DNA of 64,000 nt from Candidatus Pantoea edessiphila (GTDB taxonomy: Bacteria; Pseudomonadota; Gammaproteobacteria; Enterobacterales; Enterobacteriaceae): contig NZ_PDKS01000002.1 in assembly GCF_002933335.1 (NCBI RefSeq), positions 62,001 through 126,000 of the forward strand, in the 5' to 3' direction. The position numbers and the translations under genes are program-made. The first letter of the stretch is position 1. Each line of letters opens with the position of its first letter. The notes beneath the pieces were generated by a model, which was not told the DNA's origin, did no database searches, and saw only the letters and a program-made list of their open reading frames with translations. Shown piece after piece: positions 1-64,000 of the stretch.

Positions 1-951
1 ACTTTACAGCAAAATAGAGCTAAAACAATGAAAATCGAATTAACAGGTAATATATCCAGTTGTATAACCGCAAAAGACATCATACTTTCAATTATAGGCA
101 GACTTGGCAGTAATGCAGGGACTGGATACGTAGTTGAATTCAGTGGATCCTTAATTAGTCAGATGAGCATGGAAAGTCGTATGACTTTATGTAATATGGT
201 AATTGAAATGGGAGCTAAATCAGGTTTGATAGCTCCAGATGAAATTACCTTTAATTATCTAAAAAACAAACCATTTTCTCCAAAAGGTAAACAGTGGGAA
301 AAAACAGTTAAATATTGGCAAACACTAAAATCTGATCCTGATGCTAATTTTGATTCTATCATAAAAATTAATGTTTCAGATATAGCTCCTCAAGTAACAT
401 GGGGTACTAATCCTAGTCAGGTAATATCTATTGATCAATTAATACCTAACCCTATTTCTTTTACTAATCCAATAGAACGTAATTCAGTAAAAAAAGCTCT
501 AGATTACATGCAACTTACACCAGATACAAAATTGACAAATGTACATATTGATAAAGTATTTATTGGGTCTTGCACTAATTCAAGAATTGAAGATATTCGT
601 TTAGCTGCTATGGTTATAAAAGGTAAAAAAGTAGCAAAAGGTATATCTGCAATGGTAGTACCAGGTTCAGGATTAGTAAAAATACAAGCAGAAAATGAAG
701 GTTTAGATAAAATTTTTTTAGAAGCTGGTTTTGAATGGCGGCTACCTGGATGTTCTATGTGCTTAGCAATGAATGATGATCGTTTAAATCCAGGAGAAAG
801 ATGTGCCTCTACTACTAATAGGAATTTTGAAGGGAGACAAGGTCGAGGAAGCTTTACTCATCTTGTTAGTCCTTTAATGGCAGCAGCTGCTGCTATAAAA
901 GGTCATTTTTTTGACATACGAAAATTACAAAAACAGGAGAATTTTCATTAA
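1..951 (+). CDS. leuC: 3-isopropylmalate dehydratase large subunit, 5' truncated by window edge
   Basis: Aconitase-family large subunit that, with LeuD, isomerises 2-isopropylmalate to 3-isopropylmalate in leucine synthesis. The reading frame is open from base 1; the ATG at 28 is internal, because the preceding codons (TLQQNRAKT) continue the family alignment. About 316 C-terminal residues of a usual ~466 are visible. Iron-sulfur cluster ligands are present: the cysteine in [11 protein letters not shown] and the pair in [11 protein letters not shown]. The substrate-site stretch NPGERCAST and the end GHFFDIRK also match. The stop codon is separated from leuD by one base, so the two are surely cotranscribed. 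Identity is certain; only the N-terminus is missing. Confidence 0.97.
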
Positions 952-952
952 A

Positions 953-1561
953 ATGTTAAATAATTTTATTCAACATACTGGAATTGTTGCTCCTTTAGAT
1001 ATAGTAAATATAGATACTGATACGATTATTCCTAAACAATTTTTACATAAAATATCACGTATTGGTTTTGGTAAAAATTTATTTCATAATTGGAGATATG
1101 AAGATGTAGAAGGAAAAAAATTAAATTTGGATTTTATACTTAATAAAAAAGAATTTCAATTTGCAAGTATATTATTAACGCGTGAAAATTTCGGATGTGG
1201 ATCATCTAGAGAACATGCTGTTTGGGCTTTAATGGATTTTGGTTTTCGTGTAATTATAGCACCAAGTTTTGCAGATATTTTTTATAAAAACAGCATTAAC
1301 AATAAACTTTTACCAATACAATTAAGCATAAAAGAAATAAATGAAATGTTTTATTTAGTTGTAAATCATTACGGTGTTATGTTTAAAGTAGACATAAAAA
1401 AATTAAAAATAATCACAGAAAATAAAATTTATCAATTTGAAATAGATGATTATCATCATAAATGTATGATGAACGGTATAGATAATATTACATCAACATT
1501 AGAACACGAATCATTAATTTTAAATTATGAACAGAAAAATCCTGATTTTTTTATAAATTAA
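953..1561 (+). CDS. leuD: 3-isopropylmalate dehydratase small subunit
   Basis: Swivel-domain partner of LeuC in leucine biosynthesis. The 202-residue product matches the usual ~201. Signatures seen: DTDTIIPKQFL near residue 20, the ENFGCGSSREHA loop that contacts substrate, and APSFADIFYKNS. The frame is open upstream to 911, but the ATG at 953 fits the family N-terminus (HTGIVAPLD follows) and has an AGGAGA ribosome site about 12 bases upstream inside the leuC end. The gene lies one base after the leuC stop, so translational coupling is likely. No leuA or leuB is visible in this window. Confidence 0.97.
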   Translation: MLNNFIQHTGIVAPLDIVNIDTDTIIPKQFLHKISRIGFGKNLFHNWRYEDVEGKKLNLDFILNKKEFQFASILLTRENFGCGSSREHAVWALMDFGFRVIIAPSFADIFYKNSINNKLLPIQLSIKEINEMFYLVVNHYGVMFKVDIKKLKIITENKIYQFEIDDYHHKCMMNGIDNITSTLEHESLILNYEQKNPDFFIN

Positions 1562-1825
1562 AAATTTAATAAACTAATTTGACTGTTAATTATACACTAT
1601 CTATTATGGTCTTTTTTTCATTAATTAATATTATTCCAGATTAATCTATTAGTTATAGTAGAAATTAATCAATAATTATTCAAGCTACTATTCTACTATT
1701 ACCTGAATATATAATATACTCTACTATCAGTATATCATGTTTAATAAAACAATGCTATTAATTAATAATTAATGAAATTATATGTTTTATTACAATGAAT
1801 AATTATCTATGGAATAAGAAATAAT

Positions 1826-3106
1826 ATGAAAAATTGGAAAATATTAATTATTATATTACTGGTCAGTGCTAATCTGTGTGCTAAAACTAAATTAACTGAT
1901 AGTATTGCTGCAATAGTTAATAATGATATAATTCTCGAAAGTGAAATAAATGAGAATATAAATAATTTAAATATTACACAATATATTAACAATGGACAGT
2001 CATTAGATTATAAAAATTTACGTAATAAAATTATTAAAGATCAGATTATTGAAAAAATAATTTTTCAAATGGGAGAACAAATTGGTCTGGATATAACCAA
2101 TGATAAATTAGATTTTATTATCAAAAATATATCTGCTAAAAATCACAAAAGCACAAGTGAATTGTATCAATATTTGTCACAAAATAATATGACATATGAT
2201 ACATATCGAAAACAATTACATAAACAAATAATAATGTCTATAATTGGTAATAAACAAATATTAAAGAACATTGTTGTTTACCCGCAAGAAATAAATAGTT
2301 ACAGTAAAAAAATTATCTTAGATAAATTTAATGAAATCACAATTAATCTCAGTCAAATTATATTACCATTACCAGAAAATCCAACTAAAAAACAATTAAA
2401 TGAAAAAAAAACATTAGCTAAAAATATTATTGATAGCCTTAAAAAAGGCGCTAGTTTTCAAAATTTAGCAAACAAATATTCTTCATTATTGCGGATAGAA
2501 AATTTAGGGTGGAAAAAAATTAAAGAAATACCTGATATTTTTGCTGAAAAGTTAACAAATTTAAAAAAAGACCTTATTGTTGGTCCTATTCAGAGCGGAG
2601 TAGGGGTACATATTTTAAAAATAAATGACGTTAACAATGATAATATTTATTTAACTGAAATGCAAATTCGTATTTTTCCTATTGAAATATCCTCTCATTC
2701 AATTGATAAGAAAGAAATTTTTATCAAATTAAATGATATTATTTACGAGTTTAATTCTAAAAAAATCAATCTAGAAAATGCTATAATGCAATTATCTAAT
2801 ATTTTTCCTCTTATAGAAAAAAATATAGATTCTAAATGGATATTATTTAATAATTCTTCAAAGAAAGAAATATACAATATATTAAGTAAATTAGAGAATA
2901 CTCAAATGAGTAAACCAGTATATTTTAATGGACACTGGTATATCTTACAAAAATTAAATTCACATAAAATTAATAATACTGATACATATCAAAGAAAATT
3001 ATCTTTTATGAATATTATTAATAGTAAAGTAAACGAAGAATTAGAATATCTAATTCAACAAAAATTGGCTCAATCTTACATAAAGATCATAGAAAATAAT
3101 GACTAA
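1826..3106 (+). CDS. surA: Periplasmic chaperone SurA (second parvulin domain degenerate)
   Basis: Periplasmic chaperone that escorts outer-membrane beta-barrel proteins. The 426-residue length equals the family norm (428 in E. coli). A signal peptide is visible (hydrophobic stretch ending ANLCA-KTKL), then the N-terminal module (IAAIVNNDIILESEI) and the C-terminal helix (QSYIKIIENND). The first parvulin domain is recognisable (LGWKKIKEIPDIF, GPIQSGVGVHILKIND). The second domain, which carries the prolyl isomerase activity in E. coli, has lost its signatures: the usual HARHIL segment reads QIRIFPIE and no GGDLGW-like motif is left. The gene overlaps pdxA by 8 bp. In E. coli lptD lies directly upstream; it is absent here. 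I infer that the chaperone role is kept. Confidence 0.93.
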   Translation: MKNWKILIIILLVSANLCAKTKLTDSIAAIVNNDIILESEINENINNLNITQYINNGQSLDYKNLRNKIIKDQIIEKIIFQMGEQIGLDITNDKLDFIIKNISAKNHKSTSELYQYLSQNNMTYDTYRKQLHKQIIMSIIGNKQILKNIVVYPQEINSYSKKIILDKFNEITINLSQIILPLPENPTKKQLNEKKTLAKNIIDSLKKGASFQNLANKYSSLLRIENLGWKKIKEIPDIFAEKLTNLKKDLIVGPIQSGVGVHILKINDVNNDNIYLTEMQIRIFPIEISSHSIDKKEIFIKLNDIIYEFNSKKINLENAIMQLSNIFPLIEKNIDSKWILFNNSSKKEIYNILSKLENTQMSKPVYFNGHWYILQKLNSHKINNTDTYQRKLSFMNIINSKVNEELEYLIQQKLAQSYIKIIENND

Positions 3107-4091
3107 TAATTCTCGTATAATTATTACTCCTGGTGAACCAGCTGGAATTGGTCCTGATATAATTATTCAATTAGCTCAAAGAAATTGGCCAGTTGAATTA
3201 GTAGTATGTGCTTCTCCTAAATTGCTAAATGATAGAGCTGCTCAGCTTAATTTGCCATTAAATCTATATAATTATCATCCTGATATCGTCAACAAAAACA
3301 GGCAAGTAGGAAACTTGGCTATTATTCCTATTGAATTGTCAAATCCAGTAACTCCTGGTCAATTATCTATAGCTAATAGTAGATATGTAATTAAAACTTT
3401 AATTAAATCTTGTAATGAGTGTATAAAAGGAAAATTTCAAGCAATAGTGACAGGTCCAGTAAACAAATATATTATTAATAATGCTGGAATACCTTTTACC
3501 GGACATACTGAATTATTTGCACGTCTTGCATCAGCAAAACAAGTCGTAATGATGTTAGTAAACAAAAAATTTCGAGTGGCATTAGCAACTACTCATATTC
3601 CATTAAAATCAGTATCAAATTTTATTACAAAAAAACATTTATATAAAATCATTTATATAATATATGAAGAACTTCAAAAAAAATTTTTCATTAAAAACCC
3701 ATCAATATATATTTGTGGATTAAATCCACATGCAGGCGATGGAGGTTACATAGGTACAGAAGAAATTGAAACTATTATTCCAGTAATTAATGAACTTAAT
3801 ATGAAAGGTTTAAAATTAACTGGACCAATATCTGCTGATACTATATTTCAAGAAAAAATTTTAAAAAAAGCTGATGTGATTTTAGCTATGTATCATGATC
3901 AAGGATTACCAGTTTTAAAATCTTTTAGCTTTACTAAATCAGTCAATGTTACTTTAGGTTTGCCATTTATTAGAACATCGGTAGATCATGGCACTGCACT
4001 TGAATTAGCTTCCACAGGAAATGCCAATCCTGAAAGCCTATTTATGGCTCTTAATTTAGCAATTGATATGATTGAGATAAACAATGAATAA
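3099..4091 (+). CDS. pdxA: 4-hydroxythreonine-4-phosphate dehydrogenase
   Basis: NAD-dependent enzyme of the DXP-dependent pyridoxal phosphate pathway; its product feeds PdxJ. The 330-residue product matches the family (329 in E. coli). The N-terminal ITPGEPAGIGPD motif is present, as are the three metal-binding histidines in FTGHTELFA, GLNPHAGDGG and MYHDQGLPVLK. The start ATG lies inside the 3' end of surA (8-bp overlap), and the 3' end overlaps ksgA by 8 bp, giving a tightly coupled surA-pdxA-ksgA operon as in E. coli. Confidence 0.97.
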   Translation: MTNNSRIIITPGEPAGIGPDIIIQLAQRNWPVELVVCASPKLLNDRAAQLNLPLNLYNYHPDIVNKNRQVGNLAIIPIELSNPVTPGQLSIANSRYVIKTLIKSCNECIKGKFQAIVTGPVNKYIINNAGIPFTGHTELFARLASAKQVVMMLVNKKFRVALATTHIPLKSVSNFITKKHLYKIIYIIYEELQKKFFIKNPSIYICGLNPHAGDGGYIGTEEIETIIPVINELNMKGLKLTGPISADTIFQEKILKKADVILAMYHDQGLPVLKSFSFTKSVNVTLGLPFIRTSVDHGTALELASTGNANPESLFMALNLAIDMIEINNE

Positions 4092-4917
4092 ATTTATATA
4101 CCAAGATCATATTGTTCGGAAACGTTTTGGTCAAAATTTCTTAAATGATGATTTTGTGATTAAAAAAATAATATCTACTATTAATCCTCAGGAAGGTCAA
4201 TTATTAATTGAAATTGGTCCAGGGTTAGGTGCTTTAACTCAACATATCTGTAAATATACTAATAAATTAATTGTAATTGAATTAGATTCTAATTTAGCAG
4301 AGAAATTAAAAGTAAATCCGATATTCGGTTCTAAATTGAGTGTTTTTCAAAAAGACGTAATGAAATTTGATTTTAAAAATTTGTCTTTTAAAAACAATCA
4401 ATTACTGAGAATATTTGGTAATTTACCTTATCATATCTCTACCATATTGATATTCAACCTATTTAAAAATATTGGTTTAATTAAAGATATGCATTTTACT
4501 TTACAGAAAGAAGTAGTTGATCGTATGGTTGTTGGTCCAGGCAGTAAAATATATAGCCGTCTGAGCGTAATGACACAGTATCATTGTAAAGTAATTCCAA
4601 TATTAGAGATTTATCCTAAATCTTTTATACCAATACCCAAAGTAAATTCCATATTCGTTAGATTAATTCCATATGATAAGTTACCTTATCCAGTAATTGA
4701 TGTAAATTTATTAAATTATATTACTACTATCGCTTTTAGCCAGCGCCGAAAGAAATTAAAAAACAGTTTAAGTACAGTAATTCCCTTAAATACCCTTAAA
4801 AAACTTTCAGTTGATCCTGAATTACGAGCAGAAAATATTACAGTTTCACAATACTGTAGTTTAGCTAATTGGTTATCTAAGTCATTAAAACAAACTCAGG
4901 AACAAAAATATAATTAA
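4084..4917 (+). CDS. rsmA: 16S rRNA dimethyladenosine transferase KsgA/RsmA
   Basis: Dimethylates the two adjacent adenosines (A1518/A1519) near the 3' end of 16S rRNA during 30S maturation. The 277-residue product is near the usual 273. SAM-binding motifs: FGQNFLND, IEIGPGLGALT (motif I) and the catalytic motif NLPYH (NLPYN in E. coli, a conservative variant), followed by the C-terminal RAENITVSQYC stretch. The start overlaps the pdxA end by 8 bp. Downstream, apaG is a pseudogene. Also known as ksgA. Confidence 0.97.
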   Translation: MNKFIYQDHIVRKRFGQNFLNDDFVIKKIISTINPQEGQLLIEIGPGLGALTQHICKYTNKLIVIELDSNLAEKLKVNPIFGSKLSVFQKDVMKFDFKNLSFKNNQLLRIFGNLPYHISTILIFNLFKNIGLIKDMHFTLQKEVVDRMVVGPGSKIYSRLSVMTQYHCKVIPILEIYPKSFIPIPKVNSIFVRLIPYDKLPYPVIDVNLLNYITTIAFSQRRKKLKNSLSTVIPLNTLKKLSVDPELRAENITVSQYCSLANWLSKSLKQTQEQKYN

Positions 4918-4921
4918 ATTA

Positions 4922-5224
4922 ATTAGCAAGATAACAAAAATATAGAGTTTAAATATAGAATCTCAATATTATCCTAAAAAATACTGTTATATCTTTACTT
5001 ATATAATAATAATTCGTAATATGAACTAATTTTAAAAGATATTAATTAAGCGTTATTAGTTGATTACTGATATTAATAGCCGAGAAGTTAAAATTCATAA
5101 AGAATCTATATTTTGGAGAAACACCTTGCTTGTTGAAACACCACTAAGCACTATTGTAAATTTAATCACTACTGTAAATAGTTTATCATTTAATAACCAA
5201 TGTAAACAAGTAATAAATTATTAA
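4922..5224 (+). pseudogene. apaG: apaG remnant, in frame but with several stops
   Basis: Reading from 4922 in one frame gives segments that line up with E. coli ApaG without frameshift. NIESQYYPKKYCYIFTYI then IRN matches YIEAQSSPDNERYVFAY then TVTIRN. After exactly ten codons comes RY(stop)LIT, matching RYWLIT. The stop codon at 5057-5059 (TAG) replaces the Trp codon. Other stops fall at 4943, 5027 and 5033. Near the 3' part, LLVETPLST matches IIETPLGT after an apparent in-frame loss of about 13 codons. The position between ksgA and apaH is exactly where apaG sits in E. coli. ApaG is a small protein of poorly defined function linked to the apaH operon. The remnant cannot encode a full protein. 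Confidence 0.88.
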
Positions 5225-5320
5225 AATAACTATTTTAGTTGTCATAGTTCTATTACAAATTGCATTTACTGAAATAAGGTTCATTTGACTAACGATAGAT
5301 TATAGTTGGATATAAAATTT

Positions 5321-6145
5321 ATGAGTACATATCTAATTGGTGATATCCATGGTTGTTATAGAGAGTTACTTGTTTTATTGAAAAAAGTTAATTTTCATCC
5401 TAAAAATGATACTTTATGGTTAACAGGTGATTTAGTTGCTCGAGGACCAAATTCATTAGATGTATTGCGTTATATTAAATCAATTGATCAAGATCAATGT
5501 GTAAGATTAGTTTTGGGTAATCACGATTTAAATCTTTTAGCCATTTATGCTGGAATTCATCATGCCAAATCTAAATATCAATTAACAAAACTTTTAGAAG
5601 CTGAAGATATCGAAGATTTAATTAATTGGCTTCGTTGCAAACCCCTAATACAAATAGATAATCAAAAAAAAATCATTATGTCACATGCTGGAATTACTCC
5701 TCAATGGGATTTAAAAACCGCAAAAACATGTGCATATGAAATAGAAAAGATACTTTCCAGTGACATGTATATGTTATTTCTAAATTCTATGCATGGAAAT
5801 TTGCCAAATAATTGGAGTGAGAAACTTACAGGATTAGCTAGATTGCGATTTATTACTAATGCTCTTACAAGAATGAGATATTGTTTTTATAATGGTCAAT
5901 TAGAGATGTTTTCTAAAAATATTTTAGAATCTAGAAATTCATCGTTAAAACCTTGGTTTAATATTAAAAATAAAATAACAGATGATTATACAATAATTTT
6001 TGGACATTGGTCTGCATTGCAAGGAAAAGGTACTCCAAAAAAAATTATTGGATTAGATACAGGTTGTTGTTGGGGAGGAAAACTTACTCTTTTACATTGG
6101 GAAGAAAAAAAATATTGGAGAATTAAAAAGTTAACAACTATTTAA
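5321..6145 (+). CDS. apaH: Diadenosine tetraphosphatase (symmetrical)
   Basis: Calcineurin-like metallophosphatase that cleaves Ap4A to two ADP and also attacks Np4-type RNA caps. The 274-residue product is close to the usual 280. The phosphoesterase motifs are in order: GDIHGCYRE at the N-terminus, [17 protein letters not shown], then the late FGHWSALQG and [10 protein letters not shown]. The start is placed at the ATG of [11 protein letters not shown]; a TTG five codons upstream is in frame but unsupported by homology. It ends 9 bp from folA in convergent orientation. Its partner apaG has decayed just upstream. Confidence 0.96.
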
Positions 6146-6154
6146 ATAAACATA

Positions 6155-6640
6155 TTATTTATAATAACGACGTAATATTTCAAAATTACAACTATATTTA
6201 TTTTTTTTATCAAAATTATGAAATCTACTAAATATCAATTTCCATTCATGAGGATTATAATATGGAAATTTTTTATCACCTTTAATGTTAACATGTACGT
6301 GAGTTAAATAGAGCAAATCAGCATCATTAATCATTTGTTTATATATACTTTCACCACCTATTATCATTGTTTCGCTGAATGTATTTGATATTGTTACTGC
6401 TTCATCTAAAGACCTGGCCCAAGTTATGTTTTCTGATTTCACAGGATTACTACTAACAACAATGTTGAGTCTATAGGGTAAAGCACGACCTATTGATTCG
6501 AATGTCATTCTTCCCATAATAATAGGTTTATTAATAGTATTTTTTTTAAACCACATTAAGTCTTCAGGAAGTCTCCACATCATCCTATTTCGTAATCCTA
6601 TGAAATGATTATTTTCAAATGAAGCAATTATACTAATCAT
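6155..6640 (-). CDS. folA: Dihydrofolate reductase
   Basis: Reduces dihydrofolate to tetrahydrofolate with NADPH. The 161-residue product matches the chromosomal E. coli type (159). Key sites seen: the Met20-loop region NRMMWRLPEDL with the catalytic acidic residue (D in PEDL), the NADPH-binding GRMTFESIGR and the late MIIGGESIYK and YLTHV motifs. It starts just after the end of carB on the same strand (17-bp gap) and converges with apaH. Together with folP in this window it gives two steps of folate metabolism. Confidence 0.97.
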   Translation of the reverse strand: MISIIASFENNHFIGLRNRMMWRLPEDLMWFKKNTINKPIIMGRMTFESIGRALPYRLNIVVSSNPVKSENITWARSLDEAVTISNTFSETMIIGGESIYKQMINDADLLYLTHVHVNIKGDKKFPYYNPHEWKLIFSRFHNFDKKNKYSCNFEILRRYYK

Positions 6641-6657
6641 TTTTAAATACTCTAAAA

Positions 6658-9600
6658 TTATTTTTTATTAAAAAAACAATTAGTTTTGTTATTATGCAAT
6701 TGTTTATGTAATTCTTGTATAGAAATAATCCTATCAATTGGATCAATATCTAGTGCCATAACTGTAGCAAAACTTCCATTTAATGTAGTGTTATAGTATA
6801 CATTATATTTAAGTGCATTATTCCTGATCATTCTTGAATCTTCAATAGATTGACGACCAGAGGCAGTATTTACAATGTAAGTATATTCACCGTTATTTAA
6901 GCGATCTTGGATATTTGGATGTTCACCATCACGGACTTTTTTTACTACACGAACATCAATACCTGATTTTTTTAATATTAAAGCCGTACCATATGTAGCA
7001 TCTAATTTAAAACCAAAATTTTGTAATTTTATTGCAAGATCAACGATACGCTTTTTATCACGTTTTCTAACTGACAATAAAACTCTTCCATTCTTTTTCA
7101 TATTACATTGAGCACTTAACATAGCTTTAGCAAACGCTTCCTTAAAACTTCTTCCAATACCCATAACCTCACCAGTTGAACGCATTTCCGGACCAAGAAT
7201 TGGATCAGATCCTTGAAATTTAATAAACGGCAAAACTACTTCTTTTACTGAAAAATAATTTGGAATGACTTCTGTAGTAATATTTTGGTCAGATAACGTT
7301 TTTCCGACCATTACAAGTGCAGCAACTTTTGCTAATGGAATACCAGTAGCCTTAGATACAAATGGAATAGTACGTGCAGCTCTTGGATTGATTTCAATCA
7401 AGTAAACTTCTTGCTCTTTAACTGCAAATTGAACGTTCATAAGACCGCAAATATTTAACTCTTTAGCTAATTTTTTTATTTGCTTGCGTATAACATCTTG
7501 AATGTCTTGGTTTAAGGTATATGCAGGAAGCGAACAAGCAGAATCTCCAGAATGCACACCAGCTTGTTCTATATGTTCCATAATTCCTCCAATTAATAGA
7601 TGATTACCGTCAAAAATAGCATCAACATCTACTTCAATAGCATCCTCTATAAAATGATCTATTAATATTGGATTATCATTAGATATGAACATTACAGATT
7701 GAAAATAATTTTTGAGATCATATTCATCGTATATGATTTCCATAGCACGACCTCCTAAAACATACGAAGGACGTATTAAAATGGGATAACCAACTTTATT
7801 AGCTTTATATATAGCTTCATCTAAACTTACAACAGTATCATTATCTGGTTGTTTTAAATTGAGATTTTTCACCAATTGTTGAAATCGAGAACGATTTTCT
7901 GCACAATCTATGGAATCTGTACTTGTACCAATGATAGGCACACCATGTTGTTCTAATAAACGAGCTAATTTTAATGGAGTTTGACCTCCATATTGCACGA
8001 TTACTCCTAAAGGTTTTTCAATACGGACTATTTCTAATACATCTTCTAATGTTATTGGCTCAAAATAAAGACGATTAGAAATATCGTAGTCAGTTGATAC
8101 TGTTTCTGGATTGCAGTTGATCATAATAGTTTCGTAACCATGTTCACGTAATGCTAATGAAGCATGAACACAACAATAATCAAATTCTATACCTTGCCCT
8201 ATACGATTTGGTCCTCCTCCTATTATAATGATCTTTTTTTTGTTTTTATTTGGATTTGATTCACATTCTTCTTCATAAGTTGAATACATATATGCAGTAT
8301 TAGTATCAAATTCTGCAGCACAAGTATCAATACGCTTATAAACTGGATATAAATTATAAAATATTCTCCTTTGACGAATATCACTCTCTTTTACCCCAGT
8401 TAAGTGTGCTAAACGTTTATCAGAAAAACCTTTACGTTTTAACATTAATAAAAATACTTGATTTAAACCATCTATTCCTTCTAATATAACTTTGTTCTCT
8501 AAATTTACTAGTTCTTCTATTTGAATTAAAAACCATTTGTCAATGTTGGTCAGTTTAAAAATACTATCAACAGACATGCCCGCTCTGAATGCATCGGCAA
8601 TGTACCAGATTCTATCTGAACTGGCTATTTTTAGTTCATTACGAATATCATTTAATTTTATATTTTTATTAATATTTAGTTTAGTATCTAAACCGCTTAC
8701 TTCAACTTCCAAACTACGTAATGCCTTTTGTAATGATTCCTGGAAAGTACGTCCAATAGCCATTACTTCACCTACAGATTTCATCTGAGTAGTTAAGATA
8801 TTATTTGAACCGGGAAACTTTTCAAAATTAAAACGAGGTATTTTAGTAATAACGTAATCAATAGATGGTTCAAATGAAGCAGGTATTAAATTTCTTGTAA
8901 TGTCATTTTTTAGCTCGTCAAGAGTATATCCTACTGCTAATTTAGCAGCTACTTTAGCAATAGGAAAACCAGTTGCTTTTGAAGCTAAAGCAGAAGAACG
9001 TGATACTCGAGGATTCATTTCAATTATTATTAATCGCCCATTTTTTGGATTTATTGCAAATTGAACATTAGAACCACCTGTTTCTACTCCTATTGCACGT
9101 AACACTGCTATAGAAGCATTACGCATAATTTGGTATTCTTTATCTGTTAATGTTTGTGCAGGCGCTACTGTGATAGAATCTCCCGTATGGATACCCATAG
9201 CATCAAAGTTTTCTATTGAACATACTATTATGCAGTTATCATTTCGATCTCGTAATACTTCCATCTCATATTCTTTCCACCCGATTAGTGATTCGTCAAT
9301 TAATAATTCATTAGTAGGTGAAAGATCAAATCCTTGATTACATATTTCTTTAAATTCGGTATCATTGTAGGCTATACCACCGCCAGTTCCTCCCATAGTA
9401 AATGATGGACGTATAATACAAGGAAATCCTATATAATCAACAATTTTTAAAGCTTCTCCTATGGTTTTTGCAATTCCAGATCGTGCAGTTTCTAAACCAA
9501 TATGCTTCATTATATTATCAAATCGCTGACGATTTTCTGCTTTATCAATACTATCAGAACTAGCACCAATCATCGTTACATTAAACATATTTAATATTCC

Positions 9601-9915
9601 CCTACGATCTAATTCTAGAGCGCAAGTCAATGCTGTTTGTCCTCCCATAGTAGGCAGCAAGGCATCAGGTCTTTCTTTTTCAATAATTTTTTTTATAATT
9701 TTCCAATGTATTGGTTCAATGTAAGTAACATTAGCCATATCTGGATCTGTCATAATAGTAGCTGGATTAGAGTTTACTAAAATGATACGATAACCTTCTT
9801 GTTTTAAAACCTTGCAAGCTTGTACTCCAGAATAATCAAACTCACAGGCCTGTCCTATTATAATAGGACCTGCACCAAGAATCAGGATAGAATTTATATC
9901 TAGACGTTTCGGCAT
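6658..9915 (-). CDS. carB: Carbamoyl phosphate synthetase large subunit
   Basis: Makes carbamoyl phosphate from bicarbonate, ammonia and two ATP; ammonia is tunnelled from CarA. The 1085-residue protein has the expected duplicated ATP-grasp architecture: the first carboxyphosphate half ([31 protein letters not shown]), an oligomerisation region, the second half ([31 protein letters not shown]), and a C-terminal allosteric MGS-like domain ([14 protein letters not shown]). The start is set at ATG 9915, which gives [12 protein letters not shown] and has an AGGAG site 8 bases upstream. A longer in-frame start at 9951 would overlap carA. The carA stop is 13 bp upstream. The product feeds argI and pyrBI, both also in this window. 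Confidence 0.97.
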
Positions 9916-9928
9916 TATTAACTCCTGA

Positions 9929-11074
9929 TTACTTTTTTGAACAGCATTCATCCATCAATTCAATAAAATGATCGAATAATAACATTGCATCTAAAGGACC
10001 GGGACTTGCTTCTGGGTGTCCCTGAAAACTAAATGCTGGTTTATCAAAATGATGAATACCCTGTATTGTGTCATCAAAAAGTGAAACATGTGTTACATAT
10101 AAACAATTCGGTAAGCTAGTTTTATCAACTACAAAACAATGATTTTGCGCGGTGATCATGATTTTATTATTACTTAGATTTTTTACTGGATGATTTCCGC
10201 CATGATGTCCCGCTTTCATCTTTGTTATCTTTGCACCATTTGCTATAGCTAAAAGCTGATGTCCAAAACAAATTCCAAATATCGGAATTTGTATTTTTAA
10301 AAAATATCTAATATAATCAATGGCATATTTGCATAAACTGGGGTTTCCTGGACCATTAGATAAAACAATGCCATCTGGATTCATATCCATTACTTCTTGT
10401 GCTGAAGTTTGAGCAGGAACTACTGTTAAATAACATCCTTTATCTACAAGAATACGTAAAATATTAATTTTCACACCATAATCATAAACCACAACATTAT
10501 AACGAATTGATCTATTGTTTTTTTGTTTTGCAGCATCATGATTTATATAAACATTGCCCTGATTCCAATTATAAATATGAGATGTAGTAACTTCTTTTGA
10601 TATGTCTTTATCAGCTAATCCTATAAAATATTTAATTTTTTGTAAAGCAACTGAGCAATCTAAATTGTTATCTGTTATAATACATCCGTTTTGTGTACCT
10701 TTATTACGGATTATACGAGTTAATTTTCGGGTATCGATATCTGAAATAGCAATGATATTTTTGCGTTGCAAATATTTTGATAAGCATTCTTGATTACGAA
10801 AATTACTAGCTAATAATGATAAATCACGAATTATCAAACCACTAGCATAAATTTTATTTGATTCCTCATCTTCAAAATTAGTACCAACGTTTCCTATATG
10901 AGGATGAGTCAAAAGAATAATTTGAAGAAAATAGGAAGGATCAGTTAAAATTTCTTGATAACCAGTCATTGATGTATTAAATACAATTTCTCCTATTGTA
11001 GAGCCAGCAGCCCCAATAGCACGACCGAAAAATTGAGTCCCATCTTCTAGTACTAAAAGAGCTGATTTAACCAA
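9929..11074 (-). CDS. carA: Carbamoyl phosphate synthetase small (glutaminase) subunit, TTG start
   Basis: Class I glutamine amidotransferase subunit that supplies ammonia to CarB. The 381-residue product is nearly the same length as in E. coli (382). The triad is intact: nucleophile Cys in GICFGHQ, and His and Glu in [11 protein letters not shown]. The N-terminal domain reads [18 protein letters not shown]. The start codon is TTG (11072-11074) with AGGAGA upstream; E. coli carA also uses a UUG start, so the unusual start looks conserved. In E. coli the upstream region holds two promoters regulated by arginine and pyrimidines. I could not recognise an Arg box in the 238 bp upstream here. Confidence 0.97.
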
Positions 11075-11312
11075 AATATTCTCCTAGAAATGATAAAGTA
11101 GATTTAGAAAAATTAATAATGCTGTAAATTACATTAACTATTATTTATATTATTGTATTTTATTAAAACCTAATTTTTATTAGCAGCTATAATAATATTA
11201 TTTAATATAAATATTACTTGTTAATAAACAAATAAATAAAGCAAAAAATCTTAATTACTTTAATTTATTAAATTATTATGATGAAATCATTTAAGGTAAT
11301 ATTATTTTAATG

Positions 11313-12125
11313 CTACACAGATGATAATCCAAGCACATCCCACATATTGAAAAAACCATATTTTTTACCTTGTAGCCATTTTGTTGCTTTCATGGCTCCT
11401 AAAGCAAAATTCATACGATCACTGACTCTATGTGTGATTTCTATACGCTCTCCTATATTTGAGAACATTGCGGTATGTTCACCTATAATATCTCCAGCTC
11501 TTATTACAGAAAATCCGATTGATTTTTTTTGGCGCTTACCAATAATTCCTTTACGGCTATATATTGCATGTTGATCGAATTCCCAATTCATTATATTAGC
11601 TATTGTTTTTCCCATAGTTAATGCAGTACCCGAGGGAGCGTCAATTTTATTACAATGATGTGCTTCAATAATCTCAATATCTGAATTGTTTCCTATTATT
11701 TTAGCTGTCTTCTCTAATAACTTTAGGACTACATTCATTCCGATGCTAAAATTAGCAGATAAAATAATTGGTATATCATTAGATAACCTGTTAATTAATT
11801 GATAATCTTCTTGATTAAAACCTGTAGTACCGATGACCATAGATTTTCTATATTTATGGCATATATTTAAATTTGCTAAAGTACTTTTTTTGTTTGTAAA
11901 ATCAATTAGACAGTCAAAATGATCAATTATATTATATATATTATCTGTTATTTGTATACCAATTTTATTAATACCTATTAATTCTCCTGCATCATGTCCA
12001 ATTAATGTTGATCCTGGTTTTACTAAAACGCTACGTAAATTAATATGTTCTTTTTGCGCTGCTCGAATTAAATTAAGACCCATACGCCCTTGAGCACCTG
12101 TAATAGCTACTCGCATAATATCCAT
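11313..12125 (-). CDS. dapB: 4-hydroxy-tetrahydrodipicolinate reductase
   Basis: NAD(P)H-dependent step toward diaminopimelate and lysine, serving both peptidoglycan and amino acid supply. The 270-residue protein (273 in E. coli) has the nucleotide-binding RVAITGAQGRMG, the IGTTGF loop, and the catalytic and substrate motif IEAHHCNKIDAPSGTAL containing His-His and Lys. The ATG at 12125 has AAGGA seven bases upstream; an ATG three codons later is possible. It stands alone between carA and ispH. E. coli has rihC between dapB and ispH; it is gone here. Confidence 0.96.
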   Translation of the reverse strand: MDIMRVAITGAQGRMGLNLIRAAQKEHINLRSVLVKPGSTLIGHDAGELIGINKIGIQITDNIYNIIDHFDCLIDFTNKKSTLANLNICHKYRKSMVIGTTGFNQEDYQLINRLSNDIPIILSANFSIGMNVVLKLLEKTAKIIGNNSDIEIIEAHHCNKIDAPSGTALTMGKTIANIMNWEFDQHAIYSRKGIIGKRQKKSIGFSVIRAGDIIGEHTAMFSNIGERIEITHRVSDRMNFALGAMKATKWLQGKKYGFFNMWDVLGLSSV

Positions 12126-12265
12126 AACAATCCTTTATGAAATTACTTTATATGAAATATAACATATCGACATTTAATTAAATATTAATTAATTACATTA
12201 ATATAATAATATTAACAAATAAGTAAATTTTTAATTAATTTGTTAATGTGGATATAAACTAGCTG

Positions 12266-13183
12266 TCATAAATGGAACCTGATTTTTTCTTGTTTGCCTA
12301 TCAGTTCTATAATACTATTACTACTTGTTTTATTAAGATACTCTATAACTTCTTGTACCAAAACATCTGGAGTTGAAGCACTAGCAGTAATACCAATATA
12401 TTTGATATTTAATAACCATTTTTTTTTAATATCTTTAGCTGAATCAATCAATTTAGCTCTTTTACCTATACTTTTTGCTACTTCAACTAATCTATTAGCA
12501 TTAGATGAGTTTTGTGAACCAACAACTAATATTAATTCTGCATATTGGGCCATACACTTAACCGCTTTCTGTCTGTTAGAAGTAGCATAGCAAATATCTT
12601 CTTTACGTGGCCCAGTAATATAAGGAAAGCGTTGTCGTAATTTATCTATAATCTTAGTTGTATCATCAACTGATAAAGTGCTTTGAGTCATAAAATTAAT
12701 TTTTTTTTCGTTTTTTAATATTAATTTAGATATATCTTCGATTGAGCTTATTGTATATATTCCTCCTGATTTATTTTCATACTGTCCAATTGTGCCTTGT
12801 ACTTCTGGATGATTAACATGACCTATTAAAACAGCTTCTATACCATTACGGCTAGCTTTTTTTACTTCCATATGTATTTTTTTTACTAATGGACATGTTG
12901 CATCTAGTAAAATTTTAATATTACTATTTTTAGCTTCTTTTTTTATTTTTTGAGAAACACCGTGTGCAGAAAATATTAAAACAGAGTTTTCAGGAACTTC
13001 GTCAAGACTTTTTACAAATATTACGCCAATTTTCTTTAGATTATTAATTATATAATAATTATGTACTATTTCATGATATACATATATTGGCGCACCATAT
13101 ATTTCTACTGCTTGTTCAACAATAGTAATTGCCCGCCTAACACCTGCACAAAACCCTCTAGGATTTGCCAGCAAAATTTGCAT
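12266..13183 (-). CDS. ispH: 4-hydroxy-3-methylbut-2-enyl diphosphate reductase
   Basis: Last enzyme of the MEP isoprenoid pathway, an iron-sulfur protein yielding IPP and DMAPP. The 305-residue length compares with 316 in E. coli. All three cluster cysteines are present, in [25 protein letters not shown] and [11 protein letters not shown]; the conserved [17 protein letters not shown] and STTD-like QSTLSVDD regions are also visible. It follows lspA with a 78-bp gap. fkpB, which separates the two in E. coli, has been lost without recognisable trace. ispB, also in this window, uses the pathway's products. Confidence 0.96.
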
Positions 13184-13261
13184 TATTGCTCCAATCTATA
13201 ACTGATATGTTTATTGAGTTATTAAACTACAATTATGGTTATTTTGTATTCTATCTGATAT

Positions 13262-13753
13262 TTAAAATTTCTTGAGTATTAATAATATTATACCTGAAAG
13301 TATACAAATATCTGCAAAGTTAAAGGTAGCAAAATGGAAATTTGTGATATGAAAATCAATAAAATCAACAACAAAACCATTGTAAATGCGATCAAACAAA
13401 TTACTTAATGCTCCACCAACAATAAAAGCATAAGCAATAGATTTAGATATATTAGAATAATTATAATAAACTGTAACCAATATAAATATAATAACAAATA
13501 TAGAAAAAATTATAACAGACCAATATTGCCAATATTTACCGTCAGATAAAATGCTGAAAGCAATACCATAGTTTTGACAATAAAATAAATTTAAAAAAGA
13601 AGCTAATGGATATTCTTCATATAAATACATCCTGTTCATTATTTCTTTCTTAGTATAAACATCCATAAAAATTATGGAACATACTAATACTAACAACCAG
13701 AATAGGATTTTAAATTTAATGTATTTATTATACAAATTTTCGTTTTTCACCAT
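13262..13753 (-). CDS. lspA: Lipoprotein signal peptidase (signal peptidase II)
   Basis: Inner-membrane aspartyl protease that removes signal peptides from prolipoproteins. About 163 residues with four hydrophobic segments. The catalytic Asp residues lie in GGALSNLFDRIYNG and FATFNFADICI; the NYGIAFS motif is also present. The ATG at 13753 lies within the 3' end of ileS (26-bp overlap); a TTG two codons upstream is the alternative. The ileS-lspA coupling is typical of enterobacteria. No obvious lipoprotein gene is seen in this window, so its substrates lie elsewhere. Confidence 0.94.
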   Translation of the reverse strand: MVKNENLYNKYIKFKILFWLLVLVCSIIFMDVYTKKEIMNRMYLYEEYPLASFLNLFYCQNYGIAFSILSDGKYWQYWSVIIFSIFVIIFILVTVYYNYSNISKSIAYAFIVGGALSNLFDRIYNGFVVDFIDFHITNFHFATFNFADICILSGIILLILKKF

Positions 13754-16544
13754 TACCAATTAAATTTGAATGACATCGATTACATATACCAATATATGGA
13801 GCAATATTTTGAATATTTTTAGTATAATGCCAACATCTAGGGCATTTATCCCCTTCAGCTTTATAACACTCTATGTTTAGATCTTTGAATATTTCACTTT
13901 TATATGCTACCTTACTTGAATACTTGTATTTTAAAATTTGAACATTAGATGTTAATAATACAAACTTTAATTCCTGCCCTAACATTCCTAATTGTTCATA
14001 TAATTTTGGACCTACATATAATTTAACATCTGCTTCTAAAGAGCTGCCAATAAATTTATTTTTTCTTGCTTGTTCTATTACTTTATTAACTTCACTTCTT
14101 ATATTTATTATATCTTTCCAGTAGTTATCATTTAATATATCATTATCTGATAAACCAAAAAGATTTTTATACCATTGATCTGCAAACACATACTTTGTGC
14201 GATCACCTAATAAATGATTCCAGATTTCATCAGCTGTAAAGGATAAAATTGGTGCAATCCATCTTACTAATGCTTCTATTATATGCCATAAAGCTGTTTG
14301 ACAACTTCTACGCTCTGGACTATTTCTCTTCATTGTATACTGTCTATCTTTAATAATATCAAAATAAAAAGAACTCATTTCTACAGAGCAAAAATATATT
14401 AAACGCTTAATAATAGTATGAAATTCATATTTGTCATAAAGAGAAATAATATCTTTTTGTACATTTTGAGCACGTCCTACTGCCCACTTATCCAATATTA
14501 GCATATCATTAGGGCTTACTAAATCAACTTCTGAATTAAAATCGTGTAAATTTGCCAATATAAAACGTACAGAATTGCGGATTTTTCTATATGAATCAAC
14601 AGAATAATTTAAAATAGAATCAGAAATATTCATTTCAGTAGAATAGTCAGTAGCTGCCACCCAAAATCTTAAAACATCTGCCCCAAATTTTTTTATTACA
14701 TCTTTTGGAGAAATTACATTACCAATCGATTTTGACATTTTTCGTCCTTTACAGTCTACAGCAAAACATTGTGTTAAAACTTGACGAAAAGGAGCTTTAT
14801 TATTAATAACAGTAGAAATAATCAATGAAGACATAAACCAACCACGAAACTGATCTAATCCTTCTAAATACATATCAGGTTGTTTATTTCTAAAATCTGA
14901 TCGTGTTCCTACTATTGTACAGATAGTCGAACCAGAGTCAAACCATACATCAAGGGTATCAGTTACTTTGAGATAATTATTAGGTTCTCTTATAAATGTT
15001 TCTGGATCTAAATCCCACCAAGTTTGAATTCCATATTTTTCAATCAATAATGATATTTTTTCTATTATATCTAATGTATCTGGATGTAATTGCTGAGTTT
15101 CTTTATGTATAAAAAGAGTAATAGGTACTCCCCAAATACGCTGACGTGATATACACCAATCAGGTCGGTTTAATATCATAGATTCTATACATCTTTGTCC
15201 CCAATTAGGAATCCAATTAACATTTTTAACTTTTTTTAATAATTTTACACGGAGATTTTTATGGTTCATATCTATAAACCATTGTGGTGTCGTTTGGAAA
15301 ATAATTGGAGTTTTATGTCGCCAGCAGTGAGGATAACTATGTGATATATTTTCATTACTCAATAATGCATTATTATTTTTTAATAAATTAATAACAATAT
15401 TATTGCCTTTAAAGATATTAATATTATCCAGAAATGGATGTGTGCCTTTTAAATATAGTCCGTCTGGACTGATTATATTTATATTATTAATTCCATATTT
15501 CTTGGCAACAAAGTAATCCTCAACACCATGGCTTGGAGCAATATGTACGGCACCAGTACCTGCATCTAGTGTAATATGATTACTTAAAATGATAGGAGCA
15601 ACGGCATCAAAAATAGGATTTTGGAATTTTTTAAATTCAAGTTGTTTACCTTTACATTCTCCTAGTATTATCCATTCATTCACTCCTATTCGTTTTAATG
15701 AACTTTCTAGTAGATCTTTAGCAATAATCAAAAATAAATCTTTGGTTTTTATTAATTGATAATAAAACTCTGGATGTAATGCTATAGCACAATTTGCTGG
15801 AATAGTCCAAGGAGTAGTTGTCCAGATAACTAAATAAACAAAATCGATCTGTTGTTTTAAACCAAAAATATCACAAATCAGGTTAGTATTTATTGATTTA
15901 AACATTACATCTATTGCAGGTGAAATTTTATCAATATACTCTACTTCTGCTTCTGCTAAAGATGAACAACAATCTATACACCAATGAACAGGTTTTAGAT
16001 CTCTATATAAATATCCTTCACTTATAATTTTACCTAATACTCTGATAATATCAGCTTCAGTTTTAAAATTCATCGTTAAATATGGATAATCCCAATTTCC
16101 TATTACTCCTAAACGAATAAAATCAGTTTTTTGTTTTGTTACTTGTTCACTTGCAAAATCACGACATAATTTGCGAAAATTTGCATAGCTAGCCTGATTT
16201 CCTCCTGGTCTACCTACTATTTGTTCAATCTTATGTTCAATAGGTAAACCATGGCAATCCCATCCAGGTATATAAGGAGCATCATATCCTGATAGCCCTT
16301 TAGATTTAATGATGATATCTTTTAAAATTTTATTTACAGCATGACCAATATGAATTTGACCATTAGCATATGGGGGGCCATCGTGCAAAATAAATAATTT
16401 TCTTCCTTTTTTAGCTTCTCTAACTACTTGATAGAGATTATCATTATTCCAATGATTTAAGATTTCTGTTTCGGTGCTAAAAAGATTGCCTTTCATAGGG
16501 AAGTTTGTTTTAGGCAGATTTAAAGTAGATTTGTAATCAATCAT
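13728..16544 (-). CDS. ileS: Isoleucyl-tRNA synthetase
   Basis: Class I aminoacyl-tRNA synthetase charging tRNA-Ile. From ATG 16544 (MIDYKSTLNLP) it has 938 residues, the same as E. coli; an ATG four codons upstream (16556) is possible. The signature HIGH motif is in GQIHIGHAVNK and KMSKS is in GRKMSKSIGNV. The editing domain is present (VIWTTTPWTIPAN, LDAGTGAVHIAPSHG). The C-terminal zinc finger survives (CPRCWH and CNRC). The region normally reading GSDQHRGWF is GLDQFRGWF, a variant resembling the GLDQ form of other IleRS types. It is flanked by ribF upstream and overlaps lspA downstream, as in E. coli. Confidence 0.96.
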   Translation of the reverse strand: MIDYKSTLNLPKTNFPMKGNLFSTETEILNHWNNDNLYQVVREAKKGRKLFILHDGPPYANGQIHIGHAVNKILKDIIIKSKGLSGYDAPYIPGWDCHGLPIEHKIEQIVGRPGGNQASYANFRKLCRDFASEQVTKQKTDFIRLGVIGNWDYPYLTMNFKTEADIIRVLGKIISEGYLYRDLKPVHWCIDCCSSLAEAEVEYIDKISPAIDVMFKSINTNLICDIFGLKQQIDFVYLVIWTTTPWTIPANCAIALHPEFYYQLIKTKDLFLIIAKDLLESSLKRIGVNEWIILGECKGKQLEFKKFQNPIFDAVAPIILSNHITLDAGTGAVHIAPSHGVEDYFVAKKYGINNINIISPDGLYLKGTHPFLDNINIFKGNNIVINLLKNNNALLSNENISHSYPHCWRHKTPIIFQTTPQWFIDMNHKNLRVKLLKKVKNVNWIPNWGQRCIESMILNRPDWCISRQRIWGVPITLFIHKETQQLHPDTLDIIEKISLLIEKYGIQTWWDLDPETFIREPNNYLKVTDTLDVWFDSGSTICTIVGTRSDFRNKQPDMYLEGLDQFRGWFMSSLIISTVINNKAPFRQVLTQCFAVDCKGRKMSKSIGNVISPKDVIKKFGADVLRFWVAATDYSTEMNISDSILNYSVDSYRKIRNSVRFILANLHDFNSEVDLVSPNDMLILDKWAVGRAQNVQKDIISLYDKYEFHTIIKRLIYFCSVEMSSFYFDIIKDRQYTMKRNSPERRSCQTALWHIIEALVRWIAPILSFTADEIWNHLLGDRTKYVFADQWYKNLFGLSDNDILNDNYWKDIINIRSEVNKVIEQARKNKFIGSSLEADVKLYVGPKLYEQLGMLGQELKFVLLTSNVQILKYKYSSKVAYKSEIFKDLNIECYKAEGDKCPRCWHYTKNIQNIAPYIGICNRCHSNLIGNGEKRKFV

Positions 16545-16594
16545 TATGTTTTTCATTCCATCTTAACGTAGATCTGTAATAAATGATTATATTT

Positions 16595-17536
16595 CTAAAT
16601 TCTATTTGTATTATTCAAAAAAAAATTTTTGGCAGCTATTATGTCTTTTGAAATTTGTTTTTTTAATGTTTCTAAGGATTGAAAACATTTCTCATTTCTT
16701 ATCTTATGTAATAATACTACATCTATATATTTACCATATAAATTTATATTTATATCTAATAAATGTACTTCTAAACGATAACAAAAATCTTTTAATGTTG
16801 GTCGCATACCTATATTTGCTACTCCAAATAAAGGTCTTGCAAATATACCTTGCACTTTAACCGCATAAATTCCTCTTACTGGACATACATTGCGATTTAA
16901 ATTAATATTAGCAGTAGGGAAACCCAATATATGTCCTAACGAATTACCATGTACTATTCTACCAGAAATAATAAAAGAACGACCTAATAAATATTTAGCT
17001 AAAATCAGGTTATCGTTTGCAAGAGCATTACGTATGGAAGTGCTACTGATTCTTTCATTTCCATCGTATAATGTATCAATAACATCTAAATTAAAATTAT
17101 ATTTTATACTAGCCTTTTTTAATAACAAGATATTACCTTTCCCTCTAGCACCAAAACGAAAATCATTACCTAAAGCAAGGTATTTTATACCCAATTTGTT
17201 TACTAACAACTCGGAAATGAAATTCTGAGGGGATATCATTGAAAAATAATGATTAAATCTTACACACAGTACAATATCTACTCCTAGTTTTGATAAATAT
17301 GTTAATTTTTGGCGCAAAGATGTTAAACGCGCTGGTGCATTTTTGCCAATAAATAATTCAAGAGTTTGTGGCTCAAACAACATCACCATAATAGGTAACT
17401 TAGATTTAATTCCTTTTTCACGTAATTTAAATAGTAAAGCTTGATGACCTTTATGAACACCATCAAAATTACCAATTGTCAATACACAACCATGATGCTG
17501 TTGTCTAATATTATGAATACCACGTATTACATTCAT
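16595..17536 (-). CDS. ribF: Bifunctional riboflavin kinase / FAD synthetase
   Basis: Phosphorylates riboflavin to FMN and adenylates FMN to FAD. The length of 313 residues is identical to E. coli. The N-terminal nucleotidyl-transferase domain has IGNFDGVHKGHQALL and ISSTSIRNAL; the C-terminal flavokinase domain has GHILGFPTANINL, GIYAVKV and GVANIGMRPT. It is first in a ribF-ileS-lspA-ispH run on the minus strand, 50 bp before ileS. Confidence 0.97.
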   Translation of the reverse strand: MNVIRGIHNIRQQHHGCVLTIGNFDGVHKGHQALLFKLREKGIKSKLPIMVMLFEPQTLELFIGKNAPARLTSLRQKLTYLSKLGVDIVLCVRFNHYFSMISPQNFISELLVNKLGIKYLALGNDFRFGARGKGNILLLKKASIKYNFNLDVIDTLYDGNERISSTSIRNALANDNLILAKYLLGRSFIISGRIVHGNSLGHILGFPTANINLNRNVCPVRGIYAVKVQGIFARPLFGVANIGMRPTLKDFCYRLEVHLLDININLYGKYIDVVLLHKIRNEKCFQSLETLKKQISKDIIAAKNFFLNNTNRI

Positions 17537-17739
17537 AAGTAACTCTAATTATTACAGGTTATAATATTAATAAAACACACATATAACTATTAATTATGCA
17601 TTAAATATTCAATTTAAGAAACATTTAATTTTACTTAAAATCAAAACACATTTTGAATGTATAATTAAATATTAAATATCATTTTATAAAACAAAATATT
17701 TTATTAAAATAATTACTGGATTTTTATGAATAAAACATA

Positions 17740-17768
17740 TTGACAAAAAAATCTATAACATAGATAAT
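17740..17768 (+). promoter_or_regulatory. Sigma-70 type promoter of rpsT
   Basis: A consensus -35 hexamer TTGACA at 17740-17745 is followed, after a 17-bp spacer, by GATAAT at 17763-17768 (five of six matches). Transcription would start near 17775, leaving a leader of about 45 bases to the rpsT start. An AGGA ribosome site lies at 17807-17810. This is among the clearest vegetative promoters in the window. Confidence 0.75.
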
Positions 17769-17820
17769 AAATTATTGGTATTAATAATAGTTATTGTACA
17801 TGTTATAGGAAATAAAAATT

Positions 17821-18081
17821 TTGGCAAATATCAAATCAGCTAAAAAAAGAGCTATCTATTCTGAAAAAAAAAGAAGAATTAATTCTAGCTATCGATCTAT
17901 GATTCGTACTTTTGTGAAAAAAGTTTATCTAGCGATAGAATCAGGAGATAAAATAATTGCTCAAAATGCATTTAGTAAAATGCAACCAATACTGGATAGA
18001 CAATCCACTAAAGGTTTAATTAGTAAAAATAAGGCTGCCCGATACAAATCTCGACTGACAGCACGTATTAGTAAATTATAA
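17821..18081 (+). CDS. rpsT: 30S ribosomal protein S20, TTG start
   Basis: Primary 16S rRNA-binding protein of the small subunit. 86 residues, one fewer than E. coli. It begins [11 protein letters not shown] and is Lys/Arg-rich throughout, ending [18 protein letters not shown]. The initiation codon is TTG. E. coli rpsT also starts with UUG, where the weak start takes part in S20 autoregulation, so conservation here is likely functional. It is the only plus-strand gene between ribF and holD. Confidence 0.97.
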
Positions 18082-18119
18082 ACCCAGATTGGATTGTTTT
18101 GTTATTTGATATGAACATC

Positions 18120-19232
18120 TTATTTTGTTAAGTCTTCGAAAAATTTTTTTACGCCGTCGAAAAATCGTTTGGAACGAGGGCTATTTCGTTCTCCTGTAAG
18201 ACCTCCAAAGCTTTTTTCTAATTCGCTTAGTAGATATTTTTGTGTTTCACTAAGATTAACAGGGGTTTCTACTACAACTCGACATAATAAATCTCCTACT
18301 ATCCCTGTTCTAACTGATTTAACTCCCCTTCCACGTATACGAAATAACTTACTAGTTTGTGTTTCAGAAGGAATTTTTAGTTTTACCCTACCATTTAAGG
18401 TCGGTACTTCAATTTCACCACCTAAAGCTGCCATAGCAAAATTTATTGGAACTTCACAATAGAGATTGTTATCCTCACGGTCAAAAATTGCATGTTTTTT
18501 TACTGATACTTGAACATATAAATCTCCAGCTGGAGCACCAGCCTTCCCTGCTTCTCCTTCCCCCCCTAGTCTAATACGATCTCCTGTATCTACTCCTCCT
18601 GGAATTTTTACTGACAAAGTTTTTGTCTTTTTTGTTCGTCCTTGACCATGACAAATATTGCAAGGATTTTTAATAATTGTGCCATCACCATGACAGTTAG
18701 GACAAGATTGTTGAACTGTGAAAAAACCTTGTCGCATTTGAATTTGTCCAGAACCATGACAAGTATTACATGTTTGTTTTTTAGTTCCTGTTTTTGTTCC
18801 GCTTCCTTGACATATTTTACATTCTACTAAAGTAGGAATATGAATTTCTTTTGTAACACCTAATACTACTTCTTCAAGAGCAAGCTCCATGTTATAACGC
18901 AAATCAGAACCTTTAGATGAATGCTGTCGACGATTACTACCGAAAATATCACCAAAAACATCTCCAAAAATATCACTGAAATCTGTATTACCACCCATAT
19001 TTGCTTTTTCAAAAGCAGAATGACCGTATTGGTCATAAGCTGATCTTTTATTTGAATCAATTAAAATTTCATAAGCTTCTTTGATCTCTTTAAATTTAGC
19101 TTCTGCTTTCTTATCACCAGGATTGCGATCTGGATGAAATTTCATTGCTAGACGTTTATAAGCTTTTTTAATTTCACGTTCATCTGCTGACTTATCTATA
19201 CCTAAAATTTCGTAATAGTCATTTTTCGCCAT
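18120..19232 (-). CDS. dnaJ: Chaperone protein DnaJ (Hsp40)
   Basis: Co-chaperone that delivers clients to DnaK and stimulates its ATPase. 370 residues from ATG 19232 ([11 protein letters not shown]), preceded by AAGGA. Domains in order: J-domain with the HPD tripeptide ([10 protein letters not shown]) at about residues 1-70; a G/F-rich linker, shortened here ([13 protein letters not shown]); a zinc-binding domain with four CxxCxGxG-type repeats ([32 protein letters not shown]); and the C-terminal substrate domains. It is cotranscribed behind dnaK. Confidence 0.97.
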
Positions 19233-19251
19233 TTTCACAATCCTTAACACA

Positions 19252-19280
19252 TTTCACGGGCGCAACGCACGCCCGTGAAA
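19252..19280 (-). promoter_or_regulatory. GC-rich stem-loop in the dnaK-dnaJ intercistronic gap
   Basis: An 11-bp perfect inverted repeat (19252-19262 and 19270-19280, arm TTTCACGGGCG) with a 7-base loop lies between the dnaK stop and the dnaJ start. It is one of the most GC-rich short stretches outside genes. On the transcribed minus strand it is not followed by a T-run, so it is not a simple intrinsic terminator. An RNA-stability or partial attenuation element that sets the DnaK:DnaJ ratio is the likeliest role (inference). Confidence 0.6.
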
Positions 19281-19322
19281 ATTCTAATAAGATAATAATC
19301 TAAATAAGCATACTAGAAGAAA

Positions 19323-21239
19323 TTACTTTTTGTTATCTTTGACTTCCTCAAATTCAGCATCTACTACATTATCATCTTTTTTATCTGTAGGTCCTGAATT
19401 CATATTGTTATCTTGATTTTTATTCTGTGGAGAAGAAGCTTCAATTAATTTACTTGATACTTCTATTAATGCTTGTATTTTAGTTTCAATTTCGGTTTTA
19501 TTTTCACTTTTTATAGAATTTTCTAATTCTAATAAAGATGATTTAATAGCATTTTTATCTTCGAGAGATATCTTATCTCCAATTGAATCAAGTTGCTTAC
19601 GAGTACTATGAATTATTTGATCACCTTGATTTCGTATTTTGACCAAATCTTCAAATTTACGATCAGATTCAGCATTCGCTTCTGCATCGCGTACCATGTT
19701 TTCTATTTCTTGATCATTTAAACCAGAAGAAGCTTTTATAGTTATTTTTTGTTCTTTTCCGCTATTTTTATCTTTTGCAGAAACATGTAATATTCCATCA
19801 GCATCTATATCAAATGTAACTTCAATTTGTGGCATACCTCTAGGTGCAGGTTGGATTCCATCTAAATTAAATTGACCTAATGATTTATTGTCATTAGCGC
19901 GTTTTCTTTCTCCTTGAAGTACATGAATTGTTACTGCTGATTGGTTATCCTCTGCTGTTGAAAAAACTTGACTATGTTTGGTTGGTATTGTGGTATTTTT
20001 GCTAATTAAAGAAGTCATGACTCCACCCATTGTTTCAATACCCAGTGATAAAGGAGTAACATCTAGCAAAAGCACATCTTTAATATCACCGCCTAAAACT
20101 CCACCTTGTACTGCTGCACCAACTGCAACTGCTTCATCAGGATTTACATCTTTGCGTGGTTCTCTGCCGAAAAATTCAGTTACTTTAGATTGAACTAGAG
20201 GCATACGTGTCTGACCACCTACTAAAATTACATCATGTATGTCAGATATAGATAAATTGGCATCTTGTAGAGCTACTTTTAATGGTTTGATAGAACGTTC
20301 AACTAAATCCTCTACTAATGACTCCAATTTTGCTCGAGTTAACTTAATATTTAGATGCTTAGGACCAGCTGCATCTGCTGTAATATAAGGTAAATTAACA
20401 TCAGTTTGTTGAATAGAAGAAAGTTCAATTTTTGCCTTTTCTGCTGCTTCTTTTAACCGCTGCATAGCCAATGGATCTTTATGAAGGTCGATTCCTTGAT
20501 CTTTTTTAAATTCAGAGACTAAATAATTTATTAAACGACTATCGAAATCTTCTCCACCTAAGTGCGTATCACCATTAGTAGCTAGAACTTCAAATGTTTT
20601 TTCTCCATCAACTTCATCTATTTCAATAACAGAAATATCAAAAGTTCCTCCTCCTAAATCGTATACAGCAATAGTCTTGTTTCCTTTAGCTTTATCTAAA
20701 CCATATGCTAGGGCTGCTGCTGTAGGCTCATTAATTATTCTCTTAACCTCTAGACCAGCAATCCTTCCTGCATCCTTAGTTGCTTGACGCTGCGCATCAT
20801 TAAAATACGCTGGTACTGTAATTACTGCTTCATTAACTGATTCACCAAGAAAATTTTCTGCTGTTTTTTTCATTTTCTTCAATACTTCGGCAGAAATTTG
20901 TGGTGGAGCCATCTTCTGACCTTTTACTTCTAGCCAAGCATCGCCATTGTCTGCTTTTATGATTTTATAAGGCATAATTTTAATATCACGCTGTACTTCT
21001 TCATCTTTAAATCGGCGGCCTATTAATCTTTTAATCGCAAACAAGGTGTTCTGTGGGTTGGTAACTGCCTGACGTTTAGCCGGTTGACCCACCAGAATTT
21101 CATCATCCTGCGTATATGCAATAACAGAAGGCGTAGTACGATCACCTTCAGCATTTTCTAACACGCGAACTTGTGTTCCATCCATGATAGCTACACAAGA
21201 GTTGGTGGTACCTAGGTCAATTCCAATAATCTTACCCAT
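19323..21239 (-). CDS. dnaK: Chaperone protein DnaK (Hsp70)
   Basis: Major ATP-dependent Hsp70 chaperone. The length of 638 residues is identical to E. coli and the sequence is one of the most conserved in the window. The nucleotide-binding domain shows [26 protein letters not shown] and [10 protein letters not shown]; the substrate domain has [13 protein letters not shown]; the C-terminal tail ends [14 protein letters not shown], resembling the EEVKD end of enterobacterial DnaK. A sigma-32 type promoter lies about 125 bp upstream, and dnaJ follows. Confidence 0.98.
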
Positions 21240-21596
21240 CTAAACGTCTCCCCTTTAACTTTTGTCAAATTGGGTTGTGAGCCTTATATATGAGGTCAGG
21301 TCATTAACTTTCAACCTATCCTTATATACTTTTTTAATTAGTTTCACAACATCTAATTAAAGTTAGATGGGGATGGGTTATATAAGCATCAAGGGTTAAT
21401 TTGAAAAATATTTATATTTATAGGTATTTGTTAAGAACAAATAATTACTCTATAATCCTTATAATACTATAACCTGATAATACTAAAAAATGATTTATCT
21501 TATCAAATTTACTAATTATAGTAAAATATATTATATTATTATTAATATTTAATCATATTAATGAGTTGATTTTTATATATTAAATAGTTAACATTA
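21240..21596 (-). other. dnaK leader and mog-dnaK intergenic region
   Basis: A 357-bp gap between mog and dnaK. It holds the heat-shock promoter listed separately and about 120 bp of dnaK leader with a purine-rich AGGGGAG ribosome site close to the start. The mog-proximal half is A/T-rich with no recognisable gene. Confidence 0.6.
21365..21393 (-). promoter_or_regulatory. Sigma-32 (heat-shock) promoter of dnaKJ
   Basis: Read on the minus strand, CCCTTGATG is followed by 14 bases and then CCCCATCT. The -35 element (CTTGATG, 21387-21393) matches the sigma-32 consensus CTTGAAA at five of seven positions and equals my memory of the E. coli dnaK P1 -35. The -10 element (21365-21372) matches CCCCATNT perfectly. 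Spacing is within the usual 13-15. This implies that a functional RpoH is encoded elsewhere in the genome. Confidence 0.85.
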
Positions 21597-22160
21597 TTAT
21601 TTGGGACGAAATGATGATATTATATTCGGGTTAGTTTCAATCCTAGGATTTTTTAATAAATCTAAGCAATAAGGGATACAAGTAAAAATACCAGATATTT
21701 TTACATTTCCTTCTTGATCTCTAGAACCTTCTAAGGTTTCTTTAATTGATTTAGGTTGACCAGGAAGATTTATTATTAATGAGCGATTTCGAATTACAGC
21801 AACTTGTCGTGATAATAGTGCAGTAGGTACAAATTGAAGACCAATTTGACGCATTTGCTCGCCTAAACCAGGAATTTCTCTATCAGCTATTTTTAATGTA
21901 GCATCAGGTGTAACGTCTTTCTCTGTAGGTCCCGTACCTCCTATAGTTAATACTAAATGACAATTATGTTTGTCTACTAATTTACAAATTATTGTTTCAA
22001 TTAACTTTTGCTTATCTGGTATTAAGTAAGATTCTAATTGAAATGGTGTAATAATGGCATTATTTAACCATGTTGTTAATATAGGTATATTTTTATCCTG
22101 ATAAACACCTTGATAAGCACGATCTGATATAGAAACAAGCCCAATTTTTGTTGTATTCAT
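21597..22160 (-). CDS. mog: Molybdopterin adenylyltransferase
   Basis: Adenylates molybdopterin before molybdate insertion in molybdenum cofactor synthesis. 187 residues from ATG 22160 (MNTTKIGLVSISDRA). MogA/MoaB-fold motifs are seen: LVLTIGGTGPTEKDVTPDAT, EIPGLGEQMR and LIINLPGQPKSIKE. The frame is open 16 codons further upstream without homology. The position before dnaK matches E. coli, where talB-mog and satP lie between thrC and dnaK. No other molybdenum cofactor gene occurs in the window, so its role here is uncertain, but the open reading frame and motifs are intact. Confidence 0.94.
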   Translation of the reverse strand: MNTTKIGLVSISDRAYQGVYQDKNIPILTTWLNNAIITPFQLESYLIPDKQKLIETIICKLVDKHNCHLVLTIGGTGPTEKDVTPDATLKIADREIPGLGEQMRQIGLQFVPTALLSRQVAVIRNRSLIINLPGQPKSIKETLEGSRDQEGNVKISGIFTCIPYCLDLLKNPRIETNPNIISSFRPK

Positions 22161-22305
22161 TGCATTTATCTCGGTTTTATGAATAAGTAAATAATTATAG
22201 TTAATCATCCATAATCTATTGTGTTATTTATATTATCATTGGCATAACTTTGCTAAGTTGTATTATATCTAAAACTGTGATTGTAATATACATTTAGAAA
22301 AATAT

Positions 22306-23586
22306 TTATTTTAGTAAAAAATCACGTAATATACTGAAATTTGGTTTCATTTTATATGATAACAAAGGAAGTTTGTTATGTTTTGTGAGTATATTAGGCA
22401 ATACTATTTCTCTTCCTAAAATATCTTGAACAATGTCTTGGAATTTAGCAAAATGTGCAGTTCCTATAAACAAACCATGTTCATCATCTTTTATGCTGTT
22501 TTTTAAGACATGCCAAGATATAGCAGAATGAGGATCTACAAGATATCCAATTTTATCTAATTCATTAATTGATGATCTAGTAACTTTATCTGATACTACA
22601 CCATAAGATAAACTTGTCAATTCCCAAGATTTTCTTTGAAAAAGTTCTTGAATTCTTGGCCAATTATTTGGGTTGCTTACATCCATAGCATTTGATATAG
22701 TCTGAATGGTTTTTTTGGGGTTCCATATACCATTATTGAGAAACCTAGGTACCGTATCATTTACGTTTGTAGCGGCTATAAAACGTTTAACAGGTAAACC
22801 TAGAGATCTTGCTAAAAGACCTGCAGTAAGATTTCCAAAATTTCCACTTGGCACTGATATTACCAACTGATTTCTTATTTCTTCAGAAAAATGTGCTACA
22901 GCTTCAAAATAATAACAAATCTGCGCTAAAAGACGGCAGATATTAATAGAATTTGCTGAATTTAAATTAAGTGATTTACTTAAATATTTATCATTAAATG
23001 CCATTTTTACTAATGATTGACAAGTATCAAAATCTCCTTCTAAAGCAATCGTCTCAATGTTTCCTCCTATTGTACAAAACAACTTTTCTTGTAAAGGACT
23101 AATCTTATGTTGAGGATATAAAATTACAACCCTTATATTTTCCATACCATAAAATGCATGAGATATTGCTGCTCCGGTATCACCGGAAGTTGCGGTTAAA
23201 ATAGTAGTGTGTTGATTATCACTAATACATGAAAGTATTTGTGATAAAAATCTACCACCAAAATCCTTAAACGCCAACGTAGGACCATGAAATAATTCTA
23301 AACAAGAAATATTACTAGATATGGATCTGATAGATATAGGAAAAGAGAACGCATTTTCAATACACATAAACAAATTATTTGGTGTTATCTCATTGCCTAT
23401 ATAGGTTGATAAAATTTTATAACTACGGCTTAAAAAATCTGTTTTCAATATACTGTTAATAGTATTAATATCTAATTTAGGAAGCTCAACTGGAAAAAAT
23501 AATCCTTGTTTAGATCCCAAACCTTTTTTAGTAGCTTGAATAAAGCTCACTTGCTCATTGTGGTCCTTAATATTATATAATCTCAT
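22306..23586 (-). CDS. thrC: Threonine synthase
   Basis: PLP enzyme converting O-phosphohomoserine to threonine. The 426-residue product matches E. coli (428). It starts RLYNIKDHNEQVSF. The PLP lysine lies in LAFKDFGGRF after LELFHGPT; the phosphate and cofactor loop is TATSGDTGAA, with SVPSGNFGNLTAG further on. It follows thrB by only 3 bp and is last of the thrABC operon. Confidence 0.97.
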   Translation of the reverse strand: MRLYNIKDHNEQVSFIQATKKGLGSKQGLFFPVELPKLDINTINSILKTDFLSRSYKILSTYIGNEITPNNLFMCIENAFSFPISIRSISSNISCLELFHGPTLAFKDFGGRFLSQILSCISDNQHTTILTATSGDTGAAISHAFYGMENIRVVILYPQHKISPLQEKLFCTIGGNIETIALEGDFDTCQSLVKMAFNDKYLSKSLNLNSANSINICRLLAQICYYFEAVAHFSEEIRNQLVISVPSGNFGNLTAGLLARSLGLPVKRFIAATNVNDTVPRFLNNGIWNPKKTIQTISNAMDVSNPNNWPRIQELFQRKSWELTSLSYGVVSDKVTRSSINELDKIGYLVDPHSAISWHVLKNSIKDDEHGLFIGTAHFAKFQDIVQDILGREIVLPNILTKHNKLPLLSYKMKPNFSILRDFLLK

Positions 23587-23589
23587 GTT

Positions 23590-24519
23590 TTATCCTAATT
23601 TTCGTGCACCTATATGATCTATGCGACAAATGTGCACAAAACCATGACTATTTTTTAGATAATTATTCTTGAGCCAAGATGCTACACTGTTTGCTTCGTT
23701 AATTTTTTCACAAATTGCAAATATTGTAGGACCAGATCCAGAAATTCCAGATACCATTGCACCTTTTGATTGAACGTTTCTTTGCATTTCTAAAAAATTA
23801 GGTAATAGTTTAATACGATAAGGTTCTGCTAGTATATCTTTCATTAGTTTTGTAGCTAAAGATGGTTGATTTGTATGACATGCGTGAATAAAACCAGATA
23901 GTAATTGACTATGTTTAATACAATCATTTTTACAATATTGTAAAGGTAAAATTGAACGTGCTTTAGCAGTAGATATCTTAATGCCAGGATATGCTACCAC
24001 CCATAACCAGTCATAAAAAAAAGGTATTTTCTGGCTTATAATATTATTTTCTTCCAAAATGAGCTGCATACCTCCTAAAAAACATGGTGCTACATTATCG
24101 TAATGTATACTATTGGAAATAAAACCTTCTAAATTTCCCATTAATAATAATAATTCATAGTTATTAAGTGGTTGACTAAAAAAATCATTAATCGCTACCA
24201 AACATGCTACTATTGAACAAGCACTAGATCCTAATCCTGATTCTATAGGCATATTTTTTTCCAATGTTATTTCTAACGGTGTCATAGAATTAATTTTTTT
24301 GCAAAAATATTGCCAACAATGGTAAATTATATTATCCCCTACACTAGGGGGTAAGTTGTTCGCAAAATTACCTGTGTTATTTAATTTAAAATGTTTAGCA
24401 GATCTTACAGTAACAAAATCACCTAAAAGTGATCCATCAATAGGTGCAAGAGCTACACCCAAAATATCAAATCCAACATTGATATTACCAATAGATGCCG
24501 GTGCATAAATTTTTACCAT
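23590..24519 (-). CDS. thrB: Homoserine kinase
   Basis: GHMP-family kinase phosphorylating homoserine for ThrC. 309 residues from the second of two adjacent ATGs (24519), which is better spaced from AGGAG than the first (24522). The ATP-binding loop is [13 protein letters not shown], the first motif [13 protein letters not shown] and the third [13 protein letters not shown]. It sits 17 bp after thrA and 3 bp before thrC in the thrABC operon. Confidence 0.97.
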
Positions 24520-24536
24520 CATTAGACTCCTAACTT

Positions 24537-26996
24537 TTAGGATAAAGTATGAAGTAAATCGGCAAATACACCAGCTGCTGTTACATCATTACCTGCTCCA
24601 TAACCTCTTAGTACTAACGGGATAGGTTGATAGTAACGACTATAAAATGCTAATGCGTTTTCACCATTTTTAACTTTATAAAGTGGGTTATCTTCTTTTA
24701 CTTCATCAATTTTTGCTGAACATATTCCGCCATTTTCTATGGTGCCAACAAATCTTAACGCTCTTCCATAATTTCGGGCTTTAGATACTCTATTTTTGAA
24801 TATGTCATCAAATCTAGATAAATATTGCATAAAATTTTCGATATTTTCAATATTATTGATATCATTTGGTAATATTGGTTCAATATTTATATCTTTTAAT
24901 TCTAAATGAAAACCTATTTCTCGTGCTATAATCAATAGTTTTCGAGCAACATCTATACCACTAAGATCTTCTCGAGGATCTGGTTCTGTAAAACCATTTT
25001 TACGAGCCATCTCTGTAGCTTCTGATATAGATAATCCTTCATCTAACTTCCCAAAAATAAAAGAAAGAGATCCAGATAAAATACCAGAAAATTTTATTAA
25101 TTGATCTCCGGAATTTAATAAATTTTTTAAGTTTTCAATCACTGGTAAACCAGCTCCAACATTAGTTTCATAAAGAAATTTGAGATTTGAATTATCAGCT
25201 ATAGCTCGTATTTTTTGATAGTAATGCCAAGAAGCAGTATTAGCTTTTTTATTTGATGTTACTATATGGAAACCATTAGATAAAAATTTTGTATATTGAT
25301 TAGCAATTTCCTGGCTAGCAGTACAGTCTATAATTACTGGATTAGACATATAATGTGTTTTGTGTAAACTAATCCATTCATTAATATTAAAAATTTTCCC
25401 GGTTTTATTTAGATTAGATTTCCAATCATTTAAATTTATACCTCCTAAATTAGTTAAAGCTTTTCGTGAATCAGCAATACCATAAATACATATCTTTATA
25501 TTTTTTTCTTTTTTTAAGAAATTTTGCTGTCTTTTGATTTGATTTAAAAGTGCATTCCCTACACCACCTACTCCAATTAAAAAAACTTCTATTGATTTAT
25601 AATTGATAAACAATGAATTATATATTACCTTTACACTATGTTTAATTTCATTATTATTCGTAACAATTGAAATTGAGCTTTTGGAATGATTATGTAAGAT
25701 TGTTTTAATATTGATATGATCATATGATAGATTTGGGAAAATTTTCCCATAAATCCCCTTGATGTTAGATATTTGATCTCCGATAATAGAAATTATTCCT
25801 AAATCTTTAGTGATTTCTAAAGAATCAAATAATTTGTTTTTTAGTTCAAATTCAAATTCTTTTATAAGGATTTGATGAACTAACTTTAAATCCTTTTCTG
25901 ATATGTAAAAATTAATGCTATTTCTTAAATAATTTTGTATACTCGAAAAAAGTAGGATATTACAATTTGATAAAATATTAACTATACGGGATATTGTATC
26001 TGACAATCGATATTGTAATGATGGCCCTGAAATATTCAGCATCGCTACATGACTTAAACTTACTATAGCTTTTGCTGATTTTTTGTTTTGTTGAATTTTT
26101 GTGTTGTTAATAAGAGTTCCAGTAGATTTAATATCATGAATATTTTTAATAAGGCAAGGTATATTAAAATCAGCAAAAAGTTTTATAGATTTTAAATCTA
26201 GTATTTTAGAACCAAAACAAATTAAATCTTTAGCTTCATTATGGGATATTGATTGCAATAGCTTTGCATTGGGTACTTGAGTTAAATCACATGAATATAT
26301 GCCATTTACATCAGTCCATATTTCACATATTTCTGCATTAAAACATGCAGATAATGCTGCGGCTGAATAATTAGAACCATGAGTTCCTAATAATATTATT
26401 TCACCTCTTTTATTACCAGCTATAGAACCAGCTACGAGAATAATATTATTTTTTTGAGTATTACTGTATATACTAATTCGTTTAATAGATTCAACAATGT
26501 CAATTTTAGATTCTACATCATTGCAATATACAAATAATGTTTTTACTGGATCTATTACAATAGTGTTATTGTTCCTTGATTTTAATATTTCCTCCATAAT
26601 AACAACAGAAATTTTTCCAACCATACATAAAATAGAAGTAAAATAATTATCTGTGCATTTTTTTAATAATGTTAGTCCATGTATCATTTTATTTATTTTA
26701 TTAAATTCTATTTTTATAAAATTTTTTAAATAACTAAAATTTAATGTTGGTTGAATATTAATTAAATCTAATAATAAACGGGAAAAACTATATTCCACTT
26801 CTTTAATACTCAACAAATTATCTTTATTAATAATGTTGTTTTTTATTATTTCTGATAAAAATGTTGTAATTTTAGTCGAAGAAGATAATACAGTGATAAC
26901 TTGTCCTTTTTGTGCATTTTGCTCTAAAATATCAGCTGCTCGAACTAAAAGGCTAGCATCTTCCATTGATGTTCCACCAAATTTCAGTACTCGCAT
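24537..26996 (-). CDS. thrA: Bifunctional aspartokinase I / homoserine dehydrogenase I, kinase half degenerate
   Basis: 819 residues from ATG 26996 ([10 protein letters not shown], with AGGAGAG upstream), as in E. coli (820). The C-terminal homoserine dehydrogenase half is intact: NAD site [49 protein letters not shown] and [14 protein letters not shown]. The N-terminal aspartokinase half keeps KFGGTS but loses other signature residues. RGEKMS becomes MVGKIS (Glu to Gly near residue 127), GRNGSDYSA becomes GTHGSNYSA (near 209), TCDPRQ becomes SCDLTQ, and AKVLHPRTI becomes SKILDLKSI (near 267). The two ACT-type regulatory segments have also lost the QSSSE and QGSSE motifs. I infer that homoserine dehydrogenase is active and that aspartokinase activity and threonine feedback are doubtful. 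Confidence 0.95.
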
Positions 26997-27456
26997 GATG
27001 CAAACTCTCCTAAGTACCAAGAACAAACATTAAGAAATATATCGTTCAAGTAAGTGATTGTTCCTTTTTTATGTATGACTGCTTAATACTACTTCTGCAG
27101 TAACAGCGATGCTAATAATGAAGGTGTTTATATACAAATATTTAATTTGTTTACAATATTTTTTTAGCTAAAATTAGCTGGAACATTATTTAATGTATAA
27201 TATTTACTTTACTAGCTTTACTAAAGATATATTATGATATTTTAAATACCATAAAATTCTATCTATAATATTTTAGAATTGTTAAATCGATAATATTAAA
27301 TATTTAAATACATCATGATGATTATATAAAAAATATTAGCAAACAAATTGATTTTTTAGGAATATTATATATAAATTTTTCATAAAAAATCATACCAAAT
27401 GGATCAATTTACTCCCTAATATTATATATAAATTGATAGATAAATAGCGGAGTTTA
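26997..27456. other. thrA upstream region without recognisable leader or gene
   Basis: 460 bp between slt and thrA. In E. coli this interval contains trpR, several other genes and the thrL attenuator. I see no leader peptide rich in Thr/Ile codons and no GC-rich attenuator hairpin before thrA, and no trpR-like reading. Only A/T-rich sequence and a 17-bp direct repeat (27361-27377, 27418-27434) are present. Confidence 0.5.
27361..27434. repeat. 17-bp direct repeat downstream of slt
   Basis: The sequence AATATTATATATAAATT occurs at 27361-27377 and again at 27418-27434, 57 bp apart. It is composed of A/T only, so slippage or chance in a low-complexity background is a reasonable explanation. Confidence 0.5.
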
Positions 27457-29397
27457 TTAATAGTGATCTCTCCATTCATTGAGAGTTAAAATATTTCTAG
27501 GTGTTCCTGTGAGATAATTATAGTATGCATTGTATAATAAAACATTTTTAACATATTGTCTGGTTTCTTTAAATGGAATAGCCTCAATAAATGCTATTAC
27601 GTTTAATTTTCCTGCACTTCTGTGTCTCCAACTATTCATAGTAGTTAATCCAGCATTGTATGCAGCTGAAGTTAAAACTCTATTATTCCCAAGATGTTTA
27701 AAAATATATTCCAAATAACTAGTACCTATCCAAATGTTTATTTCTGGATCCAATATTGATTTAAAATCAAACAAACGTTTTATTTTATAAACTTTTATTG
27801 TTTGTTTGATAGCACTTGGTTCGAGTTGCATAAGTCCCATAGCATTCATTAATGAATGAGCTACAGGATTCCATCCACTTTCTTGCCTTGCTACAGCCAT
27901 CGCATAGTTTTTTGGAATATTTTTGTTATCAGTATACTTTTTATACATATTATGCCATGCTAATGGGAAACGTTCCTTAATATTGTGCCAAATCTTAGCA
28001 TCAATAGTGGTATGTACACTTAGGTGCCACCAGTGTTGTTCATTAGCATAACGAGCTAGCATTTTCTTTTTTCTAATAGATTTATTAGCAATTAAATGTT
28101 GCCATTCGATCTTTGCTAGATTATATTTTTTCCAATAAATTAATTCACGTATCCTATTTATTTCCTTGAGTTTTGGAATAGAAGAATCAGGTGCCGGAGC
28201 ATGATCTTGTCTAAATGGGTAAATCAAACCTAATTTTTGAGCTGCTACTAATGAGTAAAAACCATTTTTTTGCATTAATTTATGTAAAATATTATCACCC
28301 TTTTTTTTGTCTCCTTGTCTATAAAAGATATATGATAGCCAGTATTGCCATTCGTCTTTTTCTTTTGCTCGTGCAGGCAAATGAAAAATTAATTTTTTCA
28401 ATCCATTCATGTCATTACGCATCAGAGATAAACGAATACGACGTTCAATCAATGATATAGATTTACTGTGCATGATAACTTTGTCTCGCCATTTTTCTTG
28501 AGCAAAACTAATATTTTCATGCATCATATCACTCGCTACTATCTCTTTTAATGACTGAATATCAGAAGATTGCATCTTGTAAAGATTCAAAATTATTGGA
28601 ATAGTTGTTCTAGCTAATTCAAAATTTTTATGTGATAAATGAAATAATGAGTATTTGATTGCTTGTAGAGTAAAAGGACTTGGTTTTACTTTTTTAATAA
28701 AATCAGTGATCGACAGCGGTTGTTTTTTAAGAGCTAAAATCCAATCCGCAGTATTTTTGTAATCTGCAGGTAATATTTTAATTAAAAAATTTACTAAATT
28801 ATCATTATGAGCTTGCATTGCTAAACGAATAAATTCTATAGTATTAACAACATTTATAGAAGATGGTTTGATATTTTTATCTGCAATAAAAAACAACTTA
28901 TTACAATCACTAGGAATATTAAAGCGATTGATCAATTTGTTTACTAAAGTATTAAAATTTACCGGTTCATTTTTAACAAATGCTCTGGCATAATACCAAT
29001 TACATAGAGATCTTATCTGATAAGGAGGTTTTGAACTAAAATCAACCAAAGTTTTCCATTGTTTTTTCTTAGCTAAGTAACTTATGAATTGATTGCTTAT
29101 TAAATTTGCTAAGGGTAAATTTTGATATTTCTCAATAAATGCATTTATTGAGATTGCGGTTGATGATATATCAATATCATTATTTATTTTTTGAACTTCT
29201 ATTTCATATTGGATATCAGGGTATAGAGGATAATTTTTTAATTTAGGTAATACTTTATATAAAACATTTATATTATTTTTTGAGCAGGCATTTTTTGCAA
29301 TTTGGTAATTATGGCGTTGCTGATCAATAGTATCAGCATAAGAACTTGCTGTTATAATCAACAAAATAAAAATCAAGTATTTAAATTTTATTTTCAC
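27457..29397 (-). CDS. slt: Soluble lytic murein transglycosylase Slt70
   Basis: Periplasmic exo-muramidase that cleaves peptidoglycan to 1,6-anhydromuropeptides. The 646-residue product matches E. coli (645). A signal peptide is clear (FKYLIFILLIITASSYA then DTIDQQ). The long alpha-superhelical U/L domain is divergent. The C-terminal catalytic domain is well kept: the catalytic Glu in AVARQESGWNP, GLMQLEP, INIWIGTSYL, SAAYNAG and ETRQYVKNVL. It stands alone; ettA, nadR and radA, which lie between it and serB in E. coli, are missing. Confidence 0.95.
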   Translation of the reverse strand: MKIKFKYLIFILLIITASSYADTIDQQRHNYQIAKNACSKNNINVLYKVLPKLKNYPLYPDIQYEIEVQKINNDIDISSTAISINAFIEKYQNLPLANLISNQFISYLAKKKQWKTLVDFSSKPPYQIRSLCNWYYARAFVKNEPVNFNTLVNKLINRFNIPSDCNKLFFIADKNIKPSSINVVNTIEFIRLAMQAHNDNLVNFLIKILPADYKNTADWILALKKQPLSITDFIKKVKPSPFTLQAIKYSLFHLSHKNFELARTTIPIILNLYKMQSSDIQSLKEIVASDMMHENISFAQEKWRDKVIMHSKSISLIERRIRLSLMRNDMNGLKKLIFHLPARAKEKDEWQYWLSYIFYRQGDKKKGDNILHKLMQKNGFYSLVAAQKLGLIYPFRQDHAPAPDSSIPKLKEINRIRELIYWKKYNLAKIEWQHLIANKSIRKKKMLARYANEQHWWHLSVHTTIDAKIWHNIKERFPLAWHNMYKKYTDNKNIPKNYAMAVARQESGWNPVAHSLMNAMGLMQLEPSAIKQTIKVYKIKRLFDFKSILDPEINIWIGTSYLEYIFKHLGNNRVLTSAAYNAGLTTMNSWRHRSAGKLNVIAFIEAIPFKETRQYVKNVLLYNAYYNYLTGTPRNILTLNEWRDHY

Positions 29398-29695
29398 CTG
29401 CTACATCTTCCTTATTAATGTATTTATTTTAAATATTAAATTTTCCTGAAAACATAGAATATCAAATATTATTGTATAAAAAATATTTAAAGTAACAATT
29501 TAATTTTATTTAATACAATAAATATCACATTTTATTTATTTGTATAATTGTAATAATGAACTATCAATGTATAATATAGGATATTTGAATAATCGAAAAA
29601 ATAACAAATAAATTATATTATAAATAAGTGATCTTTATATTATGAAATTAGTTGAGTATTATGATTATAGATAGATGTAAAAATCTTTAATTAAA

Positions 29696-30670
29696 TTAAT
29701 ATATAGTACTGCTCAAAATACAAAAAACTCCCATTAAATCCGAATTAATAATTTTAAATATTACTTGCTTATTTACATAATAATTTGCCTTGTAAGCTAT
29801 ACCTAAACCAGCAGATTTAATCATTAATAAATCGTTATAACCATCACCTATAGCTATGGTCTGTTCTAAAGCGATATTCAGTTTGTTAGAAATTTTTTTT
29901 AAACTGTTTAATTTATACTTAGAATCTACTATTTTACCCACTAGTTTTCCAGTAAGCTGCCCATCTTCAATTTCTAAGTCATTAGCAATACTCTCTACTA
30001 GATTGAGTTTTTTTTCTAGATAAGATGCATAATACTTAAATCCGCTAGAAATAATAGCTACTTCCCAGTTAAATAATTTTAAATTTTCAACTAATTCGAT
30101 TAAACCGGATGTTAATGGTAATGTATCAAGAACCTGTTTAAGAACACTTTCTTTTACCCCCTTTAACATTTCTACCCTGTTTTTTAAACTTCTAACAAAA
30201 TCAATTTCTCCTTTCATGGCGCTTTTAGTTATTTTTTTTACAAAATTATTGCGATATGCTATTTTAGCAATTTCATCTATACATTCAATTTGAATTGCCG
30301 TTGAATCCATATCCAATATTAACAATCCTGGTTTTTTGAGATCTGGAATATTAATTAATGGCGCTACATCCCATCCTAATTTATAGGCTAAACTAATAGC
30401 AGTTTCTGTAATTAGTCCTTTTATACTAACCACTTTATATTTATCTATTGTCCAAAAATTAATGATTACTAATTTTATATCAAGTTTTTTTTGATAATTA
30501 ATAAATGTTCTTTTGTTTAATTCTTTACCATAAAATATCCAATCCGTCTCGTTTGATGAACAGTGGTGTAATATTTCTGTATTAGTATTATGAAAACAAA
30601 AATTAAAATGGGACATCAATGAAATATCATTTCTTAAATTGCACCATATTGTTATAATCTGACATAGCAT
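29696..30670 (-). CDS. serB: Phosphoserine phosphatase
   Basis: HAD-family phosphatase for the last step of serine synthesis. The 324-residue product (322 in E. coli) has a divergent N-terminal third and a conserved catalytic domain. The Asp nucleophile motif is LILDMDSTAIQIECIDEIA, the Ser motif is in VAIISSGF, and the late acidic motif is AIGDGYNDLLMIKSAG. It ends with the conserved ADLMGVFCILS-like segment (SDLMGVFCILS). A 50-bp A/T gap separates it from holD on the same strand. Confidence 0.95.
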   Translation of the reverse strand: MLCQIITIWCNLRNDISLMSHFNFCFHNTNTEILHHCSSNETDWIFYGKELNKRTFINYQKKLDIKLVIINFWTIDKYKVVSIKGLITETAISLAYKLGWDVAPLINIPDLKKPGLLILDMDSTAIQIECIDEIAKIAYRNNFVKKITKSAMKGEIDFVRSLKNRVEMLKGVKESVLKQVLDTLPLTSGLIELVENLKLFNWEVAIISSGFKYYASYLEKKLNLVESIANDLEIEDGQLTGKLVGKIVDSKYKLNSLKKISNKLNIALEQTIAIGDGYNDLLMIKSAGLGIAYKANYYVNKQVIFKIINSDLMGVFCILSSTIY

Positions 30671-30720
30671 CCTTAAATTTTATTTATATTTAAAATATTT
30701 TGATTATAAAATATAACATG

Positions 30721-31152
30721 TTAAGTATAGCAATTATATATTTGTTTCCAAAATAAGCGTTTTTCCTTTTTATTATTTGCTAATTCCAATAAGGAACTAC
30801 TACGCAATATTCTTTTTTTATCAAGTAACTTTTTATTTTTTATATTCATATTGTTACCTATTAACCAAAAAGGACAAGTCAACTTATCCATAATTATTTT
30901 AAATTGTTCTGGCCTAGAAATGAATACTTGATAACGTTGCACATGTAAAGCATATAGTATATCTTTTATAAAAGGTCTATTAAAATCAATTACATCGTGA
31001 GTGATAATTACTAATTTTATATATGATGATACATCAAAATTTGCCAATCCTTTTAACAAATTTATTCTATACAATTTGTAATGAATAACTCCTATTTTTT
31101 GTAAAATTATATCTCTTTTATAATTAATACAATTGTTTTTGATGTTTATCAA
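30721..31152 (-). CDS. holD: DNA polymerase III psi subunit (divergent)
   Basis: Psi subunit linking the clamp-loader to chi (HolC) and SSB. About 143 residues (137 in E. coli) and strongly divergent. Matching segments: KRDIILQKIGV versus RRDWQLQQLGI, YIKLVIITHD versus HVRLVMVAND, FIKDILYALHV versus LVSDVLRALTV, PFWLIG versus NSWRLG, and KRLFWKQIYNC versus AALWQQICTY. The start is unclear. The longest frame opens with TTG at 31152, no ribosome site is evident, and an ATT codon at 31128 aligns with the E. coli ATG. Its position near tRNA-Leu(CAG) and serB is as in E. coli. HolC is also in the window. Confidence 0.82.
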   Translation of the reverse strand: MINIKNNCINYKRDIILQKIGVIHYKLYRINLLKGLANFDVSSYIKLVIITHDVIDFNRPFIKDILYALHVQRYQVFISRPEQFKIIMDKLTCPFWLIGNNMNIKNKKLLDKKRILRSSSLLELANNKKEKRLFWKQIYNCYT

Positions 31153-31365
31153 ATTAAAAACCCAATTTATACTATATCGATCGAAAATTATTTAATATAA
31201 ATATATTAAATTTATATAAATGTAACCCAAACAAATTTAAAAGATAAAATAAAAAATAATTCCAAATTTTATATATTTATTATATCAATGCTTTATTATT
31301 ATAATAATAAATTAAAAATTAATTTAAATGACAATTATTTTAATTTAATATACTAATCAAACAGA

Positions 31366-31452
31366 GCGAGGATGGCGAAATTGGTAAACGCGTCAGTTTC
31401 AGGTACTGGTGTCTTTTCTATAGACATGAGGGTTCAAATCCCTCTCTTCGCA
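31366..31452 (+). tRNA. leuV: tRNA-Leu (anticodon CAG)
   Basis: An 87-nt cloverleaf with a class II long variable arm. The acceptor GCGAGGA pairs with TCTTCGC plus discriminator A. The anticodon loop TTCAGGT gives CAG. The variable arm pairs TGTC with GACA and the T-arm is GAGGG-TTCAAAT-CCCTC. The 3' CCA is not encoded (the sequence continues CAA). It corresponds to the E. coli leuQPV copies located near holD; a single copy remains here. Confidence 0.95.
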
Positions 31453-31599
31453 CAATTTTTCTAATGATAATTTTGTATACAAATAGAATTACTTAAGGTT
31501 TTTATAAGCTATTCAATATGATCGTTTATTAGATACTCAACATTAATAAATTAAATAAGAAAATGATACATATAAAAATATTATTTCAAGTAAACAGTG

Positions 31600-31685
31600 T
31601 GCCGAAGGCCGGAATCGAACCGGCAAGCACTAACTAGTGCGGTTAATTTTGAATCAACTGCGTATACCTGTTTCGCCACTTCGGC
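31600..31685 (-). tRNA. leuX: tRNA-Leu (anticodon CAA)
   Basis: An 86-nt class II tRNA on the minus strand. The acceptor GCCGAAG pairs with CTTCGGC plus discriminator A, and the anticodon loop TTCAAAA gives CAA. The variable arm is GCAC-TAGTTA-GTGC and the T-arm GCCGG-TTCGATT-CCGGC. The 3' CCA is not encoded. It matches E. coli leuX and converges with tRNA-Leu(CAG), 147 bp away. Confidence 0.95.
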
Positions 31686-32455
31686 TTGACAACTACAATC
31701 TTAACGACGATAACCTGTAGTTTATATAGAATATGTTTAATACTATAACTTATTTTTCATAATATATGAAAATTTATCATTCGTCACTAACTATATATTA
31801 AGAAAAATAAAGCATATGTAAATTCAAATAATGTATATGTTTATTGAATTGTAATAAATTCACAATATTAAACAATTTATTGATGAAAAAACAATATTGC
31901 TATATTTTAAATCAGTTAATAGTTTTTTTTCAATGCGATATAAAAATTATCAATATTAAAAACAAAAATATTACTTTTGATCATTTAAAAGCTTGCAATT
32001 TATAACTAGTTGCATTATATCTAAGAGTAACAAAAACAATGATAAAATATAAATTATCGTTATTGCCTGAAAAATAAATTTTATATGATTTCTGGTTTAG
32101 ATAAAAATGTTGGTATTGTAAATATAATTATTTTAAAAAAAGATAATCATTATGATATTTTTAATTTATTAATATTTGGCTATATATAAAAATATTTTTA
32201 TATTTTTATCAAAAAGTGTTTATTGTTTTTTTATTTATCTCACATTAGAGTAAAGTCAAATAAGCCTATTAAAAATAATATTCTAATTAATATTCCAAAA
32301 TGAATACCAAAATAACATACGTACGAATAATTATCTATTGAAAATTTGAGTAAGTTTTGAAAAACTATTATCTCAATTATTAATTAAATGAAATGTATCA
32401 ATTATGGTGATATTTTGGGTTGTTGTTAAGATTTTTTTTAAATTTAGGAGTTGGT
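31686..32455. other. Long A/T-rich gap upstream of pepA
   Basis: 770 bp without a supportable gene. In E. coli lptF and lptG are divergent from pepA in this interval. On the minus strand around 32250-32310 a short hydrophobic reading (ILFLIGL, then LTLL in another frame) loosely resembles the LptF LFLGLLMTLG segment, but it needs a frameshift and has stops. The pepA-proximal end holds a GGAG ribosome site. No hairpins of note. Confidence 0.4.
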
Positions 32456-33961
32456 ATGGATTTTAGTGTAAAAAGTGGAAGCCCAGAGAAACAGCGAAGC
32501 GCTTGTATAGTAGTTGGTGTTTTTGAACCACGTCGCTTATCAAGTATTGCTGAACAATTAGATAAAATCAGTGATGGATATATAAGTGCTCTATTGCGTC
32601 GAGGAGAACTTGAAGGGAAAGTAGGACAAGTGTTACTATTACACCATGTACCAAACATCCTATCAGAACGTATTTTGCTTATCGGATGTGGTAAAGAGCG
32701 AGAACTTAACGAACGTCAATATAAATATATCATTCAAAAAATTATTAATACTTTAAACAATACTGGATCTATGGAATCAGTTTGTTTTATCACTGAACTG
32801 CATGTTAAAGGACGTAATACTTATTGGAAGGTAAGACAAGCTACTGAATCTTCCATGGAAGCACTATATAATTTTGATCAACTAAAAACAAGTAAAACAG
32901 AAATAAGAAGACCTTTACGTAAATTAGTATTTAATGTATCTACTAGACGTGAATTAAATATTGGAGAACAAGCAATTCAGCATGGTATTGCAATTGCTAA
33001 CGGTATAAAAATTGCAAAAGACCTTGGTAATATGCCTCCTAATATTTGTAATTCCGAGTATCTATCATTGCAATCACGTAAGTTAGATGAAAAATTTGAT
33101 AATATAAGTACTACTATAGTAGAAGAAAATCAAATGAAAAAATTGGGCATGAATGCATATTTAGCGGTTAGTAAGGGTTCTAAAAACAAACCATTAATAT
33201 CAGTTATAAATTATAAAACAAATGATTTAAAATCCAAACCCATTGTTTTAATTGGTAAAGGAGTCACATTTGATTCTGGTGGTATTTCTATAAAACCCTC
33301 TAGTAATTTAGATGAAATGAAATATGATATGTGTGGTGCTGCGGCAGTATTTGGTATTATGAATGTAGTAGCTACACTAAATCTACCAATTAATATTATT
33401 GGTATTATGGCAAATTGCGAAAATATGCCTGATGGTAATTCTATTCGACCAGGGGATGTAATTACAACAATGTCAGGACAAACAGTTGAAGTGTTAAATA
33501 CAGATGCTGAAGGTCGTTTAATATTATGTGATATACTTACTTACGTTGAAAGATTTGACCCAGAAGTTGTTATTGATATTGCAACTCTAACAGGAGCATG
33601 CGTAATTGCCCTAGGTAATCATATAAGTGGTTTAATATCCAATCATAATTCATTGGCTAATGATCTTATCAATGCCTCTGATCAATCAGGAGATCGAGCA
33701 TGGCGGTTACCTATGACTGATGAATACCATGATCAATTGGAATCAAATTTTGCAGATGTTGCAAATATTGGTGGACGTTCTGCTGGAGTCATAACTGCAG
33801 CTTGTTTTCTTTCTAGATTTGCACGAAAATATAATTGGGCACATTTGGACATTGCAGGTACTGCTTGGCAATCTGGAAAAATTAAAGGATCAACTGGTAG
33901 ACCAGTAGCTTTGATATCTCAGTACCTGATAAATCGTACAGGTTTAAATGAGTATGATTAA
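32456..33961 (+). CDS. pepA: Leucyl aminopeptidase PepA (aminopeptidase A/I)
   Basis: Hexameric M17 zinc/manganese aminopeptidase. In E. coli it is also the DNA-binding accessory factor for carAB repression and for Xer recombination. 501 residues from ATG 32456 ([14 protein letters not shown]), with GGAG 10 bases upstream; an upstream in-frame TTG at 32420 is unsupported. Metal and catalytic motifs: [25 protein letters not shown], and the signature NTDAEGRL. It is followed by holC and valS as in E. coli. It shares the window with carAB, so the PepA-carA regulatory link could persist, but I see no operator. Confidence 0.97.
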
Positions 33962-33982
33962 TATTTATCTAGTATTTATATT

Positions 33983-34429
33983 ATGAAACAAGTAACTTTT
34001 TATGTTATGAAATCTTATTATTTGTCGAATAGCAATTTAAATACCAATACATTGTTGAGTCATCTATCCAGAAAGTATTGGTATCAAAGAAAAAAAGTTT
34101 TAGTTTATTGCGAAAATAAGATACAAGCTATCTATATTGATGATATTTTATGGGAGCAACCTTTAGATGCTTTTATACCACATAATATTATTGGTGAAGG
34201 TCCTAATAGCGGAGCACCGATAGAAATAGCGTGGTCTCAAAATGAAATTAATTTAACTTCTTATGATATCTTAATTAACTTATTTTTTAAGTTTTCAAAT
34301 ATCTTTCTGAATTTTAAAGAAATAATAGATTTCGCACCATACGAAGAAGATTATCTTAAAGAATTAGCTCGTGTTCGTTATAAAGAGTATCGTAAATTTG
34401 GTTTTAAATTAAACATAATATTATTATAG
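33983..34429 (+). CDS. holC: DNA polymerase III chi subunit
   Basis: Chi subunit, partner of psi (HolD), which contacts SSB C-termini. The 148-residue product (147 in E. coli) has the expected KQVTFYVM start, the AFIPHNIIGEGPNSGAPIEI core and the FAPYEEDYLKELARVRYKEY segment near the C-terminus. It sits 21 bp after pepA and 22 bp before valS, giving a pepA-holC-valS operon. Retention of both chi and psi is notable for so reduced a genome. Confidence 0.95.
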   Translation: MKQVTFYVMKSYYLSNSNLNTNTLLSHLSRKYWYQRKKVLVYCENKIQAIYIDDILWEQPLDAFIPHNIIGEGPNSGAPIEIAWSQNEINLTSYDILINLFFKFSNIFLNFKEIIDFAPYEEDYLKELARVRYKEYRKFGFKLNIILL

Positions 34430-34451
34430 TTATTGAAAGATATTAGAGACA

Positions 34452-37130
34452 ATGGAAAAAAAATTCAATCCACAAAGCTTTGAAAAAAGTATTTATGAAC
34501 ATTGGGAAAAACAAGGTTACTTTAAGCCATCTGGTGATGTTGATAAAGAGAGTTTTTGCATAATGTTGCCCCCTCCTAATATTACTGGTAGTTTACATAT
34601 GGGACATGCTTTTCAACAAACTATAATGGATATTATGGTTCGTTATAATAGAATGCTAGGTAAAAACACATTATGGCAAACTGGTACTGATCATGCTGGC
34701 ATTGCTACTCAAATAATAGTTGAAAATAAAACTAAATTAGAAGAAGGCAAAGTACGTCTGGATTATGAACGTAGTGAGTTTATTCAAAAAATTTGGCATT
34801 GGAAAAAACAATCAGGTAATACTATTAATTACCAAATGCGTCGTTTAGGAAACTCTATTGATTGGGAAAGTGAAAGATTCACTATGGATGAAAAATTTTC
34901 CGAAGCAGTAAAAGAAGTATTTATTCATCTGTACAATGAAAAATTAATTTATAGAGGAAAACGTTTAGTTAATTGGGATCCTAAATTATGTACTGCTATT
35001 TCTGATTTAGAAATAGAAAATAGAGATGTAGAAGGTAAACTTTGGTATATTAAATATCCATTTTTAGATAATGCGAAAACTATTGATAATAAAAATTATT
35101 TAACAATTGCTACTACGCGACCAGAAACATTTTTTGGTGATACTGCTGTTGCAGTGAATCCGAATGATTGTCGATATAAACATCTTATAGGGAAATCAAT
35201 TATATTACCGATAATAAAAAGAATAATACCTATTATTGGAGATACATTTGTTGATATGAATAAAGGCAGTGGTTGTGTAAAAATTACCCCTGCTCATGAT
35301 TTTACCGATTATGAAGTAGGACTTCGTCATAAATTACCCATGATTAATATTTTTACTTTTAGTGGTTGTATCTCAGAATATTTGCATATTTATGATACAA
35401 ATGGTATTCAAAGCGACATGTATAGTAATGAAATTCCAGAGCAGTTTAGAACACTTGATCGTTTTATTGCTAGGAAATTAATTATAGAAACTATGGATGC
35501 AATGGGTTTGCTAGAAAAAATTGAAACTAATAATTTTACTATTCCTTATGGTGATCGTAGTGGAGTAGTGATTGAACCAATGTTAACTGATCAATGGTAT
35601 ATAAAGACTAAACCTTTAGCAGATGTAGCTATTGAAGCAGTTAAAAAGGGACAGATAAAATTTGTTCCTAAACAATATGAAAATATGTATTTTTCTTGGA
35701 TGGCAAACATCCAAGATTGGTGTATTTCTCGACAACTATGGTGGGGACATCGTATACCTGCTTGGTACTCAAATGATGGTGATATTTACGTTGGATTCAG
35801 TGAAAACGAAGTAAGAAAGAATAATAATTTAGATTCTAATATTTTGTTGAGGCAAGATAATGATGTTTTAGATACTTGGTTTTCATCTAGTCTTTGGACT
35901 TTTGTGACTTTGGGATGGCCAAAAAACAACAATAAATTATTGCATACCTTCCATCCAACTAATATTGTAGTTAGTGGTTTTGATATTATTTTTTTTTGGA
36001 TTGCTCGTATGATCATGTTAACTATGCATTTTATTAAAGATAAAGACGGCAAACCGCAAGTTCCTTTTAATATAGTTTATATTACTGGACTAATTAGAGA
36101 TGAACAAGGTCAAAAAATGTCGAAATCTAAAGGCAATGTTCTTGATCCAATTGACATAATAGATGGTATTTCTTTGAATCAGTTACTAAAAAAACGTACA
36201 AGTGATATGTTGTTACCACAATTATCCAAAAAAATTTATGCAATTACTAAAAAACAATTTCCAAATGGAATTAAACCATCAGGTGCTGATGCAATAAGAT
36301 TTACATTAGCTGCTTTAAGCTCTAAAGGTCGCGATATTCATTGGGATATGAAACGTTTAGAAGGTTATAGTAATTTTTGTAATAAATTATGGAATGCTAG
36401 TCGTTTTGTTTTGATTAATTTAGAACATTATCAATGTAATCATAAAGATAAATCAATCAAATTATCTGTTGCAGATCGATGGATTCTAACTGAATTTAAT
36501 AATCTAGTAAAAGTTTATAGAGAAGCGCTAGATACATATCGCTTTGATATAGCAGCTAATCTATTATATGATTTTACCTGGAGTGAATTTTGTGATTGGT
36601 ACATAGAAATAACTAAAATAGTGTTTAAAAATAAAAATCAAAATGAAATATATAACTCTCAAAACACTTTATTAAGTGTATTGGAATCACTATTGCGATT
36701 AGCACATCCAATAATCCCTTTCATAACTGAAGCTGTTTGGCAAAAAATAAAAAAAATTACAAGTAGACAAGAAGATACAATAATGTATCGACCATTTCCC
36801 AGATATGATAGAGAACAAGAAGACAATGAATCGAAAAAATATTTTGATTGGATAAAACAATTTATTATTGAAATACGTAATATTCGTAGAGACATGAAGA
36901 TACAATTTAAAAAACCAATAGAATTATTTTTATTTAACTGTTCTACATCAGTAGTAAAAATTGTAGAATCTAATTTTCCTATTTTAATAGAATTAGCAAA
37001 TTTAAAAAATTTAACTATTTTATCCAAAAAAGATAAAAATTTAATGTCATTAAACAAAAATATTCAAGAAGCTGAAATAATAATACCCCTATTAGATAAT
37101 AATACTGAATTAAATCTTTTAAATAAATAA
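34452..37130 (+). CDS. valS: Valyl-tRNA synthetase lacking the C-terminal coiled coil
   Basis: Class I synthetase for tRNA-Val. 892 residues, about 60 fewer than E. coli (951). The HIGH-type motif is in [11 protein letters not shown] and KMSKS in [11 protein letters not shown]. The editing domain shows [19 protein letters not shown] and [15 protein letters not shown]. Anticodon-binding motifs are present (LADRWIL-like VADRWIL, FCDWYIE). The protein stops just after IIPLLDN, where E. coli continues into the two-helix tRNA-binding arm. No remnant of that arm is readable after the stop. Otherwise intact. Confidence 0.96.
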
Positions 37131-37399
37131 CAACTAAGTTAGATCTGATGATCACATATCTACTTATATTATCAATATATAAGTTCTAACAAATGAACAA
37201 AAAAATAAAGATAAATAACAATTAATCAAAAATGCAAATTTAATAGATTATTGATTGATTGTACAATTAGGAAATAATATGGTTTTTAAACTAAATCATT
37301 TACTGATATATTGAATGAAACAAGTATTGTGTCATTAATAATACAAAATCAGCATACTTTTACTATTAATTTATTTCACTAAATATTATGGAGATTTGT

Positions 37400-38410
37400 A
37401 TGAATCAATTACACTTACGTCATTTCCTAAGACTATTAGATTTTTCTTCTGATGAAATAAAATATTTAATTAAAATGTCATCAATATTAAAACAAGAAAA
37501 AAAAGCCCTAAAGGAAATTCAATACCTAAAAGGTAAAAATATTGTATTAATCTTTGAAAAAGAATCCACTCGTACTAGATGTGCTTTTGAAGTAGCCGCA
37601 TATGATCAAGGCGCTAATATTACATATTTAAACAGTCATAACACTCAAATTGGTTATAAAGAATCTATAAAAGATACTGCACGAGTACTAGGTTGTATGT
37701 ATGATGGCATTCAATATCGAGGATTTAGTCAGAAGACAATAGAAACAATTGCTAAATATTCTGGAGTTCCAGTATGGAATGGTTTAACAAATGAGTTTCA
37801 CCCCACTCAAATAATTGCTGATTTATTAACAATGCAAGAACATTTATTAGATAAAAAACTAAATGAGATAAAATTGGTATACGTAGGTGATGCAAGAAAT
37901 AATATAGGAAACAGTATATTAGAAGCTGCTGCTTTACTTGGATTTAATTTAAGAATATTAACACATAAAAGCCTTTGGCCAAGAGGTCAATTTGTTGAAA
38001 ATTGTCTGCAAATTTCTCAAAAAAATGGAGGACAGATAATTTTTACAGATAATGTAAATGAAGGGGTAAATAATGCAGATTTTATTTATACTGATGTTTG
38101 GGTATCTATGGGAGAACCCCAAGAAATTTGGGATGAGCGTATTAGATTATTACGAGATTATCAAGTTAATAGCAGAATGCTAGAATTAACTGGAAATTCC
38201 ACAGTAAAATTCTTACATTGTTTACCATCATTACATGATGAAGACACTGACCTCGGTCTTAAATTGTCAAAAAAATATAATTTTCACGGTGGTATTGAAG
38301 TTAGCAAAGAAGTATTTGAATCAAATCATAGCATTGTTTTTGATCAAGCATCAAATAGACTGCATACTATTAAAGCTATTATGGTGGCAACTCTTGTTAA
38401 ACTGCAATAG
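37400..38410 (+). CDS. argI: Ornithine carbamoyltransferase
   Basis: Condenses ornithine with carbamoyl phosphate to citrulline. 336 residues from ATG 37400 (GGAG seven bases upstream; a preceding ATG at 37388 overlaps that site). Carbamoyl-phosphate motif [13 protein letters not shown], second-substrate motifs FHPTQ and HCLPSLHDE, and DVWVSMG are intact. It lies in the same relation to pyrBI as E. coli argI. E. coli K-12 argF is a paralogue; the symbol argI is by position. It depends on CarAB for carbamoyl phosphate. Confidence 0.96.
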
Positions 38411-38563
38411 AAAATTTATTCTTTTAACGATAATGTTAATTGTTAAAATTAAACGAATTTAAAATAAATAGACACTAAATATTACTTTCTAATTAATAAT
38501 CAATGATTATTTTATATGTAATTAAATATTTATTGTGTGCATAATAAGGAATAAAAGAAATAT

Positions 38564-39499
38564 ATGTCGAATATATTATATCATAAACATATTATTTCAA
38601 TAAATGATCTTAGCTCAGAGGAGTTAATGCTTACACTACGTACTGCAAAAAAACTGAAGTCAAAACCACAACCGGAACTATTAAAAAACAAAGTAATAGC
38701 TAGCTGTTTTTTTGAGGCATCAACACGTACTCGTTTATCATTTGAAACAGCTATCCATAGATCAGGAGCTTCAGTAGTTGGTTTTACTGACGTAAATACT
38801 ACTTCATTAGGCAAAAAAGGAGAAACCTTGATTGATACTGTTTCGGTAATTAGTAAATATGTAGATGCTATTATAATAAGACATCCGCAGGAAGGTGCAA
38901 CTCGTCTAGCAGCAGAATATTCAAATGGTATACCGGTTTTAAACGCAGGCGATGGAACTAATCAACATCCAACACAAACTATACTTGATTTATATACTAT
39001 TTATGAAACACAAAACCGTTTGACATCTTTAAATATAGCTATTATAGGTGATCTAAAATATGGTCGTACAGTGCACTCACTCACACAAGCTTTAGCTAAA
39101 TTTAATGATAATCGATTCTTTTTTATGTGTCCTAATACTTTATCTATGCCAAAATATATAATTAATATGCTTGATAGATACAATATTCCATGGTCATATT
39201 ACAATGATTTTAAGCAAATAATGCCTTGTTTAGATATTCTTTATATGACTCGTATACAGAAAGAGCGCATTAAAACATCAGAATATTCTAATATAAAATC
39301 AAATTTGATTTTAGAAATTAGTGATTTGAAAAAAGCTCGTAATACTATGAAAATACTTCATCCCTTACCACGTGCCAACGAAATTAATACTAATTTAGAT
39401 AACACACCTTATGCTGAATATTTTCATCAAGCTCAAAACGGACTTTATACTCGCCAAGCTTTATTAGCATTGGTTTTAAATAATAAATTTATCATATAA
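38564..39499 (+). CDS. pyrB: Aspartate carbamoyltransferase catalytic chain
   Basis: First committed step of pyrimidine synthesis. 311 residues, as in E. coli. Signatures: [13 protein letters not shown] (carbamoyl phosphate), [12 protein letters not shown], and HPLPRANEI near the C-terminus. The ATG follows an AAGGA site. The 153 bp upstream do not show the pyrL-type leader and terminator known in E. coli, only a weak 7-bp A/T inverted repeat (38422-38428, 38442-38448). pyrI follows 22 bp later. Confidence 0.97.
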
Positions 39500-39521
39500 T
39501 GTACATTATAGGATGAAAATT

Positions 39522-39986
39522 ATGAAACAAATCAATAAATTTCAAGTAAAATCAATAAAAAAAGGTACTATTATAGATCATATACCAATAAAAATGGGCA
39601 TTAAATTACTATCATTATTTGAACTAAATAATAGTAGTCAAAACATTATTATAGGTTTAAATTTGCCATCAGTTTTAATTGGTTATAAAGATTTAATTAA
39701 AATTAATAATACTTTTATTAATCAAGATCAGGTAAATCAATTAGCAGTATATACACCAGATGCCACAGTAAACTATATTGAAGAATATAAAGTAATATCA
39801 AAAATAACACCTTCATTACCAGATTTTGTTAAAAATATTATCATATGTCCTAATGACAACTGTATTAGCCGTAGTGAATTAAAATTTTCTAAATTTAGAA
39901 TAATATCTAAAAATAAACTATCTAAGTACTTGAAATGTATATATTGTGAAAGAGAATTTGCACGTCATTTAATGTCAATAAAATAA
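39522..39986 (+). CDS. pyrI: Aspartate carbamoyltransferase regulatory chain
   Basis: Binds ATP/CTP to regulate PyrB. 154 residues from ATG 39522; the ATG at 39513 overlaps the AGGA ribosome site and is less likely. Motifs: KGTIIDHIPIKMGIKLL, IGLNLPS, and the C-terminal zinc site with four cysteines in CPNDNC and CIYCEREF. Retention of the regulatory subunit suggests that allosteric control of pyrimidine flux is still selected. Confidence 0.96.
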   Translation: MKQINKFQVKSIKKGTIIDHIPIKMGIKLLSLFELNNSSQNIIIGLNLPSVLIGYKDLIKINNTFINQDQVNQLAVYTPDATVNYIEEYKVISKITPSLPDFVKNIIICPNDNCISRSELKFSKFRIISKNKLSKYLKCIYCEREFARHLMSIK

Positions 39987-40016
39987 TAATTAAATATAAT
40001 TTATAAAAGGATTACA

Positions 40017-40403
40017 ATGTTTTATGAAATAAATACAAAACAGGCTCCTGTTCCTATTGGTCCTTATGTTCAAGGTGTAGATCTAGGGAAAATAGTTATT
40101 GTTTCCGGCCAAATACCAATAAATCCAATTACCGGTATAATTGATAAAGAAATATATAAACAAACTCTTCAAACATTAGATAATGTAAAATCTATTATTG
40201 AAGCAGCAGAATTGCATGTAAAAAATATTTTTAAGACCACAGTTTTTTTAAAAAATATTAATGATATCGAATTAGTAAATTCAGCATATGAATTGTTTTT
40301 TATAGAAAATAAAGCTAATTTTCCTGCAAGATCTTGTATTGAAGTGTCTAAGCTTCCAAAAGACGTAAACATTGAGATTGAAGCCATGGCTATTCGCTAT
40401 TAA
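40017..40403 (+). CDS. ridA: 2-iminobutanoate/2-iminopropanoate deaminase RidA (YjgF)
   Basis: Hydrolyses reactive enamine/imine intermediates made by PLP enzymes. 128 residues. Signatures: QAPVPIGPYVQGVDLG, VSGQIPINP, and FPARSCIEVSKLPKDVNIEIEA with the substrate-binding Arg. An AGG ribosome site precedes the ATG. It follows pyrI as in E. coli and is the last gene before a synteny break. Confidence 0.97.
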   Translation: MFYEINTKQAPVPIGPYVQGVDLGKIVIVSGQIPINPITGIIDKEIYKQTLQTLDNVKSIIEAAELHVKNIFKTTVFLKNINDIELVNSAYELFFIENKANFPARSCIEVSKLPKDVNIEIEAMAIRY

Positions 40404-40459
40404 TTTTAATGGAGAAAAATTACTTGTTTATATAATGGATAGAACATTGCACTGTTATA

Positions 40460-40915
40460 TCAAAACGTATTCCTATGCCATATAATTTTATTTCCAAATT
40501 TAGAAGTATTGTCAGTCATTTTTATTTCTTCTAATTTAATTGACCAGATAGGCGCAGAAATGAATTGTGACATCGGAAAACGTTTATGATAAGCAATAAA
40601 TGCTTTCTTTTTATTTATTCCTTCCAACATTGAAATACATCCTTTATATTGTATTCCTTGAATTAAGGATATATTTTTTTTATTATTATCAATTGTTCCA
40701 GCAATATTAGGATTTTTTATGAGATATAATCCGTGTCTAGTATTTAGATCGGTCATTAACCATAAAGACATAGTAGTAGCATCAAATACATAAAAACAGT
40801 TAGCGCACCACAAATTATCATCGTCCACACAACATAATGATAGTAAGTATCTTTTTTCTAAAAAATCTAAAATACAAGAAAATTCAAGCAATTTATTATC
40901 CTCAACACAAAACAT
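40460..40915 (-). CDS. yhbP: UPF0306 family protein YhbP
   Basis: Uncharacterised protein with a predicted FMN-binding split-barrel (pyridoxamine phosphate oxidase-like) fold. 151 residues, similar in length to E. coli YhbP. Matching segments: NLWCANCFYVFDATTMSLW, TDLNTRHG, AGTIDNN, LIQGIQYKG, YHKRFPMSQFISAPIWSIKLEEIKMTDN and FGNKIIWHR. It lies downstream of deaD on the same strand; the intervening E. coli genes (mtr and yhb genes) are gone. The function is unknown; survival in a reduced genome argues that it matters. Confidence 0.85.
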   Translation of the reverse strand: MFCVEDNKLLEFSCILDFLEKRYLLSLCCVDDDNLWCANCFYVFDATTMSLWLMTDLNTRHGLYLIKNPNIAGTIDNNKKNISLIQGIQYKGCISMLEGINKKKAFIAYHKRFPMSQFISAPIWSIKLEEIKMTDNTSKFGNKIIWHRNTF

Positions 40916-40997
40916 AAAAATGTAATGTTAAATCATTAGTTAAATATTATTTATAATAATAGCTAAAATATATTATTGAGATGGTAAAAATATGAGT

Positions 40998-41031
40998 AAA
41001 AAGGAACTAAAATATCATGAAGTTCCTTTTT
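40998..41031 (-). terminator. Intrinsic terminator of deaD
   Basis: An 11-bp perfect stem (AAAAAGGAACT at 40998-41008 pairing with 41021-41031) with a 12-base loop, about 40 bp after the deaD stop. On the minus strand the stem ends in a TTTTT run. The symmetric A/T ends could make it work in both directions. Confidence 0.7.
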
Positions 41032-41072
41032 GATTATAATTCAGTTGTTAACAATAATTATATTGTATCAAT

Positions 41073-42857
41073 TTATGATTTTATACCACGACGTTCAGAA
41101 CTAAAATTTCTATTATGTCTATTGGATTGGCGATTTAAATTTCCTTTATTTAATTGTACCTCACCTATTAATTGCATATTAATAGGCTTGTTTAAAATAC
41201 GAGTTCTATTAAAACACTGCATTACATTACATGTAATGCTTTTTGATAGTTCTATAATAGAGTGATTATTAAATAATTTAATATTACCTATACAACGGCT
41301 ACTTATAGAACCTTCATTTGCAATAGCACCCACAATATGACGTACTTCTACTCCATCATCACGTCCTACTTCAATGCGATACAACCGCATTTCATCCATC
41401 TTAATACTCATTTGGGAATTTTGTTGATAGTTATTATGATTTTTTTCCAGTTTATTACGTGTATGACGTAATTCACCACGTGTATAACGATTGTCTGTAC
41501 GATTACACAATTTGTTTCTATGAAAATTAGTTGGTGTATCTTTAGGTAATACTAATGGACGTTCTCCCTGTGCTATCTTTAATAATACTGCTGCTAAAGT
41601 TTCCATATCTAAATTTTCTTCTGGATGCATTTTAGATAGCAATCTACGATATTGATCTAGATCATTGTTGTTTTGAAGTTGTTTTTTTACTTTCTCATTA
41701 AACTTTGCTAAGCGACGTTGACCTAATACTTCAGAATCAGGTAATTTGACTTCTGTTATTGTTTTATTAATAGTTCTTTCAATATTACGTAATAGACGGC
41801 GTTCTCGATTTTCAACAAATAAAAGAGCTCTGCCTGACCGACCTGCTCTTCCGGTTCTTCCAATACGATGCACATAAGATTCTGCATCTAATGGAATATC
41901 ATAGTTTATTACTAAACTAACACGCTCTACGTCTAAACCACGTGCTGCAACATCAGTTGCTATTAAAACATCAATTCTATAATCTTTAAGACGCTCTAAA
42001 GTTTGTTCTCTAACTGATTGATTAATATCGCTATTTAATGCAGCACTATTGTATCCATGTTTTTCTAATGCACTTGCCAATTCTACAGTAGTATTTTTAG
42101 TACGCACAAAAATAATTGCAGCATCAAAATCTTCTGCTTCTAGAAAACGTATTAATCCATCAATCTTGCGACCATATGCGGGCCAGTAACTCTGACTAAT
42201 ATCCGGTTGATCTTTGATGCTTGATTTAATATAAACTTCTTTAGGGTTTTTCATAAAACGTTTAGTTATACGACGAATTTCATCCGGCATGGTTGCAGAA
42301 AATAGAGCAGTTTGACGATTTGCAGGAATACATTCTATAATATTTTCCACATCTTCGATAAAACCCATACGTAACATTTCATCTGCTTCATCTATAACTA
42401 ACCCTTTTAAGTTTGACAAATTTAACGTACCGCGTTTTAGGTGATCCAAGAGACGACCAGGAGTACCTACTACGACTTGAGGTCCTTGACGTAATGTACG
42501 TAGTTGTATATCATAACGTTGACCTCCATAAAGAGCAATTATATTTAAGCCATGCAAGTATTCAGAAAACTTAGAAATAGCTTCAGCAACTTGAATTGCT
42601 AATTCTCTGGTTATTGATAATACTAAAATTTGTGGAGTTTTTTCCTTAACATTAATATTATTTAATAAAGGTAATGCAAAGGCTGCAGTCTTACCGCTTC
42701 CTGTCTGTGCCATGCCTAACACATCCTTACCAGATAGCAAGTAAGGAATACAGCCAATTTGAATAGGTGAAGGATTTATATAGCCCATTTTTTTTAATGA
42801 TTTAAGTATTGCAGATTTTAAGCCAAAATCATTAAAAGTTATTTTATTGTCAGTCAT
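41073..42857 (-). CDS. deaD: Cold-shock DEAD-box RNA helicase DeaD (CsdA)
   Basis: ATP-dependent RNA helicase acting in 50S assembly and mRNA decay. 594 residues (629 in E. coli). Motifs in order: Q-motif region, Walker [12 protein letters not shown], motif Ia SITREL (usually PTREL, so Pro is replaced), [46 protein letters not shown] and [11 protein letters not shown]. The RNA-binding C-terminal domain is present ([28 protein letters not shown]). The Arg/Gly-rich tail is shorter. The position upstream of yhbP and downstream of pnp is as in E. coli; nlpI is lost. Confidence 0.96.
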
Positions 42858-43165
42858 GCAATGTATGTTCCTCTGAATTTAGAAACTAGTTTATATAATT
42901 TATTTCAGTTGGTTTAAATAGAAAAGTATTAATAAAAAGAAAAGCACATCTTAATAAAATATGATGATTTTTTATGTACTAAATTTACATTATATTAACA
43001 AATATTTGTAATATGATTATAGTTAATTTAATTATATGCCTACAATATTTCTAATCAAATTAAATATTGTTATAGGATAACATGATGAATAGTATAAGAA
43101 TGCTTCCTCCTTTGTTTTTATAATAATATTCAATTGCAACAATTTATATTATGATATATATTTTT
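42858..43165. other. deaD-pnp intergenic region (nlpI lost)
   Basis: 308 bp of A/T-rich sequence. E. coli has the lipoprotein gene nlpI here; I found no readable remnant. The deaD-proximal end holds a GAGGAAC ribosome site. No hairpin terminator for pnp is evident. Confidence 0.45.
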
Positions 43166-45277
43166 TTATATAATTTTCTTGGGTTTTAAATTTTGTTCTC
43201 TAACATCTTTTATACTTAATCTAATACGTCCCTGACGATCAATTTCAATTACTTTAACTAATATTTCCTGACCTATCTTTAAATAATCTGAAACTTTGTC
43301 AATGCGTTTATCCATTATTTGCGATATATGTACTAAACCTTCTTTTGTTGCGTTGATAGAAATAAAAGCGCCAAAATCAACAATACGAGTAACTTTACCG
43401 TTATAAATATTACCAACTTCTATTTCTGTGGTTATTTCTTTAATTCTTTGAATGGCTGCTTCAGCTTTTAAATTATCAGTAGCTGCGATCTTTATAGTAC
43501 CATCGTCTTTAAGTTCAATATTAGTGCATGTCTCTTCTGTAATACTGCGAATTACTGAGCCACCTTTACCAATTATATCCTTTATTTTTGCTGGACTTAC
43601 ATAAATAGTATATATTCGAGGAGCAAATTCGGATATTTCGTTTCTTGGTGTGCTAATTGCTTGTTCCATAACGCTTAGAATATGCAATCTAGCACCTTTT
43701 GCTTGATTTAAAGCAATTTGCATAATTTCACGAGTAATACCTTCTATTTTTATATCCATTTGCAGAGCTGTTATTCCTTCTCTACTACCTGCTACTTTAA
43801 AATCCATATCTCCAAGATGATCTTCATCACCTAAAATATCTGATAAAACGACAAATTTTTCATCTTCTTTTACTAAACCCATTGCAATCCCTGCAATAGC
43901 TGATTTAATTGGTACTCCCGCATCCATAAGTGCTAAAGATGCCCCACATACAGATGCCATAGAAGAGGAGCCGTTAGACTCAGTAATTTCAGCTACAATA
44001 CGAATTGTGTAAGGAAAATCTTCTTCCCTAGGCATTACAGCTAATATTCCTCGTTTTGCTAATCTGCCATGGCCAATTTCTCGACGTTTTGGTGAACTAA
44101 CCACACCTATTTCTCCTACACAATATGGAGGAAAGTTATAATGAAACAAAAAATTATCTGTACGTTCTCCCATTAATTCATCTAAATTCTGCGCATCTCT
44201 AGTTGTGCCTAGTGTTGTAGTAACTAAAGCTTGGGTTTCACCTCTAGTAAATAATGCTGAACCATGAGTACGAGGTAGTACACCTGTTCTAATATCTAAA
44301 CTACGAATCATATCTTTTTCACGGCCATCAATACGCAGCTCTCCATTCATTATACGATTTCTAACAATACTTTTTTCTATCGAATGTAATACGTTATTTA
44401 TTTGTATATCTGATAAAGATTCGTCTTCGATTTGCATGGTTGTAATAATATTATTTTTTATTAAATTAATTTGTTTATGGCGTTCTTTTTTATCTGTGAT
44501 ATAATAAGCATCGTTTAGCTTATCTTTAGATAATTGTTCAATACGCAATTTTGATATATCATTAATTATTGCTGGTTGCCAATCCCAATTAGATCCACCT
44601 GTTTCATTTACTAGTTCTTTTATATTTTCTATAACTACTTGTTGTTGATCATGACCAAAAATTACAGCACTTAACATTTGTTCTTCTGTTAAAATTTTAG
44701 CTTCAGATTCAACCATTAATACAGCATTCTCACTGCTAGCAACAATTAAATCTAAACGAGATTCCTTGAGTTCGTTTACAGTAGGGTTTAATACATATTG
44801 ATTATTAATATAACCTACACGTGCAGCGCCAATAGGACCATGAAATGGAAGCCCGGACAGAGATAAAGCTGCGGAAGCCCCTATCATCGCTACTATATCT
44901 GGGTGAATTTGAGGGTTTACAGAAAGCACAGTAGCTATTATTTGAATCTCATCATTAAAACATTCTGGAAACAAAGGTCTAATAGGACGATCGATTAAAC
45001 GTGCTATTAAAATTTCACTTTCGCTAGGACGACCTTCGCGTCGAAAAAAACCACCAGGAATACGACCTGCAGCATAACTACGTTCCTGATACGTTATATT
45101 TAAAGCGAAAAAATCTTGTTCATATTTAATATTCTTTTGTCCTACAACAGTCACAAATACTGCAGTATCATCCATACTTACCATTACAGCTGAAGTAGCT
45201 TGTCGTGCTATCATACCAGTTTCTAAAGTAATAGTATGTTGACCGTATTGAAATTTTCGTAATATCGGATTCAACAA
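43166..45277 (-). CDS. pnp: Polynucleotide phosphorylase, TTG start
   Basis: Phosphorolytic 3'-5' exoribonuclease and degradosome component. 703 residues (711 in E. coli). Two RNase PH domains ([46 protein letters not shown]), then KH ([15 protein letters not shown]) and S1 ([15 protein letters not shown]) domains. The C-terminal tail is short. The start is TTG 45277, giving [15 protein letters not shown], which fits the family N-terminus and lies about 10 bases after GAGGA. From memory, E. coli pnp also starts with TTG. The frame is open further upstream without homology. rpsO is upstream as in E. coli. Confidence 0.96.
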
Positions 45278-45286
45278 AATCACAGT

Positions 45287-45300
45287 CCTCAATTTTGAGG
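45287..45300 (-). promoter_or_regulatory. Hairpin sequestering the pnp ribosome site
   Basis: On the minus strand CCTCA-AAAT-TGAGG forms a 5-bp stem whose 3' arm contains the GAGG ribosome-binding sequence of pnp. In E. coli pnp is autoregulated through a leader stem processed by RNase III. This short hairpin could be a reduced control element, but the stem is small. Confidence 0.4.
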
Positions 45301-45514
45301 GCAACGCTATTTTCAGCCTGCCGTTGATTATTGAATTATAATTGTATACTTAAAATTAGCTAATATAACATATTGATTATTACTAATAAATATCATATTA
45401 ACCAACAATTATAGATTGTTTCATTGTAAATGTTTATTAATTGATTGATATAAAATATCACCTATATAAGTATATTAAATAATTTAAAAGTTATATCGTG
45501 GTTAATTATTTAAT

Positions 45515-45784
45515 TTAACGACGTATATTAAGCTTTTCAATTAAATTAGTATATCTTGTGACATCTTTGCGCTTTAAATAATCTAAAAGTTTACGGCGCT
45601 TGGACACTATATGTAATAGTCCAATTCTACTATGATGGTCTTTTTTATGTTGAGAAAAATGCATCTGCAGATGACTAATACGCGCACTTAGCAAAGCAAC
45701 CTGTATTTCGGTAGTGCCCTTATCGTTAGGATTTATTCTATATTTAGAAATTATTTTTTCTTTAAGTCTTATTTCTAGAGACAT
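45515..45784 (-). CDS. rpsO: 30S ribosomal protein S15
   Basis: Primary 16S rRNA-binding protein of the 30S platform. 89 residues from ATG 45784 ([11 protein letters not shown]), the same length as E. coli. Conserved core: [31 protein letters not shown] and [12 protein letters not shown]. The GGAG ribosome site is slightly distant. It lies between truB and pnp. Confidence 0.97.
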
Positions 45785-45928
45785 GATATAATACTCCATT
45801 GAATGATTATCAAATGATTATGTTATTTAATAACTGTTTATATTTTTCATTAACTATATTAGTTCTACACTGAATTAAATATTACAATAGATATATCCAT
45901 CATTAATAAAAATTGCTAACAAAATATT

Positions 45929-46858
45929 TCAGTCATTATTTAATAAACGATGTAAAACAATATAATTATCATTAGTTACCTTTGCAATACCAATGAATTT
46001 ATATAATTTACCTTCTGTTATACGTATAAAACCTTTTGGCAGTAATTCATCAAAAAATATTAATTGTCCTTGTTTAAACTTAGTTACTGTAAAAGAAGGT
46101 AAGTTGATCATAGGTAAATGAGATAATTGACTATCAATTGGTAACAATAATTGATCAACAAAATTTTTCAGAGAAATACCAGTTTTAATAAAAACAGAAA
46201 ATAATCTATATAATTGATCTAAAGTTATCATTTTATTATAACAACAATTTGCCACTTGCAATCTCCGTAATGCGATCACATAAGCACTACAACCAAGTTT
46301 TTCTCCTAAATCATCAACAAGAGTACGAATATAAGTGCCTTTAGAACAATTTATTTCCAATTCAAGTTCATCGTAATTCCATCTAATTAATCTTAATTCA
46401 TGTATAGTAATTAAACGTGACTTACGTTCGATGAATATTCCTTTATGAGCGTATTTATATAGTGGACTTCCTTTATATTTTAATGCTGAAAATATGGATG
46501 GGACCTGTAATATATTTCCTTTGAAACTTTCTAATGCATCATAAAGATTTTTTTGATTAAAATTAATAGGGCATTCTTTCACGACAACTCCATATGCATC
46601 TGAAGTATTAGTTCGTTTACCTAGTTTAGCGACTACTAAATAGCGTTTATTCGCATTTGTTAAATATTGAGCAAATTTAGTTGCTTCTCCAAAACAAATG
46701 GGTAGCATACCAGTTGCTAAAGGATCAAGAGTACCTGTATATCCAGCTTTATTAGCAATAAATATACGTTTTACTTCCTGTAATGCATAATTAGAAGAAA
46801 TACCCTTAGGTTTATCTAACAATAATACACCTGTGATTTTACGATAACTAAGAGACAT
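45929..46858 (-). CDS. truB: tRNA pseudouridine-55 synthase
   Basis: Makes pseudouridine 55 in the T-loop of tRNAs. 309 residues. Motifs: ITGVLLLDKPKGISSN, the catalytic Asp in GTLDPLATGMLPICFGEATK, and CSKGTYIRTLVDDLGEKLG. The C-terminal PUA-like domain is present. The start is ATG 46858, overlapping the rbfA end by 11 bp and spaced six bases from GAGGA; an earlier ATG at 46879 is less well placed. Confidence 0.96.
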   Translation of the reverse strand: MSLSYRKITGVLLLDKPKGISSNYALQEVKRIFIANKAGYTGTLDPLATGMLPICFGEATKFAQYLTNANKRYLVVAKLGKRTNTSDAYGVVVKECPINFNQKNLYDALESFKGNILQVPSIFSALKYKGSPLYKYAHKGIFIERKSRLITIHELRLIRWNYDELELEINCSKGTYIRTLVDDLGEKLGCSAYVIALRRLQVANCCYNKMITLDQLYRLFSVFIKTGISLKNFVDQLLLPIDSQLSHLPMINLPSFTVTKFKQGQLIFFDELLPKGFIRITEGKLYKFIGIAKVTNDNYIVLHRLLNND

Positions 46859-47264
46859 TAGTTTCCTCGTTATCATCATATATAGTTATGTTGCTATTTT
46901 GACTATCTTCTTGTATGTTATTAATAATACTACAAATATGTTTGCCTTTTTTAAAAGAATCATCATAAAAAAAATTTATAGAAGGTATAACACGTAATTT
47001 CATATTTTGTTTTAATAAAATTCGAATATATTTACAAGACTCTTTTAATGCTTGCATTCCGTTGTTTATAGTATGTGAATCTTGTGTTTCTTTAAAAAAA
47101 GTAACAAATACTTTCGCATAAGATAAATCACGAGAAACTTGTACATCAGAAACAGTAATCATCATTCTCAAACGAGGATCATTTATTTTTCTTTGTAGTA
47201 TTATTGTTATTTCTTTTTTTATTTCGTGTGAAATACGCAATAATCGCTTGAATTCTCTTATCAT
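46848..47264 (-). CDS. rbfA: Ribosome-binding factor A
   Basis: Assists late 30S maturation and cold adaptation. 138 residues (133 in E. coli). The core matches: ILQRKINDPRLRMMITVSDVQVSRDLSYAKVFVTF, then FFYDDSFKKGKHI. Its 3' end overlaps truB. infB lies 58 bp upstream. Confidence 0.95.
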   Translation of the reverse strand: MIREFKRLLRISHEIKKEITIILQRKINDPRLRMMITVSDVQVSRDLSYAKVFVTFFKETQDSHTINNGMQALKESCKYIRILLKQNMKLRVIPSINFFYDDSFKKGKHICSIINNIQEDSQNSNITIYDDNEETNVS

Positions 47265-47322
47265 TATCTTATCCTACTAATTAGATAGGTAAATATAAAA
47301 CCAATCTAATTTATGAAATGTA

Positions 47323-49989
47323 TCAATTAACTATACGTTTTACTTCTATGGTTTCATATGCTTCAATAATATCATCAACATGTACATCATTATAATTTTT
47401 AATTACTATACCGCATTCCATACCATTACGTACTTCACTTACATCATCCTTAAAACGTCTTAAAGATCCTATTGCTCCTTCATAAATTAACATGTTATTT
47501 CGAAAAACCCGAATAGAATCATGACGTTTTATATGACCTTCTGTAACCATGCAACCTGCAATAGAACCAAATTTCATGGATTTAAATACATCACGTATCT
47601 TAGCTAAACCAACAATATTTTGTTTATACTCTGGTTTTAACATACCATATATTGCAGCTTTCATTTCATTGAGTAAATCATATATTACAGAATAATAACG
47701 CAATTTTAAACTTTCATTATCAATTATATAACGAGCAGATGCATCAGCTCTTACGTTAAATCCTATTATAATAGCATTAGAAGCAGATGCTAATGTAGCA
47801 TCCGTTTCAGTAATTCCGCCTACACCATGATATATAATATTTACTTTTATTTCTTTGGTCGATAATTTGTTTAAAGAATCGCAAATTGCTTCTACAGAAC
47901 CCTGAACATCTGCTTTTAATAATATATTTAATTCTGACGTTTCACTTTTTGCTACATTAGAAAATATATTGTCTAATATAGATTTTTGTTGACGAGCTAA
48001 TTTAATTTCTCGAAATTTTCCTTGACGATAAATAGCTACTTCTCGTGCTTTTTTTTCATCTTTAACAACGGTCATAGCATCTCCTGCTGCTGGTACACCA
48101 GACAAACCTAAAATTTCCACAGGAATAGAAGGATTAGCTTTTAATATCTTACAACCCATTTCATTACGCATTGCTCTAATTCGACCGTATTCAAAACCAC
48201 ATAATATAATATCATTTTGATTAAGTTGTCCTTCTGTAACTAATACGGTTGCAACAGGTCCTCTACCTTTATCTAAGAACGATTCTATAACTATTCCTTT
48301 TGCCATACCAGAACATATAGCAGTTAGTTCCATTATTTCTGCTTGTAATAAAATTGCATTTAATAAATTATCTATACCAATTCCAGTTTTTGCAGAAACA
48401 TTAACAAATATATTTTCTCCTCCCCATTCTTCTGGAACAACACCGTATTTAGTTAGTTCTTTTTTAATATGTTCTGGATCAGTTCCTTGTTTGTCAATTT
48501 TGTTAATAGCAACTATCACTGGTACTTTAGCTGCTTTTGCATGTTGAATTGCTTCTATGGTTTGTGGCATTACACCATCATCTACAGCAACAATTAGTAC
48601 TACAATATCAGTTATTTGTGCTCCACGAGCACGCATAGCAGTAAAAGCAGCGTGTCCAGGTGTATCAAGAAATGTTATCATTCCATTATTGGTTTTAACA
48701 TGGTAAGCTCCTATGTGTTGAGTAATACCACCTGCTTCACTTGGAGCAACTTTAGTAGAACGAATATAATCTAGCAATGAAGTTTTACCATGATCTACAT
48801 GTCCCATAATAGTCACAATTGGAGCTCGATTGACCTGAATAGCATCATGTATATTTCGATCATTTATTAATGATTCTTCTAATTCATTATCCCGACGTAT
48901 TATAACTTTATGTCCCATTTCTTCAGCTACTAATTGAGCTGTTTCTTTATCGAGAACTTGATTTATTGTTGCCATAGCACCCATTTTGATCATTGCTTTA
49001 ATTACTAGCGAACCTTTTATAGCCATTTTATTTGCTAATTCAGAAACCGTAATAGTTTCTCCTATAATTATATTCCGACTCACTGCTTGAACTGGTTTGT
49101 TAAATACTTGTTGAATTATATTTTGTTGTTTATTACGGTTTTTATTGCTTTTATTTATCCTCGTAAAACTTTTTAAATCTTCATGATCTTTTTTAGATTC
49201 AATACGTTTATTACCTTTTTTTATAGAACGTAATATTTTATTGTTACGTATATATTTATGACTAGACTCAATTTGTTGATAACGTTCATCTTCACCATGA
49301 CGGATATCATATTCAGATGTATTAGAATCTTTTTCTTCATTGTTATTCCATTGATCTGCTTTTTTTTCAGCTAGTAAACGAGCATTTTCAACTGCAATAC
49401 GTGCTTGTTTTTCAAGTTTATATCGTGCTGTTTCTTCTGTTTTACGTTTTAATTCAGCAGTGTCAAATTCTATTAAATCTTTTTGGTTTTGCTGATTTTT
49501 GATTCTTTCTACAGAAACTTGATTGTTTTTTATTTTATTATTTATTTTTTTGGTTTTTTTATTTTTATTAAACTGTAAATTTTTAATTTTTTCTTTACAA
49601 TGTAAATTGGTGTTTTTTTGTTTGTTTTCTTTTTCTATCAATAAATTATTTGTTATTTCTGTATTTTTTTCTATATTAATTCTTCCAGATTCTACAATGC
49701 CTCTGTTGTAAGTATGTTTTTTGCGAAATTCGATTTTTACTGATTTTTGTTTTCCTCCGACACTTGGTATATTCAAAGTACTACGAATTTTGCGTTGCAA
49801 AATGAGTTTATTAGAATAATTTTTATTTCCATGTTTATGATTTAAATAAGATAGTAAAATTTCTTTTTCATGCTGAGTTACTACATCATGTTCAGATTTG
49901 GAGATACCTGCATTAGCAAATTGTTGAATTAACCGATCTACTGAAATCTGAATTTCTGAGGCCAGCGACTGTACGGTTACATCTATCAT
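47323..49989 (-). CDS. infB: Translation initiation factor IF-2
   Basis: GTPase that positions initiator tRNA and promotes subunit joining. 888 residues (890 in E. coli). The N-terminal IF2_N domain ([21 protein letters not shown]) is followed by a linker of about 250 residues that has drifted to Lys/Asn-rich low complexity. The second IF2_N region ([15 protein letters not shown]) precedes the G domain, with [27 protein letters not shown] and VAINKIDK. Domains II-IV end [14 protein letters not shown]. It follows nusA by 17 bp in the rimP-nusA-infB operon. Confidence 0.97.
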
Positions 49990-50006
49990 AATATTCCTTC
50001 CCGTTA

Positions 50007-51494
50007 TTACGCTTTATTACTAAACCAACATACATTACGTGCAGCCATAATTAATGCACCAGCTTGTGTTTCAGTTAGTTCTTCAATATCAATAAGATCG
50101 TCAATACTTTGCTCAGCTAGATTTTCTACTGTTGAAATACCTTTTAATGCTAGTCGAAAAGCTAAGGTACGATTTAAGCCTTTTAGGTTTAGAAGATCTT
50201 TATTAGGTTTATGCCTAAATATACTCTCTTCTTTAGCTAATGCTATAGTAGTTAATACATTTTTAGCTTTTTTACGTAAAGTGTTAATAACTTCTTCATT
50301 GAAACCACCAATTTCTAATAGTTCATCAACCGGTACATATGCTAATTCTTCTAAAGAATAAATACCTTTTTCAACTAAAAAAGAAGCAAAATCATTATTA
50401 ATATCAAGATGTTTGATGAAAATATTAATTGCTTCATGAGTTTCAGGTTGATATTTTATCTGTAAATCTTCAATGGTCATTACATTTAATTCCCAACCAC
50501 TAAGCTGTGAAGCTAATCGAACATTTTGACCGTTACGGCCAATTGCTTGAGCAAGATTGCTAGCTTCAACGGCTATATCCATTGTATGCTTATCTTCATC
50601 TACTACAATCGATGTTACATCTGCTGGTGCCATTGCATTAATGACAAACTGTGCTGGGTTGTCATCCCATAATACAATATCAATACGTTCTCCACCTAAT
50701 TCGTTAGATACAGCTTGAACACGTGCGCCTCTCATACCAACACAAGCACCTATGGGATCAATTCGTTTATCATTAGTTTTGACAGCAATTTTAGATCTAG
50801 AACCAGGATCTCTAGTAGCAGCTTTGATTTCAATGATTTCTTCATTAATTTCTGGAACTTCGATTCTAAATAACTCTATAAGCATCTCTATTTTAGAACG
50901 AGTTATAAAAAGTTGAGCACCTTTTGCTTCAGGACGTATTGAATATAATACTCCACGAAGTCGATCACCTGGTCTAAAATGTTCACGTGGTAAAATGTCT
51001 TCTCTTAAAATTATAGCCTCAGCATTATCACCTAAATCTAGAGAAATACTATCGCGATTAATTTTTTTTACTATACATGTAATCATTTCACCCTTATGTT
51101 CACGGAATCTGTCAATTATCATAGCACGTTCAGCTTCACGTACTTTTTGAACAATTACCTGTTTAGCAGTTTGAGTAGTAATCCTGTCAAAGGTTACAGA
51201 TTCTATTTGATCTTCAATATAATCACCTATATTTAATTCATTATTTTCGAATCGAGCTGCATCTAACGTAATTTCTCGTGTCGGTTGTACGACTTCATCT
51301 ACTATTTCCCACCTTCGAAAAGTATCAAAATCGCCACTCTTACGATCTATACTGATACGTATATCTATTTCTTGTTCGTATTTTTTTTTAGTTGCAGTAG
51401 CTAATGCACGTTCTAGTGCTTCAAAGATTTTTTCACGTGGTAAAGCTTTTTCGTTAGAAACGGCCTCTACAACAGCTAATATCTCTTTGTTCAT
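50007..51494 (-). CDS. nusA: Transcription termination/antitermination factor NusA
   Basis: Modulates RNA polymerase pausing, termination and antitermination. 495 residues from ATG 51494 ([16 protein letters not shown]), the same as E. coli. Order: N-terminal polymerase-binding domain, S1 domain ([14 protein letters not shown]), two KH domains ([38 protein letters not shown]), and two C-terminal acidic repeat domains, the second ending [13 protein letters not shown]. It lies 11 bp after rimP and is very well conserved. Confidence 0.97.
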
Positions 51495-51505
51495 TTTGGT
51501 TTTTC

Positions 51506-51970
51506 TCAATCCGGATTTTGGAAGCAGGGAACTAAGTTAGCTTTTTTAATAAGATTTAAAGCAAACACTTTATCATATCCCTCAACATTTACCGTAATCA
51601 TATCTCCATTGACAGATTTAATAATGCCCTCCCATTTGCGACGGTTATAAATAGCCACATATAATAAAAGACATACTTTTTTACCTAAAAATTTAAAATA
51701 CTGTTCAGCGGTAAATAAAGGACGATCTAATCCTGGTGATGATATTTCAAGATTATAAGGTATATTAATTAAATTTTCTCGTTCCATTATTGCACTTATT
51801 TTATAGCTAACATTCGCACAATCGTCTATATTAACACCATTTTTACTATCAATATAAATACGCAAAATAGATATACGATCTTTGATAAAATCAATCCCTA
51901 TTAATGTATATCCTAGATATTCTATTTGTGTTGATATTAAATCAAGTAATTTTTTTCTTAATTTAGGCAA
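51506..51970 (-). CDS. rimP: Ribosome maturation factor RimP, TTG start
   Basis: Needed for 30S maturation. 154 residues (150 in E. coli). Matching core: [70 protein letters not shown] and KKANLVPCF. The start codon is TTG (51968-51970) with AAGGA eight bases upstream. First of the rimP-nusA-infB operon, placed after the long palindrome at 52017-52091. Confidence 0.95.
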
Positions 51971-52318
51971 AGCTCTTCCTTAGAAAACAAAATAAAAGTT
52001 TATTTCCAATATCTATATTTGATATGTAATAAACTGATAATAAAAAACCCCGATTCCGGGGTTTTTGTTATCAGTTTATTACATATCAAATGCTCTAGAA
52101 TAACAAATACCCCCCTAGAAGATCTATTATTGTACCTAATAAATAAGAAGTATTAAAATAAAAATCCAAAATAACAGTATCTACAAGTTATATCATATAA
52201 TATATATACATTATAACATAATATCAAATATCTCTGTTAGAAGATTACATATATAAAATTTTACTGAATAAAACTTATTAATTTCAAAATGTTATATAAT
52301 ATATATTAATATTAGCAA
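51971..52318. other. rimP upstream region (metY lost)
   Basis: 348 bp between rimP and tRNA-Leu(GAG). In E. coli the initiator tRNA gene metY lies here. No tRNA fold is readable in it now. It contains the long palindrome listed separately; the remaining 52092-52318 is A/T-rich with a lone CCCCCC run at about 52112. Confidence 0.5.
52017..52091. terminator. 75-nt near-perfect palindrome with terminator-like core
   Basis: The outer arms 52017-52040 and 52068-52091 are perfect 24-base reverse complements (start ATTTGATATGTAATAAACTG). An inner 10-bp stem (AAAAACCCCG at 52043-52052 with 52057-52066) closes on a four-base ATTC loop and carries the A-run/GC-stem/T-run pattern of an intrinsic terminator on both strands. 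Only one or two bases near 52041-52042/52067 are unpaired. It lies between tRNA-Leu(GAG) and rimP. It is most likely a terminator or processing signal for the secG/tRNA transcript; the unusually long outer stem is unexplained. Confidence 0.8.
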
Positions 52319-52407
52319 TGGTACCGAGGACGGGACTTGAACCCGCATACCTAAAATAAGGCACTACCACCTCAAAGTAGCGTGTCTGCCAATTTCACCA
52401 CCTCGGT
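52319..52407 (-). tRNA. leuU: tRNA-Leu (anticodon GAG)
   Basis: A class II tRNA on the minus strand; 86 nt plus an encoded CCA. The acceptor ACCGAGG pairs with CCTCGGT, followed by discriminator A and CCA (52319-52321). The anticodon loop TTGAGGT gives GAG, the variable arm is long, and the T-arm is GCGGG-TTCAAGT-CCCGT. It lies downstream of secG as in E. coli. Unlike the other two tRNA-Leu genes in the window, its CCA is encoded. Confidence 0.95.
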
Positions 52408-52472
52408 TTCATAATTAAATTTACTATTAACTACATTTCATAGGAATATTTGATGTCAGTTAGTTTTTTAAT

Positions 52473-52769
52473 TCATTTAGAACTTATTTTTTGATTTTTT
52501 GGAGGTATAGAAAGATTTTCCCACTTACTTTTAGTCAACATATTGTTATTAAAATTATTTAATATCAAAATAATCAAAAAAAACAGCACAGCCAGTATAG
52601 CAATAATTCGATTCAAAAAACTATCAGAACTAATAGAACTAAAAAGCATACTTGATCTATTTGAATTAAAAGAAGTTTCTATGCCCGCACCTTTATTTTG
52701 TTGAAGCATCACTAAAGATATAAACATAATACATACAATAAAAAGAGATATTAAAAGAAATAAGTACAT
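52473..52769 (-). CDS. secG: Protein translocase subunit SecG
   Basis: Small membrane subunit of SecYEG. About 98 residues from ATG 52769 (MYLFLLISLFIV, aligning with MYEALLVVFLIV of E. coli); an upstream in-frame TTG at 52787 is possible. Two hydrophobic segments flank the conserved LVMLQQNKGAGIETSF and SDSFLNRI region; it ends with the WENLSIP motif. Placed between glmM and tRNA-Leu as in E. coli. Confidence 0.93.
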   Translation of the reverse strand: MYLFLLISLFIVCIMFISLVMLQQNKGAGIETSFNSNRSSMLFSSISSDSFLNRIIAILAVLFFLIILILNNFNNNMLTKSKWENLSIPPKNQKISSK

Positions 52770-52881
52770 AATTAAACTGATATCCAAAAATTATTTTTTA
52801 AGAATCATGTATAGCATATAGCAAGAATTTTAACAAACATACTGTTTTTCTGCAATATTTTTTTAAAAAAGGATAAGTCAA

Positions 52882-54222
52882 TTATATACTACTACTTAAT
52901 TGAATATGACTCATAAGAAGATTAGCTAACTCATCAATTTGTTTTTTATCTCTACCTTCTACCATAACACGAATAAGAGGTTCAGTACCAGATTTTCTTA
53001 TTAAAATACGACCATTGCCTGATAATTCTTTTTCAATTTCTTTAAATATTTTTTTTACTGCATGGTTTTCTAGTGGGTTAGTATTAACAGGAAGATTAAT
53101 ATTCATTAATATTTGTGGTAACATATTAATTCCGCCACATAAATCATGCAAACTCATTTGATTACGTATCATTGCAGTAAGTACTTGCAAACTAGCTACA
53201 ATACCATCGCAAGTTGTAGTTTTATCTAATATAATCACATGACCAGAATTTTCGGCACCTAATCTCCATCCTTTTTCTTTCATTTTTTCGATTACATGAC
53301 GATCACCAACTTGTGCACGTTCGAATGGAACCCCCAATTTCTTAAGTGCAATTTCTAATCCCATATTACTCATTAAAGTTCCTACTACTCCTCCATGCAA
53401 ATTTCCTTGGAGTAAACCTTCTCTAGCAATAACATAAAGAATTTGATCACCATCTACTTTGTTTCCTAAATGATCAATCATTGTGATTCGATCACCATCA
53501 CCATCATAGGATAAACCTAAATCAGCTTTTTCTGAAAGAACACGTTGAAACATATATACATGAGATGTTCCACATTCTTTATTAATATTTACTCCATTTG
53601 GATTTACAGCAATTGGAACTACTTCTGCACCAAGTTCACTAAGAACATTAGGCGCGATATGATAAGTAGATCCATTGGCACAGTCAACAACAATTTTGAG
53701 TCCATTTAGATTTAAATTACTAGGAAAAGTGCCTTTACAAAATTCGATATAACGTCCTGAAGCATCATCAATACGACTAGCACGTCCTAATTGTGATGAT
53801 TCAACGCATGTTATCGGTTTTTTCATTTCTAATTCGATAGATTCTTCCACATAACTGGGTAATTTAGTACCTTTAGAAGAAAAAAATTTAATTCCGTTAT
53901 CGTTATAAAAATTATGAGAAGCTGAAATGACAATTCCAGCTTCTGCTCTAAATGTACGAGTTAAATAAGCAATAGCTGGTGTTGGCATTGGACCAGTAAA
54001 AGCTGCAGATAAACCTGCTGCAGATAAACCTGCTTCCAATGCTGATTCTAACATATAACCAGAAATTCGGGTATCTTTGCCTACAATTATTTTTTTGGAA
54101 ACCTGTCTAGTAAGAACTTTTCCAGCAGCCCAACCTAACTTTAAAAAAAAATCAGGTGTAATTGGCAATTCTCCCACTTTTCCGCGAATTCCGTCTGTGC
54201 CGAAATATTTGAGGTTACTCAT
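52882..54222 (-). CDS. glmM: Phosphoglucosamine mutase
   Basis: Converts glucosamine-6-phosphate to glucosamine-1-phosphate for UDP-GlcNAc. The length of 446 residues matches E. coli (445). The phosphoserine loop is [19 protein letters not shown], the metal-binding motif DGDGDRITM, the sugar-binding GAENSGHVI and the C-terminal phosphate site [12 protein letters not shown]. It overlaps folP by 4 bp. Its product leads to MurA, also in the window. Confidence 0.97.
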
Positions 54223-55052
54223 AAATTACATTCCTTTATGTTTTGTATTATATTTACTATATTAATCGCCTCTAAAGTTTCTTGAACATCATGCACACGA
54301 ATAATTTGAATATTCTGTAATGCAGCAATAACTGCACAAGTAATGCTTCCTATTAAACGATTTGATGGATTAATTTTTAATAGATCACCTATCATAGATT
54401 TGCGCGATATTCCTACTAATAATGGCAACTTAAAATGATGAAATTTATTAAGATTAGCTAATATATGATAATTATGTATAGAATTTTTTCCAAAACCAAA
54501 ACCAGGATCTAGAATTATATTACTTTTTTTTATGCCTGCTTTTTCATAGCGTAGAATATATTCATAAAAATATTTATTAATTTCGCTAATAGTATTTTTA
54601 TATGTCCATTGATAACATAATCCTTTTGATTGATGCATTATACAAACAGGTAAATCAGTGAAAACAGCAGCTTCTAATGCTCCATGTTCAGATAATGAAC
54701 GAACATCATTAATGATGTTCACTCCTGCTTTAAAAGATTCATATATCAATTCAGGTTTAGATGTGTTAACTGAAATCCATACGTCAAAATTTTTTTTAAT
54801 TAATTCAATTGCCGGAATAACACGTTCTAGTTCTTCTTCAACAGATACATTATTAGCACCAGGACGAGTTGATTCTCCGCCTACATCAATAATATCAGCA
54901 CCTGAATTTACCATGTTTTCAACATGCATTAAAGCCTTTGATAATTTGTTATACTTGCCCCCATCAGAAAATGAATCAGGTGTAATATTTAAAATCCCCA
55001 TCACATTAATTTTAGATAAGAACAAATAAGAATTTCTGGAAAACAATTTCAC
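54219..55052 (-). CDS. folP: Dihydropteroate synthase with Asn at position 96
   Basis: Joins p-aminobenzoate to hydroxymethyl-dihydropterin pyrophosphate in folate synthesis. 277 residues (282 in E. coli), colinear at the N-terminus ([27 protein letters not shown]). Pterin-site residues equivalent to Asn115 (IINDVRS), Asp185 ([10 protein letters not shown]), Lys221 (SRKSMIG) and Arg255 (IRVHDV) are present. Residue 96 is Asn ([10 protein letters not shown], codon at 54765-54767), where E. coli and nearly all homologues have Asp (SVDTSKP). It overlaps glmM by 4 bp, suggesting coupling. Activity is probable but may be altered. Confidence 0.95.
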
Positions 55053-55132
55053 AATATCAAATCCTAATGTTCAATTATATTGAAATCCAAAAAAACTATT
55101 ACGTGAATATTTAACTAATTTATTAAATAGTG

Positions 55133-57022
55133 CTAATTAATATTGTCAGTTGAGTGGCTTACAGTACCTGATGAATTTTGAATTTTCATATCATTGGTAT
55201 TTTCCCAACTAACAGGGGGACGTACTTGCCGACGTGCCATTAAGTCATCTATTTGTGATGCATCAATAGTTTCATACTTCATTAAAGCATCTTTCATGGC
55301 GTGAAGTATATCCATATTTTCACATAGTATATATTTGGCTCGCTGATAATTATTATCGATCAGTTGTCTAATCTCCTGATCAATAATACGTGCTGTTTCA
55401 TCAGATATATTTTTTGCTTTTGCTACTGAACGACCTAAAAATACTTCTCCTTCTTCTTCTGCATATAATAAAGGACCTAACTTTTCAGAAAAACCCCATT
55501 GTGTAATCATATTTCTAGCTAAATTAGTAGCAATTTTAATATCATTTGAAGCTCCAGTAGAAACATAATCTACACCATATATTATTTCTTCAGCTAATCG
55601 ACCTCCGTAAAGAGTAGAAATTTGACTTTCTAATTTCTTTTTACTTATACTAATTTGATCGTCTTTAGGAAGGAAAAAAGTTACACCTAAAGCTCGACCA
55701 CGAGGAATTATAGTAACCTTGTGTACTGGATCATGTTCTGGTATTAAACGGCCAATAACAGCATGACCTGCTTCATGATAAGCAGTTGATTCTTTCTGAG
55801 ATTCTGTCATTACTAAGGATTTACGTTCTGCTCCCATCATTATTTTATCTTTTGCTTTTTCGAATTCAAACATTGAAACAACTCTTTTATTTAATCTAGC
55901 TGCAAATAAAGCAGCTTCATTAACAAGATTAGCTAAATCAGCTCCAGAAAAACCAGGAGTACCACGGGCTATGATCATAGGATCAACGTCTGATGATATT
56001 GGTATACGACGCATATGAACTTTCAAAATTTGCTCCCTTCCGCGAACATCAGGTAATCCAACCACAACTTGTCTGTCAAATCTGCCTGGGCGCAGTAATG
56101 CAGGATCTAGAACATCAGGGCGATTTGTTGCTGCAATAACTATTATTCCTTCATTACCTTCAAAACCATCCATTTCAACTAACATTTGATTTAATGTTTG
56201 TTCACGTTCATCATGTCCTCCACCCAAACCTGCTCCTCTCTGACGACCTACAGCATCAATTTCATCAATAAATATGATACAAGGTGCTGTTTTTTTAGCT
56301 TGTTCAAACATATCTCGAACACGAGAAGCTCCTACTCCTACAAACATTTCAACAAAATCCGAACCTGAAATTGAAAAAAAAGGCACTTTTGCTTCACCAG
56401 CAATTGCTTTAGCTAATAAAGTTTTACCAGTTCCAGGAGGCCCAACCATTAATATACCTTTAGGAATTTTACCGCCTAGTTTTTGAAAACGATCAGGTTC
56501 ACGTAAATATTCAACTAATTCACTGACTTCTTCTTTAGCTTCATCACAACCAGCAACATCAGCAAAAGTAGTTTTTACTTGATCTTCCGTCAACATACGT
56601 GCTTTACTTTTACCAAATGACATTGCACCTCTACCTCCTCCTTGTATCTGGCGCATAAAAAAAACCCAAATACCAATCAGTATTATCATTGGAAACCAAG
56701 ATATTAATATAGAAGCTAACATACTTGGTTCTTCAGGAGGTAAACCAGCTACTTTAACATTTTTAGTTAATAAATTATCAAGTAGTTTAGAATCTTTAAT
56801 AGGGATATAGGTTATATATTTGTGATTATCTTTCTTGATAACAACAATTTCTCGCCCATTTATTTGCACTTTACGGACTTTATCTTGATTAACTTCAGAT
56901 AAGAAAGTTGAATAATCAATTTTATTACCAGTTAGCTCGTTGGGTCCAAAACTTTGAAATACAGACATCAACAAGATCGCGATGACTAACCAAAGAACTA
57001 GGTTTTTCACCATATCACTCAA
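55133..57022 (-). CDS. ftsH: ATP-dependent zinc metalloprotease FtsH
   Basis: Membrane-anchored AAA protease that degrades, among others, SecY, LpxC and sigma-32. About 629 residues. Two membrane segments ([16 protein letters not shown] near the N-terminus; [19 protein letters not shown] near 100). Walker [15 protein letters not shown], Walker [12 protein letters not shown], arginine-finger region [17 protein letters not shown], and zinc site HEAGH. The C-terminal tail is shortened. The TTG at 57022 (LSDMVKN) has GAGG seven bases upstream; the ATG three codons later is the alternative. rlmE, partner of ftsH in E. coli, is lost. Confidence 0.96.
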
Positions 57023-57247
57023 AGGATTAACCTCATATGACAACAATGTTAATAGATACAGTAGGTTAAGATTTATCCTGATAATCATTACTTAAGAATT
57101 GTAACGAGTATTACCTACTCATGCATAAATTTTAATTATACTTTTTAGATTAACTACAATTAAAATTTAGTAATAAAATTTTTATTACTTGTTTGGTTAT
57201 CTAAATTTCTAAATTTATTTTATTAAATTTAGTAGCTATAGATAGTA

Positions 57248-57279
57248 TTTATACAGAGCTAATTTTATACAGAGCTAAT
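57248..57279. repeat. Perfect 16-bp tandem duplication
   Basis: The unit TTTATACAGAGCTAAT is present twice back to back (57248-57263 and 57264-57279). It lies in noncoding sequence and looks like a recent slippage duplication. Confidence 0.8.
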
Positions 57280-57760
57280 TACTATAACATATTAAATAAT
57301 CTATTAAATTAATTTAATATAGAAAAATTTTTGTGAATATTAGAAAATAATTAATCAGTTTATATTTCTATTATTAATAATTATTTATTAGCTACCTTAA
57401 ATAAAATACACAATATTTTTATTATTACATAAAAGATATAGTTTATTTAGTAGATTATTATATCTATATTTTCTTAAAAATTTAAATCAATTTAAATTTT
57501 TATTTGTAATATCTCGTATATTTGCATCAGTAAAATAATTTAAATCGAGATGGCGGTAAAACAGGTGTTTTCAATCCCATATATATAAAAATTATATATT
57601 AATCTAATTGTTAAATACTACAATACCAAAATTCATAGTATTTGATATATTTTAATAAAAAATAAATAAAAAACCAATGATCTTAAATTAAAGAAAATCA
57701 TTATTATGTGTTATTCAAAATAATATTAATTAATTAGATTATATATGATATATTAATTCA

Positions 57761-57786
57761 AAAAGGCTGCACTATCGCAGCCTTTT
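57761..57786 (-). terminator. Intrinsic terminator of greA
   Basis: A 10-bp perfect stem AAAAGGCTGC (57761-57770) pairs with GCAGCCTTTT (57777-57786) around a 6-base loop, 47 bp after the greA stop. On the minus strand it ends in a run of five T. One of the few textbook terminators in the window. Confidence 0.85.
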
Positions 57787-57832
57787 CTATAATATTATAT
57801 GTAAATTTTACTTTTGTTTACAGTGTTAATGT

Positions 57833-58309
57833 TTAAAGGTATTCAACGTTTAAAATTTTATATTTTACATCACCACCTGGGGTTTTTATCATTGCAATAT
57901 CATTAGATTCTTTGCTAATTAAACCACGAGCCATAGGTGAATTTATAGATATCAAGTTCTTTTTAAAATCAGCTTCATCATCACCTACAATTCTATAGGT
58001 AAATTTCTCATCTGTACTAATATTAAGTACACTTACTGTTGAACCAAAAATTACCCGTCCCGTTTTTGGTAATTGAGTAATATCAATTACTTGAGCATTA
58101 GAGAGTTTTATTTGAATCTCTTTAATGCGATTTTCACAAAATCCTTGTTCTTCTCGAGCTGCATGATACTCTGCATTTTCTTTCAAATCTCCGTACTCAC
58201 GTGCTTCAGCTATAGAAGCAATTATGCGTGGACGTTTTACAGTTTTTAGCTCATTTAGTTCTTGTCTTAATTTCTCAACACCTGTTAAAGTCATTGGAAT
58301 TTGATTCAT
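57833..58309 (-). CDS. greA: Transcript cleavage factor GreA
   Basis: Rescues backtracked RNA polymerase by stimulating transcript cleavage. 158 residues, as in E. coli. The N-terminal coiled coil carries the acidic tip ([25 protein letters not shown]); the C-terminal FKBP-like domain has [24 protein letters not shown] and ends VEYL. GAGGAA precedes the ATG. Monocistronic, with its own terminator. Confidence 0.97.
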
Positions 58310-59074
58310 TTAATAATTTCCTCGTCTTCTTTATTTATCTTAATTATTTCTCCTGATCAGTGATTATTGAAGTAGTCTCAAGATTATTTTCCTCTTCCTG
58401 AAATTTATTTAATCAATACAAAATTGTATTTTAAATTAATGCAAACAATATAAGTTAAAATATAAATGTAACAAACATATTAGCTCGTATATATAATTTT
58501 TTTAAAATCATTATTTTTAGTGAAAATTATTTCTAAATAGAAAGTACCCACAAAAAATATTTTTATAAATTTACTTTTATTTTTTATATATAAAATATTG
58601 CATAAACAAATAAATATTTTACTAATTTAGTGTTCAATTTTAATAAAAACTTCATACTGTAATATTTACTTAATTAAATTATCAAATATTTTTATAAAAA
58701 TACTTATTGAAGAAAAATAAAATATATTGTCATATGCTAAATATGATTTACATATGATATCTTTTCTCATATAATATATTATATGACTAAGGTTGTTTTA
58801 TTAAAAGAAAGAATACTAAAAGTTACAATTATATGAACTTTTAATTCCTTAGTTATCTTAATTACAGCAACATAGTAATAAATTATATTACATAACATAA
58901 TTTATGCTGTTTATCATTTTTTTATTAATAGTAATCTAATTTAGAATGTTTTATATCGCATGCAAAATGATTGAACACACCATGTGATTAATCATACTCG
59001 TTGGATAAAATATATTATATATGAGAAAGGAAATAAAGAATAATACTACGTTAAGTTGTTCAAACAAAATAAGA
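58310..59074. other. greA-obgE gap (dacB lost)
   Basis: 765 bp of nearly pure A/T sequence. In E. coli dacB occupies this interval on the opposite strand. I could not align any dacB segment on either strand. The greA-proximal end contains its ribosome site; nothing else recognisable. Confidence 0.5.
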
Positions 59075-60184
<1,110 letters not shown>

Positions 60185-60229
60185 CTAAATTAAATATACA
60201 TAATTGATTTTTAAATCTTCAAATTAGTA

Positions 60230-60487
60230 TTATTCATTAATAATACTAACATATTTTCTATTTTTCGGTCCTTTAAGTTCAAATTTAATGCTTCCGTTTG
60301 ATAAAGCGAACAAAGTATGATCGCGTCCACATCCCACATTATTACCAGCATGAAACTTAGTACCTCTTTGTCTAATAATTATATTGCCTGCCATAACGAA
60401 TTCACCTCCAAAGCGCTTTAGACCTAATCTTTTGGAGTGAGAATCTCGTCCATTTCGAGAAGAACCACCAGCTTTTTTATGTGCCAA
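60230..60487 (-). CDS. rpmA: 50S ribosomal protein L27, TTG start
   Basis: Large-subunit protein whose N-terminus reaches the peptidyl transferase centre. 85 residues, as in E. coli. It begins [21 protein letters not shown] and has [12 protein letters not shown]. The start codon is TTG (60485-60487), lying inside the rplU 3' end (11-bp overlap), with GAGG nine bases upstream in rplU coding sequence. The overlap arises because rplU is eight codons longer than in E. coli. Confidence 0.96.
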
Positions 60488-60812
60488 CTTTAAAATCCTC
60501 TATTATATTAATATCAGTAATTTTCACTTTAGTAAACCACTGACGATGTCCTTGTTGTTTACGATAATGTTTACGACGCTTAAATTTAATAATTTTAATT
60601 TTTTTATCGCGACCGTGATTGATTATCTCTCCTTTAACCGTGCTGTTTAAAACAAATGGTGTGCCAATTTTTATTTTTTTATCTTGTGCAATCATTAAAA
60701 CATCTTTAAATTGAATAGAATCTCCAATTTTAAAATTTAATTTTTCTAATTGAATAACTTGACCTACAATTGCTTTATATTGTTTACCACAACTCTGAAA
60801 AACCGCATACAT
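60477..60812 (-). CDS. rplU: 50S ribosomal protein L21, C-terminally extended
   Basis: Large-subunit 23S rRNA-binding protein. 111 residues versus 103 in E. coli. [18 protein letters not shown] at the start, [29 protein letters not shown] near the end. After the usual ITGIS position it continues IIEDFKVGT and runs into rpmA. First gene of the rplU-rpmA(-obgE) operon, divergent from ispB across 193 bp. Confidence 0.96.
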
Positions 60813-61005
60813 ATAAAATTCACCTTTAACTATTGTTTAGTTATAAAGATATCATGAAAAATTGAATTTTACACAAATAATCAAATTAAAACAATATTAC
60901 AACTTAATAATACTAAAAAAAAGAAAATTAATATTAATATATTGAATATAATTTTGATATATTATATTAATTAATATATTATTCAATCAATTAATAAAAT
61001 AAAAA

Positions 61006-61977
61006 ATGAATTTAGAACAAATAAATAAACTCATACAAAGAGAGATGAATGATGTTAACCAAATAATTATTAGTAATTTGGATTCTAATGTTTCGCTTAT
61101 AAACAAACTTGGATTACATATCATTAATAGCGGAGGAAAACGTATACGTCCTATAATTGCAATATTATCTGCTCGTTCTGTTGATTATCAAGGTAAACTT
61201 CATATAACTAATGCAGCATTGATAGAATTCATCCATACAGCTACATTGTTACACGATGATGTAGTAGATAAATCTTGTATGCGACGTGGAAAAATTACAG
61301 CTAACATAGAATTTGGAAATTCATATAGTGTATTAGTAGGAGACCTGATGTATGCTAAAGCTTTTCAGATAATGGCTAGTATAGGATCAATGAAAATTGT
61401 TTCTTTAATATCAAAAGCAATACACATAATAATAGAAGGAGAAGTATTACAATTAATTAATTGTAAAAATTTAAATATTTCAGAAGAGGATTACATGAAT
61501 GTAATTTATAATAAAACAGCATGTTTGTTTGAAATAGCAGCACAAAGTTCTGCTATTATTTCAAATGCTGATTCAATAAAAGAAAAAGCACTAAAAAAAT
61601 ATGGCATGCATCTAGGTATAGCTTTCCAATTAATTGATGATATTTTAGATTATTGTTCAAATAACAAAAAATTAGGTAAGAATATAGGGAATGATTTAAA
61701 AGAAGGTAAAATTACATTACCTTTATTGCATGCTATAAAAAATAGCACTTCTCAACAAAAAAAGATTATCTATGAATCAATAATAGAAGGCAATAATATT
61801 CCGTTTATGCAACCAATATATAATATAATGAAACAATATGGCTCATTAGAATGGACTCGCATCCGAGCAGAACAGGAAGCAAAAAAAGCTATATATGCCT
61901 TAAATTTTTTACCAAAAAGTCCATGGCGTACTGCTTTAAAAGCTATTGCTAATATTTCAATTAATAGAAATTATTAA
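61006..61977 (+). CDS. ispB: Octaprenyl diphosphate synthase
   Basis: Makes the C40 side chain of ubiquinone/menaquinone. The length of 323 residues is identical to E. coli. Aspartate-rich motifs LLHDDVVDKSCMRRG and QLIDDILDYCSN; the isoprenyl-diphosphate binding GGKRIRP is present. Divergent from rplU and convergent with murA (39-bp gap). Uses IPP supplied by the IspH pathway. Confidence 0.96.
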   Translation: MNLEQINKLIQREMNDVNQIIISNLDSNVSLINKLGLHIINSGGKRIRPIIAILSARSVDYQGKLHITNAALIEFIHTATLLHDDVVDKSCMRRGKITANIEFGNSYSVLVGDLMYAKAFQIMASIGSMKIVSLISKAIHIIIEGEVLQLINCKNLNISEEDYMNVIYNKTACLFEIAAQSSAIISNADSIKEKALKKYGMHLGIAFQLIDDILDYCSNNKKLGKNIGNDLKEGKITLPLLHAIKNSTSQQKKIIYESIIEGNNIPFMQPIYNIMKQYGSLEWTRIRAEQEAKKAIYALNFLPKSPWRTALKAIANISINRNY

Positions 61978-62016
61978 AAATATAAATGTTCATTTATAAT
62001 GAATTTAATTAAAAAA

Positions 62017-63273
62017 TTACTTGCTATCTATCCTTTTTATTACAGCTCCTATGGAAGTTAGTTTGTTTTCTATATTCTCATAACCTCGATCTATATGATA
62101 AATATCATCAATTATTGTAGTGCCCTTTGCAACACAACCTGCCAATACTAAACTTACCGCAGATCTTAAGTCAGTAGCTTTTACTTTTGTACCTTGTAAA
62201 CTATTTACTCCTTGAAAAATAGCATAATTAGATCTTATTGTTATATTAGCTCCCATACGTATCAGTTCTGGAATATACATAAATCTATTCTCAAATATGG
62301 TTTCTTTGACAATACTTTTACCTTCTGCTACTACATTTAACAAACTAAATTGAGATTGCATATCAGTAGGAAATCCAGGATAAGGTGCAGTATCAATGTT
62401 TAAGGCTTTTGGGCGACCTTGCATTTTAAGACTAATCCAATCCACTCCAATTTTAATATCGGCTCCTGCTTCATAAAGCTTTGATAATATAACATTAAGT
62501 AAATTGGGTAATGTATTAAAGCAAGTAACATGACCTCCTGAAACGGCAGCAGCTATAAGAAATGTACCAGTTTCTATTCTATCAGGTAAAATACGATATA
62601 CTCCTCCTGATAAATTTGTTACTCCTTCAATGGTAATTACATTACTACCTGCACCTTTAATTTTAGCACCTATAGTATTAAGAAAATTTGCTGTATCAAC
62701 AATTTCAGGCTCTTTAGCAGCATTTTTAATTATTGTTATTCCAGATACTAATGTAGCTGTAATCATAATTGTAATAGTAGCACCAACGCTAATTGATTCC
62801 ATAGAAATATAGGCGCCTTTTAATTGGTTATCTATTTGAGCTTTTATAGAGTTTTTTTCTAAATTAATTTCAGCACCTAATTTCCTAAGACCTTTAATAT
62901 GTAAATCAATTGGTCTTTTACCAATAGCACAACCTCCTGGAAGTAAAATTTCTCCACAACCAAATCTTATTAATAAAGGACCTAAAGCCCAAATAGAAGC
63001 TCTCATAGTAGTTACTGTGCTAAAAAGAGCTTTATAGTTATTAACTGTACTGGTATCTATATATATAGAAGAACTACGTTTAATTGTTGCACCTAATTTT
63101 CTGAGAATTTGTATGGCAGTATCAATATCACTTAAACTTGGTACATTTTGTAGCTCTATCGGTTTTGTAGTTAATAAAGTTGCAAATAAAATAGGTAATG
63201 CTGAATTTTTTGCTCCAGAAATAAATATTTCACCATTTAAACATGTAGGCCCTTGTACATAAAATTTTTCCAT
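62017..63273 (-). CDS. murA: UDP-N-acetylglucosamine 1-carboxyvinyltransferase
   Basis: First committed step of peptidoglycan synthesis; transfers enolpyruvate from PEP. 418 residues from ATG 63273 ([14 protein letters not shown]). The catalytic Cys loop is [17 protein letters not shown], with [25 protein letters not shown] and [13 protein letters not shown] (Asp near 305). It follows ibaG with a 53-bp gap, as in E. coli. Confidence 0.97.
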
Positions 63274-63326
63274 TAACAATATACCTAAATTAGGTATTAT
63301 CTATGATAATACTAATGTATTAATAA

Positions 63327-63584
63327 TTAAATATTATTACGTTGTTTATTTTTAGACCATTCTTTAGGGGTATAAGTCTTTATAGAAACAGCATGGATTG
63401 TCTTATTTGCTATATATTCAGCTAATGGTTTATAAACTAGTTGTTGTTTTTGGACATAATTCAGTGTACTGAATACTTCACCAATAGCTATTATTTTGAA
63501 ATAATTATCACTGTCACTAGTTACATAAACCTTTTCTAAAGGTAATGATGTTATTAACAAAGATTGAATATCATTTACTTTCAT
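63327..63584 (-). CDS. ibaG: BolA-family protein IbaG (YrbA)
   Basis: Small BolA-fold protein acting with monothiol glutaredoxins in iron-sulfur homeostasis. 85 residues. Matches IbaG at DNYFKIIAIGEVF, VQKQQLVYKPLAEYIANKTIHAVSIKTYTPKEW. The position upstream of murA is as in E. coli. The mla genes that lie beyond it in E. coli are not visible. Confidence 0.93.
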   Translation of the reverse strand: MKVNDIQSLLITSLPLEKVYVTSDSDNYFKIIAIGEVFSTLNYVQKQQLVYKPLAEYIANKTIHAVSIKTYTPKEWSKNKQRNNI

Positions 63585-64000
63585 TTTTTTATTTCACTGT
63601 AATTTTAAATTATTTCAAATATTTTTAAGTATTTAAATTGTTTAATATATAAAAATATATCATTTTTAACACTATATAAATAGTGTCCCATATTTATCAT
63701 AAAATAATAAATAAGCTATTTTATTTATCAGACTTGTTTTTAATAAAAAATTTTTACATTTAGTTAATTCCATATATAGTATAATATTGTTATCAGTTAA
63801 TAATAATATAAAATTTTATCAACAGCATTTTTCTTGAGTAAAGATTTATAAAGAAATCTCAAATATTATTAATTGATATTGTCTAGATACCCTAAAAATA
63901 CAATCGAAAATTCTACTTTAAAAAATATAAAATATTCAATAAGCAATTATTGATTAGAAAAATATTTTTATATTTTCACAAAAAATATGTAATCAAGTAA
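63585..64000. other. Window end, no gene seen
   Basis: 416 bp upstream of ibaG, extremely A/T-rich. In E. coli mlaB-mlaF follow; I see no readable reading frame of that family. It may continue into a gene outside the window. Confidence 0.4.

Follow-up and report, generated by a model that had tools for sequence, protein, structure and literature searches.

Very probable loss of aspartokinase catalysis in ThrA, with homoserine dehydrogenase motifs retained, in a reduced Candidatus Pantoea edessiphila genome that keeps LysC

Does the bifunctional aspartokinase I/homoserine dehydrogenase I (ThrA) of Candidatus Pantoea edessiphila still work as an aspartokinase and, if it does not, which enzyme supplies aspartyl phosphate? 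The question is raised by a 64,000-nucleotide stretch of contig NZ_PDKS01000002.1 (the window), which belongs to an 841-kb genome in 11 contigs with a GC content of 25-32 percent in 4-kb blocks, values that might point to an insect symbiont. A sequence-only reading of the window had described a ThrA in one uninterrupted frame whose kinase half had lost several signature residues, and thrA is indeed a single unbroken frame on the minus strand (Table 1). Homology to ThrA extends over the full length of the protein, as the NCBIfam equivalog PRK09436 matches residues 1-819 with 946.5 bits (cut-off 726), and the kinase half scores 261.7 bits with the NCBI aspartokinase profile, above its cut-off of 208.7. 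An AlphaFold model was poor (mean pLDDT 54.4, from two alignment rows), and its best Foldseek matches, aspartokinases whose TM-scores over full-length chains do not exceed about 0.49, speak for homology only. Compared with E. coli, the gene, the thrABC order, the length and the homoserine dehydrogenase (HSD) motifs are the same, but the ThrA of the window is without the aspartate contacts, the DPR and HPRT motifs, the ACT residues and the upstream attenuator. Elsewhere in the window, two tRNA genes lie close together on opposite strands (31366-31685).

Table 1. Features of the thr locus, of the ThrA kinase half and of lysC (positions in the window unless a contig or locus is given; substitutions in E. 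coli ThrA numbering, the protein's own numbering being higher by one from F190 on)
Feature	Position	Strand	Basis and remarks
thrA, bifunctional aspartokinase I/homoserine dehydrogenase I	24537..26996	-	819 aa, ATG at 26996, stop at 24537
Aspartokinase catalytic domain, profile-recognisable, active site gone	26109..26996	-	Pfam PF00696 (AA_kinase) 99.6 bits; residue tables
E127G, aspartate alpha-amino contact lost (LysC Glu119)	26616..26618	-	Alignment; role from PMC5481828 (excerpt)
F190S (own residue 191), substrate contact lost (LysC Phe184)	26424..26426	-	Alignment; contact tables (excerpts)
R204T and N205H (own 205-206), aspartate alpha-carboxylate contact lost (LysC Arg198)	26379..26384	-	Alignment; contact tables (excerpts)
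D208N (own 209), matching Asp202, a residue listed for both the aspartate site and the ADP site	26370..26372	-	Alignment; contact tables (excerpts)
DPR to DLT: P237L, R238T (own 238-239); LysC R232 is an ADP contact	26280..26285	-	Alignment; contact tables (excerpts)
HPRT to DLKS (own 267-270)	26187..26198	-	Alignment
ACT regulatory region, eroded	25605..26108	-	Pfam ACT_9 37.2 bits; residue comparison
HSD domain, motif-intact	24540..25598	-	Pfam PF00742 (Homoserine_dh) 155.9 bits, PF03447 (NAD_binding_3) 72.8 bits
thrB, homoserine kinase, next operon gene	23590..24522	-	310 aa; named by sequence and gene order
thrC, threonine synthase	22306..23586	-	426 aa; named by sequence and gene order
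Region upstream of thrA, no recognisable threonine attenuator	26997..27456	-	Rfam at gathering score
lysC (outside the window)	C5:145962-147290; L001 994-2334	- in L001	446-aa protein; aspartokinase profile search

The substrate contacts of E. coli LysC, 15 positions in all, were compiled from the tables of section 3.3 of PMC8092979 and from PMC5481828, both in excerpt. According to the excerpt of PMC5481828, Glu119 and Arg198 of LysC form salt bridges with aspartate, Glu119 with its amino and Arg198 with its carboxylate group, and these two residues align with Glu127 and Arg204 of ThrA. Seven of the 15 listed positions in the ThrA of the window are unlike E. coli ThrA, and the conserved active-site residues E127, F190, R204 and D208 are all among those replaced. 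Codon positions bore out each loss that had been named before (the Glu of RGE, the Asp of GSDYSA, GR(N), DPR and VLHPRT), and the change from Phe to Ser at the protein's own residue 191 adds one that had been missed. Counting that of the window, the ThrA proteins of five species of the genus (G000, G001, G002, G004, and G005) all carry Gly in place of Glu127, either Ser or Ala at position 190, and either Thr or Asn at position 204, with seven to eight of the listed contacts differing in each; position 208 is occupied by Asn, Asp or Glu. Because four related species have the same kind of loss, sequencing error is very unlikely to be its cause. The sixth genus member, G003, differs at only two listed contacts (K263R and V264I) and keeps the core. 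With the charged contacts Glu127 and Arg204 both gone, the kinase half would be unable to bind aspartate productively, and it is very probably catalytically dead. Some nucleotide binding may persist, because each of the five species retains K5, S38, T44, S207, and T227, and three of them K263 as well.

The other half of the protein is motif-intact: the HSD motifs that we compared are retained, as the sequence-only reading had stated. We then considered the positions that are invariant in the ThrA of 33 small genomes without LysC (see below) and counted each position in each of the five species as one cell. All 135 cells at the 27 HSD positions are kept, as are 24 of 45 cells at the nine kinase positions that contact a ligand and 120 of 150 at the 30 remaining kinase positions. 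The losses at invariant kinase positions thus exceed what chance would produce, while the difference between ligand-contacting and other kinase sites in the share kept in all five species (4/9 vs. 18/30) was not significant (p = 0.46). No HSD other than ThrA was found in the genome. The HSD portion of E. coli ThrA can be active as an isolated fragment. Within residues 381-480 the sole in-frame internal start is a TTG at codon 462. An AAAGG precedes it by about 14 bases, which is more than the usual spacing, and separate translation of the HSD half from this codon could conceivably occur.

Aspartyl phosphate had been suggested to come from LysC or MetL encoded elsewhere in the genome. The first part of this suggestion holds, since the search for another aspartokinase found LysC outside the window, with 13 of the 15 listed contacts as in E. 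coli LysC; the second does not, as no metL was found, only one HSD being present genome-wide. The two contacts that differ (R232H and V258I) lie at positions that are also variable in ThrA kinases that are their genome's only aspartokinase, and in the other five members of the genus LysC deviates at one listed contact each. Five amino-acid-kinase genes are present in the genome, namely ThrA, LysC, and three others that we read, by length only, as ArgB, ArgA, and PyrH; LysC is a second aspartokinase gene that has the catalytic residues. LysC scores above the aspartokinase cut-off in all six genus genomes, all of which also carry asd and lysA. Because its contacts are kept and these two genes accompany it, LysC should be able to supply aspartyl phosphate in all six genomes and, as the one remaining aspartokinase, would feed it to both lysine and threonine.

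To place the locus in a wider context, we searched 392 genomes of the family for ThrA and scanned 47 genomes no larger than 1.8 Mb with the aspartokinase profile; another 31 small genomes that matched ThrA strongly (E < 1e-100) were left out, all of them from genera that already had a representative. Of the 47, ten carry LysC and a full-length ThrA, 33 have a full-length ThrA without LysC, and four contain kinase remnants. We defined eight core kinase sites (K5, G7, G8, E127, F190, R204, S207, and D208) and found them altered relative to E. coli in eight of the ten genomes with LysC, in none of the 33 without it and in none of 23 references, which comprised E. coli and 22 genomes of 2.5-5.5 Mb presumed to be free-living. 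Fisher's test, which ignores relatedness, gives p = 3e-7 for core alteration against LysC presence. Outside the genus, the alterations are E127S, F190L, and R204S in G163, E127Q and F190L in G124, and a replaced KFGGTS loop with T44F and D228N in G152; G124 is the mildest case, and without it the count is 7/10. G152 is a 0.7-Mb genome that keeps LysC, and its ThrA kinase half scores 146.5 bits, under the profile cut-off. Both G003 and G018 have LysC together with an intact ThrA kinase core, so the presence of LysC alone does not bring about the loss. In another 26 genomes of 0.5-3.6 Mb, five (2.7-3.6 Mb) have LysC and a high-scoring ThrA kinase, as judged by profile score only, and no full-length ThrA was found in the small genomes among these 26.

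On a tree of the HSD columns, built by a quick method that left 27 of 63 inner branches open, four changes are needed and the lesions differ between lineages, which implies about four independently affected lineages in the sample: the five species that include the one studied here, and three others. G003 is not joined with the other five genus members on this tree (support 86), and it is for this reason likely but not certain that the genus underwent a single loss after the divergence of G003. An independent-pairs test yielded three pairs on supported branches, of which two to three agree with the association and none opposes it (median p = 0.25); with so few pairs, the tree-controlled test cannot reach significance.

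How the kinase half decayed can be read from its rates. With the HSD tree fixed, the stem branch leading to the five species carries 0.575 changes per site in the kinase half vs. 0.124 in the HSD half, and within the five species the kinase/HSD ratio is 1.75. The ratio ranges from 0.84 to 1.75 in six small-genome groups that keep an intact kinase and have no LysC (g69, 1.75; g116, 1.72; G192 with G129, 1.49; g11, 1.38; G258, G159, and G177, 1.11; g126, 0.84), is 0.84 and 0.95 in two large-genome groups, and runs from 0.92 to 2.58 on single end branches of intact small genomes; in G152 it reaches 3.76, a strong relaxation. Tree lengths for the five species are 0.93 for the LysC catalytic domain, 1.36 for the ThrA kinase and 0.89 for HSD, so that the ThrA kinase evolves 1.46 times as fast as the LysC catalytic domain, and those of the ACT regions are 1.83 (LysC) and 2.47 (ThrA). 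A Nei-Gojobori count on eight of the ten possible pairings within the five species shows that the two halves are not equally constrained: kinase dN is 1.25-2.0 times HSD dN, compared with 0.94-1.50 in six intact-kinase pairs, and dN/dS is 0.29-0.46 for the kinase half (0.23-0.32 in the intact pairs) and 0.17-0.25 for HSD. Because the stem branch is so much longer in the kinase half and later rates are only mildly raised, catalysis would have been lost in a burst, the remaining domain staying under constraint that is mildly relaxed. Given such dN/dS values and a ratio at the top of the intact range, decay of the kinase half is not simply unconstrained.

We consider it likely that the ThrA of the window works as a homoserine dehydrogenase only, that redundancy with LysC allowed the loss, and that the dead half is kept as a scaffold. 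Redundancy would have let the catalytic residues go on the branch to the five species, and the N-terminal half would persist as the bearer of the translation start, having still to fold and probably helping the enzyme to assemble; it is the rates that argue for this scaffold role. The earlier proposal of a monofunctional homoserine dehydrogenase is consistent with the lost kinase residues and the intact HSD motifs, but a kinase half that does not decay freely adds a qualification to it. The same rates bear on the most serious alternative, that the kinase half is a neutral relic, functionless and unconstrained, kept only for the open frame of HSD. Such a relic would fit a half that holds the start codon, for which the TTG at 462 is the only in-frame alternative in the interval searched, as well as the short in-frame deletions in the kinase half of G002 and the kinase half of G152, which evolves 3.8 times as fast as HSD. 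Nevertheless, we regard it as rather unlikely, given the kinase dN/dS in the eight pairs, the 120 of 150 cells kept at otherwise invariant non-ligand sites, and a rate merely 1.46 times that of the LysC catalytic domain in the same species.

Could the kinase half instead still be active, weakly or with a changed specificity, say for another acid such as malate? Changing Glu119 of LysC to Gly, Ala, Ser or Cys raises kcat/Km for malate by 200-fold at most, according to the excerpt of PMC5481828; the equivalent residue is Gly in the ThrA of the window, and Lys5 and several nucleotide-side residues are retained. However, malate too would need the arginine that contacts the alpha-carboxylate, whose place is taken by Thr or Asn throughout the five species, and the mixture of Asn, Asp, and Glu at position 208 resembles relaxation and not a new specificity, which makes such an activity improbable. 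We give even less credit to the idea that the ThrA kinase functions with non-canonical residues and that LysC is incidental: sole-aspartokinase ThrA kinases do vary at R238, K263, and V264, yet the eight core sites are invariant in 33 of 33 small genomes without LysC, and this explanation is highly improbable. Our preferred reading is thus that of a homoserine dehydrogenase carrying a catalytically dead scaffold.

The kinase losses are accompanied by losses of regulatory sequence. The sequence-only reading had both ACT segments losing the QSSSE/QGSSE residues, which is right for segment 2, where AIAQGSSERS is replaced and the Gln lost, but only in part for segment 1, where ITQSSSEYS has become SIQNYLRNS and the Gln is retained. 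ACT erosion is seen in the five species and also in several of the 33 intact-kinase genomes (e.g., G139, G340, and G121), and hence is not specific to kinase loss. Release from threonine feedback, as had been proposed, is plausible from the replaced ACT residues but is not tied to the loss of the kinase. At the Rfam gathering score, the six genus genomes showed neither a Thr_leader at thrA nor a lysine riboswitch at lysC, and the thrA locus of G018 likewise had no threonine leader; both E. coli controls were recovered, the Thr_leader with 121 bits. D340 and E346 of LysC form salt bridges with lysine, according to the excerpt of PMC8092979. The LysC of the window's genome has Gly and Lys at these two positions and Pro instead of Ser338; D340 and E346 are both kept in G001, G003, G004, and G005, and G002 keeps D340 and has Lys at 346. 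The LysC of the window's genome, its only aspartokinase with an intact active site, may therefore be lysine-insensitive. Release from threonine feedback would here be joined by release from lysine feedback. Taken together, these changes lead us to expect that in this species the common pathway is controlled weakly or not at all by its end products.

In the excerpt of PMC1885841, lysC and metL are given as absent in Buchnera, Blochmannia floridanus and Wigglesworthia. Genomes in which ThrA is the only aspartokinase resemble the one studied here in being reduced and, in several cases, in their eroded ACT region, but the 33 genomes without LysC keep the kinase core, whereas the genus keeps LysC and five of its six members have lost the ThrA kinase. 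Monofunctional HSDs with solved structures (1ebf) are likewise without aspartokinase activity, which for ThrA is a prediction; unlike them, the ThrA of the window still carries a full-length dead kinase domain. Among the matches listed in a search of the open-access literature, subscription papers being outside its scope, there was no description of a ThrA that has lost kinase residues in a genome that keeps LysC. In principle, a loss of this kind is what redundancy is ordinarily expected to bring about as a genome shrinks, but it has clear comparative support. It has a practical side: because the ThrA of the window scores above the NCBI cut-offs for ThrA as well as for aspartokinase, it would be entered as an aspartokinase in annotation and pathway tables, and half-dead fusion enzymes may be miscounted. 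The losses, confined in our sample to genomes with LysC, amount to a natural experiment on whether the kinase domain plays a structural role in HSD, and also on the way in which reduced genomes shed regulation.

A more general rule can be put forward tentatively, although we think it somewhat more doubtful than not: where LysC is kept, the ThrA kinase loses catalysis by point changes and stays as an undeletable, selected scaffold; where there is no paralogue, the kinase is retained; and where homoserine has become dispensable, HSD is discarded. If this were true, lineages would split one bifunctional enzyme in either direction. The kinase remnants in G010, G108, G147, and G151, none of which has a full ThrA, share with the ThrA of the window a reduced genome and the abandonment of one half of the fusion, but it is the opposite half that was lost, by truncation or fragmentation and not by substitutions in place. 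The G010 frame (305 aa, L071 from 2002) comprises the aspartokinase catalytic domain only, with mostly intact motifs and neither ACT nor HSD; the profile search found no other aspartokinase in that genome, and the frame looks like a minimal, regulator-free aspartokinase. In G147 (L074 from 1038), a 490-aa ThrA kinase frame with its motifs is open and the HSD half is fragmented, although according to an excerpt of the genome paper aspartyl-4-phosphate has to come from Buchnera. Finally, G034, G076, G109, and G209 (0.8-1.6 Mb) have aspartokinase frames of 465-493 aa that score 210-230 bits and no full-length ThrA; because these scores resemble those of MetL-like frames of 812-831 aa in larger genomes, they may be the kinase halves of MetL.
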